64,000 nucleotides of DNA from Phytohabitans suffuscus (GTDB lineage Bacteria > Actinomycetota > Actinomycetes > Mycobacteriales > Micromonosporaceae). A program made the translations under genes and the position numbers. The stretch covers positions 7,998,320 to 8,062,319 of the forward strand of contig NZ_AP022871.1 of the NCBI RefSeq assembly GCF_011764565.1, given 5' to 3'. The notes below the pieces were generated by a model, which was given only the letters and a program-made list of their open reading frames with translations, did not search any database and was not told the origin of the DNA. Positions 1-64,000 of the stretch are shown in pieces (position 1 is the first letter of the stretch; each line of letters opens with the position of its first letter).

Positions 1-534
1 GGTGACGTCGCGGCCGCGTAGCTCGCGGGCGAGGATCAGCGTGATCGCCTCGACCGCGGCCTTGCTGGCCACGTACGCGGCCTGACCTTCCGGGGCCAGG
101 CCCACGTCGGAGGAGGAGAAGTTGACGATGGCGCCGCCGGGGCGGACGTGGCGCGCGGCCTGCTGGTTGACCACGAACGTGCCGCGGATGTTGACCCGGT
201 GCAGTTCGTCCAGTTCGGACAGGTCCAGGTCGGCGATCGTGCCGGCGGCGGTACGGGCAGCCGCGTGCACCACCACGTCCACGCCGCCGTACTCCCGTTC
301 GGTGCGGTCGAACAGGGCCGCGACGGCGGTCTCGTCGGCGACGTCGGCCCGTACCGCGATGGCCCTGCGGCCGGCCTCGACGATCTCCTTGACGGCGAGC
401 GCGGCCTGGTCCGTGTCGTTGGCGTAGCCGACGACGACGGCGAAGCCCTCGGCGGCGAGCCAGCGTACGACCTGCCGCCCGATGCCGCGGGCGCCGCCGG
501 TGACGACGGCGACCCGCGGATCAGCAACGCTCAT
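1..534 (-). CDS. Short-chain dehydrogenase/reductase, C-terminus outside window
   Basis: Classical SDR oxidoreductase using NAD(P)H; the substrate cannot be told from sequence. Only the first 178 residues are visible because the gene runs off the left edge. The Rossmann nucleotide motif TGGARGIG is at residues 12-19, the catalytic serine lies in the FSSS segment (about 139-142) and the YxxxK pair is Y154/K158, so the catalytic core is intact. The ATG at 534 follows the stop of the DUF305 lipoprotein gene by 2 nt, so it is probably the last gene of a transcript coming from the polysaccharide monooxygenase gene. Relatives are often annotated as 3-oxoacyl-ACP reductase or glucose dehydrogenase, but nothing here supports either substrate. 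Confidence 0.85.
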   Translation of the reverse strand, partial: MSVADPRVAVVTGGARGIGRQVVRWLAAEGFAVVVGYANDTDQAALAVKEIVEAGRRAIAVRADVADETAVAALFDRTEREYGGVDVVVHAAARTAAGTIADLDLSELDELHRVNIRGTFVVNQQAARHVRPGGAIVNFSSSDVGLAPEGQAAYVASKAAVEAITLILARELRGRDVT

Positions 535-536
535 GC

Positions 537-1130
537 TCAGCCTCCGATCATGCGGAGCATCTGTGCCACCTGGTCGGCGCGGGACTCCTTGATCCGCTTG
601 GCCAGGTCCCTGGTCTGGGGGTTGACCCCGTCGGCGGCGAGGTTGGTCAGCTCGACCGCGCTGTTCTGGTGGCCCGTCAGCAGGTTGAGGAACGTGGCCT
701 CGAAGTCCGTGTCGGGCGTGTCCCGCAGCGCCTCGACCTGCTCCGGGCCGGTCGCCGGGAGGCCGCCGTGGCTGGCGTGCGTGGACATGTCCTGGCTCGC
801 CTCCGTGGCCTCCTTCCAGCCGGTCAGCCACGACTCCATGATCTTGACTTCCTCGCGCTGGGTGGTGTCGATCGCGGCGGCCAGGAGGCGGACGTCCTCG
901 CTCAGCGTGCGGTCGGCGGCCAGGGCGGTCAGCTCCAGCCCCTGCCCGTCGTGCGCGATCATCATCTGGAGGAACATCACGTCCGCCGAGTTGTGCTCCG
1001 CGTCGGCGGCCGGAAGGATACCGGCTGCGGGCGCGGCGTCGGCGGGCGGGGCGGGCGGCGGCGACGGCTCGGTCGAGCAGCCCGCGGCGAGCAGCAGCGC
1101 GGCGGCGGCCGCGAAGAGGATGCGTCGCAT
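537..1130 (-). CDS. DUF305-family lipoprotein
   Basis: Predicted 197-residue exported lipoprotein. The signal peptide ends in a lipobox (LLLAAGC, lipid-modified Cys18), followed by a Pro/Ala-rich spacer and a helical DUF305 domain (about residues 45-195). DUF305 proteins usually carry two MxxHH-type motifs thought to bind metal; here they read MMIAHD and LLTGHQ, so the second histidine of each pair is lost. The family is often found beside copper-handling proteins, and this gene starts 4 nt after the stop of a copper-dependent AA10 monooxygenase gene. A role in copper delivery or in the cell envelope is therefore a reasonable guess, not shown. Confidence 0.8.
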   Translation of the reverse strand: MRRILFAAAAALLLAAGCSTEPSPPPAPPADAAPAAGILPAADAEHNSADVMFLQMMIAHDGQGLELTALAADRTLSEDVRLLAAAIDTTQREEVKIMESWLTGWKEATEASQDMSTHASHGGLPATGPEQVEALRDTPDTDFEATFLNLLTGHQNSAVELTNLAADGVNPQTRDLAKRIKESRADQVAQMLRMIGG

Positions 1131-1134
1131 GGCG

Positions 1135-1900
1135 TCAGACCGGCAGCCAGAGGGCGAGCGTGAAGATCGACGGCTCCCAGCCGGACAGCGACGTGTGCGA
1201 CTGGCGGCAGCGGTACCGCTGGCCCTGGAACGTGACCTCGTCCCCGGTCCGGTAGGCGGTGCCGGTGGCCCAGGTGCCGCCGCCGGTGTTCGCGGGGGCG
1301 GCGGGGCGCTGGTCGGCGGCCGCGTGGTGGCCGGCGGCGTCGCGGGGGAGCGGTGGTGGCCGGGGGCGGGTTGTCCGGGGTGCCGCCACCACCCACGTTG
1401 AGGTCGACGCAGCTGTAGAACGCCATCGGGGTGTCGCCGATGTTCCAGATCGCCAGCACGGTGCGGCGGCCGGGGAAGCGGGAGAGGTCGACCTGGTGCG
1501 AGACGACCGCGTCCGGCTGCTGGTTGCCGCCGTCGACGACCGCGACGCGGGTGTTCCCGACGAAGTACTCCCAGTTCGCGGTGCGGTGGCGGGCGGTGAA
1601 GACCCAGGTGAACGTCACCGACGAGCCGACCGTGCGGGCCGGCCACGCCCGGCTGTCGTCGTTCAGCACGGCGAACTGGGACAGGCCGCCGTCGCAGCTG
1701 CGCAGCCCCTTGGGGCCTTCGACGCTCTGCGGTTCGAACTGGATCTGTCCACAGTCGGGGACGGCGCGTGACGCGCACAGGGCCTGGCGGCTGGGCGGGG
1801 CGGAGACGTACCCGTGGGCGGATGCCGCGGAGCCGGTCGCGACCAGGCCCGCGGCGGCGGTACCGGCGATCACCAGGGGATAGACGAAAACCTTACGCAT
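1135..1900 (-). CDS. AA10 lytic polysaccharide monooxygenase with C-terminal carbohydrate-binding module (two frameshifts)
   Basis: Secreted copper enzyme that oxidatively cleaves chitin or cellulose. After a signal peptide ending ASA, mature residue 1 is His29 (HGYVSAPPSRQ), the first ligand of the copper histidine brace; the second is His105 in TARHRTANWEYF. The AA10 domain ends near residue 170 and a Pro/Thr linker leads to a small CBM5/12-like module (GTWATGTAYRTGDEVTFQG) that stops at 1135. The linker changes frame twice, near 1332-1340 and near 1300-1312. At each site a five-C run would restore the frame if it were six C, which suggests two base-calling deletions and not true decay. First gene of a probable operon with the DUF305 and SDR genes. 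Confidence 0.85.
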
Positions 1901-1985
1901 GCCGGGGGACGCTACGGACGGTGACCATAAACAGACCTTAAACGCCTCATAAATCCGGCCGTGGTCCTGACCGGACGGTCGCGGG

Positions 1986-3275
1986 TCACGCTGGCGGGAC
2001 GGTCGCGGGTCCGGGCGGGAGGAGCATCGCCACCCGCGCCCCGCCCAGGCGGCCCCGGCCGATCTCGAGGCGGCCGCCCGCCGACTGGGCGATGCGCTGC
2101 GCGATGTCCAGGCCGAGCCCGGTCGAGCCGCTGCCGCTCACGCCGCGCCGCACGGCCGCCGCGGGATCGGCGATGCCCGGCCCGGCGTCGTCCACCACCA
2201 GGCCCTCGGGCGAGACGCCGACCAGGAACGCCGTCCCTTCCGGAGTGTGCGCGAACACGTTGCCCAGCAAAGCGTCTATCGCCAGGATCAGCTCGCCGCG
2301 GGGCAGCCGTACCGGCACCGGCCGCTCGCCACCGACCACTGTGGTGGGTCGCCCCTGGTCCTCGGCGAGCACCGACCAGAACGCGAGCCGGTCGGCCAGC
2401 ACCTCGACGAGGTCGGTGCTGTGACTGGCCCGGGTGCCGGAGCTGAGCCGCGCGCCGGTGATGATGGCTTCGAGCTCGTCGTCGAGCAGGTCGAACGCCT
2501 GCGCCATCCGGTCCGCCACCGCACCGCGCGGCAGCGCCTCGGCGTCCAGGCGCAGCGCGGTCAGCGGGGTGCGCAGCCGGTGCGAGAGGTCCGCGGCCAG
2601 CTCGCGCTCGTTGTCGATGAGCTGCCGCATGTTGTCGGCCATCGTGTTGAACGAGCGCGCCGCGTCGCTCAGCTCCGGCGGCCCGGCCGGCTCCACCCGC
2701 ACGCTGAGGTCGCCGTCGCCGAGGCGGCGCGCGCCGGCGGCCAGCTCGCGGGTGGCCCGTACCAGGCGGGCGCCGAGCCGGTCGGCGACCAATGTGGACC
2801 CCGCCACCAGCACCACGGCCAGCCCGGCGAGCGCGAGCCAGGCGGGCCACACGCCGCGGTAGATCTGGTCGTCCGGCACGAACACCTCGACGACCGCGGT
2901 CCGCCCTCCATCCAGGACACTCGGCTGGAGGTAGGCCAGGCCGCCGTCGTACTCCACGATGGATGGTCGCCGGGAGCGCGACGCCGCGTCGACGTCGGCC
3001 GTCGCGGCGCGCGGCGACCCGATCGCGTCCAGCTCCGGCAGGTGTACCGCGAGCCGCCCGTCGCTGCCCGCCGCCGTGCTCGCCACCGCCTGGTCCAGCA
3101 GCGCCGGGTCGGTGTCGACGGCGAGCGCGACGACGATCGCGGTGGCCTGCTGCCGCGCGTCGCCGACCGCCCGCTCGTGGGCTATCTGGCGGGTCAGGAT
3201 CGCCAGCGGCACGAGGAACGCGAGGGCCACCATCGACGTGATCGCCAGCGCGAGCCGGGTGAGGGTGAGCCTCAT
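1986..3275 (-). CDS. Sensor histidine kinase
   Basis: Membrane sensor kinase of 429 residues. Transmembrane helices at about 8-28 and 144-164 enclose an extracytoplasmic sensor region of about 115 residues; a HAMP-like linker follows (165-217), then the dimerisation helix with phospho-acceptor His232 in DLSHRLRTPLTAL. The ATPase domain shows an N-box (LLGNVFAHT), a G1 box (VDDAGPGI) and a G2 box (GSTGLGLDIAQRIA), so it should be active. Its ATG overlaps the stop of the upstream response regulator by 4 nt (ATGA), so the two are translationally coupled. The signal sensed is unknown. Confidence 0.93.
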   Translation of the reverse strand: MRLTLTRLALAITSMVALAFLVPLAILTRQIAHERAVGDARQQATAIVVALAVDTDPALLDQAVASTAAGSDGRLAVHLPELDAIGSPRAATADVDAASRSRRPSIVEYDGGLAYLQPSVLDGGRTAVVEVFVPDDQIYRGVWPAWLALAGLAVVLVAGSTLVADRLGARLVRATRELAAGARRLGDGDLSVRVEPAGPPELSDAARSFNTMADNMRQLIDNERELAADLSHRLRTPLTALRLDAEALPRGAVADRMAQAFDLLDDELEAIITGARLSSGTRASHSTDLVEVLADRLAFWSVLAEDQGRPTTVVGGERPVPVRLPRGELILAIDALLGNVFAHTPEGTAFLVGVSPEGLVVDDAGPGIADPAAAVRRGVSGSGSTGLGLDIAQRIAQSAGGRLEIGRGRLGGARVAMLLPPGPATVPPA

Positions 3276-4063
3276 GCGCGCGGCTCTCCGAGGGCGCCCG
3301 AACCACCGGCCGGACCGGCGGCCGGGCCAGCGCCCGGACCGCCGGCCGGACCGGCGGGCTGGCCCGCGGGCCCCGGCTCGACCAGCTTGACGCCGACACC
3401 ACGCACCGTGTGCAGGAAGCGGGGCCGCGCGGCCGTCTCGCCGAGCTTGCGGCGCAGCCACGAGATGTGCACGTCGATCGTCTGCTCCTCGCCGATGCGG
3501 TCCTGCTGCCACACCTGGGCCAGCAGCTCCCGCCGGCTCACCACCCGGCCGACCCGCCCCGCCAGGTACGCGAGCACGTCGAACTCCCGCCGCGTCAGCC
3601 GGATCGGCGCGCCGTCCAGCCGCACCTCCCGCTGCTGCGGGTCGATGACCAGTGAACCCACGGTGATGCTCGGCGTCTCCTCCGGCACCGGCCGTCCGCG
3701 CCGCTGCACGGCCGCGATCCGGGCCAGCAGGTGGCCGCTGGAGAACGGCTTGGTCACGTAGTCGTCCGCGCCCGCGTTCAGCAGGTTGATGATGTCCACC
3801 TCGGAGCGCCGGGCGGTCGCCACGATCACCGGTACGTCCGAGACGCTCCGCATCATCCGCAGCGCGTCGGCGCCGTCGATGTCCGGCAGCCCCAGGTCGA
3901 GGATCACCAGGTCGGGCCGGTCGTCGGCGACGATGCGCAGCGCGTCCACCGCCTGCGTCGCACCCCGCACGACGTGCCCGGCGTCGACCAGCGCGCGGGT
4001 GAGCGCCGCCGAGACGATGCGGTCGTCCTCGACCAGCAGGATCAAGGCCATGCGGTTCACCAT
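3272..4063 (-). CDS. OmpR/PhoB-family response regulator
   Basis: DNA-binding response regulator, partner of the downstream kinase. The receiver domain (about 5-118) has the acidic pair at 13-14, phospho-acceptor Asp56 in VILDLGLPD and Lys105 in DDYVTKPF. The winged-helix DNA-binding domain (about 130-225) is of the OmpR type (LTRREFDVLAYLAG, VDVHISWLRRKLGE-like). The last about 35 residues are an unusual Pro/Gly/Ala-rich tail of low complexity, encoded by a repetitive GGCCGG-type stretch at 3295-3370. Translation may start at 4063 or at the internal Met5 (4051), which sits closer to the conserved fold. It is transcribed divergently from the exported protein at 4181, a plausible target. Confidence 0.93.
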   Translation of the reverse strand: MVNRMALILLVEDDRIVSAALTRALVDAGHVVRGATQAVDALRIVADDRPDLVILDLGLPDIDGADALRMMRSVSDVPVIVATARRSEVDIINLLNAGADDYVTKPFSSGHLLARIAAVQRRGRPVPEETPSITVGSLVIDPQQREVRLDGAPIRLTRREFDVLAYLAGRVGRVVSRRELLAQVWQQDRIGEEQTIDVHISWLRRKLGETAARPRFLHTVRGVGVKLVEPGPAGQPAGPAGGPGAGPAAGPAGGSGALGEPRA

Positions 4064-4180
4064 ATGGGCTGCGGCGATCCCCGAGGACCCGCGGGCCGGC
4101 CTCGGGAGCGCAGCGACGAGGACGGACGCCCGCCACCCCCAGACGGACGCCCGCCACCGCGACGCCGGGGCGGTGGTTCA

Positions 4181-4738
4181 ATGGCCCCCATGCGGCTGCG
4201 TGGATGGGTCCCGGTGCTGGGGTGGTGTGCGGCCACGCTCGCGAGCATCGGCGTGGCCACGGTCGCGCTCCAGCCGGTGCTGCGCACGGCCACTCCCGAC
4301 CTGCCGTCGGCGCCCCTGGACCGCGCGGTGGCGGCGCCCCCGCCCGCGCCGGTCGTCACGTCCCCGCCCGCGCCGCCCTCGGCGTCGGTGTCGGTCGCGC
4401 CCTCGCGGACCCGTTCTCCCAGCCCGCCGCCCGCGCCGAGGTCACCGTCGCCGAGTCCGGCCACCGTGATCGACGGGTGGACGGTGACGACCGGGTCGGA
4501 CGGTCAGACGACGTACACGCGCGCGTTCCGGGTCGGCGGCGGCCAGGCGGTGATCCGCATGACGCCCGGCCGCGTGCACCTGGTCACCGCGACCCCCAAC
4601 CCCGGCTTCACCGTCGACACCGTGCAGAACGAGCCGGGCAACCTGGCCGTCCAGTTCACCGAGCCCAACCACTACTTCGTGATCCACGCGGTGTGGCAGG
4701 ACAAGCCGGTCGCCCAGGTCAGCGAGGTCGGCGGCTGA
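4181..4738 (+). CDS. Exported or membrane-anchored protein with proline-rich spacer, unknown function
   Basis: Protein of 185 residues (182 if it starts at the second ATG, 4190). A single hydrophobic helix near the N-terminus (about 9-30) should act as signal peptide or anchor. A Pro/Ser/Ala-rich segment (about 40-93) is followed by a C-terminal beta-rich domain of about 90 residues (from VIDGWTVTTGSDGQTT to the end). I do not recognise the C-terminal domain. It is divergent from the response regulator gene with 117 nt between starts, a common position for an output gene of the system. The last 20 nt overlap the end of the convergent hydrolase gene. Confidence 0.7.
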   Translation: MAPMRLRGWVPVLGWCAATLASIGVATVALQPVLRTATPDLPSAPLDRAVAAPPPAPVVTSPPAPPSASVSVAPSRTRSPSPPPAPRSPSPSPATVIDGWTVTTGSDGQTTYTRAFRVGGGQAVIRMTPGRVHLVTATPNPGFTVDTVQNEPGNLAVQFTEPNHYFVIHAVWQDKPVAQVSEVGG

Positions 4739-5603
4739 GCAGCTTCTGGAGGTGGTACAAGGTCTCCTCCGGCGCCTCCTCGGGCAGGAAGTGACCGGCG
4801 TCGACCGGCCCGCCGTCCAGGTCCCGCGACCAGGCCGCCCAGATCGCGAGCGGGTCGTACAGCTGGGCCACCGCGCCCTTCGCGCCCCACAGCACCGTCA
4901 TCGGGCACTCGATGCGGCGCAACCCCCGGTCGGCCGCGTCGTCGGCGACGTCGAGGGTGGCCGCCGCGCGGTACTCCTCGCAGATCGCGTGCACCGTCGC
5001 CGGGTCGCTGAACGACGCGACGTACGCCGCCCGGACCTCGTCGGGGAACGCGTTCGGCCGCGCGGCCCAGTTGCCGAGCATGTAGTCGACCAGCACGTGC
5101 GGCGCGGCGCCGACCAGCCGCTCCGGCACCGGCTCGGGCGCGGCCAGGAACGACCAGACCCAGTAGGCGAGGCTGAACTCGCCGTCCGCGCGGGCGTACG
5201 CCTCGCCGACCGGCACGATGTCGAGCACCGCGACGTGGGTGGCGACCTCGGGATGGTCCAGCGCCAGCCGGTACGCGCACCGCGCGCCCCGGTCGTGCCC
5301 GACGACCGCGAACCGGTCGAAGCCCAGCGTGGCCATCACCTCGACCTGGTCGCCGGCGAGCACCCGCATGCTGTACGGCCCGTGGTCGGGAGCGCTCGGC
5401 GGCTTCCCGCTCGCGCCGTACCCGCGCAGGTCCGTCGCCACGACGGTGTGGGTCTCGGCCAGCGCCGGCGCCACCTTGTGCCACATCAGGTGCGTCTGCG
5501 GGATGCCGTGCAGGAGCAGCACCGGCGGCCCCGAGCCGCCCTTCACCCCGTGGATCGCCGCACCCGACGTCGAGATCGTGAACTCGTCGAACCCCTCGAA
5601 CAC
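4719..5603 (-). CDS. Alpha/beta hydrolase, haloacetate dehalogenase-like
   Basis: Cytoplasmic alpha/beta-hydrolase of 294 residues with an aspartate nucleophile. The oxyanion segment is LLLHGIPQTHLMW (30-41), the nucleophile elbow is GHDRGAR with Asp104, and the catalytic His lies in VDAGHFLPEEAP near the C-terminus. Arg105 and Arg108, placed like the carboxylate-binding arginines of fluoroacetate dehalogenase (DRxxR), are present. The halide-pocket His-Trp pair of that enzyme is not: the equivalent segment reads YWVWSFL, keeping Trp but with Val in place of His. A 2-haloacid or other ester/epoxide substrate is possible. It overlaps the convergent upstream gene by 20 nt. Confidence 0.82.
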   Translation of the reverse strand: MFEGFDEFTISTSGAAIHGVKGGSGPPVLLLHGIPQTHLMWHKVAPALAETHTVVATDLRGYGASGKPPSAPDHGPYSMRVLAGDQVEVMATLGFDRFAVVGHDRGARCAYRLALDHPEVATHVAVLDIVPVGEAYARADGEFSLAYWVWSFLAAPEPVPERLVGAAPHVLVDYMLGNWAARPNAFPDEVRAAYVASFSDPATVHAICEEYRAAATLDVADDAADRGLRRIECPMTVLWGAKGAVAQLYDPLAIWAAWSRDLDGGPVDAGHFLPEEAPEETLYHLQKLLSRRPR

Positions 5604-5653
5604 CCGATGTGGGTACCCGGCGCCGCCGCGATGACACGTCCGGCGCCGCGCGC

Positions 5654-5659
5654 TAGCGT
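5654..5659 (+). promoter_or_regulatory. Leaderless-type -10 box TAGCGT
   Basis: TAGCGT ends 7 nt before the ATG at 5667, the geometry of actinobacterial leaderless promoters (TANNNT). From 5667 a 21-codon frame (MEGVPDDGERVAASL...) stops at 5732, overlapping the GTG at 5729. Either it is a coupled leader peptide, or one base is missing near 5725 and it is the true N-terminus of the next protein. Confidence 0.45.
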
Positions 5660-5716
5660 TCCCGGGATGGAGGGTGTGCCGGACGACGGTGAGCGGGTGG
5701 CCGCGTCGCTGGCGCG

Positions 5717-6193
5717 GTGGCTGGCCGGGTGACCTTCGCCGACCTGGGCGCCGACGAGGTCACCGACCTGCTCACCGGCGCCGTCGTGGCCTGGGCCGAG
5801 GGTCAGGGCTGGCGGGCCTACCGCCGGGCGCCGAGCGTGCTGCCGCTGCCGCCGCCGTACGCGCACCGGCACTCCTGGATCGACGTCGGCTGCGCCCGCC
5901 CCGCCGGCCCGCCGATCGCGGTCGAGCTGGACCGCACCGACCGCCAGCGCACCGTCGACAAGCTCCTGGCCGAGGCGCGGGCCGGCCGCGTGGCGATCTG
6001 GCTGCGGTGGGGCGCCGGCCCGTTCGCCGCGCCGCCGGCCCCGGTCCACCTGGTGACCTGCCCGGTGACGGTGCGGCGCGGCGGCGGCTCGCGGTACACC
6101 CGGCAGCCGACCCGCGACCGCCCGCCGCCCGAGCACACGACCGCACCCGTGACCGGCGAGCAGGCCGACCTGTTCGCCACCGGTACGCCGTAG
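5717..6193 (+). CDS. Hypothetical protein, 158 residues, N-terminus uncertain
   Basis: Small soluble protein with no family I can name. The central part (HRHSWIDVGCARP, then AVELDRTDRQRTVDKLLAEARAGRVAIWLRWG) alternates short strands and helices with acidic residues and resembles a restriction-endonuclease-like fold only vaguely. The C-terminal 35 residues are Arg/Pro/Thr-rich and probably disordered. Start choices are GTG 5717 or GTG 5729. Joining the upstream 21-codon frame beginning at ATG 5667 (behind a leaderless-type -10) by a one-base shift would give about 176 residues; given how often this sequence is shifted, that longer form is credible. Its end is 1 nt from the end of the convergent atzF gene. 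Confidence 0.6.
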   Translation: MAGRVTFADLGADEVTDLLTGAVVAWAEGQGWRAYRRAPSVLPLPPPYAHRHSWIDVGCARPAGPPIAVELDRTDRQRTVDKLLAEARAGRVAIWLRWGAGPFAAPPAPVHLVTCPVTVRRGGGSRYTRQPTRDRPPPEHTTAPVTGEQADLFATGTP

Positions 6194-6194
6194 C

Positions 6195-7855
6195 TCAGCT
6201 CCCGGCCGGCCGGGACGGCGGTCCGCCGGCGGCGAGGGCCGCACGCCAGCCGCCGGCCGCGGTCACGTCGGTGGCGTCGCGGACGCCGTGTTCGGCGGTG
6301 ATGAAGCCGGCCACCGACGTGCCGTCGTCGAGCGCCACGCGGCCCAGGCCCAGCGGTGCCGGCACCGTGTCGAGCAGCGCGCCCACCGCCTGGTGGGGGA
6401 CCTGCCACACCTCGACCGCGATGCCGTCCGCCGGGCCGTCGCCGGTCCGCACCAGTCCTGGCCTCGGCACGCCGGGGCCGCTCAGCCGGTACAGCCGGTA
6501 GCCGGGCGCGGTCCTCGCCCGGAACGCCAGCCGGGCGCCGGCCGACACCAGCTCGTGGTTGAGCGGCAGGCCCGAGAGGTGGGCGCCGGCCACGGCCAGC
6601 AGCGCCGTGCCGGGCTGGGCGGGCGGTGCGGCGGCGGGCTCGCCGCACCAGGCCGCGGCCAGGTCGAGCAGCGGGGCGTCGGCGAAGGCCGGGGCGACGA
6701 ACTGCACGCCGAACGGCAGGCCGTCCGCGCGCTGCCCGGCCGGCACCGCGACCGCGCACAGGTCGAGCAGGTTGGCGAACGTGGTGAACGTGCCCACCCG
6801 CGCGTTCACCCCGACCGGGTCGGCCGCGACCTCCGCGAGGCGGGGATGGCCGGGCGTGGTGGGCAGCAGCAGCGCGTCGACGTCCGCCCACACGGCCTCG
6901 GTCTGGCGGCGCAGCGCGGCCAGCCGCTCGAAGCCGGCGAAGACGTCCGGGCCGGGGATGTCACGGCCGCGCAGCACGATGCGGCGCACGGTGGGGTCGA
7001 GGTGGGGTCCGTCGGGCTCCAGGTAGTGGCCGACCGCGGCGTACCGGGCGGCCAACCACGGGCCTTCGTACAACAGCCGGCCCGCCTCCAGGAACGGTCC
7101 GACGTCCACCGGCACCACGTGCGCGGCGATGCCGCGCAGCCGGTCCAGCGCCGCCCGCCAGGCCTCGTGGTGCGGTGGGTCCAGGTCCAGGTCGGCATCT
7201 GGTACGGCTACCACGCGCATCCGTGCGGCGACTCCGGCTGGCGGCCGGGGCGGCATCGGGCGCGACCGGGGGTCGTCCGGGTCGGCCCGGGTGAGGGCGG
7301 CGACCGCGGGGCGGGCCGCCGCGACCGAGCGGGTGAGCGTGGTGACGCAGTCGAGGTCGGCCACCGCGGGCATGACGCCGGTGTTCGAGACGAGCCCGCG
7401 GGTGGGCTTGACCCCACGATCCCGTTGAACGCGGCCGGTACCCGCCCCGACCCGGCCGTGTCGGTGGCGAGCGCGAGCGGCACCGCCCCGCCCGCCACCG
7501 CGACCGCGCTGCCCGAGCTGCTGCCGCCGCTGACGTGCGCGGGGCTGGCGACGCTGTGGCACGCGCCGTACGGGCTGCGCGTGCCCACCAGCCCGGTCGC
7601 GAACTGGTCCAGGTTGGTCTTGCCCACCGGCACCGCGCCGGCTTCGAGCAGCAGCCGCACCGCCGTGGCCGAGGAGCCGGCCGGCTTGGTGGCGAGCGCG
7701 GGGCAGGCGGCGGTGGTGGGGTGGCCGGCCAGGTCGATGTTGTCCTTGACGGCGAAGCGCACGCCGGCCAGCGGCGCTTCCGGGTCGACCCGGCCGGCCA
7801 GCTCGTCCACTTCGGACCGGTCAAGCTGGAGTGTCCACAGTGGCTGCTCGCTCAT
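6195..7855 (-). CDS. atzF: Allophanate hydrolase (one frameshift)
   Basis: Amidase-signature enzyme that hydrolyses allophanate (urea-1-carboxylate) to ammonia and CO2, the last step of biuret, cyanurate or ATP-dependent urea breakdown. The catalytic triad is present: Lys37 in [11 protein letters not shown], the cis-Ser in GGSSSGS (110-116) and nucleophile Ser136 in TDTAGSGR. The C-terminal domain (about 430-550, [14 protein letters not shown] and following) is the one specific to AtzF-type enzymes. The frame breaks near 7411-7416 (GIVG to [12 protein letters not shown]), where a four-G run needs one more G. The ATG overlaps the stop of the substrate-binding-protein gene (ATGA), so enzyme and importer are one operon. 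No urea carboxylase or biuret hydrolase gene is next to it. Confidence 0.9.
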
Positions 7856-8994
7856 GAGGCCGGGATCTTGCCGACGACGCCCTCGACGAAGTAGTCGATC
7901 GCCTCGATCGTCCGGTAGTCGGGCACCGTGCCGGCGGCCACGCGCACCGTGCCGGCCTGGTCGACGACCGGCCCGAGGAACGGCGACCCGTCCTTGCTGA
8001 TCTTCGCCCTGGCGTCGTCGACGAGCTGCTTCGTGGGGGCGTCCACGGCCGGGCCGTACGGCGACTGGACGAACGGGTTGTCGCCGGTCTTGAGGCCGAC
8101 CCGGAAGTTCGCGTTGTACGGCGAGCCGGTGAACGAGCCGGCCACGATCGTCTGGATCATCTTCGTGTAGAGCGGGCCCCAGTCCCACTCGGAGCCGGTC
8201 AGCCACCCCTTCGGGGCCAGCGCGCTGGCGTCCGCGTGGTACCCGACCGTGTACGCGCCGGCCGCCTCGGTGGCCCGGATGACGGTCGCGGTGCAGTCCT
8301 GGTGCTGGCTGATCACGTCGACGCCCTGCGAGAGCAGGCTCTTGGCCGCCTCGGCCTGCTTGGCGGGGTCGCACCAGTTCGAGGTGTTGACCACGTACGT
8401 CTTCGCGGCCGGGTTGACCGACGCGGCCCCGAGCTGGAACGCGTTGATGTTGTCGAGCGTCTGCGAGATCGGGAACGCGTACACGTACCCGAGCTTATTG
8501 CTCTTGGTGGTCCTGCCCGCGACGATGCCGGCGAGATAGACCGGCTCGTAGACGGTGCCGAAGTAGGTGCCGAAGTTGGGCGGCATCGCCCCGTCCACGA
8601 TGTTGCCCTGCTGGAGCACGACCACGTCGGGGTTGGCGGCGGCGACCTTGAGCGCGGGGTCGCGGTGGCCGTACGAGGTGGCGAATATGATCTTCGCGCC
8701 CTTGCGGACCATGCCCTCCATCACCCGCGCGGCGTTGTCGTCCTCGGGCACGTTCTCGGCGGTCAGCACCTCCAGGTCCGGGTACGCCTTGGCCACCGCC
8801 TGGCTGCCCTCGTACGCGGCCTGGTTGTACCCGTAGTCGTCCTTGGGCCCCACGAAGATGAAGCCGATCTTCGTGCCGCCGGTGCCGGGCGCGCCGTCCG
8901 CGGTCGCGGCCTTCTCGGTGGTGTTGGTGGCGCAGGCGGCCAGCAGCAGGGCCGCCGCGGCCACCGCGCTCAGTCTGGGGATTCGCACGGTCAC
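7852..8994 (-). CDS. BMP-family ABC transporter substrate-binding lipoprotein
   Basis: Extracytoplasmic solute-binding lipoprotein of 380 residues. A lipobox (LLLAAC, Cys21) is followed by a periplasmic-binding fold of the BMP/PnrA family ([22 protein letters not shown] near 42-64, then [18 protein letters not shown]). Known members bind nucleosides, but homologues also serve other nitrogen compounds. Here the downstream gene is allophanate hydrolase and the upstream genes are two permeases and an ATPase, so the ligand is more likely a urea-, biuret- or guanylurea-like compound or a purine-derived nitrogen source; this is inference. The gene is fourth of five in the GntR-linked operon. Confidence 0.88.
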
Positions 8995-8998
8995 ACCT

Positions 8999-9908
8999 CT
9001 ATCGGGTCGGGGTCAGCTGGAACACTCGGGTGAGGTCTTCGGGGGCGGCGTTCGTGCGGCGGCGGCCGAGCACGACGAGCGCGGCGATCGTCACCAGGTA
9101 CGGCAGGGCGTCGAGCGCGAACTGGTTGAAGCCGTACCCGCGGGCCTGCAGCGCGGGGGAGAGGGCGAGCGCGGCGCCGAAGAGGTACGCCCCGCCGACC
9201 GCGCGCAGCGGGTGCCAGGCGGCGAAGATGACCAGCGCGACGGCGATGAAGCCCCGGCCGGCGGTCATGCTCTCGAACCAGGCGTTCGCGTACGCGGTGG
9301 ACAGGTGCGCGCCGCCGACGCCGGCCAGCAGCCCGCCGCCCGCCACGGCCAGGTAGCGCACGAGCAGCGGCGAGTGGCCGTACGTGGCGAGCACCGCCGG
9401 CCGCTCGCCCGCGCCGCGCAGCACCAGGCCCCACCGGCTGCGGAACAGCAGTAGCCACAGGGCGGGCGCGAGCAGGTAGGAGGCGTACACCAGCGGGTCG
9501 TGGTCGAACAGGACCGGCCCGACCCACGGGATCCGCGACAGCCCCGGCACCGGCCACGGCTGGAAGGGGCTGATCGCGCGCCCCACGTACGCGGCGCCGA
9601 ACATCGAGGTGAGCCCCGCCCGAGGAAGAGCACCACGAGCCCGGTGGCGAGCTGGTTGGCGCCGCGGGTGAGCACCATGACCGCGTGCACCGCGGCGAGC
9701 AGGCCCCCGGCGCACGCGCCGGCGAGCACGCCGGCCCAGGGTCGCCGGTGCCGGCGGTGACCGCGTACGCGGCGAGCGCCCCGGTCAGCATGCTCCCCTC
9801 GGTGCCGAGGTTGATCACACCGGCCCGTTCGGCGAGGGTCTCGCCCAGCGCGGCGTACAGGATGGCCGTCCCGCCCCGCACCCCGCCGGCCAGCACGTCG
9901 ACGATCAC
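8999..9908 (-). CDS. BMP-type ABC transporter permease, second subunit (two frameshifts)
   Basis: Polytopic inner-membrane permease of the BPD_transp_2 family, partner of the permease encoded just upstream. The N-terminal part ([23 protein letters not shown], then AGVINLGTEGSML) is typical. Reading changes frame near 9736 (TAGTGDP to WAGVLAGACAGG) and near 9618 (VVLFLG to AGLTSMFG); each is repaired by one added base, the second in a G run. Start is GTG 9908 within a GTGA overlap with the previous stop. The C-terminal piece from 9602 to 8999 is uninterrupted, with several transmembrane helices. Confidence 0.82.
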
Positions 9909-10969
9909 GACTTCCTCCCGGGGTTGCGACGGATGCCCAGCACGACGAGCAGGACCACGGCCATGAGGACGTTGAGCGAGGCGGCCGGCAGGCCGGAGTC
10001 GATCTGCAGGCTGTCGCCGCCCATCGCGATCGCGGCCAGCAGCAGCGCGGCGAGCCCCACCCGGAGCGGGCGGTGCATGGCGAGCCAGCTGGCGAGGAAG
10101 CCCACGTACCCGAAGCTCGCGGTCATGCCGGGACGCAGCTTGAACTCCGTACCGGCGAAGTGCACGAGCCCGGCGAGCCCGGCCAGCGCGCCGCCGGCGA
10201 GCATCGCGGAGAGCAGCAGCGGCCCGACCCGCAGGCCGGCCTGCCGGGCCGCCTCCGGGTTGCCGCCGACCACCCGCAGCCGGAAGCCCCACGCGGTGCG
10301 CCGCATGGCGAACCAGACGCCGGCCAGCGCGAGCAGGGCGAGCAGGATGCCGGCGTTGACGGTGCCGCCGCTGACGAACAGCGGCAGCCGCGCGGTCTCC
10401 TCCAGGGGGCGGGAGGAGGGCTGGCCGAAGCCGGACGCGTCCTTCCACGGGTCGTAGATGAGCCCGAGCATGATGTCGATCGCGATGAAGTTGAGCAGCA
10501 GCGTGCTGATCGCCTCGTTCACGTTGACGGCGAGCCGGAGCCCGGCGGCGATCCCGGCCCACGCCGCGCCCGCGGCCATCGCCGCGACGGTCATCAGCAC
10601 CAGGACCAGGCCGCCGGGCAGGCGCTGGTCGGTGACGAGGCCGACGCCCGCCGCGGCGACCGCGCCGATCACGATCTGGCCCTCGCCGCCGACGTTGAGC
10701 AGGCCCGCGCGGGCGGGCACGGCCACCGCGAGCCCGGCCAGGAGCAGGATCGCCGCGCGTACCAGGACCGTCTGCGCCTGCGCCGGGTCGGCGAGGGAGG
10801 CCAGCATGTCCGCGTACATGGCGAGGGGGTCGACGCCCTTGGCCGCCGCGGACGCCCCGAAGACGAGGGGAGCGGCGACGGCGGCGGCCACCCACCTCGG
10901 CCAGCTTCTTTGTCGATTGTCGACAGTTTGCGGGCGGACTTCGGCCGGTTCGACGGCGGTACCGGTCAT
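9905..10969 (-). CDS. BMP-type ABC transporter permease, first subunit
   Basis: Intact 354-residue inner-membrane permease of the BPD_transp_2 family, with about nine hydrophobic segments after a hydrophilic N-terminus of about 25 residues. The conserved segments [18 protein letters not shown] (about 86-103) and [19 protein letters not shown] (about 147-165) are the usual signature of nucleoside-type BMP transporters. The ATG overlaps the ATPase stop by 4 nt (ATGA), and its own stop overlaps the GTG of the second permease. The tight overlaps mean the transporter is made as one stoichiometric unit. Confidence 0.9.
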
Positions 10970-12444
10970 GCCGGCTCGCCTCCCAGCATGAGCTGGCCGA
11001 TCGCGTACCTGTCGGTCTCGCCCGGCCGCACGATCCCGGCGAGCCGGCCGTCGTGCAGCACCGCGACGCGGTCCGAGATCGACAGCAGCTCGTCGAGGTC
11101 CTCGGAGACGACGAGCACGGCCGCGCCCGCGTCCCGCTGCTCCAGCAGCAGCTCCTGGGTGCGCCGCGTCGTGGCGATGTCGAGGCCCCGGCTCGGGTAC
11201 GCGGCGACGACCACCGTGGCCGGCGCGCCCAGCGCCCGGGTGAGCACGACCCGCTGGATGTTGCCGCCGGACAGCTCGCCGAGGACGCGGTGGCGGGCGG
11301 CCATCCGCAGCCGGGCCCTCGCGTCCCGGCGGTCGGCCTCGGCGCCCACCTCGCGCCAGTCGAGCCGCCGCGCGGTCGACGCGAAGTGCTCCAGGACGGT
11401 GAGGCCGGGGACGACCGCGTCGCCGACCGGGTCCTCCGGCACGCCCACGGCACCGGCGGCGATGGCCTGGCGCGGGTTGTGCAGTGGCCGGCCGGCGAGC
11501 CGTACGCCGCCGGCGGTCGCCTTTCGCAGCCCGAGGATCGCCTCGCACAGCTCGCGCTGGCCGCTGCCGGCCACGCCCGCCACACCGACCAGCTCGCCGG
11601 GGTACAGGTCGAGGTCGACGCCGCGCAGCCGGTGCCCCACGGCCACGCCCCGCAGCTCCACTATGGACGCCGTCGCCGTCGCCGCGCGGCCGGCCCGCTC
11701 CGCCCGGAGGGTCGGCACCGCCCGCCCGACCATGGCCTCGACCAGGTCGGCGTCGCGGAGGCCGGCCGGGTCCGCGTTGCGCAGCACGACCCTGCCGCCG
11801 CGCAGCACGGTCACCCGGTCGGCGATCGCGCGCGCCTCACCGAGCTTGTGCGTGATGATGACCAGCGACAGCCCGGCCGCGCGCAGCGACCGCATCGCGG
11901 CGAAGAGCGCGTCGACCTCCTGCGGCGCGAGCACGCTGGTCGGCTCGTCCAGGATGAGCAGGCGGGCGCCGCTCATCAGCACCTTGAGGATCTCGACGCG
12001 CTGCCGCTCGCCGATGGAGAGCTGGCGCACCAGCGCGGACGGGCGCACCGGCAGCCCGTACCGCCGGCTGGCCTCGGCGATCTCCTTCGCGACGCCTCTG
12101 CGCCGGGGCAGCGCCAGCGCGATGTTCTCCGCGACGGTCAGCGCCGGGATCAGTCGCATGTCCTGGAAGACCATGCCGATGCCGGCCGCGCGGGCGGCGG
12201 CCGGCGAGCCGAGCGGGGTGGGCACCCCGTCGACGTGGATGTCACCGGCGTCCGGCCGGTAGACGCCGTAGATGAGCTTCATCAGCGTGCTCTTGCCGGC
12301 GCCGTTCTCACCGAGCACGGCGTGCACCTCGCCCGGCGCCACCTCGAAGTCCACGGCGTCGTTCGCGACCACCTCGCCGAACCGGCATGTCAGCCCGCGT
12401 ACGGCGAGGAGTGGCGTCGCCGTGGCGACCGCTGTCCCCTGCAT
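10966..12444 (-). CDS. ABC transporter ATPase with two nucleotide-binding domains
   Basis: Cytoplasmic ATPase of 492 residues with two ABC domains in tandem, as usual for sugar/nucleoside importers of this class. Domain 1 has Walker [10 protein letters not shown] (about 45-53), signature LSIGERQR and Walker [10 protein letters not shown]. Domain 2 is degenerate in the usual way: [10 protein letters not shown] in place of Walker A, signature LSGGNIQR and [12 protein letters not shown], where the catalytic Glu is replaced by Tyr, so ATP hydrolysis should depend on domain 1. It is the first gene of the operon, with the divergent GntR gene 78 nt away and two CCTATAGG sites between. Confidence 0.92.
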
Positions 12445-12446
12445 GC

Positions 12447-12458
12447 GTCCTATAGGAC
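12447..12458. promoter_or_regulatory. Putative GntR operator, perfect 12-bp palindrome
   Basis: GTCCTATAGGAC is a perfect palindrome 3 nt upstream of the ATG of the ATPase gene. A second copy of its core lies in front of the divergent GntR gene. The pair in a shared intergenic region is what is expected of a FadR/FCD-type regulator repressing itself and the importer operon; binding is inferred. Confidence 0.6.
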
Positions 12459-12503
12459 GGTCGCTTCGTTACGGCCCTGTGTCGCCGCCGTAAAGCTCTC
12501 AGT

Positions 12504-12515
12504 GCCCTATAGGAT
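12504..12515. promoter_or_regulatory. Second putative GntR operator
   Basis: GCCCTATAGGAT matches the upstream palindrome at 10 of 12 positions and keeps the 8-bp core CCTATAGG. It overlaps the likely ribosome-binding region (AGGA) of the GntR gene, so occupancy would block the regulator's own expression. Centre-to-centre spacing to the first site is 57 bp, between five and six helical turns. Confidence 0.55.
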
Positions 12516-12522
12516 GGCAGGC

Positions 12523-13195
12523 GTGACGCTGACCAGCCTGCCCCGCTCGCGCGCGACGCCGGCGCCGGCACGGGCAACACCGGCGACCGCGTCCGCGACG
12601 CGCTGGTCGAGGCCATCCTGGCCGGCACCCTCCCGCCCGGCACCCACCTCAACGCCGACGGCCTGGCCAAGCGGCTGGGCGTCAGCCACATCCCGGTCCG
12701 CGAGGCGCTGCGGTCGCTGGGCGCGGACGGCTGGATCGACTACCGCCCGCACCTGGGGGCGTACGTCCGCGAGCGCTCCGAGCAGGAGCTGGCCGACCTC
12801 TTCGAGGCCCGCGTGGAGATCGAGGGCCGCACGACCGCCATGGCCGCCGAACGCCGCACCGCCGAGCAGCTGACCGCCCTCGACGAGATCCTCGCCCGCC
12901 AGGCCGCCGCCGACGACCCGGTGCTCCTGGCCGCCCTCAACGCCGAGTTCCACGTCGCGGTCGCCGCCTGCTCGCAGAACGACCTGATGGCAGGCTTCGT
13001 ACGCGAGCTGAGCATGCGCGCCCGCTTCTACTTCTCCACCGTCGCCCGAGCCGCCGCGAGGCGTCCCTGTCCGACCATCGCGCCATCGTGGACGCGCTAC
13101 GCCGCCGGGACGCCCGCGAGGCCGAGCGCCTGGGCCGCTCCCACGTGGCCAGCACCCGCCGGGACCTCCACCGCACCCTGACCGCCAGCGGCTAG
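12523..13195 (+). CDS. GntR-family (FadR/FCD) transcriptional regulator (two frameshifts)
   Basis: DNA-binding regulator with an N-terminal winged helix (GDRVRDALVEAILAGTLPPG, then LAKRLGVSHIPVREALRSLG) and a C-terminal all-helical FCD ligand domain. FCD residues of the usual metal/ligand site are visible: EFHVAVAAC and, after the second shift, DHRAIVDALRRRDA, with the last His in RSHV. The frame shifts near 12553 in a GCGCGC stretch and near 13055 (STVAR to EASLSDHR). GTG 12523 is preferred because AGGA lies 7-9 nt upstream; ATG 12514 would overlap the operator. It is divergent from the importer/atzF operon and is the obvious regulator of it. Confidence 0.83.
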
Positions 13196-14143
13196 CGCCC
13201 CACCCCTGCCCCGTCTCGTCGCGCTCGCCGCCGGGGTCCGAGGTATCGGTTTCGCTGGATCGCGCCCCGATCATGGACCCGCCTCCGGCGAGGCCGGCGG
13301 ACGGCGGTTGCCCTTGTGGGGGCGGCTCGCATCCATGATCCGTCAGGGTTCTGCAAGAAGCGGACAAATCGGCAGAAAGTCACGGCCTGCACCGGTTACT
13401 GCGGACAGACCCGCACCCTGGCCCCAGACGTTGGGTAGGCGGCGGCGCCAGCTCCACCCAGTCCGGCGGATCGTGGTACGGATCCGCCCCCAGGAGGGCG
13501 GTTTCATACCACGATCCGCCGCGGTCGCCCTCGCGCATGGATCCGACGCCGGTGCGGGCGGCGTCCTGTGGGGGGCGGCTCGTGTCCACGATCCGTCGGG
13601 ACCGATCCCTCGGGCCGCGCGCAGGGCGGACAAATCGGGGGGAAACGGCCATCTGGACAGGTCACTGTGGACGGACGGGGCCCTCGGCGCGCTGGTCGTG
13701 CGCTCAGCGGTACAGGAGGAACGTTATGCGGGCTCCATACGCCGAGCAGACCGGGTGCGGCGGTGCGGACGGTGCCGATGTGGCTCGGGCGGCCAAGCGG
13801 GCCTCGACCCCGAACGCTCTCTGGAGCGCGACCCAGAAAGCCGCACGGCGAGTGAGCCGGGCAAGGTCTGTCCACAGTGGCCTGTCAGGGCAGGCCGGTT
13901 CCTGTGGATCTGTCCGTCCGGCGCGTGGCCCGAGAGGTCGGTCCCGACGAATCGTGGACGCGAGCTGCCCCTGGAAGGGCTACCGGCGTCCGCGATCCGC
14001 TGGCGAATGGGGGCAAACCGGACCTGGCCTCCGAAGATCTCTGCGGTGGGTGGGTGGGGCGTGGATGGTGCACGGCGGAGGGTGAGGCCGCGGGAGCGAC
14101 GGTCCGGACCACGGCGGGCGTCGCGGTAGCTCGGATCTGCGTC
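13196..14143. repeat. Gene-free repeat island A (mosaic of shared modules)
   Basis: 948 bp between two convergent genes with no convincing gene on either strand. It holds modules found again in islands B-E: a GCGGACAAATCGG box with its about 70-nt leader (13298-13380 and 13570-13650 forward, about 13900-13975 reversed), the H hairpin (13465-13520), a segment with GCTCAGCGGTACAGGAGG (13686-13739) shared with 35548-35626, and an inverted copy of the GCTCCCGCGGCCTCACCCTC box (14077-14097). Long open frames across it exist in several frames and change with strand, as expected of high-GC non-coding DNA. Confidence 0.75.
13465..13520 (-). repeat. H hairpin copy 1
   Basis: 56-nt imperfect inverted repeat. 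Both arms begin GGCGGATCGTGGTA and continue CGGATCCGCCC or TGAAACCGCCC. Orientation is set by the TATGAAAC arm, which here is on the right, so this copy is reversed relative to copies 2-4 at 19457, 28487 and 35847. Confidence 0.85.
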
Positions 14144-14823
14144 CTATCGGGCGGCTGCCCGTGCGGGCTGGCGGACGGTCGGGGGTGGCGGCGGTGTGGG
14201 GTGCGGGTGGGCGCGCCACAGGGCGAGCGCCAGCCAGGCGCAGCCGGTGGCGAGCAGGGCGCCGTGTGCGACGCGGACCGGGGCGGGGGTGAAGAACTGC
14301 GGCAGGAAGAGCAGCAGGCCGAGGCCGAAGGCCAGGCCGCTGGGGCGGGAGAGCGTGCCGGAGCGCCATACGGTGAGTGCCGCGAGCGCGCCGCCCAGGG
14401 CCAGTGCCAGCAGGCCCACCCCGAACGTGGTGATCGCCAGCGGCTGGTTGCGGAGGGTGTCGACGGCGGCGAGGAGGTCGAAGCTGTCGCCGTCCTGGTA
14501 GCGGCGGGCCAGGGCATGGAGGCCGAAGTCCTCGGCGCCGTAGTAGGGCAGGACCAGGCCGGCGCCGATCCAGGTCGTGACCAGCGCGGCGGTCGAGAGG
14601 GGGGTGCGGACGGTGTCGCGCAGGGCCAGGAGGCCGAGGGCGGCGAGCACGAAACCCGCCATCGCGAACGCGTGTGAGGCGACCCACGCGCCGAGGCCAT
14701 CGAGGCTACGGCGCCGTCCACCGTGGACTCGTCGTGCCAGGGGCGGACGGCGGGGTAGAGGAGGAACAGCACGCCCGCGGTGGTGAGGGCGAGCGCACCG
14801 AGACGGTTGCTGCTACGAGTCAT
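14144..14823 (-). CDS. Polytopic membrane protein, unknown family (one frameshift)
   Basis: About 226 residues with five or six hydrophobic helices: one at the N-terminus (NRLGALALTTAGVLFLLYP), then pairs around GFVLAALGLLAL, ALVTTWIGAGLVLP, AITTFGVGLLALALGG and LAFGLGLLLFLPQF. The C-terminal tail is Pro/His-rich. The frame shifts near 14690, between DGAVASMAS and WVASHAFAM. I cannot assign a family; the overall plan resembles small membrane proteins of unknown function common in actinomycetes. Its promoter region (14824-14894) is relatively AT-rich (AATAAAGCTAATCGCCTTAG on the forward strand), unusual here. Confidence 0.65.
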
Positions 14824-14894
14824 AGCAATAAAGCTAATCGCCTTAGCTGAAGTCGTCAAGCACGCCAGCGCCCTCGTCGCCAGCACTGGCGGCG

Positions 14895-17045
14895 TCAGGC
14901 GTGCGTGGCGGGCTCCGGGTGGCGCAGGGGGGCCAGCTCGTCGATCGCGCCCTCGTCCACGAGGGCGAGGAACGCGTCCGCGACCTCGGGGTCGAACTGG
15001 GTGCCGCGGCCGCGTTCGATCTGCTGGCGGGCCTGGTCCTCGGTCAGCGCGGCGGCGTACGCCCGGTCGGCGCGCATGGCGGCCCACGAGTCGCAGACCG
15101 CGATGATCCGGGCCTCCACCGGGATGGCGTCGCCGCGGAGGCGGGCCGGGTAGCCGGTGCCGTCGTAGCGCTCGTGGTGGGCGCCGACCAGCGGGGCGAG
15201 GTCGGCGCGGTCGCTCAGCTCGGTCAGCAGGCGGGCGCCCTCCTGCGGGTGCCGGCGCAGCACCTCCCACTCGGCCTCGCCGAGGCGGCCGGGCTTGGTG
15301 AGGATCGCGTCGTCGACGTTGATTTTGCCGATGTCGTGCAGGCGGGCGGCCGCGGCGGTGCGGCGCAGGTCGGACTGGCGCAGGCCGAGGCGCTCGCCGG
15401 TGAGCAGCGCCCACCGTGAGACGGCGGTGCTGTGCTCGTGGTTGCCGAGCTTGGCGTCGATCTGGTCGGCCAGCCACACCAGCGCGGGCGGCAGGTCCGG
15501 GTCGGTGTCCAGCGCCAGGTCGGCGAGGCGGCCGGCGGCGACGACCCGGTCGCGGCCGCGGGCCTTGGCGCGGTACAGGGCGCCGTCCGCGTCGTGGATC
15601 AGGCCCTCCAGGTCGCCGCGCGGCCGGCCGCCGCGGGTGCCGGCGCTGGCCACGCCGAGCGAGGCGGTGAGCCGCACCTCGCGGCCGCCGGGCAGGGTCA
15701 CCGGGGTACGCGACAGCGCCCGGCGCACCCGCTCGGCCACCTCCAGCGCGGTGTCCTCGCCCGCGCCGGGCAGCAGGCACACGAACTCCTCGCCGCCGTA
15801 CCGGGCGACGAGGTCGGCCGGGCGCACCGCGTGGCGGATCCGGTCGGCGGCCTCGACCAGCACGCGGTCGCCGGCCGGGTGGCCGCAGGTGTCGTTGATC
15901 TTCTTGAAGCGGTCGAGGTCGACGATGACGATGCTGACCGGCTGGCCGTCGCGCTCGGCGCGGTCGGCGTCGAGCCGGAGCATCTCCTGGAAGAAGCGGC
16001 GGTTGTACAGGCCGGTGAGCCCGTCGGTGACGGCCAGCCGCTCCTGCTCGCGCAGCGCGACGGCGAGGGCTGCGGCGAGCCGGGTGCGGTCGCGGGTGAC
16101 CAGGAGCTGCCGCAGCAGCAGGCCGCTGACCAGCAGCGCGGCGATGACCAGGGTGGAGCGGCTGAGCTGGCCGTGGGTGATCCGGTCGGCGAGGGCGATG
16201 CCGGCGATCGAGAGGACGGCCACCGCGGCCGGCAGTACGGCCAGGTCGCGGTCGAGGCCGCGCACCTCCGGCTCGGGCTCGGTGCGCCGCGCGGCGACGG
16301 CGGCGGCCAGGCAGAGCAGCACGGCCTCCAGCTGCCAGCCGAGGTTGAGCCAGCTCGCGTCGCCGTACGAGTGAATCATGAACAGGTAGGCGTAGCCGGC
16401 GTCGGTCAGGCCGGCCACCGCGAAGCCCGCGCCGGCCAGCAGGAAGGACGCCGGCACCGTGCGGTGGCCGCAGAGCCCGACCACCACGAGCGCGGTGACG
16501 ATCGCGACCGCGAACAGCGGCTGCGCGAACGTGACGACCGCGGCGGCCTTCGTCGTGCCGGGCAGCAGCGGGCCGACCACCAGCGTCCAGCCGACCGCGC
16601 CGACGCCGATCGTGACGAGGGCGGAGTCGAGCAGGCACCGCACCTGCCGCTCGGCCCAGGTGCCGCCGAAGCCGATCACGATGCCGGGCAGGGCCACGGC
16701 GTACGAGGCGAGGTACGCCACGTCGGCGACGGAGGGTGTCGGCGGGCCGCCCGGCCGGGCGTAGGCGTACGTGCTCCAGACCAGCTCGCCGGCGAGCCAC
16801 AGCGCGTTGGAGAGGGCCAGCAGCCACCAGGCGGTGCGCAGCCGGCCGCGGGAGCGCCGGGCGGCGAGGTAGGAGAGCGGCACCAGGAGGGCGAGCGGCA
16901 CGACGTAGACCACGTTCGCCACGAACCGGGCCAGCGCCTCCGAGCCCTGGCTGAAGGCGGTGAGCAGTGCGAACAGCGCCAGCCACGCCACGCCCGCGCT
17001 GACCGCCCAGCGCGCGAAGCGCCGCTGATCCGCGTCGACCCGCAC
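14895..17045 (-). CDS. Membrane-bound GGDEF / HD-GYP protein (cyclic-di-GMP turnover)
   Basis: 716 residues that join synthesis and breakdown of the second messenger c-di-GMP. The first about 315 residues form eight to ten transmembrane helices, a MASE-like sensor. The diguanylate cyclase domain (about 335-500) has an intact active site GGEEF at 417-421 and the product-inhibition I-site RPAD five residues earlier. The HD-GYP phosphodiesterase domain follows (about 525-705) with LHDIGKIN at 569-576 and HHERYDGTGYP at 623-633. GTG 17045 is chosen because GGAGG lies 5 nt upstream; no ATG fits. Both active sites look functional, so the net output must be set by the sensor. It stands alone, not in an operon. 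Confidence 0.9.
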   Translation of the reverse strand: MRVDADQRRFARWAVSAGVAWLALFALLTAFSQGSEALARFVANVVYVVPLALLVPLSYLAARRSRGRLRTAWWLLALSNALWLAGELVWSTYAYARPGGPPTPSVADVAYLASYAVALPGIVIGFGGTWAERQVRCLLDSALVTIGVGAVGWTLVVGPLLPGTTKAAAVVTFAQPLFAVAIVTALVVVGLCGHRTVPASFLLAGAGFAVAGLTDAGYAYLFMIHSYGDASWLNLGWQLEAVLLCLAAAVAARRTEPEPEVRGLDRDLAVLPAAVAVLSIAGIALADRITHGQLSRSTLVIAALLVSGLLLRQLLVTRDRTRLAAALAVALREQERLAVTDGLTGLYNRRFFQEMLRLDADRAERDGQPVSIVIVDLDRFKKINDTCGHPAGDRVLVEAADRIRHAVRPADLVARYGGEEFVCLLPGAGEDTALEVAERVRRALSRTPVTLPGGREVRLTASLGVASAGTRGGRPRGDLEGLIHDADGALYRAKARGRDRVVAAGRLADLALDTDPDLPPALVWLADQIDAKLGNHEHSTAVSRWALLTGERLGLRQSDLRRTAAAARLHDIGKINVDDAILTKPGRLGEAEWEVLRRHPQEGARLLTELSDRADLAPLVGAHHERYDGTGYPARLRGDAIPVEARIIAVCDSWAAMRADRAYAAALTEDQARQQIERGRGTQFDPEVADAFLALVDEGAIDELAPLRHPEPATHA

Positions 17046-17227
17046 GTCCGCCTCCGCAGTGGTCGCCCTCCACGGCCCAGGCAGGGCCGCAGAAAGATGT
17101 AAGGCCGCAGGAAATGTATTGTGGATCACAATCTCACGTTCTGTGTACCCCCGAACACACATAAAAGCGGAGGCACCGCGCCACGCTAGGAGACTTTCCT
17201 CCCTCCCGCAACACGCCGCGGCCGCGA

Positions 17228-18523
17228 TCAGGTGGCGGCGTCCACAATGGTCTCCTCCATGCCGCGCAGCACCGCGTCCTGGTCGGCCGGCCCGAGAAGG
17301 TGGGTGTCCGCGCAGAGCGCCAGCACGATCGCCTCCCGCTGCCGCAGCACGTGCAGGTAGCACGGGTCGAACGGCTTGTCCTGCCGGCGTTCCACGTGCG
17401 TGGTCGTGCGGGCGAGCGCCGCCCGCGGGTCGGCCGCCGGGTCCACCGGCGCCACGTCCAGGGTCAGCCCGCGCCGGTCGTTGAAGCCGCAGCGCACCAC
17501 CGCCGGGTCCGGCCGCTCCCGTGCCACCCGCTCGACCAGCGACCCGAGCGCGCTCGGGTCGTAGTACGAGTGCTTGTAGCCGGCCAGCGACGCCCGCCAG
17601 GTGCGGGTGAGCGCCTCGCCGAAGTCGCAGCCGGCGACGTCGAGCCGGCACAGCGCGGTCTGGCTCACCGGGCTGACCGCGGTGGCGAGCCCGGGGCGGA
17701 ACCGGTTGCCGACCACGAGCTGGGTCAGCAGCGGGGCGATCCCGGTCACCCTGGACATCGCCGCCGCGAACGCGGCCAGCAGCACCGTCGAGGACTCCAG
17801 CCGGGCCCGCGCGGCGACGGTGCCGACCGCGAGGTGCAGCGCGGGTGAGGTGCGGTGGACCTCCCAGTACCGGGGCACGCGCGGGTCGCCCGAGCCGGTG
17901 AAGCGGTCCGCCGGCGTAGTGCGCAGCAGGTGCTCCCAGTGCCGCAGCGCCGCCTCGCTGCGCCGTACCGCCGCCGGCGTGCGCTGCTCCAGCGGCTGCA
18001 GGGCCGTGCCCGGACCGGACGGGCGCCGCGCCAGCTCGTCCTGCATCACCAGGGCGCCGAGCCCGTCGACCACCAGGTGGCAGACGACCATCACCTGGTA
18101 CGCGGGCACGCCCCGGTGGCGTACCACCGCCATGCGGACCGGCCACTGCGTGGCGTGGTCGTGGTCGGTCTCCTGGAAGCGGTCCTGCACCCCCTTGGCC
18201 ACCACGGCGGGGTCGGCCTCCGGCGGCGCGTCCACCACCTCCAGCGCCACCTCGCCGCTCGCGTGCACCACCTGCCGGGGCCGCCCGTCCGCCGCGAAGC
18301 GGAGCCTGGTGCGCATCGACGGGTACCGGCTCACGCACCAGCGCAGCTCGTCGGCGATGCCCTCGACCGTGGTGCCCGGCGGCACCGGGCGGGCGAAGCC
18401 GATCGGCAGCCAGGAGCGGTCCCGCCGCATGCTGCCCCAGATGTCCTGCTGGCCCCAGCTCAGCTCGCCTTCGCCGGCGCCCTCCCCGGCGAACGGAACA
18501 GCGATCACCGTCATGCCGCACAT
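17228..18523 (-). CDS. Free-standing condensation-domain protein
   Basis: 431 residues of the NRPS condensation / acyltransferase superfamily. The catalytic motif HxxxDG is intact: His149, Asp153, Gly154 in CHLVVDGLGAL. No adenylation, carrier or thioesterase domain is fused, and no biosynthetic genes lie nearby. Proteins like this can acylate a small molecule or a carrier encoded elsewhere, or be relics. Start is uncertain between Met1 (18523) and Met4 (18514). The upstream region 18540-18600 is AT-richer than average and may hold the promoter. The gene faces island B. Confidence 0.78.
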   Translation of the reverse strand: MCGMTVIAVPFAGEGAGEGELSWGQQDIWGSMRRDRSWLPIGFARPVPPGTTVEGIADELRWCVSRYPSMRTRLRFAADGRPRQVVHASGEVALEVVDAPPEADPAVVAKGVQDRFQETDHDHATQWPVRMAVVRHRGVPAYQVMVVCHLVVDGLGALVMQDELARRPSGPGTALQPLEQRTPAAVRRSEAALRHWEHLLRTTPADRFTGSGDPRVPRYWEVHRTSPALHLAVGTVAARARLESSTVLLAAFAAAMSRVTGIAPLLTQLVVGNRFRPGLATAVSPVSQTALCRLDVAGCDFGEALTRTWRASLAGYKHSYYDPSALGSLVERVARERPDPAVVRCGFNDRRGLTLDVAPVDPAADPRAALARTTTHVERRQDKPFDPCYLHVLRQREAIVLALCADTHLLGPADQDAVLRGMEETIVDAAT

Positions 18524-19196
18524 GCTGTCGCAGCATCCCGCGCGGAGACATACGCCTCTCGGTCGAATTCTTGCGAAATCTTGTCCGAAACTTTCTGGAC
18601 CTCTGGATGTGCCCCCGGTCCGTGCCAGTTATGGACCGCATGCGCGGGGGGTCCGTGGGCCACGCCCAAGCCCCAGGGCTGCCGGTGGTGTCGCGGCGTG
18701 TCCCGGCCCCGGGTGTGCCTTGGTCGCGGGGCGGGGAAGGCTCTGTGCGCCCGAGGGCGCGGCCGTTCGTGGCACTCCGCACCGTTCCGGAGAAACGTGC
18801 AGCTCACAGCCTTGATCAAATTAGGTTGGGTGGTATTGGGTCCGGGACCGTTGCTCCCGCGGCCTCACCCTCCCGCCGTGCGAGACGCCTGCCGCGCAGC
18901 GGTAGGCGTCGCCCCGACTCCGCCCCCGCGTCCGGTCCCGCCCCATACGGACGGCAGCTATACGCGGATTTGTCCGCCTGTCGCGTTGGCCCGAGGGATC
19001 GGTTCCGGCGGATCGTGGACCCGAGTCGCCCGACGAGGGCAACCGCCGCCCACCACCCCACTGACCAATGGGATAGGTCGGTGACCTGCGGAAATGCGGG
19101 CCTGTGGGGTCTTCGGGGAGGAGATCTGTGTAGATCGCGCAGCGTCCGCGTGCCTGGGCTTGACCCGAGATCCGTTTTGGTGTCGCGCTGGCTGTT

Positions 19197-19263
19197 GGTG
19201 ATCGTTCGCCCAGAATCCGCGTCCTGGCCGGTGTGTCACGCGGATTTCGGGCGACCGATCACC
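19197..19263. repeat. 67-nt stem-loop with 26-bp arms
   Basis: The left arm starts GGTGATCGTTCGCCC and ends ATCCGCGT; the right arm is its near-perfect reverse complement (GGTGATCGGTCGCCC when reversed), with a 15-nt loop. It is more regular than a typical terminator and is not followed by a T run. No second copy was seen in the window. Confidence 0.8.
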
Positions 19264-19456
19264 GTGCCGACCGCCCCCGTTTCCGTGATCGACGTTCTGG
19301 GATCTGCCCGGAGCCAGCCGACGTCGACGTCGATCAAGGCCCCGTGGACCCCGATCCCGGAGGTTCTGTAGCGGGGTTTCGGGTTGGGTGGCATGAGCAG
19401 GTCGCGCAGTGTCCGCCGGTCGCGGTCGGATCCGCTGGTCGCGGCGGGATCCCAGT

Positions 19457-19506
19457 AGATCGTGGTATGAAACTGCCCTCATAGGGGCCATTCCGTACCA
19501 CGATCT
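19457..19506 (+). repeat. H hairpin copy 2
   Basis: 50-nt inverted repeat beginning AGATCGTGGTATGAAACTGC and ending GTACCACGATCT. It is the most diverged copy in the loop-proximal stem (GGGGCCATTCC where the others have GGGGCGGATCC). Confidence 0.85.
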
Positions 19507-20054
19507 GCCGAGACTGCGTGCGCGTGGACCATGAACCCTGGTCTCGGACCCTGAGTCAGCGAACAAATCGTCGGAAAGCGGCCATCCGCAAAGACCATTG
19601 TGGACAGACCCGAGACCGTGGACCCGAAAGCTCGATAGAGACCGGAGACCTTCCGGGGCTGGGGTCGCGGGACTGTCCACGCGCCGGTTGGGCCGGCCGC
19701 CTTCAACCCCGGATCTGGAAGTAAGCCGCCGCGATGTCCGCGGTGGCCCGGACCCAACGCCACCCAGCCTAGTGTGATCAAGGCTGCGGGCTGCGCATTC
19801 TCAGAGGCGCCGCGAGCGCCACGAAAGGCCGAGCACTCGGGCGCACGGAGACCTTCCCTGCCCACCAGGGGGTAGCCCAGCACGGGCCCGACTCCATGAT
19901 CGACCTAAGGCGAGTGGCAGGACATCGCGGCAGCTCAAACATGGACGGGCCCGGCAAGCCCGGGGTGGCGCGGCGGGGGTAGGGCTGGCCCTACCGGCGA
20001 TATGCCGGCAGGCACCATCGAAGCGGCCGCGAATCCACATCAGACTCGACAGTC

Positions 20055-22067
20055 ATGGTGGGGAGAAGGGTCGCGGGCCTCGCGGTGATCGGGCTTCTGG
20101 CGTCCGGTCTTGTCTACACAGGATGGTCGGGCGGCGACCGCCTGCCGGTGCCGGACGGCGCGCGGGCGGGTGACCTGGCGCTGCGCCCGTGCACGTTCGA
20201 GACCGGCGGCGGGAGCCGGGCCGCCGACTGCGGCACGCTCGTCGTGCCGGAGAACCGCCGCGCCGCGGGCTCGCGCCTCATCGCACTTCCGGTCGTGCGG
20301 GTGCGCGCCACCGCCAGCCCGGTGGCCGAGCCGGTCTTCCGGCTGGAGGGCGGGCCGGGACAGTCCAACATGGACTTTCCGGAGGCCGACTGGCTCGACG
20401 GCGGCCGGGACGTCGTGCTGGTCGGCTACCGGGGTGTGGACGGGTCGGTGCGGCTCGACTGCCCGGAGGTGGCCGCGGCGCTGCGCCGTTCCGCCGACCT
20501 CGCCTCCACGCGGACCGCGGAGCGGTTCGCCGGCGCGCTCGGCGACTGCCGCCGGCGGCTGAGCGGTGCGGGCGTCGACCTCGACGGGTACTCGCTGCCG
20601 CAGCGCGTCGACGACCTGGAGGCGGCCCGCGAGGCGCTCGGGTACCAGCGGATCGACCTGCTCAGCCAGAGCGCCGGCACGCGCACCGCGATGATCTACG
20701 CCTGGCGGTACCCGGAGGCGCTGCGCCGCTCGGTGATGATCGGCGCCAACCCGCCCGGCCACTTCGTGTGGGATCCGGAGATCACCGACGAGCAGATCCG
20801 CTACTACGCAGGGCTGTGCGCCGCGGACGGGGGCTGCTCGGCCCGCACGCCCGACCTCGCCGCCTCGATGCGCGCGATGGCCGCGGACGTACCGGACCGG
20901 TGGGGTCCGCTGCGGGTGAAGGCCGGCACCGTCCGCGCGGCGACGCTGTGGGGCTTGCACGAGACGACGGGCGCGGCGGCGCCGCTCAACGCGCCGACCA
21001 CGTTCGACGCCTGGCTGACCGCGGCGGAGGGCGACCCGAGCGGGCTCTGGGCGATCGCGGTGCTGGCCGACCTGGTCTTCCCGCAGTCGTTCGTCTGGGG
21101 CGAGGCGGCGGCGACGGCGAGCATCGACGCGGCGGCGGTCGAGGAGTACTACGCGCGCGGCGGCGACCCCGGCACGATCCTCGGCAACGCCGCCACCGAC
21201 TTCTTGTGGGCCGGCGGGCGGATGCCCGAGGTGTGGCCGCCGAGCCCGGACCACGCCGGCTACCAGGCGGTGCGACCGTCCGATGTGGAGACCCTGGTCG
21301 TCAGCGGGACGGTCGACTTCACCGCGCCCGCCGGCGTCGCCACCGGCGAGCTGATGCCCGCGCTGCCCGAGGGGCACCAGGTCGTGCTGGCCGAGCTGGG
21401 GCACACGACGGACTTCTGGCACAACCAACCGGCGGCCGGCAGGCGGCTGTTGAACACGTTCTACGACCGCGGTGTCGTGGACCGCTCGGGGTACGCGACG
21501 CAGCCGGTCGACTTCGAGGTGGGGGTCTCCATGCCGATGGTCGCGCGGGTGATTCTCCTGCTCCTGGCCGGCGGCGCGCTGCTCGCGCTGCTGCTGCTGG
21601 GCGGGATGGCGCTGTGGGTGCGGCGCCGCGGCGGCTTCGGCGTGGTGGCGAGCGTGCTGCTGCGCAGCCTCGCCGCGGCCGTGGTGGGGCTCGGCGGGTG
21701 GTTCCTGGCGATCCTCGTGGTGGCGAGCCTGTGGCCGGCGCTGTTCGCCAGCGGCGGGCTCGCGGTGGTGTCGTCGGGGCTCGCGGTGGGGCTCTGCGTA
21801 CACCTGGCCTGGCTGCGGCGCGGGATCGGGGCGGGGCTGCGGTACGGCGCGCTCGGCGCGACGGTGGCCTGGGGCCTCGCGGGCGCGTGGCTGGGGGCGC
21901 ACGCGGTCGCCGGGCCGGCGGGCGGGCTCACCGCGATCCTCGGCGCGGTGCTCGCCGCCAACCTCGCGGTGCTGGTGCTGGACATCGCCCGCGCCCGCCG
22001 CGCGACGGCGCCCGCCGCTCCGGCTACGCGAACGGCTCGGCCGTCGTCGCCAGTGCTCGGCGGATGA
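20055..22067 (+). CDS. Secreted alpha/beta-hydrolase (S33 / tripeptidyl aminopeptidase-like) with C-terminal membrane domain
   Basis: 670 residues. An N-terminal signal or anchor helix (about 6-22) exports an alpha/beta-hydrolase domain of the peptidase S33/TAP type. Nucleophile Ser206 sits in LLSQSAGTR, FRLEGGPGQS (about 95-104) is the oxyanion region, and the Asp (VVSGTVDFTAP) and His (LGHTTDFW) complete the triad. After about residue 490 four or five transmembrane helices follow, an unusual addition that would tether the enzyme to the membrane. Family members release short peptides or act on esters outside the cell; the substrate is unknown. Its last 44 nt overlap the end of the convergent TetR gene. 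Confidence 0.82.
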   Translation: MVGRRVAGLAVIGLLASGLVYTGWSGGDRLPVPDGARAGDLALRPCTFETGGGSRAADCGTLVVPENRRAAGSRLIALPVVRVRATASPVAEPVFRLEGGPGQSNMDFPEADWLDGGRDVVLVGYRGVDGSVRLDCPEVAAALRRSADLASTRTAERFAGALGDCRRRLSGAGVDLDGYSLPQRVDDLEAAREALGYQRIDLLSQSAGTRTAMIYAWRYPEALRRSVMIGANPPGHFVWDPEITDEQIRYYAGLCAADGGCSARTPDLAASMRAMAADVPDRWGPLRVKAGTVRAATLWGLHETTGAAAPLNAPTTFDAWLTAAEGDPSGLWAIAVLADLVFPQSFVWGEAAATASIDAAAVEEYYARGGDPGTILGNAATDFLWAGGRMPEVWPPSPDHAGYQAVRPSDVETLVVSGTVDFTAPAGVATGELMPALPEGHQVVLAELGHTTDFWHNQPAAGRRLLNTFYDRGVVDRSGYATQPVDFEVGVSMPMVARVILLLLAGGALLALLLLGGMALWVRRRGGFGVVASVLLRSLAAAVVGLGGWFLAILVVASLWPALFASGGLAVVSSGLAVGLCVHLAWLRRGIGAGLRYGALGATVAWGLAGAWLGAHAVAGPAGGLTAILGAVLAANLAVLVLDIARARRATAPAAPATRTARPSSPVLGG

Positions 22068-22629
22068 GGTCGATGAGCGGCTCCTCCGGGTGCTCCGGCC
22101 ACACCTGGTTGGCCACCCGGACGGCCGCGAGGAAGTGCGCCGCCAGCAGCCGGGCGCGCAGCGGGGCGTCCGGCGCCGCTGGGAGCCGGCCCGCGATCAC
22201 GCCGGACAGCTCGCGCTCGGCCACCGCGTACGAGCTGACCAGCTCGCCGGCGAGCGCCGGGTCGCGGCGCAGCGCCCGGTAGCGGGACCGGCGCTCCGGG
22301 TCCTCGTCGGCGGTCTCCGCGACGGACGCCTCGATCGCGCGGGTCAGCGCGGTCCACGCGGCCTCGCCGGCCGGGCGGTCGCGCACCAGCTCCACCAGGC
22401 GGGCCAGGCGCACGTGGTCGGTGTGCAGGAGCGCCCGCTCCTTGCTGGTGAAGTAGTTGGAGAAGGTGCGGCGCGACACGTTCGCCGCGTCCGCGATCGC
22501 CTCCACGGTGACGTGCTCCACGCCGTGCTCGGCCGCCAGCCGCACGGCGGCCTCGTGCAGGGCCTGCCGCGTCGCGGCCTTCTTGCGCTCCCGCAGCCCC
22601 GGCGCGGGTGCGTTGGTCGTCACCGTCAT
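22024..22629 (-). CDS. TetR-family transcriptional regulator
   Basis: 201-residue regulator with an N-terminal TetR helix-turn-helix (about 15-62; VTVEAIADAANVSRRTFSNYFTSK) and a helical ligand domain. It is divergent from the drug-type MFS transporter gene with 118 nt between starts, the classical arrangement for a repressor of an efflux pump. A small palindrome in the shared region overlaps a possible -35 of the transporter. The ATG at 22629 is preferred over an in-frame ATG-preceding GTG. Its 3' end overlaps the convergent peptidase gene. Confidence 0.9.
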   Translation of the reverse strand: MTVTTNAPAPGLRERKKAATRQALHEAAVRLAAEHGVEHVTVEAIADAANVSRRTFSNYFTSKERALLHTDHVRLARLVELVRDRPAGEAAWTALTRAIEASVAETADEDPERRSRYRALRRDPALAGELVSSYAVAERELSGVIAGRLPAAPDAPLRARLLAAHFLAAVRVANQVWPEHPEEPLIDLIRRALATTAEPFA

Positions 22630-22678
22630 CACCCGGAGCGTACCGCCTGGAGTGACGCGGTTCCCAGTGAGAAAACTT

Positions 22679-22687
22679 GCACAGTGC
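22679..22687. promoter_or_regulatory. Putative TetR operator GCACAGTGC
   Basis: A 9-bp palindrome, GCAC-A-GTGC, inside TTGCACAGTGCGCA. TTGCAC (22677-22682) could be the -35 of the MFS gene, so binding would block transcription. Only one clear copy is present. Confidence 0.4.
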
Positions 22688-22747
22688 GCATGATCGCGGG
22701 ATGCTTGGGCTGAACCAATCCGTCCCGCTCCCTGGAGGCCGCGTCGT

Positions 22748-24382
22748 ATGACCGCGTCCGCTTCTGCCTCTCCGGCTCCCGCACCCTCGGCGTCCCCGGC
22801 CGCCGGGGCGACGGTCGAGCCGGAGGCCATGAGCCACCGCCAGCGGCTGGAGAGCCTCAGCGGCCTGCTGCTGGTGCTCTTCGTTGCCCTGCTCAGCTCC
22901 ACCGTCGTCTCGACGGCGCTCCCCAAGATCATTGGTGCCCTCAACGGCAGCCAGGCCCAGTACACGTGGGTGGTCACCGCGACCCTGCTCACCGCGACCG
23001 CCTCGACCCCGATCTGGGGCAAGCTCGCCGACCTGTTCAACAAGAAGCTGCTGGTCCAGATCGCGATCGGCATCTTCGTCGTCGGCTCGGTGCTCGCCGG
23101 ACTGGCGCAGAACGCCGGTGAGCTGATCGCCGCCCGCGCGTTCCAGGGCGTCGGCGTCGGCGGCCTGCAGGCGCTGGTCCAGGTCGTGATCGCGGCGATC
23201 ATCCCGCCGCGCGAGCGGGGCCGCTACAACGGCTACCTGGGCGGCACGATGGCCCTCGCGACCGTCGGCGGCCCGCTGCTCGGCGGCCTGATCGCCGACA
23301 CCGCGTGGCTCGGCTGGCGCTGGTGCTTCTTCGTCGGCGTACCGGTCGCGGTCCTCGCGCTCCTGCTGCTGCAGGCCACGCTGCGGGTACCGACGATCCG
23401 CCGCCCGGTGCGGATCGACTACCTGGGCGCGACGCTGATCTCCGTCGGCGTGAGCGTGCTGCTGATCTGGGTCTCGTTCGTCGACAGCTCGTTCGGCTGG
23501 TTCTCCTGGCAGACGTTCGCCATGGTCGGCGGCGCGGTCGTGCTGCTCGTCGCCGCGGTCGGGGTCGAGTCCCGCGCCGCCGAGCCGGTCATCCCGCTGC
23601 GCATCGTCCGCGAGCGGACCACCGCCCTGGCGATCGTGGCCAGCCTCGCGGTCGGCACGGCGATGTTCGGCGGCGCGGTCTTCCTCGGCCAGTACTTCCA
23701 GATCGGCCGCGGCTACAGCCCCACCGAGGCCGGCCTGCTCACCATCCCGATGATGGCCGGCGTGCTGCTCACCTCGATCGTCACCGGGCGGCTGATCAGC
23801 GTCTCCGGGCGGGTCAAGCCGTACATCCTGGCCGGCACGATCCTGCTCGTCGCCGGGTTCGCGCTGCTCTCCACGATCGACCACCAGACCTCGCTGGTCG
23901 TCGTCGGCGCGGCGATGTTCCTGGTCGGCGCGGGCGTCGGCATGTCGATGCAGAACCTGATCCTCGCCGTGCAGAACACGGTGCCGCTGCGCGACGTCGG
24001 CGCGGCGAGCGCGTCGGTGACCTTCTTCCGCTCGCTGGGCGGCACGATCGGCGTGTCGGTGCTCGGCGCGGTGCTCGCCAACCGGGTCACCGGCAGCATC
24101 ACCCACGACCTGGCCGCGGCCGGGCTGCCCACCTCGGGCGGGGGAGAGGGCGCCAGCAACCTCAACCTCACCGCGCTCCCGGACACGGTGCAGCACATCG
24201 TGCGCGCCGCGTACGGCGACGCGACCGGCCACATCTTCCTCATCTCGGCCGCGATCGGCGTCCTCGGCGTGATCGCCGCCGCGCTGCTCAAGCCGCCGCC
24301 GCTGCGCACCAGCCTCGACCACGCCACACCCGCTCCCGAGCCCGAGGCGGCGGCCGACCCGGTCTCCTCGCCCACCCGGTAG
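22748..24382 (+). CDS. MFS multidrug exporter, DHA2 (EmrB/QacA) family
   Basis: 544-residue major-facilitator transporter with 14 predicted helices, a proton-driven exporter of small hydrophobic compounds. Typical motifs are present: KLADLFNKKLLVQIAIG (motif A region after helix 2), ARAFQGVGVGGLQALVQV (helix 4) and LATVGGPLLGGLIADTAWLGWRWCFFVGVP (motif C and following). GGAGG lies 9 nt before the ATG. Regulation by the divergent TetR is likely. The C-terminal 25 residues are Pro/Glu/Ala-rich and cytosolic. The UspA-like gene begins 6 nt after its stop, so the two share a transcript. Confidence 0.93.
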   Translation: MTASASASPAPAPSASPAAGATVEPEAMSHRQRLESLSGLLLVLFVALLSSTVVSTALPKIIGALNGSQAQYTWVVTATLLTATASTPIWGKLADLFNKKLLVQIAIGIFVVGSVLAGLAQNAGELIAARAFQGVGVGGLQALVQVVIAAIIPPRERGRYNGYLGGTMALATVGGPLLGGLIADTAWLGWRWCFFVGVPVAVLALLLLQATLRVPTIRRPVRIDYLGATLISVGVSVLLIWVSFVDSSFGWFSWQTFAMVGGAVVLLVAAVGVESRAAEPVIPLRIVRERTTALAIVASLAVGTAMFGGAVFLGQYFQIGRGYSPTEAGLLTIPMMAGVLLTSIVTGRLISVSGRVKPYILAGTILLVAGFALLSTIDHQTSLVVVGAAMFLVGAGVGMSMQNLILAVQNTVPLRDVGAASASVTFFRSLGGTIGVSVLGAVLANRVTGSITHDLAAAGLPTSGGGEGASNLNLTALPDTVQHIVRAAYGDATGHIFLISAAIGVLGVIAAALLKPPPLRTSLDHATPAPEPEAAADPVSSPTR

Positions 24383-24388
24383 GCACCG

Positions 24389-24868
24389 GTGACCGTGGTC
24401 GCGGAGTACGGCCCGAGGTGGGCCCCACCGCCCTTCGAGCGGGGCACCGACGGACCTCGGGTGATCCTCGTCGGCGTGGACGGTTCGGACACGTCGATGC
24501 GCGCCGCCGCGTACGCCTGCGGCCTGGCGAGGCGCCAACGCTGCCGCCTCGTCGTGGCGTACGCGGCGCCCGTGCTCACCTGGGCCTGGGCCATCCCCGG
24601 CGCCGTGCCGATGATGCTCGCCGCCCACCAGGAGCTGGAGGCCGAGCTGCGCGCGGAGCTGCGGCGACTGGCGGAGGAGATGCGGATCCCGGTGTGCTTC
24701 GTCTGCCGGCGCGGCGACGCCGTCGGCTGCCTGCGCGAGGTCGCCGCCGAGGTGAAGGCCGACATCGTGGTGGTCGGCGCGTCGACGCAGGCGCACCGGG
24801 TCTTCGGCGGCTCGGTCGCCAACCGGCTGGTCCGGCTGGGCCGCTGGCCCATCACCGTCGTGCCCTGA
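24389..24868 (+). CDS. Universal stress protein (UspA family)
   Basis: 159-residue single Usp domain. The N-terminal strand VILVGVDGSDTSMRAAAYA carries the conserved Asp, and the C-terminal half has the nucleotide-loop segment VVGASTQAHRVFGGSVANRLVR, close to the G-x2-G-x9-G-S/T ATP-binding pattern of MJ0577-type proteins, although the second glycine is not obvious. It starts with GTG and is probably cotranscribed with the MFS exporter. Likely cytosolic and dimeric. Confidence 0.88.
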   Translation: MTVVAEYGPRWAPPPFERGTDGPRVILVGVDGSDTSMRAAAYACGLARRQRCRLVVAYAAPVLTWAWAIPGAVPMMLAAHQELEAELRAELRRLAEEMRIPVCFVCRRGDAVGCLREVAAEVKADIVVVGASTQAHRVFGGSVANRLVRLGRWPITVVP

Positions 24869-24900
24869 GGCTGCCTGCGGCCGACGGGGTCGGCCGGCCA

Positions 24901-24980
24901 GACCGCCTTCGCCGGGGTGGCCAGCCCAGCCGGGCCGTGAGGCCGCCTTCGCCGGGGTGGGCGGCCCGGCCGGGCCGTGA
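24901..24980. repeat. Two tandem 40-bp copies between convergent genes
   Basis: Two adjacent 40-bp units, each with CCGCCTTCGCCGGGGTGG near the start and GCCGGGCCGTGAG at the end, fill the gap between the Usp and AEC genes. They are GC-rich and could fold, perhaps as a bidirectional terminator. They do not match the island modules. Confidence 0.7.
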
Positions 24981-24992
24981 GGCTGCTGGGCG

Positions 24993-25928
24993 TCAGCCCA
25001 GCCAGGCCGCGATCAGGACGAGCGTCGCGGCGGCGGCCACGGTGGAGAGCACGATGGCGTCGCGGGCCAGGCCCACCGCGCGGTCGTAGCGGCTGGCGAA
25101 GACGAAGACGTTCTGCGCCGTGGGCAGGGCGGCGGTCACCACCGCGGCGAGCAGCGGCGGCCCGTGCAGGCCGAGGGCGTGGCGACCGATCAGGTACGCG
25201 AGCAGCGGCTGCCCGACGACCTTCAGGGCCACCGCCGTGTACCGGTCCCAGCCGTCCCGCCCCGCCGCGAACGGCCGGCTGCCCGGCAGCGACATCCCGA
25301 GCGCGAGCAGCGCCATCGGCACCGCGGCGGAGGCGACCAGGTCGATCGGGCGCATCACCTCCTCCGGCGGCCGCCACCCGGTCGCGGCGACCGCGATGCC
25401 GACCGCCGAGGCGAGCGTGAGCGGGCTGCGCAGCGGCAGCATGGCGAGCGCCCGCGGGGACGGCCGCCGCCCGCCGGTGGTGACGTCGAGCACGGCCAGC
25501 CCGATCGGCGCCGCCAGCATGGTCTGGAAGAGCAGCACCGGCGCGATGAAGGAGACGTCGCCCAGCACGTACGCGGCGACCGGTATGCCCAGGTTGCCGG
25601 CGTTGACGTACGAGGCCGCGAGCGTACCGACGGTCAGCGTCCCGGCGTCCGGTCCGTCCCTGCCCCGGTGAACCAGCGCCGTGACCGCCAGGTACGCGCC
25701 CGCGGCGAGCACCGTGCTCAGCACGAACGCGGCGAGCGCCCCGGTGAAGACCTCCCCGGGCGACGAGCGGACCAGCGTGGTGAGCAGCAGCGCCGGGGCG
25801 GCCACGAAGAAGACCAGGCGCGCCAGCACGTTCGGGCCGGCCGGGCCGAGCAGCTCGAACCGCCCGATCAGGTAGCCGACGAGGGTGACCACCCAGATCG
25901 CCGCGAAGCCGGCCAGCACGCCACGCAC
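24993..25928 (-). CDS. AEC-family (auxin efflux carrier type) transporter
   Basis: 311-residue membrane protein with ten predicted helices of the AEC/BASS-like fold. The central segment SYVNAGNLGIPVAAYVLGD (about 119-137) with its Asn-Ala-Gly-Asn motif and the C-terminal ALPTAQNVFVFASRY are characteristic. Bacterial members export or import organic anions such as malate or malonate; the substrate cannot be told. GTG 25928 is the only start in reach that keeps the first helix. It stands alone between a repeat and a divergent small gene. Confidence 0.85.
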   Translation of the reverse strand: MRGVLAGFAAIWVVTLVGYLIGRFELLGPAGPNVLARLVFFVAAPALLLTTLVRSSPGEVFTGALAAFVLSTVLAAGAYLAVTALVHRGRDGPDAGTLTVGTLAASYVNAGNLGIPVAAYVLGDVSFIAPVLLFQTMLAAPIGLAVLDVTTGGRRPSPRALAMLPLRSPLTLASAVGIAVAATGWRPPEEVMRPIDLVASAAVPMALLALGMSLPGSRPFAAGRDGWDRYTAVALKVVGQPLLAYLIGRHALGLHGPPLLAAVVTAALPTAQNVFVFASRYDRAVGLARDAIVLSTVAAAATLVLIAAWLG

Positions 25929-25997
25929 CGCGTAAGCATGGCGGGTGGTTGTCCGGCCCCCAACTGGGTAGGGGTGGCGGTGAGGGGGTGACCACAC

Positions 25998-26342
25998 ATG
26001 GCAGGTGCCGATCCGGAGCTGGAACGGGTGTGGCAGGAGTTCCACCGAGCGGTCAACATGAGCTCGCCGCAGCTGCGGGACTGGCTGCTGGCCGAGACCG
26101 CGCTCAACGACACGTACGACCCGGAACCGGGCGTGGACGTCATGGACCTCGGCAACCGCGTGCTCCAGGTACTGGGCAAGCGGCGGGTCGACCTGAACGG
26201 CGCCGACGTCGCGCTGATGCGCGAGGTGACCGAGCTGATCGACCGCCGGCTGTCGCAGCGGCCGACCGACGGCGTGGACCAGGAGCCGTGGCGGCACAGC
26301 CTCATGGCGGTCGGCCACGACCCGTGGCGCGACGTGCCGTAG
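25998..26342 (+). CDS. DUF3140-family protein
   Basis: 114-residue soluble protein. The opening LERVWQEFHRAVNMSSPQLRDWL and the closing WRHSLMAVGHDPW match the plan of DUF3140, a small family of unknown function common in actinomycetes and halotolerant bacteria. The middle (VDLNGADVALMREVTELIDRRL) is helical. It lies in a run of small genes (DUF2795, DUF2267) that often travel together and are thought to be linked to stress or dormancy; that role is inference. Confidence 0.75.
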   Translation: MAGADPELERVWQEFHRAVNMSSPQLRDWLLAETALNDTYDPEPGVDVMDLGNRVLQVLGKRRVDLNGADVALMREVTELIDRRLSQRPTDGVDQEPWRHSLMAVGHDPWRDVP

Positions 26343-26354
26343 GGGCCGCCGTTC

Positions 26355-26645
26355 TCAGGTGCCCAGGTCGCGCAGGTGCTCGGCGATCCGGTGGTCGTGC
26401 GGCGAGCGGGCCTGCCGGGCCTTCTGGTCCACCGTCTGCCCGTCGTCCGCGGCCGGGTCGATCGGCACCGACCGGCGGATCTCGTCCAGGTTGAGGTACG
26501 TCGCGAGCGGCAGCCCACGCAGCAGCCGCAGCGCGGCACCCGAGCCCCCGCGCCGCTCGACGTGGGCCACGACCTGGTCCTTGCTGGCCGGGTAGTCGAG
26601 GTCGTCGAGTGCCGCGCGCACGTCGTTCCAGCCGGTCTCGTCCAT
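26355..26645 (-). CDS. DUF2795-like small protein
   Basis: 96-residue soluble protein, acidic and helical. The segment DLDYPASKDQVVAHVERRGGSGAALRLLRGLP has the length and the Tyr-Pro-x-x-Lys pattern of DUF2795 (putative nucleic-acid-binding fold), followed by PLATYLNLDEIRRSVPID and a charged tail. It is convergent with the DUF3140 gene, with 12 nt between stops. Function is unknown. Confidence 0.72.
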   Translation of the reverse strand: MDETGWNDVRAALDDLDYPASKDQVVAHVERRGGSGAALRLLRGLPLATYLNLDEIRRSVPIDPAADDGQTVDQKARQARSPHDHRIAEHLRDLGT

Positions 26646-26727
26646 GGGGCGGGGGCTACCCGCTGCGGCCCGCGCCAACCCGCCGCGCGCCGGGGTTCGG
26701 CGCCCCCGCCAGGGGTACCCGGACGGC

Positions 26728-26940
26728 ATGGGCACAGTGACCGACCCACCGGCGCCGGCGCCGCCGCAGCCGGGTCCGCCGCCGAGGCCACCCTCGCCGG
26801 CCGAGCCGCCGCCGGGGCCGGCACCCGATCCCGCCCCGGCGCCACCGCCGCCGCCCGGCCCGTCGCCGACCGACCCGACCGGACCCGCCCACGACGGCCG
26901 CCCGGGACCGGCCCGGCGCCCGGCCGGGGCGCCGCGCTGA
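26728..26940 (+). CDS. Proline-rich small protein, possible
   Basis: 70 codons, over 40 percent proline, with Ala and Gly making up most of the rest. No domain, signal peptide or membrane segment is present. It is included because ATG 26728 and its stop at 26940 lie directly before the ribosome-binding site (GAGGAGA) of the next gene, but low-complexity GC-rich DNA also gives such frames by chance. Confidence 0.4.
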   Translation: MGTVTDPPAPAPPQPGPPPRPPSPAEPPPGPAPDPAPAPPPPPGPSPTDPTGPAHDGRPGPARRPAGAPR

Positions 26941-26950
26941 GGAGAACCCC

Positions 26951-27187
26951 GTGACGGATGCCGGCAGCCGCGACTACGAGGACGTCGGAGAGGCCGCCCG
27001 CGAGCTGGGCGCCGAACCGCCGGCGGAGCCGCGCGTCCGCCCGGTCGAGGAGCGGGAGCGGACCGCCGCCGCGGTGGACGACGACGCGCCGGCACCCGAC
27101 CTCGTACCGCCCGAACCGGACGGCGAACCCGACATCTTCCACGAACCCGGCGACGCCGGCGCACCCGGCGTGGGACCGGAGGCGTGA
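26951..27187 (+). CDS. Small acidic disordered protein
   Basis: 78 residues rich in Glu, Asp, Pro and Ala (EDVGEAARELGAEPPAEP and so on) with no predictable fold. GAGGAGA lies 6 nt before the GTG at 26951, a good ribosome-binding site, and third-position GC fits a real gene. Short acidic proteins of this type sit next to DUF2267/DUF3140 genes in related genomes. Function is unknown. Confidence 0.55.
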   Translation: MTDAGSRDYEDVGEAARELGAEPPAEPRVRPVEERERTAAAVDDDAPAPDLVPPEPDGEPDIFHEPGDAGAPGVGPEA

Positions 27188-27282
27188 CCGGGCGGGCGCC
27201 CGCGCGAGAAGGGCTTGGCCCGCGATGCGCGCCGCCGCACGGGGAGCGCGCGACCCGCAGGGCCGGAGGGAGAGATTCCGAC

Positions 27283-27984
27283 ATGGTGCAGCATCGAGAC
27301 CTGGTCACTTCCGTGGCCGAGCACATCGGCGTCAGCGTCGAGGACGCGCGGCGGGCCGCCGAGGCCACCATCGCCACCCTCGTGCGAACGGTGGACGAGC
27401 CCCAGCGGCAGCAGGTGCTGGACGCCGTACCCGCGCTGCTGGCCGAGAACGCCGCCGCCGCGCCCGGCCCCGCCTGGGACGAGGACGACTTCGTCGCCGA
27501 GGTGTCCTGGCTGACCGGCACCGCGCCGGAGGAGGCCCGCGCACGGGTACAGGCGGTGCTCTTCATCCTGTCCCGCCAGGAGCCGGAGCTGCTGGGTGAG
27601 CTGGAGCTGCCAGGCGACATCCGCGACCTGATCAGCGACCCGGCCCCCGGCGGCGGCATCACCGGCCCGCGCGGGCAGACCGCGCGCCTGACCGACGACG
27701 AGCTGGCCGCCGCGCTGGCCAACCTGCCGTACTGGACCGGCGGCCACCGCGCGATCCGCCGCACCGTCCAGCTGCCCGAGGACAACCTGGGGCGGGTGCT
27801 CGAACGCATCGAACGGCTCCGCGACGAGATGGGCCGGGCCCCGGACGTCGAGCGCGACGGCGACACGGCGACCCTGACCGTCTACACGAGATCGGTCGGC
27901 GCCGTCACCCGCCTGGACGTCGACCTCGCCCGCCGCGTCGACGCCGCCCTCATCGAGGCCGGAGCCGGCATGTACGCCCCGTGA
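27283..27984 (+). CDS. DUF2267 domain fused to pterin-4a-carbinolamine dehydratase-like domain
   Basis: 233 residues in two parts. Residues about 1-115 are a DUF2267 domain (HRDLVTSVAEHIGVSVEDARRAAEAT ... LPGDIRDLI). Residues about 130-230 resemble the PCD/DCoH fold (LTDDELAAALANLPYWTGGHRAIRRTV ... TLTVYTRSVGAVTRLDVDLA). The active-site motif of true dehydratases, [E/D]-x(3)-H-H-P, is absent: the matching region reads DTATLTVYTRSVGAVT, so the domain is probably non-catalytic. GGAGGGAGA lies 8 nt before ATG 27283. The gene ends at the edge of island C. Confidence 0.75.
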   Translation: MVQHRDLVTSVAEHIGVSVEDARRAAEATIATLVRTVDEPQRQQVLDAVPALLAENAAAAPGPAWDEDDFVAEVSWLTGTAPEEARARVQAVLFILSRQEPELLGELELPGDIRDLISDPAPGGGITGPRGQTARLTDDELAAALANLPYWTGGHRAIRRTVQLPEDNLGRVLERIERLRDEMGRAPDVERDGDTATLTVYTRSVGAVTRLDVDLARRVDAALIEAGAGMYAP

Positions 27985-28001
27985 CAGGCCTCCGCGGCAC
28001 G

Positions 28002-28071
28002 GCGCCGGCTCCGCCGGTGGTGTAACGCCGGCTCCGTCGGTGGCGTAAGCGCCGGCTTCGTCGGTGGCGTC
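28002..28071. repeat. Three tandem copies of a 24-bp unit
   Basis: The unit GCCGGCTCCGTCGGTGGCGT with 4-5 more bases is repeated three times just after the stop of the DUF2267 fusion gene. It is simple-sequence expansion in intergenic DNA, not matched elsewhere. Confidence 0.7.
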
Positions 28072-28486
28072 TGTCCGGCCAGATGTGCCCCGGTCCGCTT
28101 CAGTAGCGGACCGCATGCTCCCGCGGGCACCGCTCCGGCCGGCGGCTCGCTGGCGCTCGCCGACTGCCCCGACCTCCGCTGCCAGGTCCGCGCCGGTCGG
28201 GGCCACCCAGCTTCGCAACGCGACAGTCCAGCTCCGGTCCGCCCCCGACGGTGGACGGCGGTTGCCCCTGTGCGGGCGGCTCACGTCCACGATCAGCCGG
28301 AACCGATCCCTCAGGCCCTGCGACAGGCGGGCAAATCGGGCGGAAAGCGGCCAGTGTCAGCTCGGGAGCGACCCGGCGGCTTCCATCTCTCCTCATCGGA
28401 TCGCTGAGGCCCACGATCACCCCTGACCAGGAGAACAAACCAGACGAATCCGGCGCCGCCCTCGAACGTGCGGCTCCCGGCCAACA

Positions 28487-28534
28487 GATCGTGGTATGAA
28501 ACTGCCCCCAGAGGGGCGGATCCATACCACGATC
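28487..28534 (+). repeat. H hairpin copy 3
   Basis: 48-nt inverted repeat: GATCGTGGTATGAAACTGCC on the left and GGATCCATACCACGATC on the right. The outer 11 bp (GATCGTGGTAT) pair perfectly. Confidence 0.87.
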
Positions 28535-28720
28535 CACCAAAACCGACCCCCAGTCTCCACATCGGGCGGACAGACCAGCGGAAGCACAGAGGTCACTGTG
28601 GACAGAACCGGACATAGAGACCTTCCGGGGTCAGGGTGGGCTCGGTCGCCTGCCGCGAGCCCCTGACGCCGCGAGGTAGGCCACGGACCCGAGGCGAGGT
28701 AACCCGTTGCGGGACGCTCT

Positions 28721-28750
28721 GAAGCTGGGCGCACCAGTGCGTCCAGCTTC
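28721..28750. repeat. 30-nt stem-loop
   Basis: GAAGCTGGGCGCAC and its reverse complement, with one mismatch, around a 2-nt loop. The left arm overlaps the module shared with island D. A second perfect stem, CCGCTGCC/GGCAGCGG, follows at about 28770-28789. Confidence 0.75.
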
Positions 28751-29027
28751 GGAGCCAGTCGCACCCCACATCCGCTGCCCCGGCAGCGGAGCGGCGGTGC
28801 CGGCCCGCCCGGGGCGTGTGCGGCGGTCATCCAGGTCCGTCCGCGACGGATCGTCCGTCCCGTGAGGGCTTGGATCATTGTGGCTGCCGCGGGGGTGTCT
28901 CCTTGACGCCTCCAACCGATTTGTCCGTCCGGCGCGCGGCCCGAGAGATCGGTTCCGGCCGGCGTCGCGAAGCGACGCCGGCCCAGCCCCCTCGGCCCGG
29001 CCAACGGCAACCACCGGAACGGATCTT

Positions 29028-29532
29028 CTACGGGTGGGTGAGGTGGCGCAGGGCGGCGCCGCACCGGTGGGCGTAGGCGCGCTGGAAGGCGGTCAGCGTC
29101 GGTCCGGCCAGCCACACCCACCAGCGTGCCGGGCGGCTGAACGCGACCACGTCGAGCCACACCGTGCCGTCGGGGTCGAGGGTCACGACGAACGCCTCCT
29201 CGCCGCGCAGCGGGTGGCCGGCCAGGGTGCCGTACCCGAAGCCGGCGCGGCGCTCGCCCTCCTCGGCCCACACCACGGCGCAGGGGGCGTGCATGCGGAA
29301 GGGGCCCAGGCCGGGGCGGGTTGTCACGGCGACGCCGGGGTGGCCCGAGGGGCGTCCGCCTGGACGGGGACGCCCATCGTCTCGTGCATGCGCCAGCTCA
29401 GCACCGCCTCCACGGCCGCGGTGAACGCGGCGGGGCCGATGTCCACCCGCGTGCGGTAGCGCAGGTGGCGGTAGCCGGCGGGCAGCGGTCCGCGCTGGGT
29501 GGCGCCGGCTTCCGGGTACGTCGTCAGAGCCA
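29028..29532 (-). CDS. DUF1990-family protein (one frameshift)
   Basis: About 167 residues when the shift is repaired. The N-terminal piece (LTTYPEAGATQRG, then PAGYRHLRYRTRVDIG, WRMHETMGVPVQADAPRATP) and the C-terminal piece (CAVVWAEEGERRAGFGYGTLAGHP, EEAFVVTLDPDGTVW, AFSRPARWW) together make a complete DUF1990 domain, a family of unknown function related in fold to START/SRPBCC-like proteins. The shift is near 29330, where one G is missing. It is the last gene of the TetR-YndJ-DUF1990 operon; the start overlaps the end of the upstream gene by 9 nt. Confidence 0.8.
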
Positions 29533-30387
29533 TTGCGAACCCGCTCCTGTCCGTTGGGGTGCTGCCGTGCGTGGGATCGCTGCCGTGCGTTGCCAGGCGA
29601 TCAGCGCGCAGAGGGCGAAGCCGAGCGCGTTGGCCAGCCCGTGGGTCGCGACCATCCACGAGATCGGCGGGTGGGGGAGGCCGGCGGCCTGGCCGAGCGC
29701 CCAGGCGAGGGCCAGCACCATCGTCGCGGCGAGCGTGAGGGCCGACGTGGCGAGCAGCCCGCGGCGTGCGGCCCCGGCTCGGGCCTGGCGCAGGCTGAGC
29801 CAGCCGACCAGCCACATGCCGGCGGTGAGGACGGCGGCGCCGGCCAGCTCGACCCACTCGCTGGTGAAGAAGCCCACGAACACCACCGCGACGCCGGCCG
29901 GCACCGAGAGCGCGGCGAGGCGCCCGGCCGGGCGGTCACCGTCCACATCGCACACCAGGGCGGCGACCAGCGCGGCGGCGAAGCCGGCGTAGTGGAAGTG
30001 GGCGACGGTCAGCGACAGCACGTCGAGGTCGAACCCGAACAGCCGGTGGCCCGCCCGCTCCGCCACCAGCGCGGACGCCGCGACCGACGGCGCGGCCAGC
30101 GCGGTGGCGACGGCGACCGTGCCCGGCCTGGGGCGCCCGGCCAGGACCAACCGGCCCGCGCCCGCCGCCAGCGCCGCGGCGGCCGGCAGGTAGGCGGCGG
30201 CCAGCACCGCCGCGAGCCAGCCGCGCGGCAGCCACACCGAGACCGCGGCCGGGCCCGCGGCGGCGAGCCACAGCCGGCGTACCCGGGGCACGCCGGGCGC
30301 CGCCACCAGGCGCAGGCCGAGCGGCATCACCACCAGCAGGCCGGCGCAGATCAGCACGTTGAGCAGGGCGTGGCTCCAGGCGCTCAC
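29524..30387 (-). CDS. YndJ-like membrane protein
   Basis: 287 residues with nine or so hydrophobic helices, matching the membrane part of the YndJ family (HFHYAGFAAALVAALVCD with its conserved His-Phe-His-Tyr motif, and MVATHGLANALGFALCALIAW near the end). YndJ function is unknown; the conserved His residues in helices are compatible with metal or haem binding, which is speculation. Its GTG start overlaps the TetR stop (GTGA), and its stop overlaps the DUF1990 start, so all three genes are translationally linked. Confidence 0.78.
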   Translation of the reverse strand: MSAWSHALLNVLICAGLLVVMPLGLRLVAAPGVPRVRRLWLAAAGPAAVSVWLPRGWLAAVLAAAYLPAAAALAAGAGRLVLAGRPRPGTVAVATALAAPSVAASALVAERAGHRLFGFDLDVLSLTVAHFHYAGFAAALVAALVCDVDGDRPAGRLAALSVPAGVAVVFVGFFTSEWVELAGAAVLTAGMWLVGWLSLRQARAGAARRGLLATSALTLAATMVLALAWALGQAAGLPHPPISWMVATHGLANALGFALCALIAWQRTAAIPRTAAPQRTGAGSQWL

Positions 30388-31064
30388 GACCGCACCTTCC
30401 GCACCAGCCACAGCAGGTCGGTGGTGATCGGGCACATGCCGGGCAGCCGGGAGAGGCGGATCAGCCGCCCCACGAACGGGGTCGCCAGGTCGATCAGCCG
30501 GCGGGTGCGGTCCTGCTCGTACGACATGTCGTGCACCCAGTACAGCGTCACCCCGAGGTGGGCCAGCCACAGCAGCTCGGGCAGGTCGGCGCGGACCTGG
30601 CGGTCGACCGCCGGCTTCGACCCCTCGACGACGTCGCGGAAGAGCGCGATCGCCGCCTCGCGGGCGGCCGCCGACTCGACGCTGAACGGGCTCGACGGGG
30701 ACCTCGGGTTGATCGCGACGCCGAGGAAGGAGCCGGCGAAGTCGTGGTACGGCGACATCACCGTCACGCCCGCGTGCAGCACCCCGCGCAGGCGGTCGCC
30801 GAGACCCGTCCGGCCCAGCGCCTCCGCCGACTCCTCGCGGTGGCGGCGCTGGATCTCGGCGTAGAACTCCTGCAGCAGCTGGTCCTTGGAGCGGAAGTAG
30901 TAGTACGCGTTGCTCACCGACACGCCCGCGGCGTCGGCGATCGCGCGCATGGTGGTGCGCTCGTAGCCCCGCTCGGCGAACAGTCGCAGCGCGGTCCGCA
31001 GGATCAGCTCGCGGGTGCGCTCGCCGTGCGCGGGCGGTGCGCCGGCCGGACTGGACGTCCCCAT
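30384..31064 (-). CDS. TetR-family transcriptional regulator
   Basis: 226 residues: helix-turn-helix at about 18-65 (TTMRAIADAAGVSVSNAYYYFRSKDQLLQEFY) and a large helical ligand-binding domain. It is the first gene of an operon with YndJ- and DUF1990-type genes. An 18-bp perfect palindrome, the classical TTGAAC-N-GTTCAA type of operator, ends 12 nt upstream of its ATG, so autorepression is likely. The ligand is unknown; the combination suggests a membrane- or lipid-related signal. Confidence 0.92.
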   Translation of the reverse strand: MGTSSPAGAPPAHGERTRELILRTALRLFAERGYERTTMRAIADAAGVSVSNAYYYFRSKDQLLQEFYAEIQRRHREESAEALGRTGLGDRLRGVLHAGVTVMSPYHDFAGSFLGVAINPRSPSSPFSVESAAAREAAIALFRDVVEGSKPAVDRQVRADLPELLWLAHLGVTLYWVHDMSYEQDRTRRLIDLATPFVGRLIRLSRLPGMCPITTDLLWLVRKVRS

Positions 31065-31075
31065 GGCACCTCCGC

Positions 31076-31093
31076 ATTTGAACTAGTTCAAAT
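31076..31093. promoter_or_regulatory. TetR operator 1, perfect 18-bp palindrome
   Basis: ATTTGAACTAGTTCAAAT is self-complementary over all 18 bases and lies just upstream of the TetR start codon. A second copy of its 15-bp core centred 38 bp away was split by the IS element. Confidence 0.75.
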
Positions 31094-31114
31094 CACGCTC
31101 ACGGTAGCGCTGGA

Positions 31115-31124
31115 TTTGAACTAG
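31115..31124. promoter_or_regulatory. Left half of disrupted TetR operator 2
   Basis: TTTGAACTAG directly abuts the left end of the insertion sequence; the other half, CTAGTTCAA, abuts its right end (32147-32155). Removing the element and one CTAG copy restores TTTGAACTAGTTCAA. Confidence 0.7.
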
Positions 31125-32146
31125 ACGATCGATTCCAAGGGGTAGTGGGGCAGCGGACGAAGGGGAGGGTGTCCATGATCGACGTTGCCTAGACAACGAG
31201 ACCATGGAGGCCACGTGCACGTCGATCTGGACACCCTCGCCACCGCACTGTACGTGAAGATCGACGACGGTTTGAGGGCGTCCCCGCAGCTCAACCGGTA
31301 CAGGCCCGAGGTCGGTCTCGTCCCGAAGATCACCGACGCCGAGTTGATCACCGTTGCTGTTCTCCAGGTACTGCTCGGCCACCACAACGAGACCCGCTGG
31401 CTGCGTCGAGCCCGCAAGGATATCGGGCACCTGTTCCCATACCTGCCTAAACAGCCCGGTTACAACAAACGGCTACGGACGCTGGCACCCCAAATGACCT
31501 ACGGCATCGCCGTCCTAGCCGCTGATACCGACCTGTGGCAGCACCCGATCCGCATCGCCGATTCCACCCCGGTGCCCTGCGGCACGTCCCGCACCACCGC
31601 CCAAAACTCCGACCTGGCCGGCTGGGCCGGATACGGCTACTGCGCCTCCCATTCACGCCGGTTCTGGGGACTTCGTCTGCACCTGGTCACCACCGTGCAC
31701 GGCCTTCCCATCGCGATGGCCCTGGCCAACCCGAAAGCCGACGAACGCGACGTACTCGTAGACCTGGTCTCCTTCCAACCCAACATGTTCAGTCACCCCG
31801 ACGGACTGATCCTGGTCGTGGACAAGGGATACCGTGACCGATCCACCGAAACATGGCTCAACGAAGCCAACATCACTGTCGTGCGACCCGCGTACCGCAA
31901 CGAAACACCACGCCCTGGCAAGACATTGCTCCACGCAGTCCGACAAACGATCGAATCAGTGAACGACACCCTCAAAGACCAACTCGGACTCGAACACCAC
32001 GGCGGCCGCACCACCGCAGGCGTCACCATACGCATCCTGCAACGCATCCTCGCACTGACCGCCACCATCTGGCACAACTGGCACACCGGCCAACCGATCA
32101 TGCGCTCCCTGGTCGCCTACGACCACTAACCCTTGGAATCGATCGT
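31125..32146 (+). mobile_element. IS982-family insertion sequence, complete, 1022 bp
   Basis: Terminal inverted repeats of 24 bp with one mismatch (31125-31148 and 32123-32146; outer bases ACGATCGATTCCAAGGG) enclose a single transposase gene. The element is flanked by direct repeats CTAG (31121-31124 and 32147-32150), taken as the target-site duplication. It looks recent: transposase open, ends near-identical, target intact. GC content is visibly lower than in neighbouring genes. Family is assigned from the transposase. Confidence 0.9.
31215..32129 (+). CDS. IS982-family transposase
   Basis: 304-residue DDE transposase. GTG 31215 is preferred to an upstream TTG (31185) because GGAGG lies 4 nt before it. 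The opening HVDLDTLATALYVKIDD, the segment HLFPYLPKQPGYNKRLR and the closing TIWHNWHTGQPIMRSL are typical of the actinobacterial IS982 group. Acidic catalytic residues are seen in IADSTPVPC (first Asp), LVVDKGYRD (second Asp) and TIESVNDTLK (Glu). The stop codon lies inside the right terminal repeat. No frameshift or truncation, so it should be active. Confidence 0.93.
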   Translation: MHVDLDTLATALYVKIDDGLRASPQLNRYRPEVGLVPKITDAELITVAVLQVLLGHHNETRWLRRARKDIGHLFPYLPKQPGYNKRLRTLAPQMTYGIAVLAADTDLWQHPIRIADSTPVPCGTSRTTAQNSDLAGWAGYGYCASHSRRFWGLRLHLVTTVHGLPIAMALANPKADERDVLVDLVSFQPNMFSHPDGLILVVDKGYRDRSTETWLNEANITVVRPAYRNETPRPGKTLLHAVRQTIESVNDTLKDQLGLEHHGGRTTAGVTIRILQRILALTATIWHNWHTGQPIMRSLVAYDH

Positions 32147-32172
32147 CTAGTTCAAGAGCGGGGACCCAAGCG

Positions 32173-32502
32173 TCAGCGGGGCTCGCTCAGCCACTCCCAC
32201 GCGCGCCGGAGGTTTTCGCCCACCGAGCGGTCGGCGTCGGCGGCGACCGGGTCGGCGCTCGGCTCACGCAGGTCGGTGCCGGGCACGGTGAGCAGCACGC
32301 CGCCGCTGTGCAGCTCGCCGATCTGCTCGCGGCGGGCGAAGCGGTGCCCGTCCGGGGTGCGCACGACGAGGCCGTGGAAGATGTCCGGCCCCTCGTCGGC
32401 GAGGACGTGCATCACCTCGCCGACGAGGACGCGGTTGCTGTCGTACACCGGTACGCCGCCGGGCAGCACCGTGTAGGCCACCGGTTCGCCGAGTCCTTCC
32501 AC
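32173..32502 (-). CDS. PRC-barrel-like small protein
   Basis: 109 residues. The first about 70 residues (VAYTVLPGGVPVYDSNRVLVGEVMHVLADEGPDIFHGLVVR) form a series of short strands with the Gly-Val-Pro-Val-Tyr-Asp opening of PRC-barrel-type domains, which bind RNA or photosynthetic proteins and occur widely in actinomycete stress genes. The C-terminus (SVGENLRRAWEWLSEPR) is helical. It ends 27 nt from the IS right end and reads toward it, so its promoter is unaffected. Confidence 0.6.
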   Translation of the reverse strand: MEGLGEPVAYTVLPGGVPVYDSNRVLVGEVMHVLADEGPDIFHGLVVRTPDGHRFARREQIGELHSGGVLLTVPGTDLREPSADPVAADADRSVGENLRRAWEWLSEPR

Positions 32503-32549
32503 GCCCTGACCGTACCCACGCGCGGGCGCTCTACTCCTCGGAAGCGGTT

Positions 32550-33365
32550 CTACGCGTTCTCGGCCTGGTCGAGGAACGCGAGCGTCACCGCGACGAACAG
32601 GGGCGACATGAACAGGTTGTAGTGCGTGAGGCCGGGCAGGATCGCCAGCGCGTGGCCGCCCTTGGGCCGCCCCTCGCCAATCCAGCCGCCGTCCCGCAGC
32701 CCGCCGTCGAGCAGCTTGAAGACCTCGACGAAGTGGCTCGGCGGGGCCATGTCGGCGTCGGCGGCGACGATGAGCGTCGGCACCAGGAGGCCGCGTACCT
32801 CGTCGCTGAGGTCGAACTCGTGCGACATCGCCTCGCCGATCTTGTCGAGCAGCCGGGGAAGTCCTCCGGGCGCGGCGCGACCCTCACGTACGACTCGTAC
32901 ATCGGCGTGTCCTTCATGAACTCCGCCGCCGCCGCGTTCACCTGGCCCTGCTGCTCGCGCATCTCGTCGGGGATCGCGTCGGTGCTCACGTGCGCGGGAG
33001 GCGGAGACCAGGCGGCCCACCTTCTCCGGGTACTTCAGCGCGATCCGCAGCGCCACCCCGCCGCCGAGCGAGTAGCCGACCACGTCGGGCCGGTCCAGCC
33101 CCAGGTGGCCGATCAGCGCGGCGACGTCGTCCGCCATCAGCGCGATGTCGAGCGGGCGGTCGATGTCGGCGGTGCGGCCGTGCCCCTGCAGGTCGACGAG
33201 GATCACCTGGTGGCGCTCGGTGAGCGCGGGCAGGATCGGGGCGAACATCTCGCCCGAGCCGAGCCCGCCGTGCAGCAGGATCATCGGCCGGCCGGCGCCG
33301 TGGGTCTCGTAGTACAGGTTGATCCCGTTGACGTCGGCGTACCGGCCGGCGGTGGTGTCGCTCAT
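32550..33365 (-). CDS. Alpha/beta hydrolase (two compensating frameshifts)
   Basis: 271 codons stay open although the middle is out of frame. The oxyanion segment is ILLHGGLGSGEMF, the nucleophile Ser lies in VVGYSLGGGVALR and the catalytic His in GHALAILPGLTHYNLF. Between about 32998 and 32870 the open frame (REHRRDPRRDARAAG...) looks unnatural, while another frame gives HVSTDAIPDEMREQQGQVNA and SYVRVAPRPEDFP, which fits the fold. A pair of shifts of opposite effect is the simplest explanation. General esterase/lactonase-type enzyme, substrate unknown. Confidence 0.82.
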   Translation of the reverse strand: MSDTTAGRYADVNGINLYYETHGAGRPMILLHGGLGSGEMFAPILPALTERHQVILVDLQGHGRTADIDRPLDIALMADDVAALIGHLGLDRPDVVGYSLGGGVALRIALKYPEKVGRLVSASRAREHRRDPRRDARAAGPGERGGGGVHEGHADVRVVREGRAAPGGLPRLLDKIGEAMSHEFDLSDEVRGLLVPTLIVAADADMAPPSHFVEVFKLLDGGLRDGGWIGEGRPKGGHALAILPGLTHYNLFMSPLFVAVTLAFLDQAENA

Positions 33366-33507
33366 GGTGTTGCTCCTCGGAGTCGTGGCTCGTCGTTTCT
33401 TGTCGGGTCAGACTCCGTGGCCGCGCCGAACTCATCGCCCGCTCACGCGCGAAGTTTGAAGCCCCGGCGCGGAAGCACCGTCGCGGACGTCGACGGCACC
33501 GGCGCGG

Positions 33508-33545
33508 GAGCACCGGCTCGGGGCTCGAGCACCGGCTCGGGGCTC
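33508..33545. repeat. Two tandem 19-bp copies
   Basis: GAGCACCGGCTCGGGGCTC occurs twice back to back between the hydrolase start and the small convergent-side gene. It reaches 2 nt into the stop end of the gene at 33544. Confidence 0.7.
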
Positions 33546-33822
33546 AGCGGTTGGTGAAGTTGCCCGCCTTCGCCCCGCTGCTCGAACCGTCGCTGGTCGT
33601 GCCGCTCGCGGGCGTACTCATGCCGCCGCTCGTCGCGTCCCCGGTCGTGGTCGGCGCCACCTTGCCGCGACCGATGTCCCGGTTTGTCCGGCGGCGTACG
33701 CTTGCCGGCCCGGCCGTCCCGCCGGTGGTCGTCACCGCCCCGTGGCCGCGGGTCGGGCCGCCGTCGCGCCGGACCTCCTCGTCCAGGGTCTCCGTGCTCT
33801 CACCAGGAGTGCGCTCAGACAT
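33544..33822 (-). CDS. Small disordered protein, unknown function
   Basis: 92 residues, hydrophilic, rich in Thr, Gly, Ser and Arg (TTTGGTAGPASVRRRTN, GATSGGMSTPASGTTSD) without a hydrophobic core. The ATG at 33822 is divergent from the SRPBCC gene with 60 nt between starts. Its composition resembles low-complexity stress or spore-associated proteins, but no family is recognised. Confidence 0.5.
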   Translation of the reverse strand: MSERTPGESTETLDEEVRRDGGPTRGHGAVTTTGGTAGPASVRRRTNRDIGRGKVAPTTTGDATSGGMSTPASGTTSDGSSSGAKAGNFTNR

Positions 33823-33882
33823 GTGTTCGGGATACCCGGCGCGGTCCCCGGTAACCGCCGCCGCACTGGGTATGAGACGGGC

Positions 33883-34275
33883 ATGGAGATCAGTGGCAGG
33901 TACGGGTTCCACGCGCCGTCGGAGGTCGTCTTCAACAACCTCACCGACCCCGACCGGGTGCACCGGTGGCTGCCGCTCGGCGTGAGCCTGGAGCGGTGCG
34001 GCCCCGACCGGGTACGCGTCGTGGCGCCGGTGGGGTCGGCCGAGTGCGAGGTCGACGCGGCGGTGGAGGACATGCGGCTGACGCTGCGTTCCGTCGACGC
34101 GCCGCACGTGCACGGCACCGCCGTGGTGGAGGACGACCCGGCGGGCGGCAGCCGCGTACAGGTGGTGGTCAGCGCCGAGGGGGTCGACCTGGACCCGCGA
34201 ATCGTGCGGGACGTGCTGGACGAGACCATGGGCCAGCTCTGCAGCGACGTGGACGACAACTTCAACACCGGCTGA
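33883..34275 (+). CDS. SRPBCC / START-like domain protein
   Basis: 130 residues of the polyketide-cyclase/START-like superfamily, which forms a hydrophobic pocket for lipids or polyketides. The opening GRYGFHAPSEVVFNNLTDPDRVHRW is the usual first strand, helix and Trp of this fold; the end (RIVRDVLDETMGQLCSDVDDNF) is the long C-terminal helix. It is slightly shorter than average. The ligand is unknown; ATG 33883 is the only suitable start. Confidence 0.75.
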   Translation: MEISGRYGFHAPSEVVFNNLTDPDRVHRWLPLGVSLERCGPDRVRVVAPVGSAECEVDAAVEDMRLTLRSVDAPHVHGTAVVEDDPAGGSRVQVVVSAEGVDLDPRIVRDVLDETMGQLCSDVDDNFNTG

Positions 34276-34292
34276 CCCCGCCGCCCGCGACG

Positions 34293-34298
34293 TAGGCT
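34293..34298 (+). promoter_or_regulatory. Leaderless-type -10 box TAGGCT
   Basis: TAGGCT ends 7 nt upstream of ATG 34306, with no ribosome-binding site in between, the usual arrangement of leaderless actinobacterial transcripts. Confidence 0.5.
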
Positions 34299-34305
34299 GT
34301 CGTCC

Positions 34306-34670
34306 ATGGGGGATGACAGCGCGGTCGAGTACCTCGCGCGCACCGACGTCGTGCACATCGCCACCGAGCCGCGCGCCGGGGCGAGATCGTCACCCCCATC
34401 TGGGCGGTCGTGGTCGACGGCGTGCCGTACGTGCGCAGCGGCTACGGCACCAGCTCCAACTGGTTCCGCCGGGCACGCCGCGACGGCCGGGCGACCTTCG
34501 TCGACGGGCGGCACCGGTACCCCGTGGCGGTCGAGGTCGTCGACGACGAGGCGACCGTCGACCGGGTCGACGACGCATACCGGACCAAGTACGCCCGCTA
34601 TCGAGGCCCGCTGCGCGGCATGCTCGCGCCGGAGCTCCGCGCGTTCACCATGCGGGTCACGCCACGGTGA
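34306..34670 (+). CDS. DUF2255-family protein (one frameshift)
   Basis: About 121 residues when repaired. The second frame (VVVDGVPYVRSGYGTSSNWFRRARRDGRATFVDG) is the core of DUF2255, a small family related to split-barrel flavin-binding or pyridoxamine-oxidase-like proteins. The first frame gives the N-terminus (EYLARTDVVHIATEPRAG). The shift is near 34378 in a GGGG run; one extra G joins AG-GEIVTPIWAV. Its stop overlaps the GTG of the methyltransferase gene (GTGA). Confidence 0.75.
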
Positions 34671-35217
34671 CACCGGCGCCGCCCCGCGGGGCGGACCGGC
34701 AGCGCTGGGTGGCGCGGACCCTCGCGGTGCGCCCGGCCGACCGCCTCCTGGAGATCGGCTGCGGCGCCGGCACGGCCACCGCGCTGGTCGCCGAGGCCCT
34801 GCGGGAGGGACGCATCGTCGCGGTCGACCGGGCGGCGAGCGCCGTACGCCAGGCACGCGAACGCAACGCCGCCGCCATCCGCCGCGGCCAGGTGGAGGTC
34901 CGGCACCTCGACATCACGACCGCCGACCTGCCGGAAGCCTCGTTCGACACCGTCTTCGTCGTCAACCTGAGCCTCTTCTGGCTGGCCACCCCACCCGGCC
35001 TGATCGACCGGATCGGCCGCCTCCTCGCCCCGGAGGCACGCTGCACGTCTTCGCCGAGCGCCCCACCCGCGCCGCCGTCGAGGCCATCGCCGCCCAGGTA
35101 GTGAGCACCCTGCGCGAACACCCCTTCACCGAGGTCGCCGCCACCGTCGACCAGACCCGCACCGCGATCACCGCTGGCAGGTGGCGCCGGCGGCCCCACG
35201 ACCCCGAGAAGCGTTGA
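34667..35217 (+). CDS. Class I SAM-dependent methyltransferase (one frameshift)
   Basis: About 184 residues when repaired. Motif I is LLEIGCGAGTATALV, followed by IVAVDRAASAVRQARERN (acidic ribose-binding residue Asp) and SFDTVFVVNLSLFW (motif IV-like). The frame changes near 35032: LLAPE should read LLAPGGTLHVFAERP, needing one C in a run of four. The acceptor substrate is unknown. GTG 34667 overlaps the preceding stop, so the gene is coupled to the DUF2255 gene. The stop is directly followed by the first module of island D. Confidence 0.82.
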
Positions 35218-35549
35218 GCTACCGCGACGTCCGCGGTGGTCCGGACCGTTGCTCCCGCGGCCTCACCCTCCGCGGTCCACCACGCCAACCCAACGACCCG
35301 CTCACCCGGCCTCCGCCGGCCGACCAAGCGGCTGATCCGGGCCGTACGGCTCCTCGAGGCCCAGCTCTGTCCACAGTGGCCGCTGGGCGAGGGGCTGGTT
35401 CCTGCCGCCTCCCTCGCAACGCGGGATCCATAGAGCTTTCGCGAGCGGATCGAGCGGCGTCCCCGCGGCCCAGCTTCAGAGCGTCCCGCCGAGCCACATC
35501 GGCGCCGTCCGCGCGGCGCGGTGAGGGCCGCGTCCGCCACGCCCGATCT

Positions 35550-35610
35550 GCTCAGCGGTACAGGAGGCACGTTATGCGGGCTCCATAAGGTGCCTCCTGT
35601 ACCGCTGAGC
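35550..35610. repeat. 61-nt palindrome, 21-bp perfect arms
   Basis: The left arm (35550-35570, beginning GCTCAGCGGTACAGG) is exactly complementary to the right arm (35590-35610). Inside, TTATG and CATAA pair again around a 7-nt loop after one G-G mismatch. One half, with the flank GGCGCGCTGGTCGTGC, also occurs at 13686-13739, so the palindrome looks like two head-to-head copies of that module. Confidence 0.9.
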
Positions 35611-35846
35611 GCACGACCAGCGCGCCCGCGGTCCGCTTCCGCCCTGTTTGTCCGTCCGCCGCGCGGCCCGAGGCGTCGGCTCCGGCTGATCGTGGACGCG
35701 AGCTGCCCCCGCGGGGCATCCGCCGCCGACGATCACCGGCCAACAAAGCACAAACCAGCCGATCTCGGCCGCGATGCCACCCCGCACCCCCAGCCCGCCG
35801 ATCCACGCCGGCGTCGGATCCATGCTCGCGAGGGGCGATCGCGGCG

Positions 35847-35893
35847 GATCGTGGTATGAAACCGCCCTCCTGGGGCGGATCCGTACCACGATC
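35847..35893 (+). repeat. H hairpin copy 4
   Basis: 47-nt inverted repeat from GATCGTGGTATGAAACCGCC to GGATCCGTACCACGATC with a short CTCCT loop region; almost identical to copy 1 read in reverse. Confidence 0.88.
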
Positions 35894-36150
35894 TTTTGAT
35901 CCGGCGAGTGGGGCGGGAGCGGCGGGCGGACAAATCGGCAGTAAGTGGCCGGCCGCAGCCCCACAGCTCCGCTTTCCCGGAGGAGGCACCCCCGCGCCAC
36001 CCAGCCTGGCGAGCCGGCCGGCCGGAGCTGCGGTCCGTAGGTGACGTGGACCGGGGGGCAGGGCACGAATCCGAAGAAAAACCTTCTCGCCCAGGGCAAC
36101 CTCACGGACCCCGACCTCCGTCTGGATCCCGACGGAAGGAGCCAACGCGA

Positions 36151-36654
36151 GTGAAGCAGCGCGACGAGGAGGAGTTCCGCGAGTTCGTCGCCGGGCGGAT
36201 GGAGGCGTTGCGCGGGCTGGCGTACCTCACCTGCGGGGACTGGCAGGCGGCCGAGGACGCGGTGTCGACCGCTCTCAGCAGGCTGTACGTCCGGTGGAGC
36301 CGGGTGAGCGCGCCGTACACGTACGCCCGGCGCGCCGTGGTCCACGCCGCCATCGACGAGACGCGGCGGCCGTGGCGGCGGGAGCGGTCCACCAGCCCCG
36401 ACCTGCTCGACCGGCCCGCTCCGGACCGGATCGACGCGGCCCACGACCACGTGCACGTGCGGGAGGCGCTGCTGCGGGTGCCGCGCGGGCAGCGTGCCGT
36501 CCTGGTGCTCCGGTTCTACGAGGAGCTGAGCGTCGAGGAGACCGCGCGGGTGCTGGGCCGCAGCACCGGCACGGTCAAGAGCCAGACCGCCAAGGGGCTG
36601 GAGGCGCTGCGGGCCGCGCTCGGCAGCCACGAGTTTCACACGGCCATCGGATAG
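36151..36654 (+). CDS. SigE-family ECF RNA polymerase sigma factor
   Basis: 167-residue group IV sigma factor. Region 2 (about 10-70; LRGLAYLTCGDWQAAEDAVSTALSRLY) and region 4 (about 105-160; ALLRVPRGQRAVLVLRFYEELSVEETARVLGRSTGTVKSQTAKGL) are complete. Members of this SigE-like subfamily are abundant in actinomycetes and usually lie next to a small membrane protein, as here (16 nt downstream). GTG 36151 is used, with GGAAGGAG upstream; earlier in-frame starts would extend into repeat DNA. Confidence 0.9.
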   Translation: MKQRDEEEFREFVAGRMEALRGLAYLTCGDWQAAEDAVSTALSRLYVRWSRVSAPYTYARRAVVHAAIDETRRPWRRERSTSPDLLDRPAPDRIDAAHDHVHVREALLRVPRGQRAVLVLRFYEELSVEETARVLGRSTGTVKSQTAKGLEALRAALGSHEFHTAIG

Positions 36655-36669
36655 CGAACGAGGAGAGTC

Positions 36670-37769
36670 ATGAACGACATGCGCCAACTCTTGGAAGCGG
36701 CGAAGGCGGACGCCCCGCCCGCGCGCGTGAGCGTCGACGACATCGTCCGGGCCGGGCGGCGGCGGGTGCGGCACCGCTGGTACGCGCGGGGCGCCGGTGT
36801 CGCCTGCGGCGTGGCCGCGGTGGTGCTGGGCACGGCCAGCCTGCTGCCGGCGGGGAGCCCGGCGAGGCCGGGTCGGTACAGGCCGCGGCGCCGGCGCCGG
36901 CCCCGCCGTTCACCTTCACCTTCGACGGGTACAGCGTGGGCGACTTCCGCGTCCTGGACCCGATCGAGGTCACGCCCGGCTACGAGCGTTCCCCGATCCA
37001 GCGGTCCAACGTGGACGTCGGCGACGGCCCGGCGGTCACGCTCGACGCCGGCACGCTCACCGTGTACCGCCCCGGCGCGTTCCGCCCGGACAGGTTCCGG
37101 TCCGGCAGCCCGGTGACGATCGGCGGGCGCGAGGGCTTCGCGGCCACCCTCCTGCGACACGTGGTCACGGGCGGCCCGGACCGCGAGTCGCGGCTGAACC
37201 CGACCACCCGCACGGTCGACGTGCCGGGGCTCGCCTGGCAGTACGCCGACGGCGCCTGGGCCACGATCGAGTCCGACTACCTCGCCGAGCACAGCATGCC
37301 GCCGCGGGTGCTGCGGCAGCTCGCCGAGCGGTTCACGCCCCGGGCCCCGGCCGCGGTCAAGGTGCCCTTCCGGGTCACCCACCTGCCCGCGGGCTGGACG
37401 CTGGGCAGCGCGGGCACCCGCGGCATCGTGTCGGGGGAGACGTCGGTGGCGCTGCTCCGGTTCGTGCCGGCGGCGACCGGCTTCGGCGGGCTGACCGGTC
37501 CGCTCGACCTCGACTCCGGGCCGGCGGCCTCGATCCGGATCACCGTCTCGCCGGTCGAGACCGAGGGCCCGTACCGGCACCCGGTCTCGCCACCCTGCCC
37601 GGCCGGCCAGCACTTCTGCGACGTGAAGATCGACAGCCGCTACTACGCCGAGGTGCACGACCAGTCCGGGACGCTCTCCGGCGCGCAGGTCAGGGCGATC
37701 GCGGACGGCCTGGACTTCGCCACGGTCGCCGACCGGGAGACCTGGTTTCCACTGGACACGCACCGCTGA
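36670..37769 (+). CDS. Membrane-anchored partner of the sigma factor (one frameshift)
   Basis: About 366 residues after repair. A cytosolic N-terminus (MNDMRQLLEAAKADAPPARVS ... IVRAGRRRVRHR) of the kind seen in SigE-adjacent genes is followed by one transmembrane helix (about 40-60) and a long extracytoplasmic domain (FTFTFDGYSVGDFRVLDPIEV ... ETWFPLD). The N-terminal motif suggests an anti-sigma function, but no zinc-binding HxxxCxxC is present. The shift lies near 36857 in a GGGG run. The gene is in the sigma factor operon. Confidence 0.75.
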
Positions 37770-37942
37770 CCGGGCCGGCCGGCCCGCGCTCCACTGTGGA
37801 GGGATGGACCCACGACGGCCGGCGGGCGAGAGAGGTGTCCGCCGGCCCCGGGGACCGGCGCCCGAGACAGGGCGCCGGCCTCAGCTGCCACAAGCTGTTG
37901 GGATCGACGGTAGGCCGCCGGATCCCTTGCGGCAACGGAGTT

Positions 37943-38521
37943 TCAGCGGCCCTGCAGCGCGTCCAGCCCCACCGCCATCGCGATGACCATGCGGCGGTCC
38001 AGGCGCGGGTCGTGGATCGTCACGACGTACCTGTCGCGCAGGCCCCACTTCTTCACCACCGAGAACGCCGGCTGGTCGGCCTCGAAGACGAAGTCGAAGT
38101 GGTACGGCAGCCACGACAGCGACTCGGCGAACCGGCGCAGGATCGCCACGAGCTGGCTGCGCTCCTGGCCGGTCGCGGCCGGCAGGCCCGGCTGCTCGAC
38201 GATCCAGGTCGAGCGCAGCAGCGACCGCTTGAAGTCCTTGCGGAAGACGCCGATCGGGGCGCCGGTGGCGTCGGTCACGTCGTACGCCGAGCCGAGGTCC
38301 ATCACCTTGCGGGCCTTGAACCCGAGCACCGGCTGCTGCTTGGTGTCGTCGGTGTAGAGGGTGACCTGCTCCTTGAAGGCCATCCGCTTCTGCTGGGCGA
38401 AAGCGACCATCCCGGCCTCGGACCCGTCCGGCCCGGCCGCGTGCACCTCGTACTGGTTGACCATCATGCGGATGCGCTGCCGCACGACGAGCGTCTGCAG
38501 GCTCTGGAGTTGGGTGCTCAT
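37943..38521 (-). CDS. LURP-one-related / tubby-C-like protein
   Basis: 192 residues. The alternating strands (YEVHAAGPDGSEAGMVAFAQQK, MAFKEQVTLYTDD, QPVLGFKARKVMDLGSAYDVTDATGAPIGVFRKDF) followed by FDFVFEADQPAFSVVKKWGLRDRYVV have the repeat pattern of LURP-one-related or scramblase-like barrels, which can bind lipids. ATG 38521 is preferred to an upstream in-frame ATG (38551) since MSTQLQSLQ is the usual type of start. It stands alone, convergent with the sigma-associated gene. Confidence 0.7.
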   Translation of the reverse strand: MSTQLQSLQTLVVRQRIRMMVNQYEVHAAGPDGSEAGMVAFAQQKRMAFKEQVTLYTDDTKQQPVLGFKARKVMDLGSAYDVTDATGAPIGVFRKDFKRSLLRSTWIVEQPGLPAATGQERSQLVAILRRFAESLSWLPYHFDFVFEADQPAFSVVKKWGLRDRYVVTIHDPRLDRRMVIAMAVGLDALQGR

Positions 38522-38669
38522 AAGTGCGCGAGTCTGCCACACCCCGGCCACCCCCGCTCGACCGAGCGGCGTTCGACCTGTCCTGTCCGGTAGGCGACAG
38601 GCCAGATGTGTTGGCGGCCGGGGCGCCGGCCGCTCACGCCGGTGTCAACCCACGACACCGGGAGGAACC

Positions 38670-40681
38670 ATGCTCTACTTCTCGCAGACCTGGCGCCGGG
38701 CCAGGCGACTGCGCCGCCGCACCCGCCTCGCGGTAGCCGGCCTGGCGCTGGCCGGCCTCGCCGCCACGCTCGTCGCCGGCGGGCCGGTGGCCAACGCGCA
38801 CCCGGGGCAGCCGTCCGCCGTCTTCGACCCGGGCCAGGTCGGCTGGGCCGGGATCCGCAACCGCACGGTCGCCCAGTTCGACCAGGACCTGGCCGACTGG
38901 AAGCGGCGCGGCCACGTCGTCGTCGACATCGAGGTCGACACGTTCGACGGGGAGCCCAGCCTCGGCGCGGCGTTCCAGACCAATGTGGACGGCCGCGACT
39001 GGCAGGTCGAGACCATGATGACCAAGGCGCAGTACGACGCCTACTTCGACCAGATGAAGAAGGCCGGCTACCGCCTGGTGGACCGGGAGATGTACGTCCA
39101 CCGGGGCGTCTGGAACTTCAGCGCCGCCTTCGTCGAGAACGTGGAGAAGCTGTCCTGGCACGCGCGGTACGGGCTCACGCTCGCCGAGCTCGACGAGTAC
39201 GCGCGGGAGCAGCGCAAGGACCGCCGCATGCCGATCGACTTCGACATGTACCGCACCTCGGAGGGGATCCGCTACGGCCTCGTCACGCTCGCGAACGTGG
39301 AGAACCGCGACTGGCACCTGCACGGCGACCTCACCGACGCGCAGTTCTCGGCCACCTTCGACGCGTACGACGCGGACGGCTTCCGGATGCTCTCGTTCGA
39401 CTCCGCGCCTCCACCCAGCAGCTGTACGGCGGCATCTTCGTCGACGACGACGGTCGGGGCTGGCGGATGCGCCGCGAGATGACCGCCCACCAGTACGGCA
39501 ACTGGTGGCACCGCTACGCCGACGAGGGCCTGCGGCAGATCTTCGTCGGCCGGTACGAGACCGCGGACGGCGTGCTGAGCGCGCAGATCTGGCGGCAGAA
39601 CAGGCCCACCTGGTCGTCGCGGCCGGAGGTCGACCGGATCATCGAGCAGGAGATGGCCGAGGACGGCGTGCCCGGCGTGGCGGTGGCCGTGATGAAGGAC
39701 GGCGACTTCGTCTACACGCGCGGCTTCGGCAAGGCCGACATCGCCGGCGACGAGTGGATGGACTCCGGCCACGTGATGCGCTGGGCCTCGGTGAGCAAGG
39801 CGCTGGGCGGGGCGCTCGCGATGCGGCTGCACGAGCGGGGCGAGCTGGACCGCGACCAGGCCATCCGGAACTACGCCCCGGACGTGCCCAACCGGTTCAC
39901 CGCGACGTTCGAGCAGATGCTCGGCAACCGGGGGTGCGTGCGGCACTACGCGACCGACCCGAAGTCGTCGCTGAAGAACGTCGACGCCGACCAGTACGAG
40001 GCGGAGAAGGACGCGGACGCCGAGATCGCCAGCACCTGGTACGCGGACGCCTCGACCGCCGCGCCGCTCTACTACGGCGACCCGCTGCGCAGGTTCTCCG
40101 GCGGCGCCGTCTCGACCACGTGCACCCCGGGCCAGTCCTACCTGTACTCGACGCAGAGCCTGGCGTTCGCCGGTCGGGGCTTCGAGGCGGCGACCGGCAC
40201 CGGCGTCAAGGAGCTGGTGCAGCAGGAGATCGCCGGCCCGCTCGGGCTGACCACGCTGCGGGCCGAGGAGGCGGCCGACACGTCCGTGCGCCGGGCGAAG
40301 ATCTACGCCGGCGAGGACAACGTCGAGGTCGACCGCGACCAGATCACCGGCAAGTTCCTCGGCGGCGGCGTGGAGTCGAGCGTCCGGGACATGGCGCGGT
40401 TCGGCACGGCGGTGCTGGAGGGCGACGTCTACGCCGACGTCGACCACGTCTGGGACGGCACCGACCACGGGTGGAGCTACGCGTACGGCTGGGGCGTCGG
40501 CACCAGGGACGGCCACCGGTACGCGAGCAAGTCCGGCGGCCAGCGCGGCTCGGACGCGCACCTGCTGCTCTTCCCGGACGACGGCATCTCGATCGCCGTG
40601 CTCATCAACCGGGAGGAGCTGGCCGACGCCGACGACCACGGCACCGCCATCGCCTGGGCCGTCGGCGACCTCATGATCTGA
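38670..40681 (+). CDS. Secreted serine hydrolase, tandem-repeat domain plus class C beta-lactamase fold (one frameshift)
   Basis: About 670 residues. A signal peptide (LAVAGLALAGLAATLVAGGPVANA) is followed by four related repeats of about 60 residues, each with a Trp near the start and a segment such as YDAYFDQMKKAGYRLVDREMY or FSATFDAYDADGFRMLSFDSA; this is the repeat type found in polyglycine hydrolases. A beta-lactamase/D-Ala-D-Ala peptidase fold follows, with catalytic Ser-x-x-Lys in WASVSKALGG, and a closing KSGGQRG motif. The frame shifts near 39405. GGAGG lies 4 nt before ATG 38670. Likely substrates are peptides or peptidoglycan-like polymers outside the cell. Confidence 0.8.
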
Positions 40682-40711
40682 GCGCCGGGCAGCCGGGGTG
40701 CGAGGGGTGGC

Positions 40712-40717
40712 TACCGT
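40712..40717 (+). promoter_or_regulatory. Leaderless-type -10 box TACCGT
   Basis: TACCGT ends 7 nt before ATG 40725. The adjacent GGAG is too close to the ATG for a good ribosome-binding site, so the transcript may begin at the start codon. Confidence 0.5.
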
Positions 40718-40724
40718 GCCGGAG

Positions 40725-42644
40725 ATGGACGACCGCTCGCTGGTGGCGGCGATGGTCGCCGGCGACCCGCGCGGTCTCGACGGCGCCTACCGCCGCTACG
40801 CACCCCGGCTGTACGCGTACTGCCGTTCGATCCTGCACGACGCCGACCGGGCCGCCGACGCCGTGCAGGACACGTTCGTGATCGCCGGGCGGCGGGCCGG
40901 TCAGCTGCGCGAGCCGGAGCGGCTGCTGCCCTGGCTGTACGCGGTCGCCCGCCACGAGTGCCTGCGCCAGATCCGCGACCGGCGGCGGGAGGCGCCCGCC
41001 GAGCTTGACGACGCGAGCGCCGACACCGCGGACCTCGGTGCGGGACTGCGGGCGGCCGAGGCGCGCGAGCTGGTCCACGCCGCCGCGGCCGGCCTCGGCG
41101 ACGGCGACCGCGAGGTGATCGAGCTGGCGCTGCGGCACGGCCTGTCCGCCGCGGACGTCGGCGCGGTGCTCGGCGTCCCGGCCAACCACGCGCACGCCCG
41201 CCTGTCCAGGGCCCGGGCCCAGCTCGAACGCGCACTCGGCGTCCTGCTCGTGGCCCGGGCGGGCGCCTGCCCGGCGCTGCAAGACCTGCTACCCGCCCCA
41301 CCCGCCGGGCCGCCAGCTCCACCCGCTGGAAGGCCGGCTCAACCTGCCGGGCCGCCAGCTTCACCCGCCGGGCAGCCGGCTCCCGCTGGGCCGCCGGCTT
41401 CACCCGCCGGGCGGCCGGCTCCATTCGCCGGGGAGCCGGCTCCCGCCGGGCGGCCGGCTTCACCCGCCGGGGAGCCGGCTCCCGCTGGGCCGCCGGCCTC
41501 ACCCGCCGGGCGGCCGGCTCCATTCGCTGGGCAGCCGGCTCCCGCTGGGCCGCCGGCTTCTCTCGCTGGGAGGCCGGCTCCCGCTGGGCTGCCGGCTCCA
41601 GCCGCTCGCGGCTGGGACGGGCGGCTCACGCCGCTGCTGCGCAAGCGGCTCGGGCGGCACGTCGACGGCTGCGCCCGCTGCCTGGCCAGCCGGGGCGCCC
41701 TGCTCAGCCCGGCGGCGCTGCTGAGCGGGTACCTGGCCGCGCCGTTCACGGTCCTGCCCGCGGCCACCTGGCGCCCGGCCGGGCCGCCGGACGTCCCGCT
41801 GCGCCGCGACGGGTTTCCGGCCCGGCGGCGGCGCGGCACGCTGGCGGCGGCGGCCGGTGCCGCGGCGGCCGTGGCGGTGCTGGTGGTGGTCGTCCTGACC
41901 CGGACCGACGAGCCGGCGCCGCCGCCCGACCTGGCGAGCGGGCCGGTCTCGCCCGCGCCGGCGTCCCCGGGACCGCCCACGCCGCCCGTCGCGCCGGCGG
42001 CCTCCTCGGGGCCGCCCGCGCCGGGGCCCACCGGGCCGCCGGTCCCCGTGGCCAGCGAGCCGGCCGGACCGGCCTTCGCCGACCCCACACCCTCCGCGCG
42101 GCAGCCGGACGGTGACCAGGACCCGGACGGTGACCAGGACCCGGACGGTGACCAGGACCCGGCGTTCAGCGTCGCGGCCGGCGGCAGCGTGCGGTGCGGC
42201 GCGGACGGCGTCACGTACACGCTCTTCGCCGAGGCGACCGCCAACCGCGCGATGACCGCGAGCCGGCTCTTCTGGAGCAGCGCCCGGTCCGGCACCGAGA
42301 GCACCGCGATGACCGCGACCGCGCGCGACGCCGCCCGGGGCAGCCGCGCCGGCCTGCGCTACGAGCGGGTCACCTGGTGGGTGCGGGGCGTGGCGGCCGA
42401 CGGCGGCAGCGGCGAGAGCCCGCACCGGACCCTGCTCGACCCCTGCCGCGGCGACCGGGGGCCGGGCGACATCATCGCGCCGTCGGCACCGGTGTCGCCA
42501 GGCCCGCGAGGGCGGCGTCCAGGTCGGCCGGGCGCTCCCACAGGGCCCGGGAGAGCCGCGCGTTGCTGCCGGTCCAGACCATCCGCAGCTCCGGCGCGCC
42601 GCCGCGCAGGTCGAGGGCGAGCATCGGCCGGCGCTGCTGGTTGA
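40725..42644 (+). CDS. Sigma factor fused to zinc-finger anti-sigma-like and membrane domains
   Basis: Single protein of about 639 residues. Residues about 8-80 are sigma region 2 and about 110-172 region 4 (a sigma-70-like ECF factor). A Pro/Ala/Gly repeat linker (about 190-295) leads to an anti-sigma zinc motif, His312-x3-Cys316-x2-Cys319, then one transmembrane helix (about 372-392), a Pro-rich stalk with three PDGDQD repeats and an extracytoplasmic domain. Regulator and inhibitor are thus one chain held at the membrane, which would need proteolysis to release the sigma part. The last about 57 codons overlap the end of the convergent gene at 42472, so the true stop may be earlier, hidden by a sequence error. 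Confidence 0.8.
   Translation: MDDRSLVAAMVAGDPRGLDGAYRRYAPRLYAYCRSILHDADRAADAVQDTFVIAGRRAGQLREPERLLPWLYAVARHECLRQIRDRRREAPAELDDASADTADLGAGLRAAEARELVHAAAAGLGDGDREVIELALRHGLSAADVGAVLGVPANHAHARLSRARAQLERALGVLLVARAGACPALQDLLPAPPAGPPAPPAGRPAQPAGPPASPAGQPAPAGPPASPAGRPAPFAGEPAPAGRPASPAGEPAPAGPPASPAGRPAPFAGQPAPAGPPASLAGRPAPAGLPAPAARGWDGRLTPLLRKRLGRHVDGCARCLASRGALLSPAALLSGYLAAPFTVLPAATWRPAGPPDVPLRRDGFPARRRRGTLAAAAGAAAAVAVLVVVVLTRTDEPAPPPDLASGPVSPAPASPGPPTPPVAPAASSGPPAPGPTGPPVPVASEPAGPAFADPTPSARQPDGDQDPDGDQDPDGDQDPAFSVAAGGSVRCGADGVTYTLFAEATANRAMTASRLFWSSARSGTESTAMTATARDAARGSRAGLRYERVTWWVRGVAADGGSGESPHRTLLDPCRGDRGPGDIIAPSAPVSPGPRGRRPGRPGAPTGPGRAARCCRSRPSAAPARRRAGRGRASAGAAG
41289..41609 (+). repeat. Coding minisatellite in the sigma-fusion linker
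   Basis: About 320 bp of GCCGGCTCCCGCTGGGCC-type units of 15, 30 and 60 bp, encoding PAPAGPPASPAGRPAPFAG-like repeats. All units keep the reading frame, so length changes would alter the linker only. Confidence 0.85.
42105..42158 (+). repeat. Three perfect 18-bp copies in coding sequence
   Basis: CCGGACGGTGACCAGGAC occurs three times in a row, encoding PDGDQD repeats in the extracytoplasmic stalk of the sigma-fusion protein. Aspartate-rich repeats could bind calcium; that is speculative. Confidence 0.85.
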
Positions 42645-43829
42645 GGCCGGTCAGGCCGAAGAGGGGCACCGGTCCGGCGGCTGTCCGTCCCAGCCCGGCC
42701 CGCTCGCGCCGCCACGTGTCGTACGCGTCCGCGAAGCGCCACGGCGCCGACCGGGCGAGCTGGGTGTAGAGGGCGGACACCCAGGCGTCGGTGTGCGCGG
42801 CGCGCAGGTAGCGGGTCGGAAACCCGTCGAGCAGCGCCGCCACGTCACCGTCGACGCGCACCCCGGCGGTGTCCAGCGCGGCCGCGACGTCGTGCGCGTC
42901 GAGCAGGTCGGTGAGCGGGCGGGCCTGCTCGGCGCCGGCCACCTGCCACCGCTGCGCCGGGCTGGCGTCGCGGCCGCACGCGCTCCACAGCCAGGGCGTG
43001 GCGTCCCACCGGTGGTCCTGGTTGACGCCGATCAGCGGCTCGACGCCCAGCGCCAGCGCGCCGTCCCGCACGCGGGCGGTCAGCCACGGGCCGCGCTTGG
43101 CCGGGTCGGGCCCGTACCTGGCGAGGGCCACCACCGCCCGCCGGGCGTAGCGGCCGCTCCGCTCGCGCGGGAAGTGCCAGCACAGCAGCCCGGCGTCGAC
43201 GCGGTCCAGGTCGCCGGCGAGCGCGTCGCGGGCCGGCACGAGCCCGCCGGCCACGTCGGTGCGCAGGTCGGGGGCCGCCGCCGCGGCGTACCGCTTCTCC
43301 ACCTCGCGCCGCAGCCGGGTGCGCTCGCGGCGCGGGTCGGCCTTGGGCGGGGTGCCGCGCAGGGTGTGCCGGTAGCCGTACCAGAGCCGGGCGGTGTCGA
43401 CGACGGCCTGCTCGTCGGCGGTGACCGTACGCTGCGCGGACGTGTCGCGGCTGTGCCCGAGCCCGTCGTCGGGGTCCTCCAGCATGGTGACCTCGAAGGC
43501 CGGCTCGCCGCCGCCGTCGAGGTCGTACGTCACGTCGGCGTCGCGCACCCACGAGCGCCGGTCGGGGAGAGGCCACCCTGTCCGGGCGGCATCGTGCGGC
43601 GCACCCGGATCGCGGTGACCTGCAGGCGCGCGGTCGTCGGCGGCTGCTCGCACACCAGCCCGGTGGCGCCGGGCGGCAGCGCGCCGTAGAAGTCCCGGTA
43701 GGTCTCCAGCGGCCCGAACGAGGCGTCGATGCCCACCTCGCGCAGCCGCCCGGCGACCCCGGACAGCAGCGCCCGACGGCGCTCGCGGTGCGGGTCCGGC
43801 GGTAATGGAGACGCGTTCGGCGGAGGCAT
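42472..43829 (-). CDS. Hypothetical protein of about 452 residues (one frameshift)
   Basis: Soluble, Arg/Trp-rich protein without recognised domain. It begins MPPPNASPLPPDPHRERRRALLSG and continues with strand-rich sequence (GLVCEQPPTTARLQVTAIRVR, WVRDADVTYDLDGGGEP), a helical Arg-rich part and segments with repeated aromatic residues (LLCWHFPRERSGRYARRAVVALARYG; GVNQDHRWDATPWLWSACG). The frame shifts near 43577 (GQGG to WPLPDRR). Its start is only 16 nt from the divergent GNAT start, so the two genes must share an overlapping promoter region. Confidence 0.6.
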
Positions 43830-43845
43830 GTGACACGATCTTGCC

Positions 43846-44325
43846 ATGCCGGACGTGTCGGTACGGCCCATGACGCCAGCCGAGTTCGACCAGTGGCGCT
43901 ACGACCTGGCCCGCCGCTTCGCCGACTCGAAGGTCGCCGCGGGCACGTGGACCGCCGAGGGCGCGCTCGAGAAGGCGCTGCGCGGCAACGACGCGCTGCT
44001 CCCCGCCGGCCTGGCCACCGAGGGCATGCTGCTGCTCAAGGGGTTACGCCCGGACGACGGCACCCCGATCGGCCGGCTGTGGATCGGGCTCCAGCACCCG
44101 CAGGGCGCGCCCGGCTGCGCGTTCCTCTACGACATCGAGGTGGAGCCCGGCTTCCGCGGCGCCGGCTACGGCCGCGCGCTGCTGGCCGCCGCCGAGCGGG
44201 CCGCCCGCGAGCGCGGCCTGGCCGAGCTGGAGCTGAACGTCTTCGGCGACAACCCGGTCGCCATCGCCCTCTACGCCTCCGCCGGCTACGCCGTCGTCAC
44301 CCAGCAGATGCGCAAGACCCTCTGA
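43846..44325 (+). CDS. GNAT-family N-acetyltransferase
   Basis: 159 residues with the acetyl-CoA binding site FLYDIEVEPGFRGAGYGRALLAAAE (motif A, R-G-x-G-Y-G) and the following LAELELNVFGDNPVAIALYASAGYAVV (motif B), at about 90-150. The N-terminal half (FDQWRYDLARRFADSKVAAG) resembles other actinomycete GNATs of unknown substrate. Island E begins after its stop. Confidence 0.9.
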   Translation: MPDVSVRPMTPAEFDQWRYDLARRFADSKVAAGTWTAEGALEKALRGNDALLPAGLATEGMLLLKGLRPDDGTPIGRLWIGLQHPQGAPGCAFLYDIEVEPGFRGAGYGRALLAAAERAARERGLAELELNVFGDNPVAIALYASAGYAVVTQQMRKTL

Positions 44326-44562
44326 CGGCCCCGTTCCGAAAGAGGACCAGACCAGGAGGATCCGAGCTGCCGCGACGCCCGCCGTGGCCCGGACCGTCGC
44401 TCCCGCGGCCTCACCCTCCGCGGTTTCACGACCCTGCGGGGGCTTGGCCCGCGAGCCCGGCAGCGGAGGTCGGGGAAGTCGGCTCGCCCTGGCGAGCCGC
44501 CGACCGCAGCGGTGCCCGCGGGAGCATGCGGTCCGCGGCTGGGACGGGCCGGGGCAGGCGAA
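44326..44562. repeat. Repeat island E
   Basis: 237 bp between convergent genes. It holds a forward GCTCCCGCGGCCTCACCCTC box (44399-44419) with a leader shared with 35214-35250, and a segment of about 80 nt (44457-44540) that is the inverted copy of 28108-28185 in island C, including GCATGCTCCCGCGGGCACCG when reversed. No H hairpin or GGACAAATCGG box is present. This is the smallest island and shows that modules move independently. Confidence 0.72.
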
Positions 44563-45027
44563 TCAGTGCGGTCGGGCGCGGTCCAGGACGCGCATGGCCT
44601 CGTCGGCGCGGTCGGCGGCGACCTCCACCGCGTACGAGCTGGCCTGCAGCGCGCTCACCGACGAGAAGTCGCGGCGGCCGCCGGTCAGGGCGTGTGCCAC
44701 GGCGCCGAAGGCGGCGCCCCAGACGAGGCCCAGCGCGGTCGCGGTGATGATCACCCACCACCAGCCGCCGCCGGCGAAGATGCCCAGCAGCAGGCCGATC
44801 AGCAGGCCGATCCACGCGCCGGTCGCGGCGCCGGTCAGGGCCGCGCGGGCCACGGTCATGCGGCCGGTGACCTTCTCGACGGTGCGCAGCCCGGTGCCGA
44901 CGATCGCCACGCGGTTGACCGGGAAGCCGCGGTCCGAGAGGTGGTCCACCGCGTGCTGCGCCAGGGGGTACTCGGGATACGAGGCGACGGTCACGGTCGG
45001 CCGGCCGTCGACCAGCGTCGACGTCAT
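44563..45027 (-). CDS. General stress protein, membrane-associated (GSP17M/YflT-like)
   Basis: 154 residues. The N-terminal part (VTVASYPEYPLAQHAVDHLSDRGFP) is the domain named after Bacillus YflT/GSP17M. Two closely spaced hydrophobic stretches (GAATGAWIGLLIGLLLGIFAGG and WWWVIITATALGLVWGAAFGAV) at about 68-110 form a membrane hairpin with Gly-zipper character, and the C-terminus (YAVEVAADRADEAMRVLDR) is helical. Expression of such genes follows general stress sigma factors. The ATG overlaps the flavodoxin stop (ATGA), with GGAGGA upstream. Confidence 0.82.
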   Translation of the reverse strand: MTSTLVDGRPTVTVASYPEYPLAQHAVDHLSDRGFPVNRVAIVGTGLRTVEKVTGRMTVARAALTGAATGAWIGLLIGLLLGIFAGGGWWWVIITATALGLVWGAAFGAVAHALTGGRRDFSSVSALQASSYAVEVAADRADEAMRVLDRARPH

Positions 45028-45653
45028 CGGGTTGACTCCTCCTTCGGCGTGAGCCGCCGGGCGATGTCGGCCAGGCGGTGGCCCTGGTACTGGGCCGCGC
45101 GCAGGGTCTGGTCGTCCGGCAGTTCGGGTGGCTGCCCGGTGGGCCAGGACACGCCGTACGGGTTGCCGCCCGCCTCGTAGAGGACGGGATCGGTGTACCC
45201 GGGCGGGACGATGACCGAGCCCCAGTGGGCGAACAGGTTGTACAGCGACACGAGCGTGGTCTCCTGGCCGCCGTGCCGGTTGATGCTGGACGTGAAGGCG
45301 GTGGCCGGCTTGTCGGTGAGCACGCCGTTGAGCCACAGCCCGCCGGCCTGGTCCAGAAACTGCTTGAGCTGCGCGGAGACCATGCCGAACCGGGTCGGGG
45401 TGCCGAAGGCGTACGCGTCCGCCCAGGCCAGGTCGTCCAGCCTCGCTTCCGGCACCACGTCGTGGGTCTCGTCGACGTGCGCGCGCCACTGCGGGTTGGC
45501 GTCGATGGCGGTGTCCGGCGCCAGCTCGGGCACGCGGTGCACCCGCACGTGCGCGCCGGCCTTGACCGCCCCCTCGGCCACCGCCTCCGCGAGGCGGTGC
45601 ACGTTGCCGGTCGCCGAGTAGTAGATGACGGCGATGTTGACGTCGTTGGCCAT
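45024..45653 (-). CDS. Flavodoxin-family NAD(P)H:quinone oxidoreductase (WrbA-like)
   Basis: 209-residue FMN-binding flavodoxin-like enzyme. The phosphate-binding loop YYSATGNVHRLAEA (11-24) and the downstream FGTPTRFGMVSAQLKQFLDQAGGLW, TSSINRHGGQETTL match WrbA, which reduces quinones with two electrons and protects against oxidative stress. The segment PTRFGxxxxQxKxFLD is the WrbA hallmark. It is cotranscribed with the general stress protein. The start at 45653 follows a region with no other gene up to 45808. Confidence 0.88.
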   Translation of the reverse strand: MANDVNIAVIYYSATGNVHRLAEAVAEGAVKAGAHVRVHRVPELAPDTAIDANPQWRAHVDETHDVVPEARLDDLAWADAYAFGTPTRFGMVSAQLKQFLDQAGGLWLNGVLTDKPATAFTSSINRHGGQETTLVSLYNLFAHWGSVIVPPGYTDPVLYEAGGNPYGVSWPTGQPPELPDDQTLRAAQYQGHRLADIARRLTPKEESTR

Positions 45654-45807
45654 GTCTCCACGCTTTGCCGGCGCCGGGTGACGCGACCCCACCCAGCCCG
45701 GGTGACCAGGGCGGACGCGCCGATCCGGGCCCGAGATACGTTCGGGTGGTCGGTCCCCGAGCGGCGGAGGCAGATCCGTCCCCCAACGCGGCGGAGGCAT
45801 TTGAGCA

Positions 45808-46050
45808 GTGGGCATCGGCGGCGGAATCTTCCTGATCGCGCTCGGCGCCGTCATGGCGTTCGCCATCCAGGTCGATCCCTGGTGGATCGATCTGCACGCG
45901 ACGGGCGTCGTCGTGATGCTCGCCGGCGGCGCGGTCATCCTGGTCACGCTCTGGTACTGGCAGGACCGCCGGCGCCGCGCGAACGGGGCCGCCCAGGCGC
46001 GCATCCCGCCGCCGGACGACCCGCCGCTGGACCCGCCGGCCAACGCCTGA
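45808..46050 (+). CDS. DUF6458-like small membrane protein
   Basis: 80 residues with two hydrophobic helices (GGGIFLIALGAVMAFAI and TGVVVMLAGGAVILVTLWYW) separated by QVDPWWIDLHA, then a basic cytosolic tail and Pro-rich end. This is the plan of DUF6458, a small actinobacterial membrane family of unknown role. It starts with GTG 45808 and probably precedes the next gene in one transcript (15-nt gap, with GCGAGGAG). Confidence 0.75.
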   Translation: MGIGGGIFLIALGAVMAFAIQVDPWWIDLHATGVVVMLAGGAVILVTLWYWQDRRRRANGAAQARIPPPDDPPLDPPANA

Positions 46051-46065
46051 GCAGCGAGGAGATCC

Positions 46066-47724
46066 GTGGACAGCAGCGCCGCCGGAGCCTTCTCCCGGCT
46101 CAACCGGGACCAGATCGAAACCCTCAGCGGGTACGGCGAGCGGCGGCGGACGCGGGAAGGTGACGTCCTCGTCCGGGAGGGCCAGCGGCACCGCGACCTG
46201 TTCGTGGTGCTCAGCGGCGCGGTCGCGGTGACCGAGGGCCACGGGACGGCGGAGGAGCGGCTGATCGGGGTGCACGGCCCCGGCTCCTTCCTGGACGAGG
46301 TGGGGCTGCTGACCGGGCAGCCCTCGTTCGTCTCCGCGGTGGTCCGCGAGCCGGGCGAGGTGCTCGCCCTGCCGCTGCCGGCGATGCTCGACTTCGTGGC
46401 GCGCGACCCGCGCCTGGGCGACGTGGTCCTGCGCGCCTTCCTGTGCCGCCGCGAGCAGCTGCTGGGCAGCGTCGCCGGCATCCGTATCGTCGGCTCGCGC
46501 TTCTCGCCGGACACGCGCAGGCTGCGCGAGTTCGTGGCCCGCAACCGCATCCCGCACACGTGGACCGACCTGGAGGAGGACGCCGGTGCGGAGCGGCTGC
46601 TGCGGCGCATGGGCGTCGGGCCCGAGCAGACCCCGGTCGTGATCTGGCGCGACGGCCGGGTGCTGCACAACCCGACCAACGCCGAGCTGGCCCGGCTGAT
46701 CGGGCCCGGCGCGGTGGACGAGCTGCCCGGCTCGATCGTCGACGTGGCGATCGCCGGCGCCGGACCGGGTGGGCTGGCCGCCGCCGTCTACGGCGCCTCC
46801 GAAGGGCTGGACGTCGTCGTGCTGGACGCGGTCGGCGCGGGCGGCCAGGCGGGACAGTCCTCCCGCATCGAGAACTACCTCGGCTTCCCGGCCGGCATCT
46901 CCGGCGCCGAGCTGGCCGACCGGGCGGTGGTGCAGGCGGAGAAGTTCGGGGCGGCGGTCGCGGCACCGGCGGCCGTCGTCGGGCTGGAGCGGCGCGACGG
47001 GTACCACCTGGTGCGGGTCGACGGCCGGGCCGAGGAGGTGCGGGCCCGCACGGTCGTCGTCGCTACCGGGGCCCGCTACCGGCGCCTGGACGTGCCGCGG
47101 CTGGCCGAGTTCGAGGGCACCAGCGTCTACTACGCGGCGACCGTCGTGGAGGCCAACTTCTGCGCCCGGCAGCCGGTGGTCGTCGTGGGCGGCGGCAACT
47201 CGGCCGGCCAGGCGGTCGTCTACCTGGTGCAGCACGCGGCGTCGGTACGGCTGGTGATCCGCCACGCCGACCTGCGCCGCGACATGTCCCGCTACCTGGT
47301 CGACCAGATCGAGCGGGACGAGCGGGTCGAGGTGCTCCGCGACAGCCAGGTGTGCGGCCTCGCCGGGGTCGACGGGCGGCTGGAGTCGGTCGTGGTCGAA
47401 CGGCTCCCGGGCGGAGACCGGCGCTCGCTCGACGCCGGCCTGCTCTTCGTCTTCATCGGCGCCCAGCCGTGCACCGACTGGCTGGGCGGCCGCGTGGCGC
47501 TGGACGAGCGCGGCTACGTGCGCACCGGCCCGGCCGTCGGCGCCGCTGTCGACGGCGACCGCCGGCCGGACCTGCTGGAGACCAGCGCGCCGGGCGTGTT
47601 CGCGGTCGGTGACGTGCGCAGCGGCTCGACCAAGCGGGTGGCGTCGGCCGTCGGTGAGGGCGCGATGGCGATCCGCCTCGTGCACCAGCACCTGGCCCGG
47701 ATCGGCCGCGAGCCCGGCACCTGA
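46066..47724 (+). CDS. Cyclic-nucleotide-binding / thioredoxin-like / thioredoxin-reductase-like fusion
   Basis: 552 residues in three parts. A CRP-type nucleotide-binding domain (about 10-125; REGDVLVREGQRHRDLFVVLSG, GSFLDEVGLLTGQPS); a thioredoxin-fold stretch (about 137-215; RIVGSRFSPDTRRLREFVARNRIPHTW) without CxxC; and an FAD/NAD(P)H reductase (about 225-552) with AGAGPGGLAAAVYGASEG, GGGNSAGQ and GVFAVGDVRSGSTKR. The redox-active CxxC of thioredoxin reductase is missing; the equivalent segment reads TSVYYAATVVEANFC. It may pass electrons elsewhere or act as a sensor. GTG start. Confidence 0.87.
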   Translation: MDSSAAGAFSRLNRDQIETLSGYGERRRTREGDVLVREGQRHRDLFVVLSGAVAVTEGHGTAEERLIGVHGPGSFLDEVGLLTGQPSFVSAVVREPGEVLALPLPAMLDFVARDPRLGDVVLRAFLCRREQLLGSVAGIRIVGSRFSPDTRRLREFVARNRIPHTWTDLEEDAGAERLLRRMGVGPEQTPVVIWRDGRVLHNPTNAELARLIGPGAVDELPGSIVDVAIAGAGPGGLAAAVYGASEGLDVVVLDAVGAGGQAGQSSRIENYLGFPAGISGAELADRAVVQAEKFGAAVAAPAAVVGLERRDGYHLVRVDGRAEEVRARTVVVATGARYRRLDVPRLAEFEGTSVYYAATVVEANFCARQPVVVVGGGNSAGQAVVYLVQHAASVRLVIRHADLRRDMSRYLVDQIERDERVEVLRDSQVCGLAGVDGRLESVVVERLPGGDRRSLDAGLLFVFIGAQPCTDWLGGRVALDERGYVRTGPAVGAAVDGDRRPDLLETSAPGVFAVGDVRSGSTKRVASAVGEGAMAIRLVHQHLARIGREPGT

Positions 47725-47727
47725 ACG

Positions 47728-48156
47728 TCAGGGAATCATCGACGAGTACTCGTCGGGCAGGCTCGCGCGGACGTCGTCCCACTCACCCCGCGTGACGTGC
47801 CGGCTCAGCGCCGACAGCACCGCCTGCACCAGCCGTGGGGTGCCGCCCTTGACGTCCAGCGGGCACTCGTCGTGGACCCGCTGCAGCCACTGTTCGAGGC
47901 TCAGCTTCACCGGTACGCGCTCCGGCTGCCAGCCCTCGTAGAAGGCGCCCCGCACCAGCGTCGGAAGCTGGGCGGCGAGCTGCGCCGACTCCCCGACGGT
48001 GAGCCGGTCGCGCAGCGCGTGCAGCACCGCGCGCATCGCCTTGTACGACAGGTCGCGCCGCTCCTTCGGCAGGCCCAGCGCGTCTTCGACGTCCTTGAGC
48101 AGGACGTCGGTCTTCTCGATGGTGTCGCCGAGGTACCCGTGTGCGTTGTTGCCCAT
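47728..48156 (-). CDS. DUF2267-family protein
   Basis: 142-residue single DUF2267 domain: ALGLPKERRDLSYKAMRAVLHALRDRLTVGESAQLAAQLPTLVRGAFYEGW and HVTRGEWDDVRASLPDEYSSM are diagnostic. The function of this helical family is unknown. It is the second DUF2267 gene of the window, after the pterin-dehydratase fusion at 27283. It ends 4 nt from the stop of the convergent fusion gene and stands before a BON-domain gene on the same strand. Confidence 0.88.
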   Translation of the reverse strand: MGNNAHGYLGDTIEKTDVLLKDVEDALGLPKERRDLSYKAMRAVLHALRDRLTVGESAQLAAQLPTLVRGAFYEGWQPERVPVKLSLEQWLQRVHDECPLDVKGGTPRLVQAVLSALSRHVTRGEWDDVRASLPDEYSSMIP

Positions 48157-48214
48157 CAGGCTGCCCTCCCGGGTGGGCCCGGACCGCCGCGGGCCCGGGC
48201 CCGTCGCTGGTGTG

Positions 48215-48891
48215 TCAGAGCTCGATCGTGATCCGGTTGACCATGGAGGTGACGCCCGGCGCCGACCAGGCCACCCGCTCGGCCTCCTGCTTCTCCATCC
48301 AGGAGCGCACGGTGCCGGTCAGCGAGACCTGGCCACCCTCGATCCGGACCTGGATGTTGCCGGCGTCGGTCTCCACGCTGCGTACCAGCGCCTCCTGGAT
48401 CCGGCGCTGCAGCTCCTCGGGGCCGGCTGCACGCGGGGGCGTACCGCGATCAGGTTGGTGGCACCGCGGACGCCGGAGAGACCACGGACCGCGCGCTCCG
48501 CGGCCCGGCGCTGGTACTCCCACTCGACCTCGCCGCGAAGCGTGATCCACCCCTTGGAGACGGTCACCTCGATCCGGTCGGTCGGCACGAGCGCGTCCCA
48601 CTCCAGGGAGCGCGTGGCCGCCGCGGCGACGTCGACGTCCGAACGCTCGGCCGAGCTGGGCAGCCGTACGTCGACGTCGTTCGCGACCGCGCGCACACCG
48701 CGTACCCGCTGGCCGGCGCGCTCGGCCGCCCACTTCTTGACGAAGGTGTCGACCGAGCCGGTGAGGGTGACGATGCCGTCCTTGGCCGCGACGCCGATCT
48801 CGTTCGGCTGGAGGCGGGCGTCCCAGCGGATCTCCGCCATCACGTCCTGTTGGATTGCCTCGTCGCTACGTGTAGCAACGGCGGTGGTCAT
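48215..48891 (-). CDS. BON-domain protein, three repeats (one frameshift)
   Basis: About 225 residues with three BON domains (about 12-80, 88-152, 160-225), a fold thought to bind phospholipid or polysaccharide. Domain signatures are [65 protein letters not shown] and [22 protein letters not shown]. No signal peptide is seen, so it may be cytosolic. The frame shifts near 48425 just before the third domain. It is a paralogue of the intact gene at 50671. Confidence 0.85.
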
Positions 48892-49142
48892 TGCCGTTCA
48901 GTCCTTCCCACTGATGGCCGTTGTCCACTCACCAGCGTGACGAGGGCCCGGGTGAGGCGTGATCGCCCGGCCCGGGTGAGTTGACTGTCTCGAGAAGAGG
49001 TGAGTCGGCCGTTTTCGGGAAAGCAGGGGAAGAAAAGCATAATGGGCGCTGAGTATCAGATCAGCGTTGTATGCGACCAGTGTTGTATGCCGGCCGGCGG
49101 TGTATCCCGAGCGGCGGTGTATCCGGTCGGCGGTGTATCCGA
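48892..49142. repeat. Intergenic stretch with degenerate tandem repeat
   Basis: 251 bp. After a GC-rich part, an AT-richer patch (AAGAAAAGCATAATGG near 49030) precedes about five units of 16-18 bp with the core GTGTATCCG (49062-49147, running into the next gene's end). No gene is seen. The AT-rich patch may be a promoter for the BON gene. Confidence 0.6.
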
Positions 49143-49502
49143 TCAGGGGCGTGGATGTCCTGGTAGGACAGCGGCGCGGACCGAGGTGAGCGTCGCGCCG
49201 ATGAGGATCAGCACTTCGGGGCCGACCCGCCGCGCCAGGGCCGCGGAAAGCACATAGTGCGCCAGACGGTCGTACTCGTCGCCGCTCAGGCGGCGCGGGC
49301 CGACGAACGCGACGAACCCGACCACCGCGCGCTCCGCCCGGCACGCGAGGGTTTCTCCGACCAATGACGTCAGTGCCGCTTTTAGCGGATCGTGCGCCGT
49401 CGCCCGCGCGATCCCGAGCGCCGGGCCCAGCCGTGGGTCGGCGCGGATGGCTCGACAGGCCTGTTCCACCAGTTCGCGGTAGTCGACAACTCTGGAGAGC
49501 AC
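49143..49502 (-). CDS. Hypothetical protein, 119 residues
   Basis: Mostly helical soluble protein (RELVEQACRAIRADPRLGPALGIARATAHDPLKAALTSLVGE), ending in a hydrophobic segment (VGPEVLILIGATLTSVRAAVLPG). The start is GTG 49502, near the divergent LuxR gene. The family is not recognised. Good third-position GC and a single unbroken frame support a real gene. Confidence 0.55.
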   Translation of the reverse strand: MLSRVVDYRELVEQACRAIRADPRLGPALGIARATAHDPLKAALTSLVGETLACRAERAVVGFVAFVGPRRLSGDEYDRLAHYVLSAALARRVGPEVLILIGATLTSVRAAVLPGHPRP

Positions 49503-49628
49503 CCGACCAATTCCACACCGTCACCGGCCATGTGCCAATCCGGAAGATTACCGATCCAATCCGGGAGTGGCGGAGGAGTTTGAAGAACGGGCTGTGGTAC
49601 ATAGGCTGTGCTGGGAGGGCGATGCCGT

Positions 49629-50654
49629 ATGCGCTCGGCGGCGCTCAGAATCGCCACCGAGGTGGCAGCTGTCGCGGCCGCTCCGACCGGAGTCGCGGAG
49701 CGGGCGCGTGCTTTGCTGGATCCACTGCGGCAGCTCGTGCCCTTCGAGGCGGCCCGCGTCTACCTGCTCGACATGGGGCGCCGCGCCGAGCATTCGCTCT
49801 TCTTCGAGGGCTACGACGAAAAGGTCAGGTCCTATCTGGACAGTCCGGAGCACCTCGACGACATCGAGCTGACCGGCCTGCAGCGGGGCGGACCGCCGAT
49901 GCGGCTGCGCGACCTGTCCGTCCCGCGCGACGAGATCCGCGCCTGGGCCGAGTACCTGAGCCCGGCCGGCTTCCGCGAGGGTGTCGGGGTGCGGATGACC
50001 ACTTCGGACGACCGCTACATCGGCGTCATGGGCCTCTACACCGAGACCAGCGCACACCCGACCGACACGGCCCGCGAGATCCTCGGCGCCATCTCGACCA
50101 CGCTGGCCGACGCGCTCGACCCGCTGCGGTCGATCAGCACCGCCGCCCAGATGGTGTCCGGCGCGACCGCCGGCGTCCTGCTCTGCCGTGACGGGAGCAC
50201 GCAGGGGCTGCCCGGCCTGCCGGGGCACGCCCAGCTCCGGCCCGGCTCACGGCTGCTCGGCGTGGCCGCCCGCCAGCTCGGCACGATGGCGCACGCCGCG
50301 TTCCTGTGCCCGTACGACGCGGACGGCGAGGACCGGCACCTGCGGGTCACGGTCATCGCCTGCCCCGACCTGCCGCCGGCGCACGTCGTGGCCGCAGTGG
50401 TGGTCGCGCCCGCCGGTGACCTGGGCCGGCTCACCCGCCGCGAGCTGGAGGTGCTGGGCCTGATCGTCGAGGGGTGCTCCAACCGCCGCATCGCCAGCGG
50501 GTTCCACCTGACCGAGCGGACGGTCGGCACGCACATCGAGCACATCCTGGCCAAGCTGGACGCGCCCAGCCGCACCCTCGCCGCGGTCTACGCCCTGCGC
50601 CGCGCGCTCTACATCCCGCGCGCGCTGCACCGGGCACAACGAGCGCGGGCGTGA
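49629..50654 (+). CDS. GAF-like domain LuxR-family transcriptional regulator
   Basis: 341 residues. The N-terminal part (about 10-170; TEVAAVAAAPTGVAERARALLDPLRQLVPFEAARVYLLD) is GAF-like and could bind a small molecule. A C-terminal LuxR helix-turn-helix (about 270-325; LTRRELEVLGLIVEGCSNRRIASGFHLTERTVGTHIEHILAKL) binds DNA. ATG 49629 is chosen, with GGGAGGG upstream; GTG 49608 is also open. It is placed between the two BON paralogues and next to stress genes, so it may regulate them. Confidence 0.85.
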   Translation: MRSAALRIATEVAAVAAAPTGVAERARALLDPLRQLVPFEAARVYLLDMGRRAEHSLFFEGYDEKVRSYLDSPEHLDDIELTGLQRGGPPMRLRDLSVPRDEIRAWAEYLSPAGFREGVGVRMTTSDDRYIGVMGLYTETSAHPTDTAREILGAISTTLADALDPLRSISTAAQMVSGATAGVLLCRDGSTQGLPGLPGHAQLRPGSRLLGVAARQLGTMAHAAFLCPYDADGEDRHLRVTVIACPDLPPAHVVAAVVVAPAGDLGRLTRRELEVLGLIVEGCSNRRIASGFHLTERTVGTHIEHILAKLDAPSRTLAAVYALRRALYIPRALHRAQRARA

Positions 50655-50670
50655 GGCCGTGGCCGGGCGC

Positions 50671-51351
50671 TCAGGGTGCGATCCGGATGTCGTTCTCGAC
50701 CGAGCGCACGCCCGGCGCCGACCAGGCGGCCCGCTCGGCGTCCCGCCGCTCCGGCCACGACCGCACCGCGCCGCGGAGGATCACCGTGTCGCCGTCCTGC
50801 TCCACCATGATCCGCTCGGCGTCGGTCTCGGCGCTGCGCAGCAGGGCCTGGGCGATCCGGCGCTCCAGGTCGTCGGGCTCGATCCGCCGCCGGGGCCGCA
50901 CCGCGACGGCGTTCGTCACCCCGCGCACACCGGCCAGGCCGCGCACGGCGCGCTCGGCCTCGCCCCGCTCGTACTCCCACTCGACCTCGCCGCGCAGCTG
51001 GACCCGGCCACCCGTGACCGTGACCTCGATCTGGTCCGCCGGCACCAGCGCGTTCCACTCCAGCACCTGCGCGGCCGCCGAGGCGATCTCCGGGTCGGTG
51101 GGCGCCCCGCCGCTGGCCGGCGGGCGGATCTCGATGTCGTTGGCGACCGCCACCACGCCGCGTACCCGCTGGGCCGCGCGCTCGGCCGCCCACCGCTTGA
51201 CGTAGTTGCCCACCCAGCCGGCGAGCGTCACGATGCCGTCCTGTACCGCGACGGCCACCTCGTTGGGCTGGACACGGGCGTCCCACCGCAGCTCCGCCAG
51301 GACGTCCTGCTGGATCTGTTCGTCGGTGCGAACCTCGGGTGTCGTCGTCAT
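50671..51351 (-). CDS. BON-domain protein, three repeats (intact)
   Basis: 226 residues with three BON domains in the same order as the paralogue at 48215; identity looks above 50 percent by eye ([82 protein letters not shown]). This copy shows that the BON gene at 48215 should be continuous and where its missing base lies. The ends of this gene and of the LuxR gene are 16 nt apart, convergent. Confidence 0.9.
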   Translation of the reverse strand: MTTTPEVRTDEQIQQDVLAELRWDARVQPNEVAVAVQDGIVTLAGWVGNYVKRWAAERAAQRVRGVVAVANDIEIRPPASGGAPTDPEIASAAAQVLEWNALVPADQIEVTVTGGRVQLRGEVEWEYERGEAERAVRGLAGVRGVTNAVAVRPRRRIEPDDLERRIAQALLRSAETDAERIMVEQDGDTVILRGAVRSWPERRDAERAAWSAPGVRSVENDIRIAP

Positions 51352-51427
51352 GACGGCATCGTCCGGCCGCCGCGGGTGGGCGGTCGTCACCCGCCGGGGG
51401 TGACCCGGCGCGGTCACACCATCGGGG

Positions 51428-51850
51428 TCAGGCGTTCGTCCGGTACTGCACCGGCAGCAGGTCGGCGAGCGTCGTCCGGTCGACCACCTCCGCGATGGCC
51501 TCGTGCAGCGTCATCCACAGCTCCGGCAGGCCGCTCGCCACCCCGTGGTAGTCGACCTTGTCCGGCGGCAGCCCCCGCACCGTGCTCAGCGCGCCGTTGA
51601 TCGCGCGCAGCACGTCGCCCACCGTGATCTGCGACGGCGGGCGGGCCAGCGCGTACCCGCCGTCGGTGCCGCGCTGGCTGGTCAGCAGGCCGGCGCGGCG
51701 CAGGTCGGACATGATGTCGTGCAGGAAGCCCAGCGGGATCGCCTGCGCCTCGGCCAGCTTCGTCGCCGAGACGGGACCGCCGTCGGGGGAGAAGCCGGCC
51801 GTGGCGATCAGCGCCCGGAGGGCGTAGTCACTTCGCGCCGAGATCTGCAC
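51428..51850 (-). CDS. Rrf2-family transcriptional regulator
   Basis: 140-residue Rrf2 winged-helix regulator (MQISARSDYALRALIATAG; LAEAQAIPLGFLHDIMSDLRRAGLLTSQRGTDGGYALARPP). It contains no cysteine, so it cannot hold the Fe-S cluster of IscR/NsrR; CymR-type Rrf2 proteins, which control sulfur genes, also lack it. Its GTG start overlaps the cysA stop by one base (TAGTG), so it is the last gene of the sulfate operon, and the operon is the likely target. Confidence 0.88.
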   Translation of the reverse strand: MQISARSDYALRALIATAGFSPDGGPVSATKLAEAQAIPLGFLHDIMSDLRRAGLLTSQRGTDGGYALARPPSQITVGDVLRAINGALSTVRGLPPDKVDYHGVASGLPELWMTLHEAIAEVVDRTTLADLLPVQYRTNA

Positions 51851-52818
51851 TACGCGACCTCCAATGGTGCGTCGACTGCCTCCGGCGCCAGCGCCACCTG
51901 GACGGTGGAGCCCTCGCCGATGTCGAGGGCCCGGAAGCGGGTACGGGTGAGCGTCACGATCACCACCTGCTCGCCGGCCGTCACCTCGACCCGGATCTCG
52001 AACCCGATCCGGGTGATCCGGGTGACCCGCCCGGTCACCGCGCCCGGCGCCGCCTCGCCGGTGTGGATGACCAGGTCGTGCGGGCGGACCAGCCGGTCGC
52101 CGAGTTGGGTGACCGGGCCGAGGAAGCGCATGACGAAGTCGTTGGCGGGCGCGTCGTACAGCTCGTCGGGCGTGCCGATCTGCTCCACCCGCCCGTCGTT
52201 GATCACCACGATCTCGTCGGCGACCTCCAGGGCCTCCTCCTGGTCGTGCGTGACGAAGACCGTGGTCACGTGCACCTCGTCGTGCAGGCGGCGCAGCCAG
52301 TCGCGCAGCTCCTTGCGCACCTTCGCGTCCAGCGCGCCGAACGGCTCGTCGAGCAGCAGCACGGTCGGCTCCACGGCGAGCGCGCGGGCCAGCGCCATGC
52401 GCTGCCGCTGGCCGCCGGAGAGCTGCGCGGGCAGCCGGTCGCCGAACTGCTCCAGGTGGACGAGCCGGAGCAGTTCGTCGACCCGCCGCCGGATCTCCGC
52501 CTTGGGCCGCCGCCGGATCTCCAGGCCGAAGGCCACGTTGCGCCGCACCGACATGTGCTTGAACGCGGCGTAGTGCTGGAACACGAAGCCGACGTCGCGC
52601 TTCTGCGGCGGCAGGCCGGTGGCGTCGACGCCCTCGATCCGCACGCTGCCGCTGTCGGCCTGCTCCAGGCCCGCGATGATCCGCAGCAGCGTCGACTTGC
52701 CGCCCCCGGACGGCCCGAGCAGCGCGGTGAGCTGCCCGGACGGGATGCTCACGGAGACGTCGTCGAGCGCGACGAAGCTCCCGAACCTCTTGCTGACGCC
52801 AGAAATCTCGATACTCAT
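51850..52818 (-). CDS. cysA: Sulfate/thiosulfate ABC transporter ATPase
   Basis: 322-residue ATPase with Walker [10 protein letters not shown] (37-45), Q-loop VFQHYAAF, signature [15 protein letters not shown], Walker [13 protein letters not shown] and H-loop [11 protein letters not shown]. The C-terminal 80 residues are a regulatory OB-like domain ([11 protein letters not shown]) typical of CysA. Context is complete: binding protein and two permeases lie upstream on the same strand. It is separated from cysW by 243 bp of tandem duplicate DNA, so a secondary promoter or reduced cotranscription is possible. Confidence 0.93.
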
Positions 52819-52827
52819 TGAATCTCC

Positions 52828-53061
52828 TGGTTCGCTCGCTCGTGCGGCGCTTGAGGCGACGTCTTCCCTCGCGGCCCCGAAACCCCGACTACGTCGGCGG
52901 GACCGCTCAGTCCAGACGCCGCCGCGCCAACTCGCTCGCGCTGAATCATCTGGTTCGCTCGCTCGTGCGGCGCTTGAGGCGACGTCTTCCCTCGCGGCCC
53001 GAAACCCCGACTACGTCGGCGGGGCCACTCAGTCCAGACGCCGCCGCGCCAACTCGCTCGC
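52828..53061. repeat. 123-bp tandem duplication between cysW and cysA
   Basis: Two copies with a period of 123 bp (52828-52950 and 52951-53061), both beginning TGGTTCGCTCGCTCGTGCGG and including GACTACGTCGGCGG, differ at few positions. No gene lies in them. They separate two genes of an operon that elsewhere is tightly packed. Confidence 0.88.
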
Positions 53062-53868
53062 TCACTTGCTTTCCTTCGGGCGGAGGAGGGAGACGACGAT
53101 GATCGCGGCTACCGCGACGAGGGCGAGCAGGAAGGCGGCGGCGTAGGCGCCGCCCTTGTCGAAGTTGAGGTACTTCTCCTCGACCACGAGCGTGGTGGTG
53201 CGGGTCTCGCCGAGCACGTTGCCGGAGACCACCTTCACCGCGCCGAACTCGCCGAGCGACCGGGCCAGGCTCAGCACCACGCCGTAGATGACGCCCCACT
53301 TGATCGCCGGGAGGGTGATCCGCCAGAACGTCTGCAACGCGTTGGCGCCGAGGCTCCGGGCGGCCTGCTCCTGCTCGTCGCCGACCTCCTCCAGCACCGG
53401 CACGACCTCGCGGATCACCAGCGGCAGGGCGACGAAGGCGGTGGCCATCACGATGCCCGGGGTGGCGAAGATGACCTGGAGGCCGGCGCTCTCCAGGGTC
53501 GGGCCGAACCAGCCGTTGCGGCCGCCGTACACGAGCACCAGGGAGAGGCCGACGACGATCGGCGACACCGACAGCGGTACGTCGAGCAGCGCGCTGAGCA
53601 GCCGCTTGCCGGGGAACTCGTAGCGGACCAGCAGCAGCGAGACGCCCACGCCGAAGACCGTGTTGACCACCACGGCGATCACCGCGACGATCAGGCTCAG
53701 CCGCAGCGCGTGCACGACGTCCGGGTCCTGCAGGATGCCGCGCAGGTTCTCCAGCCCGCCCTCGAACGTGTTCTGCCCGACCAGGAAGAGCGGCCAGGCG
53801 ACCAGGAAGAAGAGGTACGCGACGACGACCAGGCGGGCGACGTAGCGACCGGCACCGCGTTCAGCCAC
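53062..53868 (-). CDS. cysW: Sulfate ABC transporter permease
   Basis: 268-residue inner-membrane permease with six helices. The EAA loop (EQAARSLGANALQTFWRITLPAIKWGVIYG) and TIVGLSLVLVYGGRNGWFG-type segments identify CysW; ARSLGEFGAVKVVSGNVLGETRTTTLVVEEKY is characteristic of the family. The GTG start overlaps the end of cysT by 8 nt. It forms the channel with CysT. Confidence 0.93.
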   Translation of the reverse strand: MAERGAGRYVARLVVVAYLFFLVAWPLFLVGQNTFEGGLENLRGILQDPDVVHALRLSLIVAVIAVVVNTVFGVGVSLLLVRYEFPGKRLLSALLDVPLSVSPIVVGLSLVLVYGGRNGWFGPTLESAGLQVIFATPGIVMATAFVALPLVIREVVPVLEEVGDEQEQAARSLGANALQTFWRITLPAIKWGVIYGVVLSLARSLGEFGAVKVVSGNVLGETRTTTLVVEEKYLNFDKGGAYAAAFLLALVAVAAIIVVSLLRPKESK

Positions 53869-54705
53869 GGCGGATCACCCGCCGCTGGATGATGTCGAGG
53901 ACCACGATCACCGCGAACGAGATGGCCAGCAGCACCGCGGCGACGGCGGCGGCGCTGTCCAGGTTGTCGTTCTCGATGCTGCTGAGGATGCGGACCGAGG
54001 TGACCTCCGTACGCATCGGCAGGTTGCCGGACAGGAGCACCAGCGAGCCGTACTCGCTGACCCGCGGGCGAACGAGAGCGCCGCGCCGGCCGCGATCGCC
54101 GGGGTCAGGCTCGGCAGGATGACCCGGCGGAACGTGGTGAACCGGCTCGCGCCCAGCGACGCCGCCGCCTCCTCCACCTCCTTGTCGAGCTCGGCCAGCA
54201 CCGGCTGCACGGTGCGGACGATGAACGGCAGCGTGACGAACAGGAACGCCAGGAACACCGCGATCCGGGTGTTGTGGATGTCGACGCCCAGCGGGCTCTC
54301 CGGGCCGTACAGCGAGAGCAGCACCAGGCCGGCGACGATCGTCGGCAGCGCGAACGGGATGTCGATCAGGATCTCCAGCAGCCGCTTGCCGAAGAACCGG
54401 TCACGCACGAGCACCCAGGCGATCAGCGTACCCATCACGACGTTGACCAGCGTGACACCGAGCGCGGTGCCGACCGTCAGCCGGATCGCGGCGGCGGTCT
54501 GCTCGTTGGTGACCGCGTCCCAGAAGCGGCCCCAGCCGCCCTCGGAGGCGGTGACCACGACCGCGGTCAGCGGGATGAGCACGAGCAGGCTGAACCACAG
54601 CATCGCGACCCCGAGGCCCAGCCCGGAGTAGCGGTCGAGGCGGCGGCCGCCCCGGGCCGACCGGCGCGTGGCCGGCCGGTCCGGGGCGAGAGTCGCGGAG
54701 GTCAT
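53861..54705 (-). CDS. cysT: Sulfate ABC transporter permease (one frameshift)
   Basis: Partner permease, about 281 residues when repaired, with six helices. Its EAA loop reads EEAAASLGASRFTTFRRVILPSLTPAIAAG. After LSFARG the frame shifts near 54068 and continues FSEYGSLVLLSGNLPMRTEVTSV to ...DIIQRRVIRRG, its natural C-terminus; one T seems missing, not in a homopolymer. The start lies 2 nt after the stop of the binding-protein gene. The gene is essential for the transporter, so the shift is likely an error in the sequence. Confidence 0.88.
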
Positions 54706-54707
54706 CC

Positions 54708-55742
54708 CTATTGAGCCTTGCCGGACTCAGCGATGATCTTGGTGACGATGCCTTCCTTCTCGTCGAAGAACTTCTTCGACAGGGCGGACCAGCTCTCGAA
54801 GTCGCTCTCGACGGTGAGCAGCTTCTTGGGCGCGGGGAACGGGTTGCTGGGGTCCTGGGCGCCCTCGATGCCGCTGGTGTCGACGCCGTCGATGATCGGC
54901 CGGAAGCCCTTGAGCGCGAACTGCCGCTGGCCCTTGTCGCTCAGCACGAAGTTGAGCCACTCCGTCGCCTTCGGGTTCGCGTTCTTGAGCACCGCGCCCG
55001 GGTTCTCGATGAGGATCGTCGTGTCCGGGTAGATCCACTCGAGCTCCTCGCCGTTCTGCGTGGCGAGGATGGTCTCGTTCTCGTACGCCAGCAGCACGTC
55101 ACCGGCGCCGTTGAGGAAGCCGGTCGTGGCGTCCCGGCCGCTGTTGGGCAGCGAGACGACGTTCGCGAAGAGCTTCTTCACGAACTCGGTCGCCTGCTCC
55201 TCGGTGCCGCCGTTGGCCGTGATGTGGCCCCACGCGGCGAGCGCGTTCCACCGGGCGGCCCCGGACGAGGCCGGGTTCGGCGTGACGATCTTGATGCCCG
55301 GCTTGATCAGGTCGTCCCAGCCCTGGATGTTCTTCGGGTTGCCCTTCTGTACGGCCAGCACGACGATCGAGGAGGAGACGACGCCCTTGGTGGGGCCGTC
55401 GTCCCAGGTCTCGTCGACCAGGCCCTCGGTGACCAGTCGCGTGACGTCGCTGGCGACGGAGAAGTGCACGTAGTCGGCCTTGAGGCCGGCCACCACCGCG
55501 CGGCTCTGGTCGCCGGACGCGCCGTACGACGTCTGGAACCTGACGCCCTTGCCCTCGGGCGTCTTGTTCCACTCGGCGGCGATCGCCTTGTTGGCCGCCT
55601 CCGGGACGGCGAAACCGACGATGGAGAGGGTGGTGGACTCGCCGCCACCCGAGGCGTCGTCGTCGCCACCACCGCAAGCGGAAAGGGTCAGACCAGCGGC
55701 AAGGGTGAGAGCGACGGCCGCTCTGAAACGTGTCTTCGTCAA
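54708..55742 (-). CDS. Sulfate-binding lipoprotein
   Basis: 344-residue periplasmic-type binding lipoprotein (Sbp/CysP family). Lipobox LTLSAC (Cys23), Gly/Asp-rich spacer, then TTLSIVGFAVPEAANKAIAAEW, SYGASGDQSRAVVAGLKADYVHFSVASDVTRLV and NPASSGAARWNALAAWGHI, which hold the sulfate-binding loops. The start is TTG 55742, with GGAGG 8 nt upstream. It is the first gene of the sulfate operon, which reads binding protein, cysT, cysW, cysA, Rrf2 regulator. Confidence 0.92.
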   Translation of the reverse strand: MTKTRFRAAVALTLAAGLTLSACGGGDDDASGGGESTTLSIVGFAVPEAANKAIAAEWNKTPEGKGVRFQTSYGASGDQSRAVVAGLKADYVHFSVASDVTRLVTEGLVDETWDDGPTKGVVSSSIVVLAVQKGNPKNIQGWDDLIKPGIKIVTPNPASSGAARWNALAAWGHITANGGTEEQATEFVKKLFANVVSLPNSGRDATTGFLNGAGDVLLAYENETILATQNGEELEWIYPDTTILIENPGAVLKNANPKATEWLNFVLSDKGQRQFALKGFRPIIDGVDTSGIEGAQDPSNPFPAPKKLLTVESDFESWSALSKKFFDEKEGIVTKIIAESGKAQ

Positions 55743-55827
55743 GGAACCTGTCCTCCTTCAGCGCGGACCCGCGCACGGAACGGCGTGCGAGGCCGGGCGG
55801 TCATCGGCGGACCTCGCCGCCCGACAG

Positions 55828-55880
55828 CAATATTCCACTTAACCGATAGACTTTCAAGGCTAAATAGAGATTCGTGCCCG
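55828..55880 (-). promoter_or_regulatory. Probable sulfate-operon promoter/operator region
   Basis: An unusually AT-rich stretch (CAATATTCCACTTAACC, then GATAGACTTTCAAGGCTAAA) about 90-140 nt upstream of the first cys gene. It includes a loose inverted repeat, TTAACC with GGCTAA, 14 nt apart, a candidate site for the Rrf2 regulator. The region is also upstream of the divergent membrane-protein gene at 55992. Confidence 0.45.
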
Positions 55881-55991
55881 ACCGGTGGACGGTGGACCCG
55901 GAGCGACCGGTACCATTCGGTCGAATTCGGCTACGACGCGCGGCGCACCGGGTGCCGCTGCCTCGCGGCCGCCTGACTAACATCGACCCTT

Positions 55992-57755
55992 ATGGAAGCC
56001 GCAGCACCCGCGATCGACGAGCCCGAGGCCCGAGCGAGCAGACGGAGGCCCCTGCGAGGCGTGCCCGCGCCTGGCGGGTGCTCACCCACGAGTGGACGCT
56101 CGCCGTGCTCGGCGGCCTGCTCCTGGCGGTCGTGCTCACCTGGCCGACACTGCGGCACCCGGCCACGACGATCCCCGGCGACATCGGCGACCCCACGCTC
56201 CAGGCGTGGCAGGTCGCGTGGGGCGGGCACGCGCTGCTGACCGACCCGCTCGGCCTGTGGGACTCCAACAGCTTCTATCCCGAGCTGTACACGTACGTGT
56301 ACTCGGACACGCTGCTCGGGTACGCGCCCTTCGGCTTCTTCGGCCACGGGGTGGAGGCGGCCATCGTCCGCTACAACATCCTCTACGTGCTGCTCTACGC
56401 GCTCGCGTTCATCGGGGCGTACGCGCTGGTCCGCCAGCTCGGCGCGAGCCGGCTCGGCGCGACCGTGGCCGGCCTGGCGTGGGGGTTCTCGCCGTGGCGG
56501 CTGGCCCACGGCGGCCACATGAACATCCTGTCGATCGGCGGCATCGCCCTCGCCCTGGCCATGCTCGCCCGCGGCCACGGCTGGTCGCTCACCCGGGGTA
56601 CGAGCCGGACAGGCGCAGGCCCGGCTGGGCGGTCGCGGGGTGGCTCGTCGCCGCGTGGCAGATCAGCCTCGGGTTCGGCATCGGGCTCCCGTTCGCGTAC
56701 TTCCTGATCGGTGTCTGCGTCGTCGCCGCCGCCACCTACGCGTGGTCGTGGTGGCGCAAGAAGTCGCCACCGCCGTTCGGCCGGCGGCTGCTGGTCGCCG
56801 ACCTGGTCGGCGGCGGCGTCTTCGCCGTCGTGACCGGCGGCCTCGCCTGGGTCTACCTGAAGGTCGTCGAGCTCAACCCGCAGGGCGTGCGCGGTCTGGA
56901 GTGGACGGTCATGTTCTCCCGCCGCTCAAGGGGTACTTCACCGCGCCGGGCGAGTCGTGGTTCTGGGGCGAGCGGCACGCGGCCGCCCGCGAGCAGCTGA
57001 CCTGGCCGCCGGAGATGGCGCTGCTGCCCGGCATCGCGCTGATCGTCCTGGCCACCGCGGGCCTGTTCTTCTCCAGCTTCCGGGCGCGGCACCGCGCGCT
57101 GCTCGCGATCGGCGTGGTCGGCACCGGGCTGCTCGGCCTCGGCGCGACGCTCGGCGGCGACGGCGACCCCGGCTACATCACGCTCTCCAAGCACCTGCCC
57201 GGCTGGGACGCGCTGCGCACCCCCGGCCGCATGATGATCTGGACCAGCCTGCTGCTGGCGATCCTGGCCGCCGGCGCGATCACCGAGGCCGTGCGCAACG
57301 CCGACCTGCTGCGCCCGCGCGCCCGCCTCGTGGCCCGCGCGGCGCTGGTGGTCCCGCTGCTGCTCGTGTTCGGCGAGAGCCTCAACAGGACCGGCCACCC
57401 GCCGGTGCCGCAGCCCCCGGCCGCGATGGCCGCCGCCCGCGAGCCGCTGCTCATCCTGCCCAGCGGCGGGCTGATCGACCTGCACTACATGCTGTGGAGC
57501 ACCGACGGCTTCCCCCGGATCGCCAACGGGCTGGCCGGCTTCGAGCCGACGAGCCAGGGCCAGACCAAGGCGCTCACGGTCACCTTCCCGGACCAGGGCT
57601 CGATCGCGTACCTGCGGGGGATCGGCGTCAAGGACGTGCTGGTGCTGCCCGAGCACCTGCCCGGCACACCGTGGGACGGGCTGACCACCCGGCCGATCGA
57701 CGGGCTCGGCATCGCCCGCGAGGACATCGGCGGCGCGGTGCTCTATCGCCTGTGA
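55992..57755 (+). CDS. Polytopic membrane protein, GT-C glycosyltransferase-like (three frameshifts)
   Basis: About 587 residues when repaired. A hydrophilic start (MEAAAPAIDEPEARA) leads into about ten transmembrane helices; the first extracytoplasmic loop (TIPGDIGDPTLQAWQVAWGGHALLTDPLGLWDSNSFYPEL) has the acidic Asp-containing motif typical of GT-C membrane glycosyltransferases using polyprenyl-sugar donors. The C-terminal about 130 residues are extracytoplasmic. Frames change near 56035, 56612 and 56928, each consistent with a single base. Mannosyl- or arabinosyl-transfer to the envelope is plausible, but the donor is unknown. Confidence 0.72.
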
Positions 57756-57960
57756 GCGAACGAGCGCCGCGCCGCGGGGATCGCATGGCTCCTGATGATG
57801 GTGGGGTGAAAGCGCCGAACCCGCGACCGTGGGCCGGGGTGCCTCTCCGCCAGACCCGGCGGGCTCGGGTGCATATGTTACGGAAGTCGCCCGAAATATC
57901 CAAGACACTCAATGAAACGCGTCATGGGCGGTTCGCGCGGACCGCCCCGCGCGCGTTGAC

Positions 57961-57966
57961 TACCCT
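57961..57966 (+). promoter_or_regulatory. Leaderless-type -10 box TACCCT
   Basis: TACCCT ends 6 nt before ATG 57973; no ribosome-binding site lies between. Confidence 0.45.
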
Positions 57967-57972
57967 CCAGTA

Positions 57973-59124
57973 ATGACGGATCGGGCGTACGACATCGCGC
58001 TCTTCGGGGCCACCGGCTTCACCGGCCGCCTCACCGCCGAGTACCTGGCCGCGCACGCCCCGGCCGGCCTGCGGTGGGCCCTGGCCGGACGGGACGGCGA
58101 CCGCCTCCGCGCGCTGCGCGACCGGCTGGGGCTCACCGTCGACGTGGTCACCGCCGACGCCGGCGACGAGCGGGCGCTGCGCGACCTGGCCGCCCGGACC
58201 CGGCTCGTGGCGACCACGGTCGGCCCGTTCATCCGGTACGGCGGCCCGCTCGTGGCCGCCTGCGCCGCGTCCGGCACCGACTACGTCGACCTGACCGGCG
58301 AGCCGGAGTTCGTCGACCGCGTGTACGTCGAGCACCACGCCACCGCCGAGCGCACCGGCGCCCGGCTCGTGCACGCCTGCGGCTTCGACTCGATCCCGCC
58401 CGACCTCGGCGCCCTCTACACCGTCCAGCAGGTGCCCGAGGGCCAGCCGATCCGTGTGCGCGGCTACATCAGCGCCGGAGGCCGCCCGTCCGGCGGCACG
58501 TTCAACACGGTACTGCTCAACTTCGGCCGCTTCCGCTCGGCCCACGCCGCCCACGCCGCCCGCCGCCGCGTCGAGCCCGCGGTCTCCGGGCGCCGGGTCC
58601 GCGGCGTGCCGGGCCGCCCGCACCGCCAGCCGGCCCTGGGCCTGTACGGGCTGCCGATGGCGAGCATCGACCCGCAGATCGTGGTCCGCTCGGCGCGGGC
58701 GCTGGAGCGGTACGGCCCGGACTTCACGTACGGCCACTTCGTCGGCGTACGCCGGGCGCTGTCCGCGGCGGGGCTGGCGGCCGGGGCGGGCGGCGCGTTC
58801 GCCCTGGCCCAGTTCGGCCCGACCCGGCGCGCGCTGGGCCGCCTCCTCCCGCCGGGCCAGGGCCCCACGGAGCGGCAGCGCTCGCGCGGCTGGTTCCGGA
58901 TGCGCTTCGTCGCGGACAGCGGCGACCGGCGCGTGCTGACCGAGGTGGCCGGCGGCGACCCGGGGTACGGCGAGACCGCCAAGATGCTCGCCGAGTCGGC
59001 CCTCTGCCTGACCCACGACACCCTGCCCGAGCGGGCCGGCCAGCTGACGACGGCGGTGGCGATGGGCGACGCCCTCCGGCTCCGCCTGGAGCGGGCCGGC
59101 ATGACCTTCCGCGTGCTGGGCTAA
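57973..59124 (+). CDS. Saccharopine dehydrogenase-like / trans-acting enoyl reductase family protein
   Basis: 383 residues. The N-terminal Rossmann domain has ALFGATGFTGRLTAEYL (9-25) and GFDSIPPDLGALY downstream; the rest (GGTFNTVLLNF, FGPTRRALGRLLPPGQGPTERQRSRGWFRMRFVA) follows proteins of the saccharopine-dehydrogenase-like family. The closest described relatives act as trans enoyl reductases in mycobacterial phenolic-lipid synthesis; no lipid-synthesis genes are here, so the function is open. It overlaps the end of the convergent methyltransferase gene by 4 nt. Confidence 0.85.
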   Translation: MTDRAYDIALFGATGFTGRLTAEYLAAHAPAGLRWALAGRDGDRLRALRDRLGLTVDVVTADAGDERALRDLAARTRLVATTVGPFIRYGGPLVAACAASGTDYVDLTGEPEFVDRVYVEHHATAERTGARLVHACGFDSIPPDLGALYTVQQVPEGQPIRVRGYISAGGRPSGGTFNTVLLNFGRFRSAHAAHAARRRVEPAVSGRRVRGVPGRPHRQPALGLYGLPMASIDPQIVVRSARALERYGPDFTYGHFVGVRRALSAAGLAAGAGGAFALAQFGPTRRALGRLLPPGQGPTERQRSRGWFRMRFVADSGDRRVLTEVAGGDPGYGETAKMLAESALCLTHDTLPERAGQLTTAVAMGDALRLRLERAGMTFRVLG

Positions 59125-59768
59125 CGGCGGGCCATCAGGTACGCCTGCGGCGACTTCTCCTGGCTCTCCGGCCGCCGCACCACCCGCGTGGTCACCTCGA
59201 CGCCGGCCGCCGCGAGCAGGTCCGCGACACGGTCCGGCGGCAGCCGGTAGGCGTCCAGCGCGAGCGCGTGCCCGTACGCCCGCTCGATCCGCCGCGGCTC
59301 GAAGTCGTCGCCCTCGACCGGCGCCTGGAACGCCATCAGCAGGTGACCACCCGGCCGGAGCACCCGCGCGAACTCGGCGAACACCAGCGGCAGCCGCTTG
59401 GGCGGCGTGTGGATCGCCGAGTACCAGGCGACCAGGCCGGCGAGCGCGCCGTCCGGAAACGCCAGCCCGGTCATCGTGCCGACCTCGAACGGGATCTCCG
59501 GGTACAGCCGGCGGGCCACCGCCACCATCCGCGGCGACAGGTCGACCCCGCGGACGTCGAGCCCCAGCCCGGCCAGGTGGGTGGTGATCCGCCCCGGCCC
59601 GCACCCCACGTCCGCGACCGCCCCGTCCCCGACCAGCTCCGCGAACGCGCCGAGCAGCGCCCGCTCCAGCGGCGCCTCCGCCAGCGCGCCCTTGAGCAGG
59701 TCGGCGTAGTCGGCGGCGACCGTGTCGTAGGCGGTCCGTGTCTCGGCGACGTGCGGCGGCTCGACCAT
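59121..59768 (-). CDS. Class I SAM-dependent methyltransferase
   Basis: 215 residues with SAM motif I VADVGCGPGRITTHLAGLG (about 54-72), acidic residue in VRGVDLSPRMVAVARR, motif IV LAGLVAWYSAIHTPP and RVLRPGGHLLMAFQ. It belongs to the Methyltransf_11/UbiE-like group. The substrate is unknown. The gene is separated from the aldo/keto reductase gene by 79 nt and may share its transcript. Confidence 0.88.
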   Translation of the reverse strand: MVEPPHVAETRTAYDTVAADYADLLKGALAEAPLERALLGAFAELVGDGAVADVGCGPGRITTHLAGLGLDVRGVDLSPRMVAVARRLYPEIPFEVGTMTGLAFPDGALAGLVAWYSAIHTPPKRLPLVFAEFARVLRPGGHLLMAFQAPVEGDDFEPRRIERAYGHALALDAYRLPPDRVADLLAAAGVEVTTRVVRRPESQEKSPQAYLMARR

Positions 59769-59847
59769 CCGCAGCAGACTACGCGAGCACCGACCCCACC
59801 AGGCCGCGCCGCGGGCTTGGCGCGCGGCGCGGGCAACGGACTCGGTC

Positions 59848-60705
59848 CTAGACGAAGAGGGGGGACATCTCGCGCTCGGCGGCCAGGGCGTCCATCCGCG
59901 CGTCGGACGGGCGGTCCTGGAAGCGCTCGGCGGCGTCGAGCAGGCCCGGCAGGACGCTCACGTCGCCGGTGGTCAGCAGGAACGCCTGCGGGTTGCCGAG
60001 CACCCAGTGCACCGCGAGGTCGATGTCGGCCTGCTCGCGCAGCGGCTCGTACCAGGTGCCGGCGGTCTTCTCGCGGCCCTCCCACGGGCGCAGGGCGAGG
60101 CTCTTGATGGTCTGCAGCGCGACGTCGCGCTGCGCGGCCAGGGCGGCCACGGCGTCGAACCTCTCGGCGTAGTAGGGGTCGCGCATCTGCCGGTAGTTGT
60201 ACGGCAGCAGCACCGAGTCGAACGGGAAGCGCTCCAGGCTGCGGCGGTGCATCTCGGGCACGGTCAGGCCGTGTCCGGTCACGCCGATGAAGCGGACCAG
60301 CCCCTCCTCGCGCGCCTCGACCGCGGCCTCGATGGCGCCGCCGTCGCGCAGGGCGGTCTCCCAGTCGATGACGTCGACGAGGTTGTGCAGCTGGATCATG
60401 TCGAAGCGGTCGACGCCGAGGCGCTCGAGCGAGCGGTGGATCTGCTCGCGGGCGCCGCGGTAGGACCGCTCGCCGGTCTTGGTGGCCACGAAGAACGTGC
60501 CGGGGTGGCGCCGCAGCCACGGCGCGACCCGCAGCTCGGCGTCGCCGTAGCCGGCCGCCACGTCGATGTGGTTGATGCCGTGGGCGAGCAGGAGGTCGAG
60601 CGTGCGGTCGGCATCGCCCTTGGAGACGTTGGCCAGGGCCGCGCCGCCGAAGATGACCCGGCTGGAGGAGTGTCCGGTCGCGCCGAACGGAACCCGTGCG
60701 ATCAC
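59848..60705 (-). CDS. Aldo/keto reductase
   Basis: 285 residues of an NADPH-dependent TIM-barrel oxidoreductase. The catalytic Asp/Tyr lie in [16 protein letters not shown], the Lys in [12 protein letters not shown] and the His in [10 protein letters not shown]. Relatives are annotated as oxidoreductases of general substrate range. GTG 60705 is preceded at 7 nt by TAAACT, a leaderless-type promoter. A start farther upstream would add residues of unnatural composition. Confidence 0.88.
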
Positions 60706-60712
60706 GTACCGC

Positions 60713-60718
60713 AGTTTA
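60713..60718 (-). promoter_or_regulatory. Leaderless-type -10 box TAAACT
   Basis: On the reverse strand TAAACT ends 7 nt before GTG 60705. It overlaps the 3' end of the glycosyltransferase gene, so the reductase gene has its own promoter inside that gene. Confidence 0.5.
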
Positions 60719-61851
60719 CGCGGCCAGCCCCGCCGCGGTGGCACCCTCATGGGTGAGGGCGTGCTGGGCGCGGGTCCGCTCGTACGCCTCGACGGTGCGC
60801 AGCGCGGCCACCGTCCAGTCGTACGCGCCACGGACCCACCGCGCCCCCTCGGCCCCGTACGCCCGGCGCAGCTCCTCGTCGGCGAGCAGGTCGCGGATCG
60901 TGCCGGCGAGCAGGTCGGGCGGGACCAGGCGGCCGGTCACGCCGTCGGTGACCACCTCGGCGAGCGGCCCGTCCACCGTGCCCACGACCGGCACGCCACA
61001 GGCCAGCGCCTCGATCGCCGCCCGGCTGAACGACCCGTGCTCGGGGTGCAGACCACGATGTCGGCCGAGCGGTACCAGCCGGGCATGTCGCCGTACGGGG
61101 CCGCGCCGGTCAGCCGGAGCTGCTCGTGCACCCCGTGGTTGACGGCGAGGGCGCGCAGGTCGGCGGCGTGCGGCCCGAGCCCGTTCGACGGCGGGCGCGG
61201 CCGGCCCACCACGACGAGCTCGGTGTCGGGCAGCTCGGGGAGGGCGTCGACGGCGGCGGCGAAGCCGTTGGGCGCCACCAGCTGGCCGACGGCGAGCACG
61301 CGGTGGGTCCGGCGGCGGGCCCAGGCCCGACCTTCCGGGGCGAAGCGGGTGGTGTCCACCCCGGGCGGGACGACGCAGACGCTGGCGGGGGCGGCCCCGA
61401 GCCGCCGTACCCCGTCCGCCTCGGCCCCGCAGAGCGCCACGACGGCGTCGGCGGTGCCCGCGGTGGCCGCGGCGTCGCCCTCATCCTCGCCGTGGAAGGT
61501 GACCACGGTCGGCCGGCTGGTCAGCTTGCGGGCCACCATCGCGGCGACCGCCGAGGTCAGGGTGTGCGCGTGCACGACGTCGGGCGCCCAGCCGTCGCCC
61601 CACACGGCGTCCAGCCACTGCCCGAAGACGTCGCTCTCGTCCGCCGGCACGGCCACGGTGGTCACGCCGTCCGCGCCGGTCCTGACCTCGGGCTGCGAGG
61701 GGTTGGCCCGTCGCGTGTAGATTCGCGGGTCGTGGCCGAGCGCGGCCAGGGCGGCCGCCAGCTCGGTGACGTGCACCGCGGGCGCGGCCGTCCAGTCACG
61801 ACTCGCCGGGCGCACCGGCCGATGGTCGACCGAAAGAATCGCGATGCGCAT
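60716..61851 (-). CDS. GT4-family glycosyltransferase (one frameshift)
   Basis: About 378 residues when repaired, a GT-B retaining glycosyltransferase. The N-terminal half binds the acceptor ([36 protein letters not shown]); the C-terminal half binds the nucleotide sugar ([28 protein letters not shown]). The E-x7-E element ([16 protein letters not shown]) is interrupted by the shift near 61040, where one base is missing. The likely role is envelope or polysaccharide synthesis. ATG 61851 is the start ([10 protein letters not shown]). Confidence 0.87.
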
Positions 61852-62072
61852 CTACGCTCCGTTCGCCGTGACCGTACCGAGACCTGGCCGAGATGTTCCC
61901 GAGACTCTAGCCGCCAAACCCGGCTGAGTCCGCAAACCCGGCTGAGTCCGGGTCTCCAAACGCGGCACCCCTCGCTCGTCGGCCTTGCCCCGGGGTGCAA
62001 CGATCTGGCTGGCCGTGGCAGGGGCACGGTCTTCCACCAAAGCCACCGGTCGTCGACGCCAGGGGAGGGACG

Positions 62073-63206
62073 ATGGCAAACCCCGGGCAGGAGCCGGGGC
62101 CGCCGCCCGAGACGTACGTCACGGGCGCCACGCCGACGGGCTCCGCACCACCCCACACCGGTGCCCAGCCCCCGGCCGGCGGTCCCGCGCCGCGCGGGCG
62201 GGGCCTGGCCTCCGTCGTCGACCGGCGCACGGTCCTCATCGGGGTGCCGGTGCTGGCCGGCCTCGCCGCGGTGGGTGCCGTCACCGGGTACGCCCTGGCC
62301 GGCGACCCTCCCGCTGGCGGTGGCGACGACGGGTCCGGCGCCAACTCCGGGCTCGGCGCCGCGCCGACCCCGTCCGGGTCCGCGGCCGGCCCCCAGCGGC
62401 CGTACCCGACCGACACCATGCTCTTCCGCCTCGACCAGGGCGAAGACTCGTTCATCTACAGCACCACCCCGGGCAGCGGGGAGCGCAGGATGCTCGCCGA
62501 CTCCGGGCACGACGCGCTGCCGCAGTGGTCGCACGACCGGCAGACGATCGTGTACATCCGGGACGCCGGCAACTGGTGGCAGATCCTGACCATGCGCCCG
62601 GACGGGTCCAACCAGACCGTGATCGTCGACCGGGTGGCCCGCGGCACCCGGGTCTGCTGGTCCCGCGACGACAAGCGGCTGGCCTATGTGGACCGTGTGG
62701 GCGGGCGCAACCAGCTCTTCACGTACACGCTGGGCGAGGCGAAACCGGTGCAGGTCACTCGCAACCAGGACGACAAGGACGACCCGACCTGGTCGCCCGA
62801 CGGCAGCTCCGTCGCGATGTGGGTCAACACGCGCGGCAACCGCCAGATCGGGCTGGTCGGCCTCGACCAGCCCGACGCGTCCCCGCGGTGGCTGACCAAA
62901 GACAAGGTCAACTGCGCCGACCCGTGCTGGTCGCCGGACGGCCAGTGGATCGCGTACACGCGCAACGGCGCGGCGAGCGGGCAGGCCGACATCTGGGTGG
63001 TCCGGCCGGACGGCACCGAGAACCGACCGGTCACCAGCGGCACCCAGCAGGACATGGACGCCACCTGGTCGCCGGACGGCCAGTGGATCGCCTTCACCCG
63101 CGGCCCGGTCAAGGAGCCGGCGATCTGGATCGCCCGCCCGGACGGAAAGGACCTGCAACGCCTGACCGTCGGCGCCGCGTACGAGGCGCACGCCTCCTGG
63201 TCCTGA
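62073..63206 (+). CDS. TolB-like beta-propeller protein, membrane-anchored or Tat-exported
   Basis: 377 residues. A hydrophilic Pro/Gly-rich N-terminus (1-50) is followed by DRRTVLIGVPVLAGLAAVGAV, a twin-arginine-like signal or anchor helix (about 51-75). Then come at least five propeller blades with the motif W-S-P-D-G: PTWSPDGSSVAMW, PCWSPDGQWIAYTR and ATWSPDGQWIAFTR are the best preserved, as in TolB C-terminal repeats. Its binding partner is unknown. GGGGAGGG precedes the ATG. Confidence 0.85.
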   Translation: MANPGQEPGPPPETYVTGATPTGSAPPHTGAQPPAGGPAPRGRGLASVVDRRTVLIGVPVLAGLAAVGAVTGYALAGDPPAGGGDDGSGANSGLGAAPTPSGSAAGPQRPYPTDTMLFRLDQGEDSFIYSTTPGSGERRMLADSGHDALPQWSHDRQTIVYIRDAGNWWQILTMRPDGSNQTVIVDRVARGTRVCWSRDDKRLAYVDRVGGRNQLFTYTLGEAKPVQVTRNQDDKDDPTWSPDGSSVAMWVNTRGNRQIGLVGLDQPDASPRWLTKDKVNCADPCWSPDGQWIAYTRNGAASGQADIWVVRPDGTENRPVTSGTQQDMDATWSPDGQWIAFTRGPVKEPAIWIARPDGKDLQRLTVGAAYEAHASWS

Positions 63207-63275
63207 CCCGCGCCCGCCCCGCCTCCTGGTCCGTGAGCCGCCCCCGCCCGGCGGGCGGGTGGCGCTCCGCTCGGC

Positions 63276-63281
63276 TACCGT
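63276..63281 (+). promoter_or_regulatory. Leaderless-type -10 box TACCGT
   Basis: TACCGT ends 6 nt before ATG 63288, without a ribosome-binding site. Confidence 0.5.
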
Positions 63282-63287
63282 GACGGC

Positions 63288-63608
63288 ATGTCGCGCGAAG
63301 CCTGGATCGCGGTCATCGTCCTCGGCGTGATCGTCGCCGTGGCGACGCTGATCGGCGCGATCGTGCTCGCCCTCCGCGTCTGGCGCACCCGCAAGCTGCT
63401 GGGTGAGCTGGGCGCCGGTGGCAAGGTCGCGTTCTACGGCGCCCTGCTCTACACGGTCCTCCCCGTCGACGTGCTGCCCGACCCGATCTACCTGGACGAC
63501 ATGGGGCTGCTGGCCGGCGCGCTGCTCTACCTCAGCCACCTGGTGCGCAAGCGGCGGGACACCACACCGGAGCTCCACCCGCCGGTACAGGCCGACCGCC
63601 GCCGCTGA
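63288..63608 (+). CDS. YkvA/DUF1232-family membrane protein
   Basis: 106 residues. An N-terminal transmembrane helix (AWIAVIVLGVIVAVATLIGAIVLAL) and the DUF1232 core (KVAFYGALLYTVLPVDVLPDPIYLDDMGLLAGALLYL), with its conserved Tyr, Leu-Pro-x-D-x-x-P-D and Asp-Asp motif. The family function is unknown. A basic cytoplasmic tail closes the protein. Confidence 0.88.
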   Translation: MSREAWIAVIVLGVIVAVATLIGAIVLALRVWRTRKLLGELGAGGKVAFYGALLYTVLPVDVLPDPIYLDDMGLLAGALLYLSHLVRKRRDTTPELHPPVQADRRR

Positions 63609-63636
63609 CGCCGCGCGGCCACAACCCGGCCGGCGT

Positions 63637-64000
63637 TCACCCGAGCCGCGCCGCGATGGTCCGCGCGCACTCCAGCGCCTCGGTGTGGGTGGTGTCCACC
63701 TCCAGGTCGTAGACCACGCCCTCGTGCACCACCTCCGCCTGCGACGCGGCCATCCCCGCGACCCGGTCACCCCGCGCGATCTCCCGGCCCTCGGCGACCG
63801 CGCTCTCGCACCGGACGCCCACCCACAGCACGTCCAGCCCGGCGAGCACCTCCTGCCACCGCCGCTGCGACCCGCCCCCGCCGAGGAAGACATCGTCGAT
63901 CACCACCCGGGCACCGGCCCGGACCGTGGCGGCGACCCCCTGCATCCACGCCGCCTGCAGCGCCGTGAACTTCGGCCCGAGACCCACCCCACCACCCGGC
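63637..64000 (-). CDS. Chloramphenicol phosphotransferase-like protein, N-terminus outside window
   Basis: The visible 121 or so C-terminal residues ([65 protein letters not shown]) match the CPT family of P-loop kinases, including Asp residues in VVIDDVFLG and the Cys/Arg lid segment [17 protein letters not shown]. The phosphate-binding loop must lie beyond the right edge. Genuine resistance enzymes and unrelated kinases share this fold, so resistance is not implied. The reading frame enters the window edge open. Confidence 0.75.

Follow-up and report, generated by a model that had tools for sequence, protein, structure and literature searches.

Several described systems resemble the hairpin that we analyse here, which we call H. 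Intrinsic terminators are hairpins that lie directly after stop codons, often between convergent genes, MITEs are small palindromic elements that are dispersed and non-coding, and attC recombination sites combine conserved outer arms with a variable paired interior. H was found as four copies in the window, i.e. the whole stretch of DNA that was analysed (64 kb, 73.8% G+C), which lies on the 10.15 Mb chromosome of Phytohabitans suffuscus. Like intrinsic terminators, GATC-footed hairpins often lie after stop codons in several genomes, in many cases between convergent genes, but H has no U tract, is recurrent in size and foot and, in the P. suffuscus genome (G000), lies far from genes. Like MITEs, it is small, palindromic, dispersed and non-coding, whereas neither a target-site duplication nor a parental IS was found for it in a non-exhaustive search. 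With attC sites it has in common the conserved outer arms and the variable paired interior, but it is dispersed instead of being arranged in arrays at the loci examined, and its arm sequence is different.

REPs are 20-40 bp long with stems of 5-13 bp, and for those of the CGTC type there is no known transposase, which is treated as an open question (PMC3733652, in the part of the text at hand, which also names MITEs). Similarly to REPs of the GTAG and CGTC superfamilies, H is a high-copy extragenic imperfect palindrome that is mostly found downstream of genes and partly in mosaics and close pairs (PMC3733652, PMC2817692, as far as the available parts describe these superfamilies), and similarly to CGTC REPs no transposase was found for it (PMC3733652, same part). 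It differs from REPs in its size, 48 nt with a loop of about 4 and 22 opposed stem positions whose pairing is often imperfect (in the window copies, 12 and 7 bp on the two sides of an internal loop), instead of a stem of 5-13 bp (PMC3733652, same part), and in its GATC, which lies within the paired foot, with no unpaired tag and no RAYT found. Among the partial records returned by a literature search there was no description of the H repeat, and the literal arm-letter matches listed were unrelated by title.

We consider it somewhat probable that H is the Phytohabitans branch of a REP-like extragenic hairpin family in Micromonosporaceae, folded, measured by length, footed by GATC, presumably read by a protein and with a usual role at gene 3' ends. 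The defining features of the family are a paired GATC foot, a span of 48 nt from GATC to GATC and a stem that is free to change if it stays paired.

Table 1. Hairpins and repeat blocks of the window (positions counted from its first base)
Feature	Position	Strand	Length (nt)	Remarks
H copy 1	13469-13516	-	48	between convergent genes
H copy 2	19458-19505	+	48	right arm carries CCATTCCG variant
H copy 3	28487-28534	+	48	between convergent genes; flank-defined 'A-type' copy
H copy 4	35847-35893	+	47	loop shorter by one base; element under study
K hairpin, decayed H relative	28247-28294	-		foot arm GATCGTGGAC intact at a single end
J hairpin, second family	35550-35610		61	foot GCTCAGCGGTAC instead of GATC; shares its block with H copy 4
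Repeat block with H copy 2	18576-19973		1398	24 nt between aligned ends in G002
Repeat block with H copy 3	27986-29046		1061	G003 has 30 nt
Repeat block with H copy 4	35149-36078		930	G003 has 37 nt

Copies, fold and setting of H in Phytohabitans

The four H copies belong to a real repeat with several hundred copies in the genome. All eight of their arms read GATCGTGGTA exactly, and the window contains 12 arm matches with at most one mismatch where 2.09 are expected from shuffles, a number reached by none of 100 shuffles. The first-pass annotation had reported four copies of 47-56 nt, with common outer arms and with CGGATCC in one arm of every copy, an observation that we could partly confirm: the copies and their arms were correctly recognised, while the ends of copies 1 and 2 had to be corrected to those of Table 1, the length is 48 nt in three copies and 47 nt in one, and CGGATCC is present in three of the four, CCATTCCG taking its place in copy 2. 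Folded as RNA, three of the copies form 12 bp, a 3x3 internal loop, 7 bp and a loop of 3-4, the interior of copy 2 being slightly different, with folding z values of -6.6 to -7.6 for RNA and -4.8 to -6.7 for DNA. An Rfam search of positions 13000-36500 gave no match at the gathering score, the best being two sub-threshold MIR7486 matches at H copy 1 (E 0.14 and 0.88).

Exact-arm copies (GATCGTGGTA/TACCACGATC) were counted in six Phytohabitans genomes, namely G000, the source of the window, and G001-G005, of which G003 is P. flavus. G000 has 339 (0 for the reversed-pattern control), P. flavus 94, G005 153 and G002 10, with none in G001 and G004, and outside Phytohabitans the search returned one single match among 35 genomes. 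A sample of 864 kb of G000, made up of 40 stretches of 20 kb spread across the chromosome and the window, contains 30 copies, 25 with perfect arms, two with one mismatch and three with two; what matched with 3-4 mismatches consisted of overlaps, K relatives or chance-like sequences. Solo arms account for 5 of 58 and appear by eye to be H copies that were damaged or truncated. Genes were called by a codon-usage script (coding fraction 0.77), and none of the 30 copies lies inside one; 15 lie between convergent genes, 10 between tandem and one between divergent genes, and four are at sample edges, convergent regions making up 42.9 of the 171.9 kb of intergenic DNA. The H-bearing intergenic regions measure 0.55-2.5 kb, with one of 244 bp, and there H is one module in mosaics of several dispersed repeats, with flanks that are common to several distinct repeat families. 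Along G000:C1 0-3 Mb the density of H is uneven (at least 41 copies in 0-1 Mb, at least 11 in 2-3 Mb), and the gene-poor samples L070, L078, L087, L088 and L091 have no H copies. As to a link of this density with the replication origin, no origin could be placed from the G+C skew of the samples. Carriage by phages was rejected, with 0 viral contigs, as was carriage by plasmids, no plasmid matching the one 451-base stretch compared.

We compared the window in synteny with the related genomes G002, G003 and G005, where identity is 80-92% in most of the aligned pieces. At the sites of H copies 2-4, where G000 has a block of 0.9-1.4 kb, one or more of the relatives have just 24-37 nt (Table 1), and in place of the block with copy 3 G005 and G002 each contain a small reading frame within a few hundred nt. 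At H copy 1 the gene content differs in all three relatives in the stretches compared. G000 has no counterpart of the H sites that G003 and G002 carry in the syntenic stretch; the G003 site lies inside a 2.45 kb insert with a gene that by eye is sigma-factor-like, and the G002 site adjoins an inverted segment. What differs between species in the window is the whole block, not the 48-nt H alone.

Pairing of the stem and relatives in other genera

Pairing was assessed by swapping halves between copies. Within G000 we see no covariation of H, i.e. the inner 14 pairs of 26 unique copies are 72.0% Watson-Crick compared to 70.3% with swapped halves (maximum 75.3%). In 60 unique copies from the Phytohabitans relatives, 73.1% are paired compared to 64.1% (maximum 68.5%), and in other genomes, represented by 58 of 74 listed copies from eleven genomes that were chosen by the outer 8 bases and spacing only, 79.4% compared to 40.5%, a gap that comes mostly from between-genus differences. 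Half-swapping ignores relatedness, and the between-genus figures therefore stand for paired stem differences, not for a number of events. The strongest signal within a genus comes from g51, where 19 copies are paired at 88.7% compared to 50.8%, with 27 extra pair types and 80 of 266 cells changed on both sides. Covariation is weak in genus g4, presumably Micromonospora (22 copies, 71.1% compared to 67.7%), and little in G006 (70.0% compared to 68.6%), while G134 and G135 show 83.9% compared to 78.2% and 80.4% compared to 72.4%, respectively. By position, pairing ranges from 8 to 81% in the middle of the stem (positions 11-17) and from 73 to 96% in the apical stem. In a small test on 22 copies, read on the presumed sense strand, G.T and A.C mismatches were equal in number (19 and 19), with no sign of an RNA-specific wobble tolerance.

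These results bear on the proposal of the first-pass annotation that loop-proximal bases vary while pairing is mostly kept, as expected if the structure matters, an interpretation that is partly supported. Its example, CTGCC against CCGCC, is a one-sided T.G to C-G change and not a compensatory one. The comparison of many copies that it called for found no compensatory changes in G000, weak signs of them in g4 and strong ones in g51, supporting a role of the structure at the family level but not among the G000 copies. As to whether mismatches are as frequent in stems as in loops, the answer is not uniform: mismatches are common halfway along the stem, the apical stem is mostly paired, and the arms rarely change, also in copies that were not selected by them.

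A search for the exact outer 8 bases with a spacer of N30-34 gave matches in 127 of 354 Micromonosporaceae genomes, many of them single, non-palindromic and looking like chance in coding sequence, and one match each in three of 391 genomes of the same class outside the family, two of these being good hairpins. An isolated match in another family, or a lone copy as seen in some genera, can be a hairpin that arose by chance. A match in a Desulfomonilaceae MAG (L053), by eye within an ABC-transporter-like gene, was taken as chance. Allowing two mismatches, the counts increase from 8 to 54 in G345, from 5 to 39 in G346 and from 6 to 131 in G348, all three of genus g51 (controls 0), and amount to 28 in G134, 24 in G135, 15 in G203, 10 in G183, 16 in G242 and 11 in G006, the reversed control giving 2 in G242 and 0 in all others. 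Of the 36 two-mismatch matches that were listed in G134 and G135, 13 show concerted changes of both feet (e.g. GATCTTGG/CCAAGATC), and many of the rest are chance-like. An invariant GATCGTGG across the family was rejected as a feature, as the exact-arm pattern itself had selected that result; indeed, beyond GATC, GATCGTGG is not invariant outside Phytohabitans.

Foot and size were examined in a census of hairpins that had no sequence requirement. In 400 kb of G348 (genus g51), on contigs chosen for exact matches, there are 43 intergenic hairpins, 19 of them with GATC in the paired foot, and the next commonest foot tetranucleotide, TGAT, which overlaps GATC, occurs in 11. The span from GATC to GATC is exactly 48 nt in 17 of the 19, while their full paired length varies and pairing often extends outside GATC. 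The same census in G000 found 23 of 51 hairpins to be GATC-footed, 17 of the 23 with exactly 48 nt. Other Phytohabitans stretches (210 kb) gave six of 14, only one of the six with the 48-nt span, and 94 kb from 29 other g4 genomes gave none of five. In some genomes, though not in every one, foot and size recur while the sequence of the stem does not; we observed both in two genera without sequence pre-selection, together with paired differences between copies that are strongest in g51.

As a separate observation, P. flavus also contains a different, unrelated-looking 48-nt GATC hairpin (GATCTAGTCGAC..GTCGACTAGATC, L010:5954-6001; also in L041, L052, L054, L056 and L063).

Position relative to gene 3' ends

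Distances to the nearest gene 3' end were taken after excluding edge copies (4 in G000, 14 in P. flavus/P. maris and 1 in the other genomes, where 3 genic copies were also excluded and two sites from G004, a Phytohabitans, are included). The median is 494 nt in G000, with none of 23 copies within 30 nt, 133 nt in P. flavus/P. maris, with five of 46, and 15.5 nt in the other genomes, where a stop codon lies within 30 nt of 22 of the 35 non-edge intergenic copies and 18 of the 35 are between convergent genes. The element lies near stop codons in the other genomes sampled and in lineage-specific intergenic blocks in Phytohabitans. In G348, 17 of 18 measurable GATC-footed hairpins lie between -5 and +16 nt relative to a gene 3' end, but 14 of the 22 other hairpins with a measurable distance are also within 20 nt of one. 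Position alone is therefore no mark of the GATC family, which slightly weakens the REP-like reading and slightly raises its terminator rival. For one G203 gene, no such hairpin was present in the stretch printed downstream of it at 29 other-g4 loci (one of which ends at the gene), and several of these have other hairpins there. G242, which is outside the 29-locus set, has such a hairpin in the orthologous position, and it has another site in common with G203.

The rival in question holds that these hairpins are bidirectional terminators or 3'-end barriers that are selected for folding alone, with neither mobility nor a dedicated binding protein. We regard it as unlikely, though less so than the other alternatives; it accommodates the strong folding of H, the short distances and the convergent genes in the other genomes, the remaining hairpins of G348 at the same distance and the occurrence of different hairpins or none after one gene in 30 g4 loci. 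A terminator would have no need, however, for a GATC foot, a 48-nt span or kept arm letters, and the distances in G000 and the equal numbers of G.T and A.C mismatches in the small test described above also argue against this rival. Furthermore, the outward flanks of 31, 59 and 36 copies contain no T run, and a terminator scan of 27900-36200 lists neither of the two H copies in that interval.

Arm constraint, candidate enzymes and neighbouring repeats

For an unbiased choice of copies we used flank profiles of one H type, so that the arms played no part in the selection. There were 22 left and 22 right matches; after exclusion of those ending short of the hairpin side, 21 sites were kept, which correspond to 18 after removal of three duplicates. 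No intact H is present at four of these (two internal deletions, one site without a hairpin and one with a K hairpin instead) and were dropped before substitutions were counted. The remaining 14 copies, which share descent and hence are not independent, have 0 substitutions in 280 arm positions, 19 in 392 (4.8%) in the inner 28 bases and 143 in 823 (17%) in the 30-base flanks. Given the difference between arms and flanks, the 10-nt arms look constrained at the base level in Phytohabitans, a pattern that would be hard to get otherwise, and the inner rate is also below that of the flanks.

This constraint makes it improbable that H is decaying passenger DNA, i.e. a module of larger intergenic repeats with no role of its own. 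Such a status would fit the flanks common to several repeat families, the species-specific blocks and the four of 18 flank-defined sites that have lost or replaced the hairpin, but it would not lead us to expect untouched arms beside flanks changed at 17% of positions, or 25 of 30 sampled copies with both arms perfect.

It is very improbable that H is a classical REP mobilised by a RAYT (Y1 tyrosine transposase), as suggested by the first-pass annotation, since PF01797 has no match in the six Phytohabitans genomes, which refutes the idea for this genus as far as PF01797 reaches, even if copy number, extragenic palindrome, 3'-end preference and mosaics fit the REP/BIME descriptions (PMC2817692, PMC3733652, in the parts at hand) and Y1 matches exist in 6 of the 23 genomes searched, all outside Phytohabitans (control rings 5 of 14). 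At the Y1 loci examined, 8 of 17, there was neither a GATCGTGG hairpin nor a 44-63 nt GATC-footed hairpin within about 1.5 kb. In 31, 59 and 36 copies, neither GTAG nor CGTC occurs as an unpaired tag in a constant position next to the foot, a loose test at either foot finding one in 6, 12 and 4, respectively. Among 334 proteins encoded up to 2.5 kb from H, no transposase was outstanding by eye in the 25 largest clusters, and one IS-transposase-like cluster has one of its four members near H. The comparison of filled and empty sites gave no clean 48-nt pair among the sites listed. GATC as a simple duplicated target was rejected for the clearest empty sites listed (50-nt G005 hairpin), which hold no GATC.

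Returning to the REP-like family, we propose that a protein might recognise the element once folded, as a GATC-footed hairpin of two turns. The ordinary place of the element would be that of a 3'-end element marking or protecting transcript ends, often convergent ones. It would also have been copied around the genome, in Phytohabitans chiefly within larger intergenic repeat blocks that carried it along as a passenger. The enzyme involved would not be a Y1 (RAYT-type) transposase. A bolder version, which we put forward tentatively, is that of a third REP superfamily, characterised by GATC in a paired foot and by a stem measured at two turns (22 bp), that might have been spread through Micromonosporaceae by a dedicated non-Y1 enzyme reading shape and length but not sequence, and that might in Phytohabitans build species-specific mosaics with J.

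We believe that this candidate family of high-GC actinomycetes, whose length recurs, whose tetranucleotide is fixed and whose stem covaries strongly in one genus, makes it possible to test directly what binds a 22-bp GATC-footed hairpin. If true, the proposal would help to explain the long noncoding mosaics of these genomes, and it bears on the open question of REPs that have no transposase, such as the CGTC type (PMC3733652, in the part at hand).

Several other repeats were seen beside H. K relatives of H, with foot GATCGTGGAC or GATCATGGAC and partly decayed, occur in the window at 13269-13340 and 35688-35734 in addition to the one in Table 1; K and H share a downstream tail, which suggests that the mosaics may consist of repeated hairpin-plus-tail units. 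Copies of J with the exact foot number 15 in G000, 10 in G005 and 0 in G001-G004 and are always 61 nt long. In 14 unique G000 copies of J, pairs 13-18 covary (88% compared to 68% swapped, a value reached by 0 of 2000 shuffles), with no covariation in pairs 19-27 (81.0% compared to 81.1%). A 60-nt hairpin family (GGTGGTAGCAGGGGACCCCTG..) with a layout similar to that of J is found in G203 and G242 (L161, L162, L163, L169, L170). A partly palindromic module of about 60 nt, the T module, lies at about 14075, 35216 and 44364 in the window, with 37 profile matches in 864 kb, and often adjoins gene 3' ends, even where the intergenic region measures no more than 88-185 bp; given this presence beside 3' ends in short regions, mosaic blocks bounded by terminal inverted repeats were rejected. 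In several g4 genomes, long hairpins of the type GATCTTGCACTT..AAGTGCAAGATC or similar were seen by eye shortly after the stop codon (L207, L223, L225, L230-L232). Finally, positions 41262-41639 of the window form a G+C-rich tandem array with 18- and 21-bp steps.
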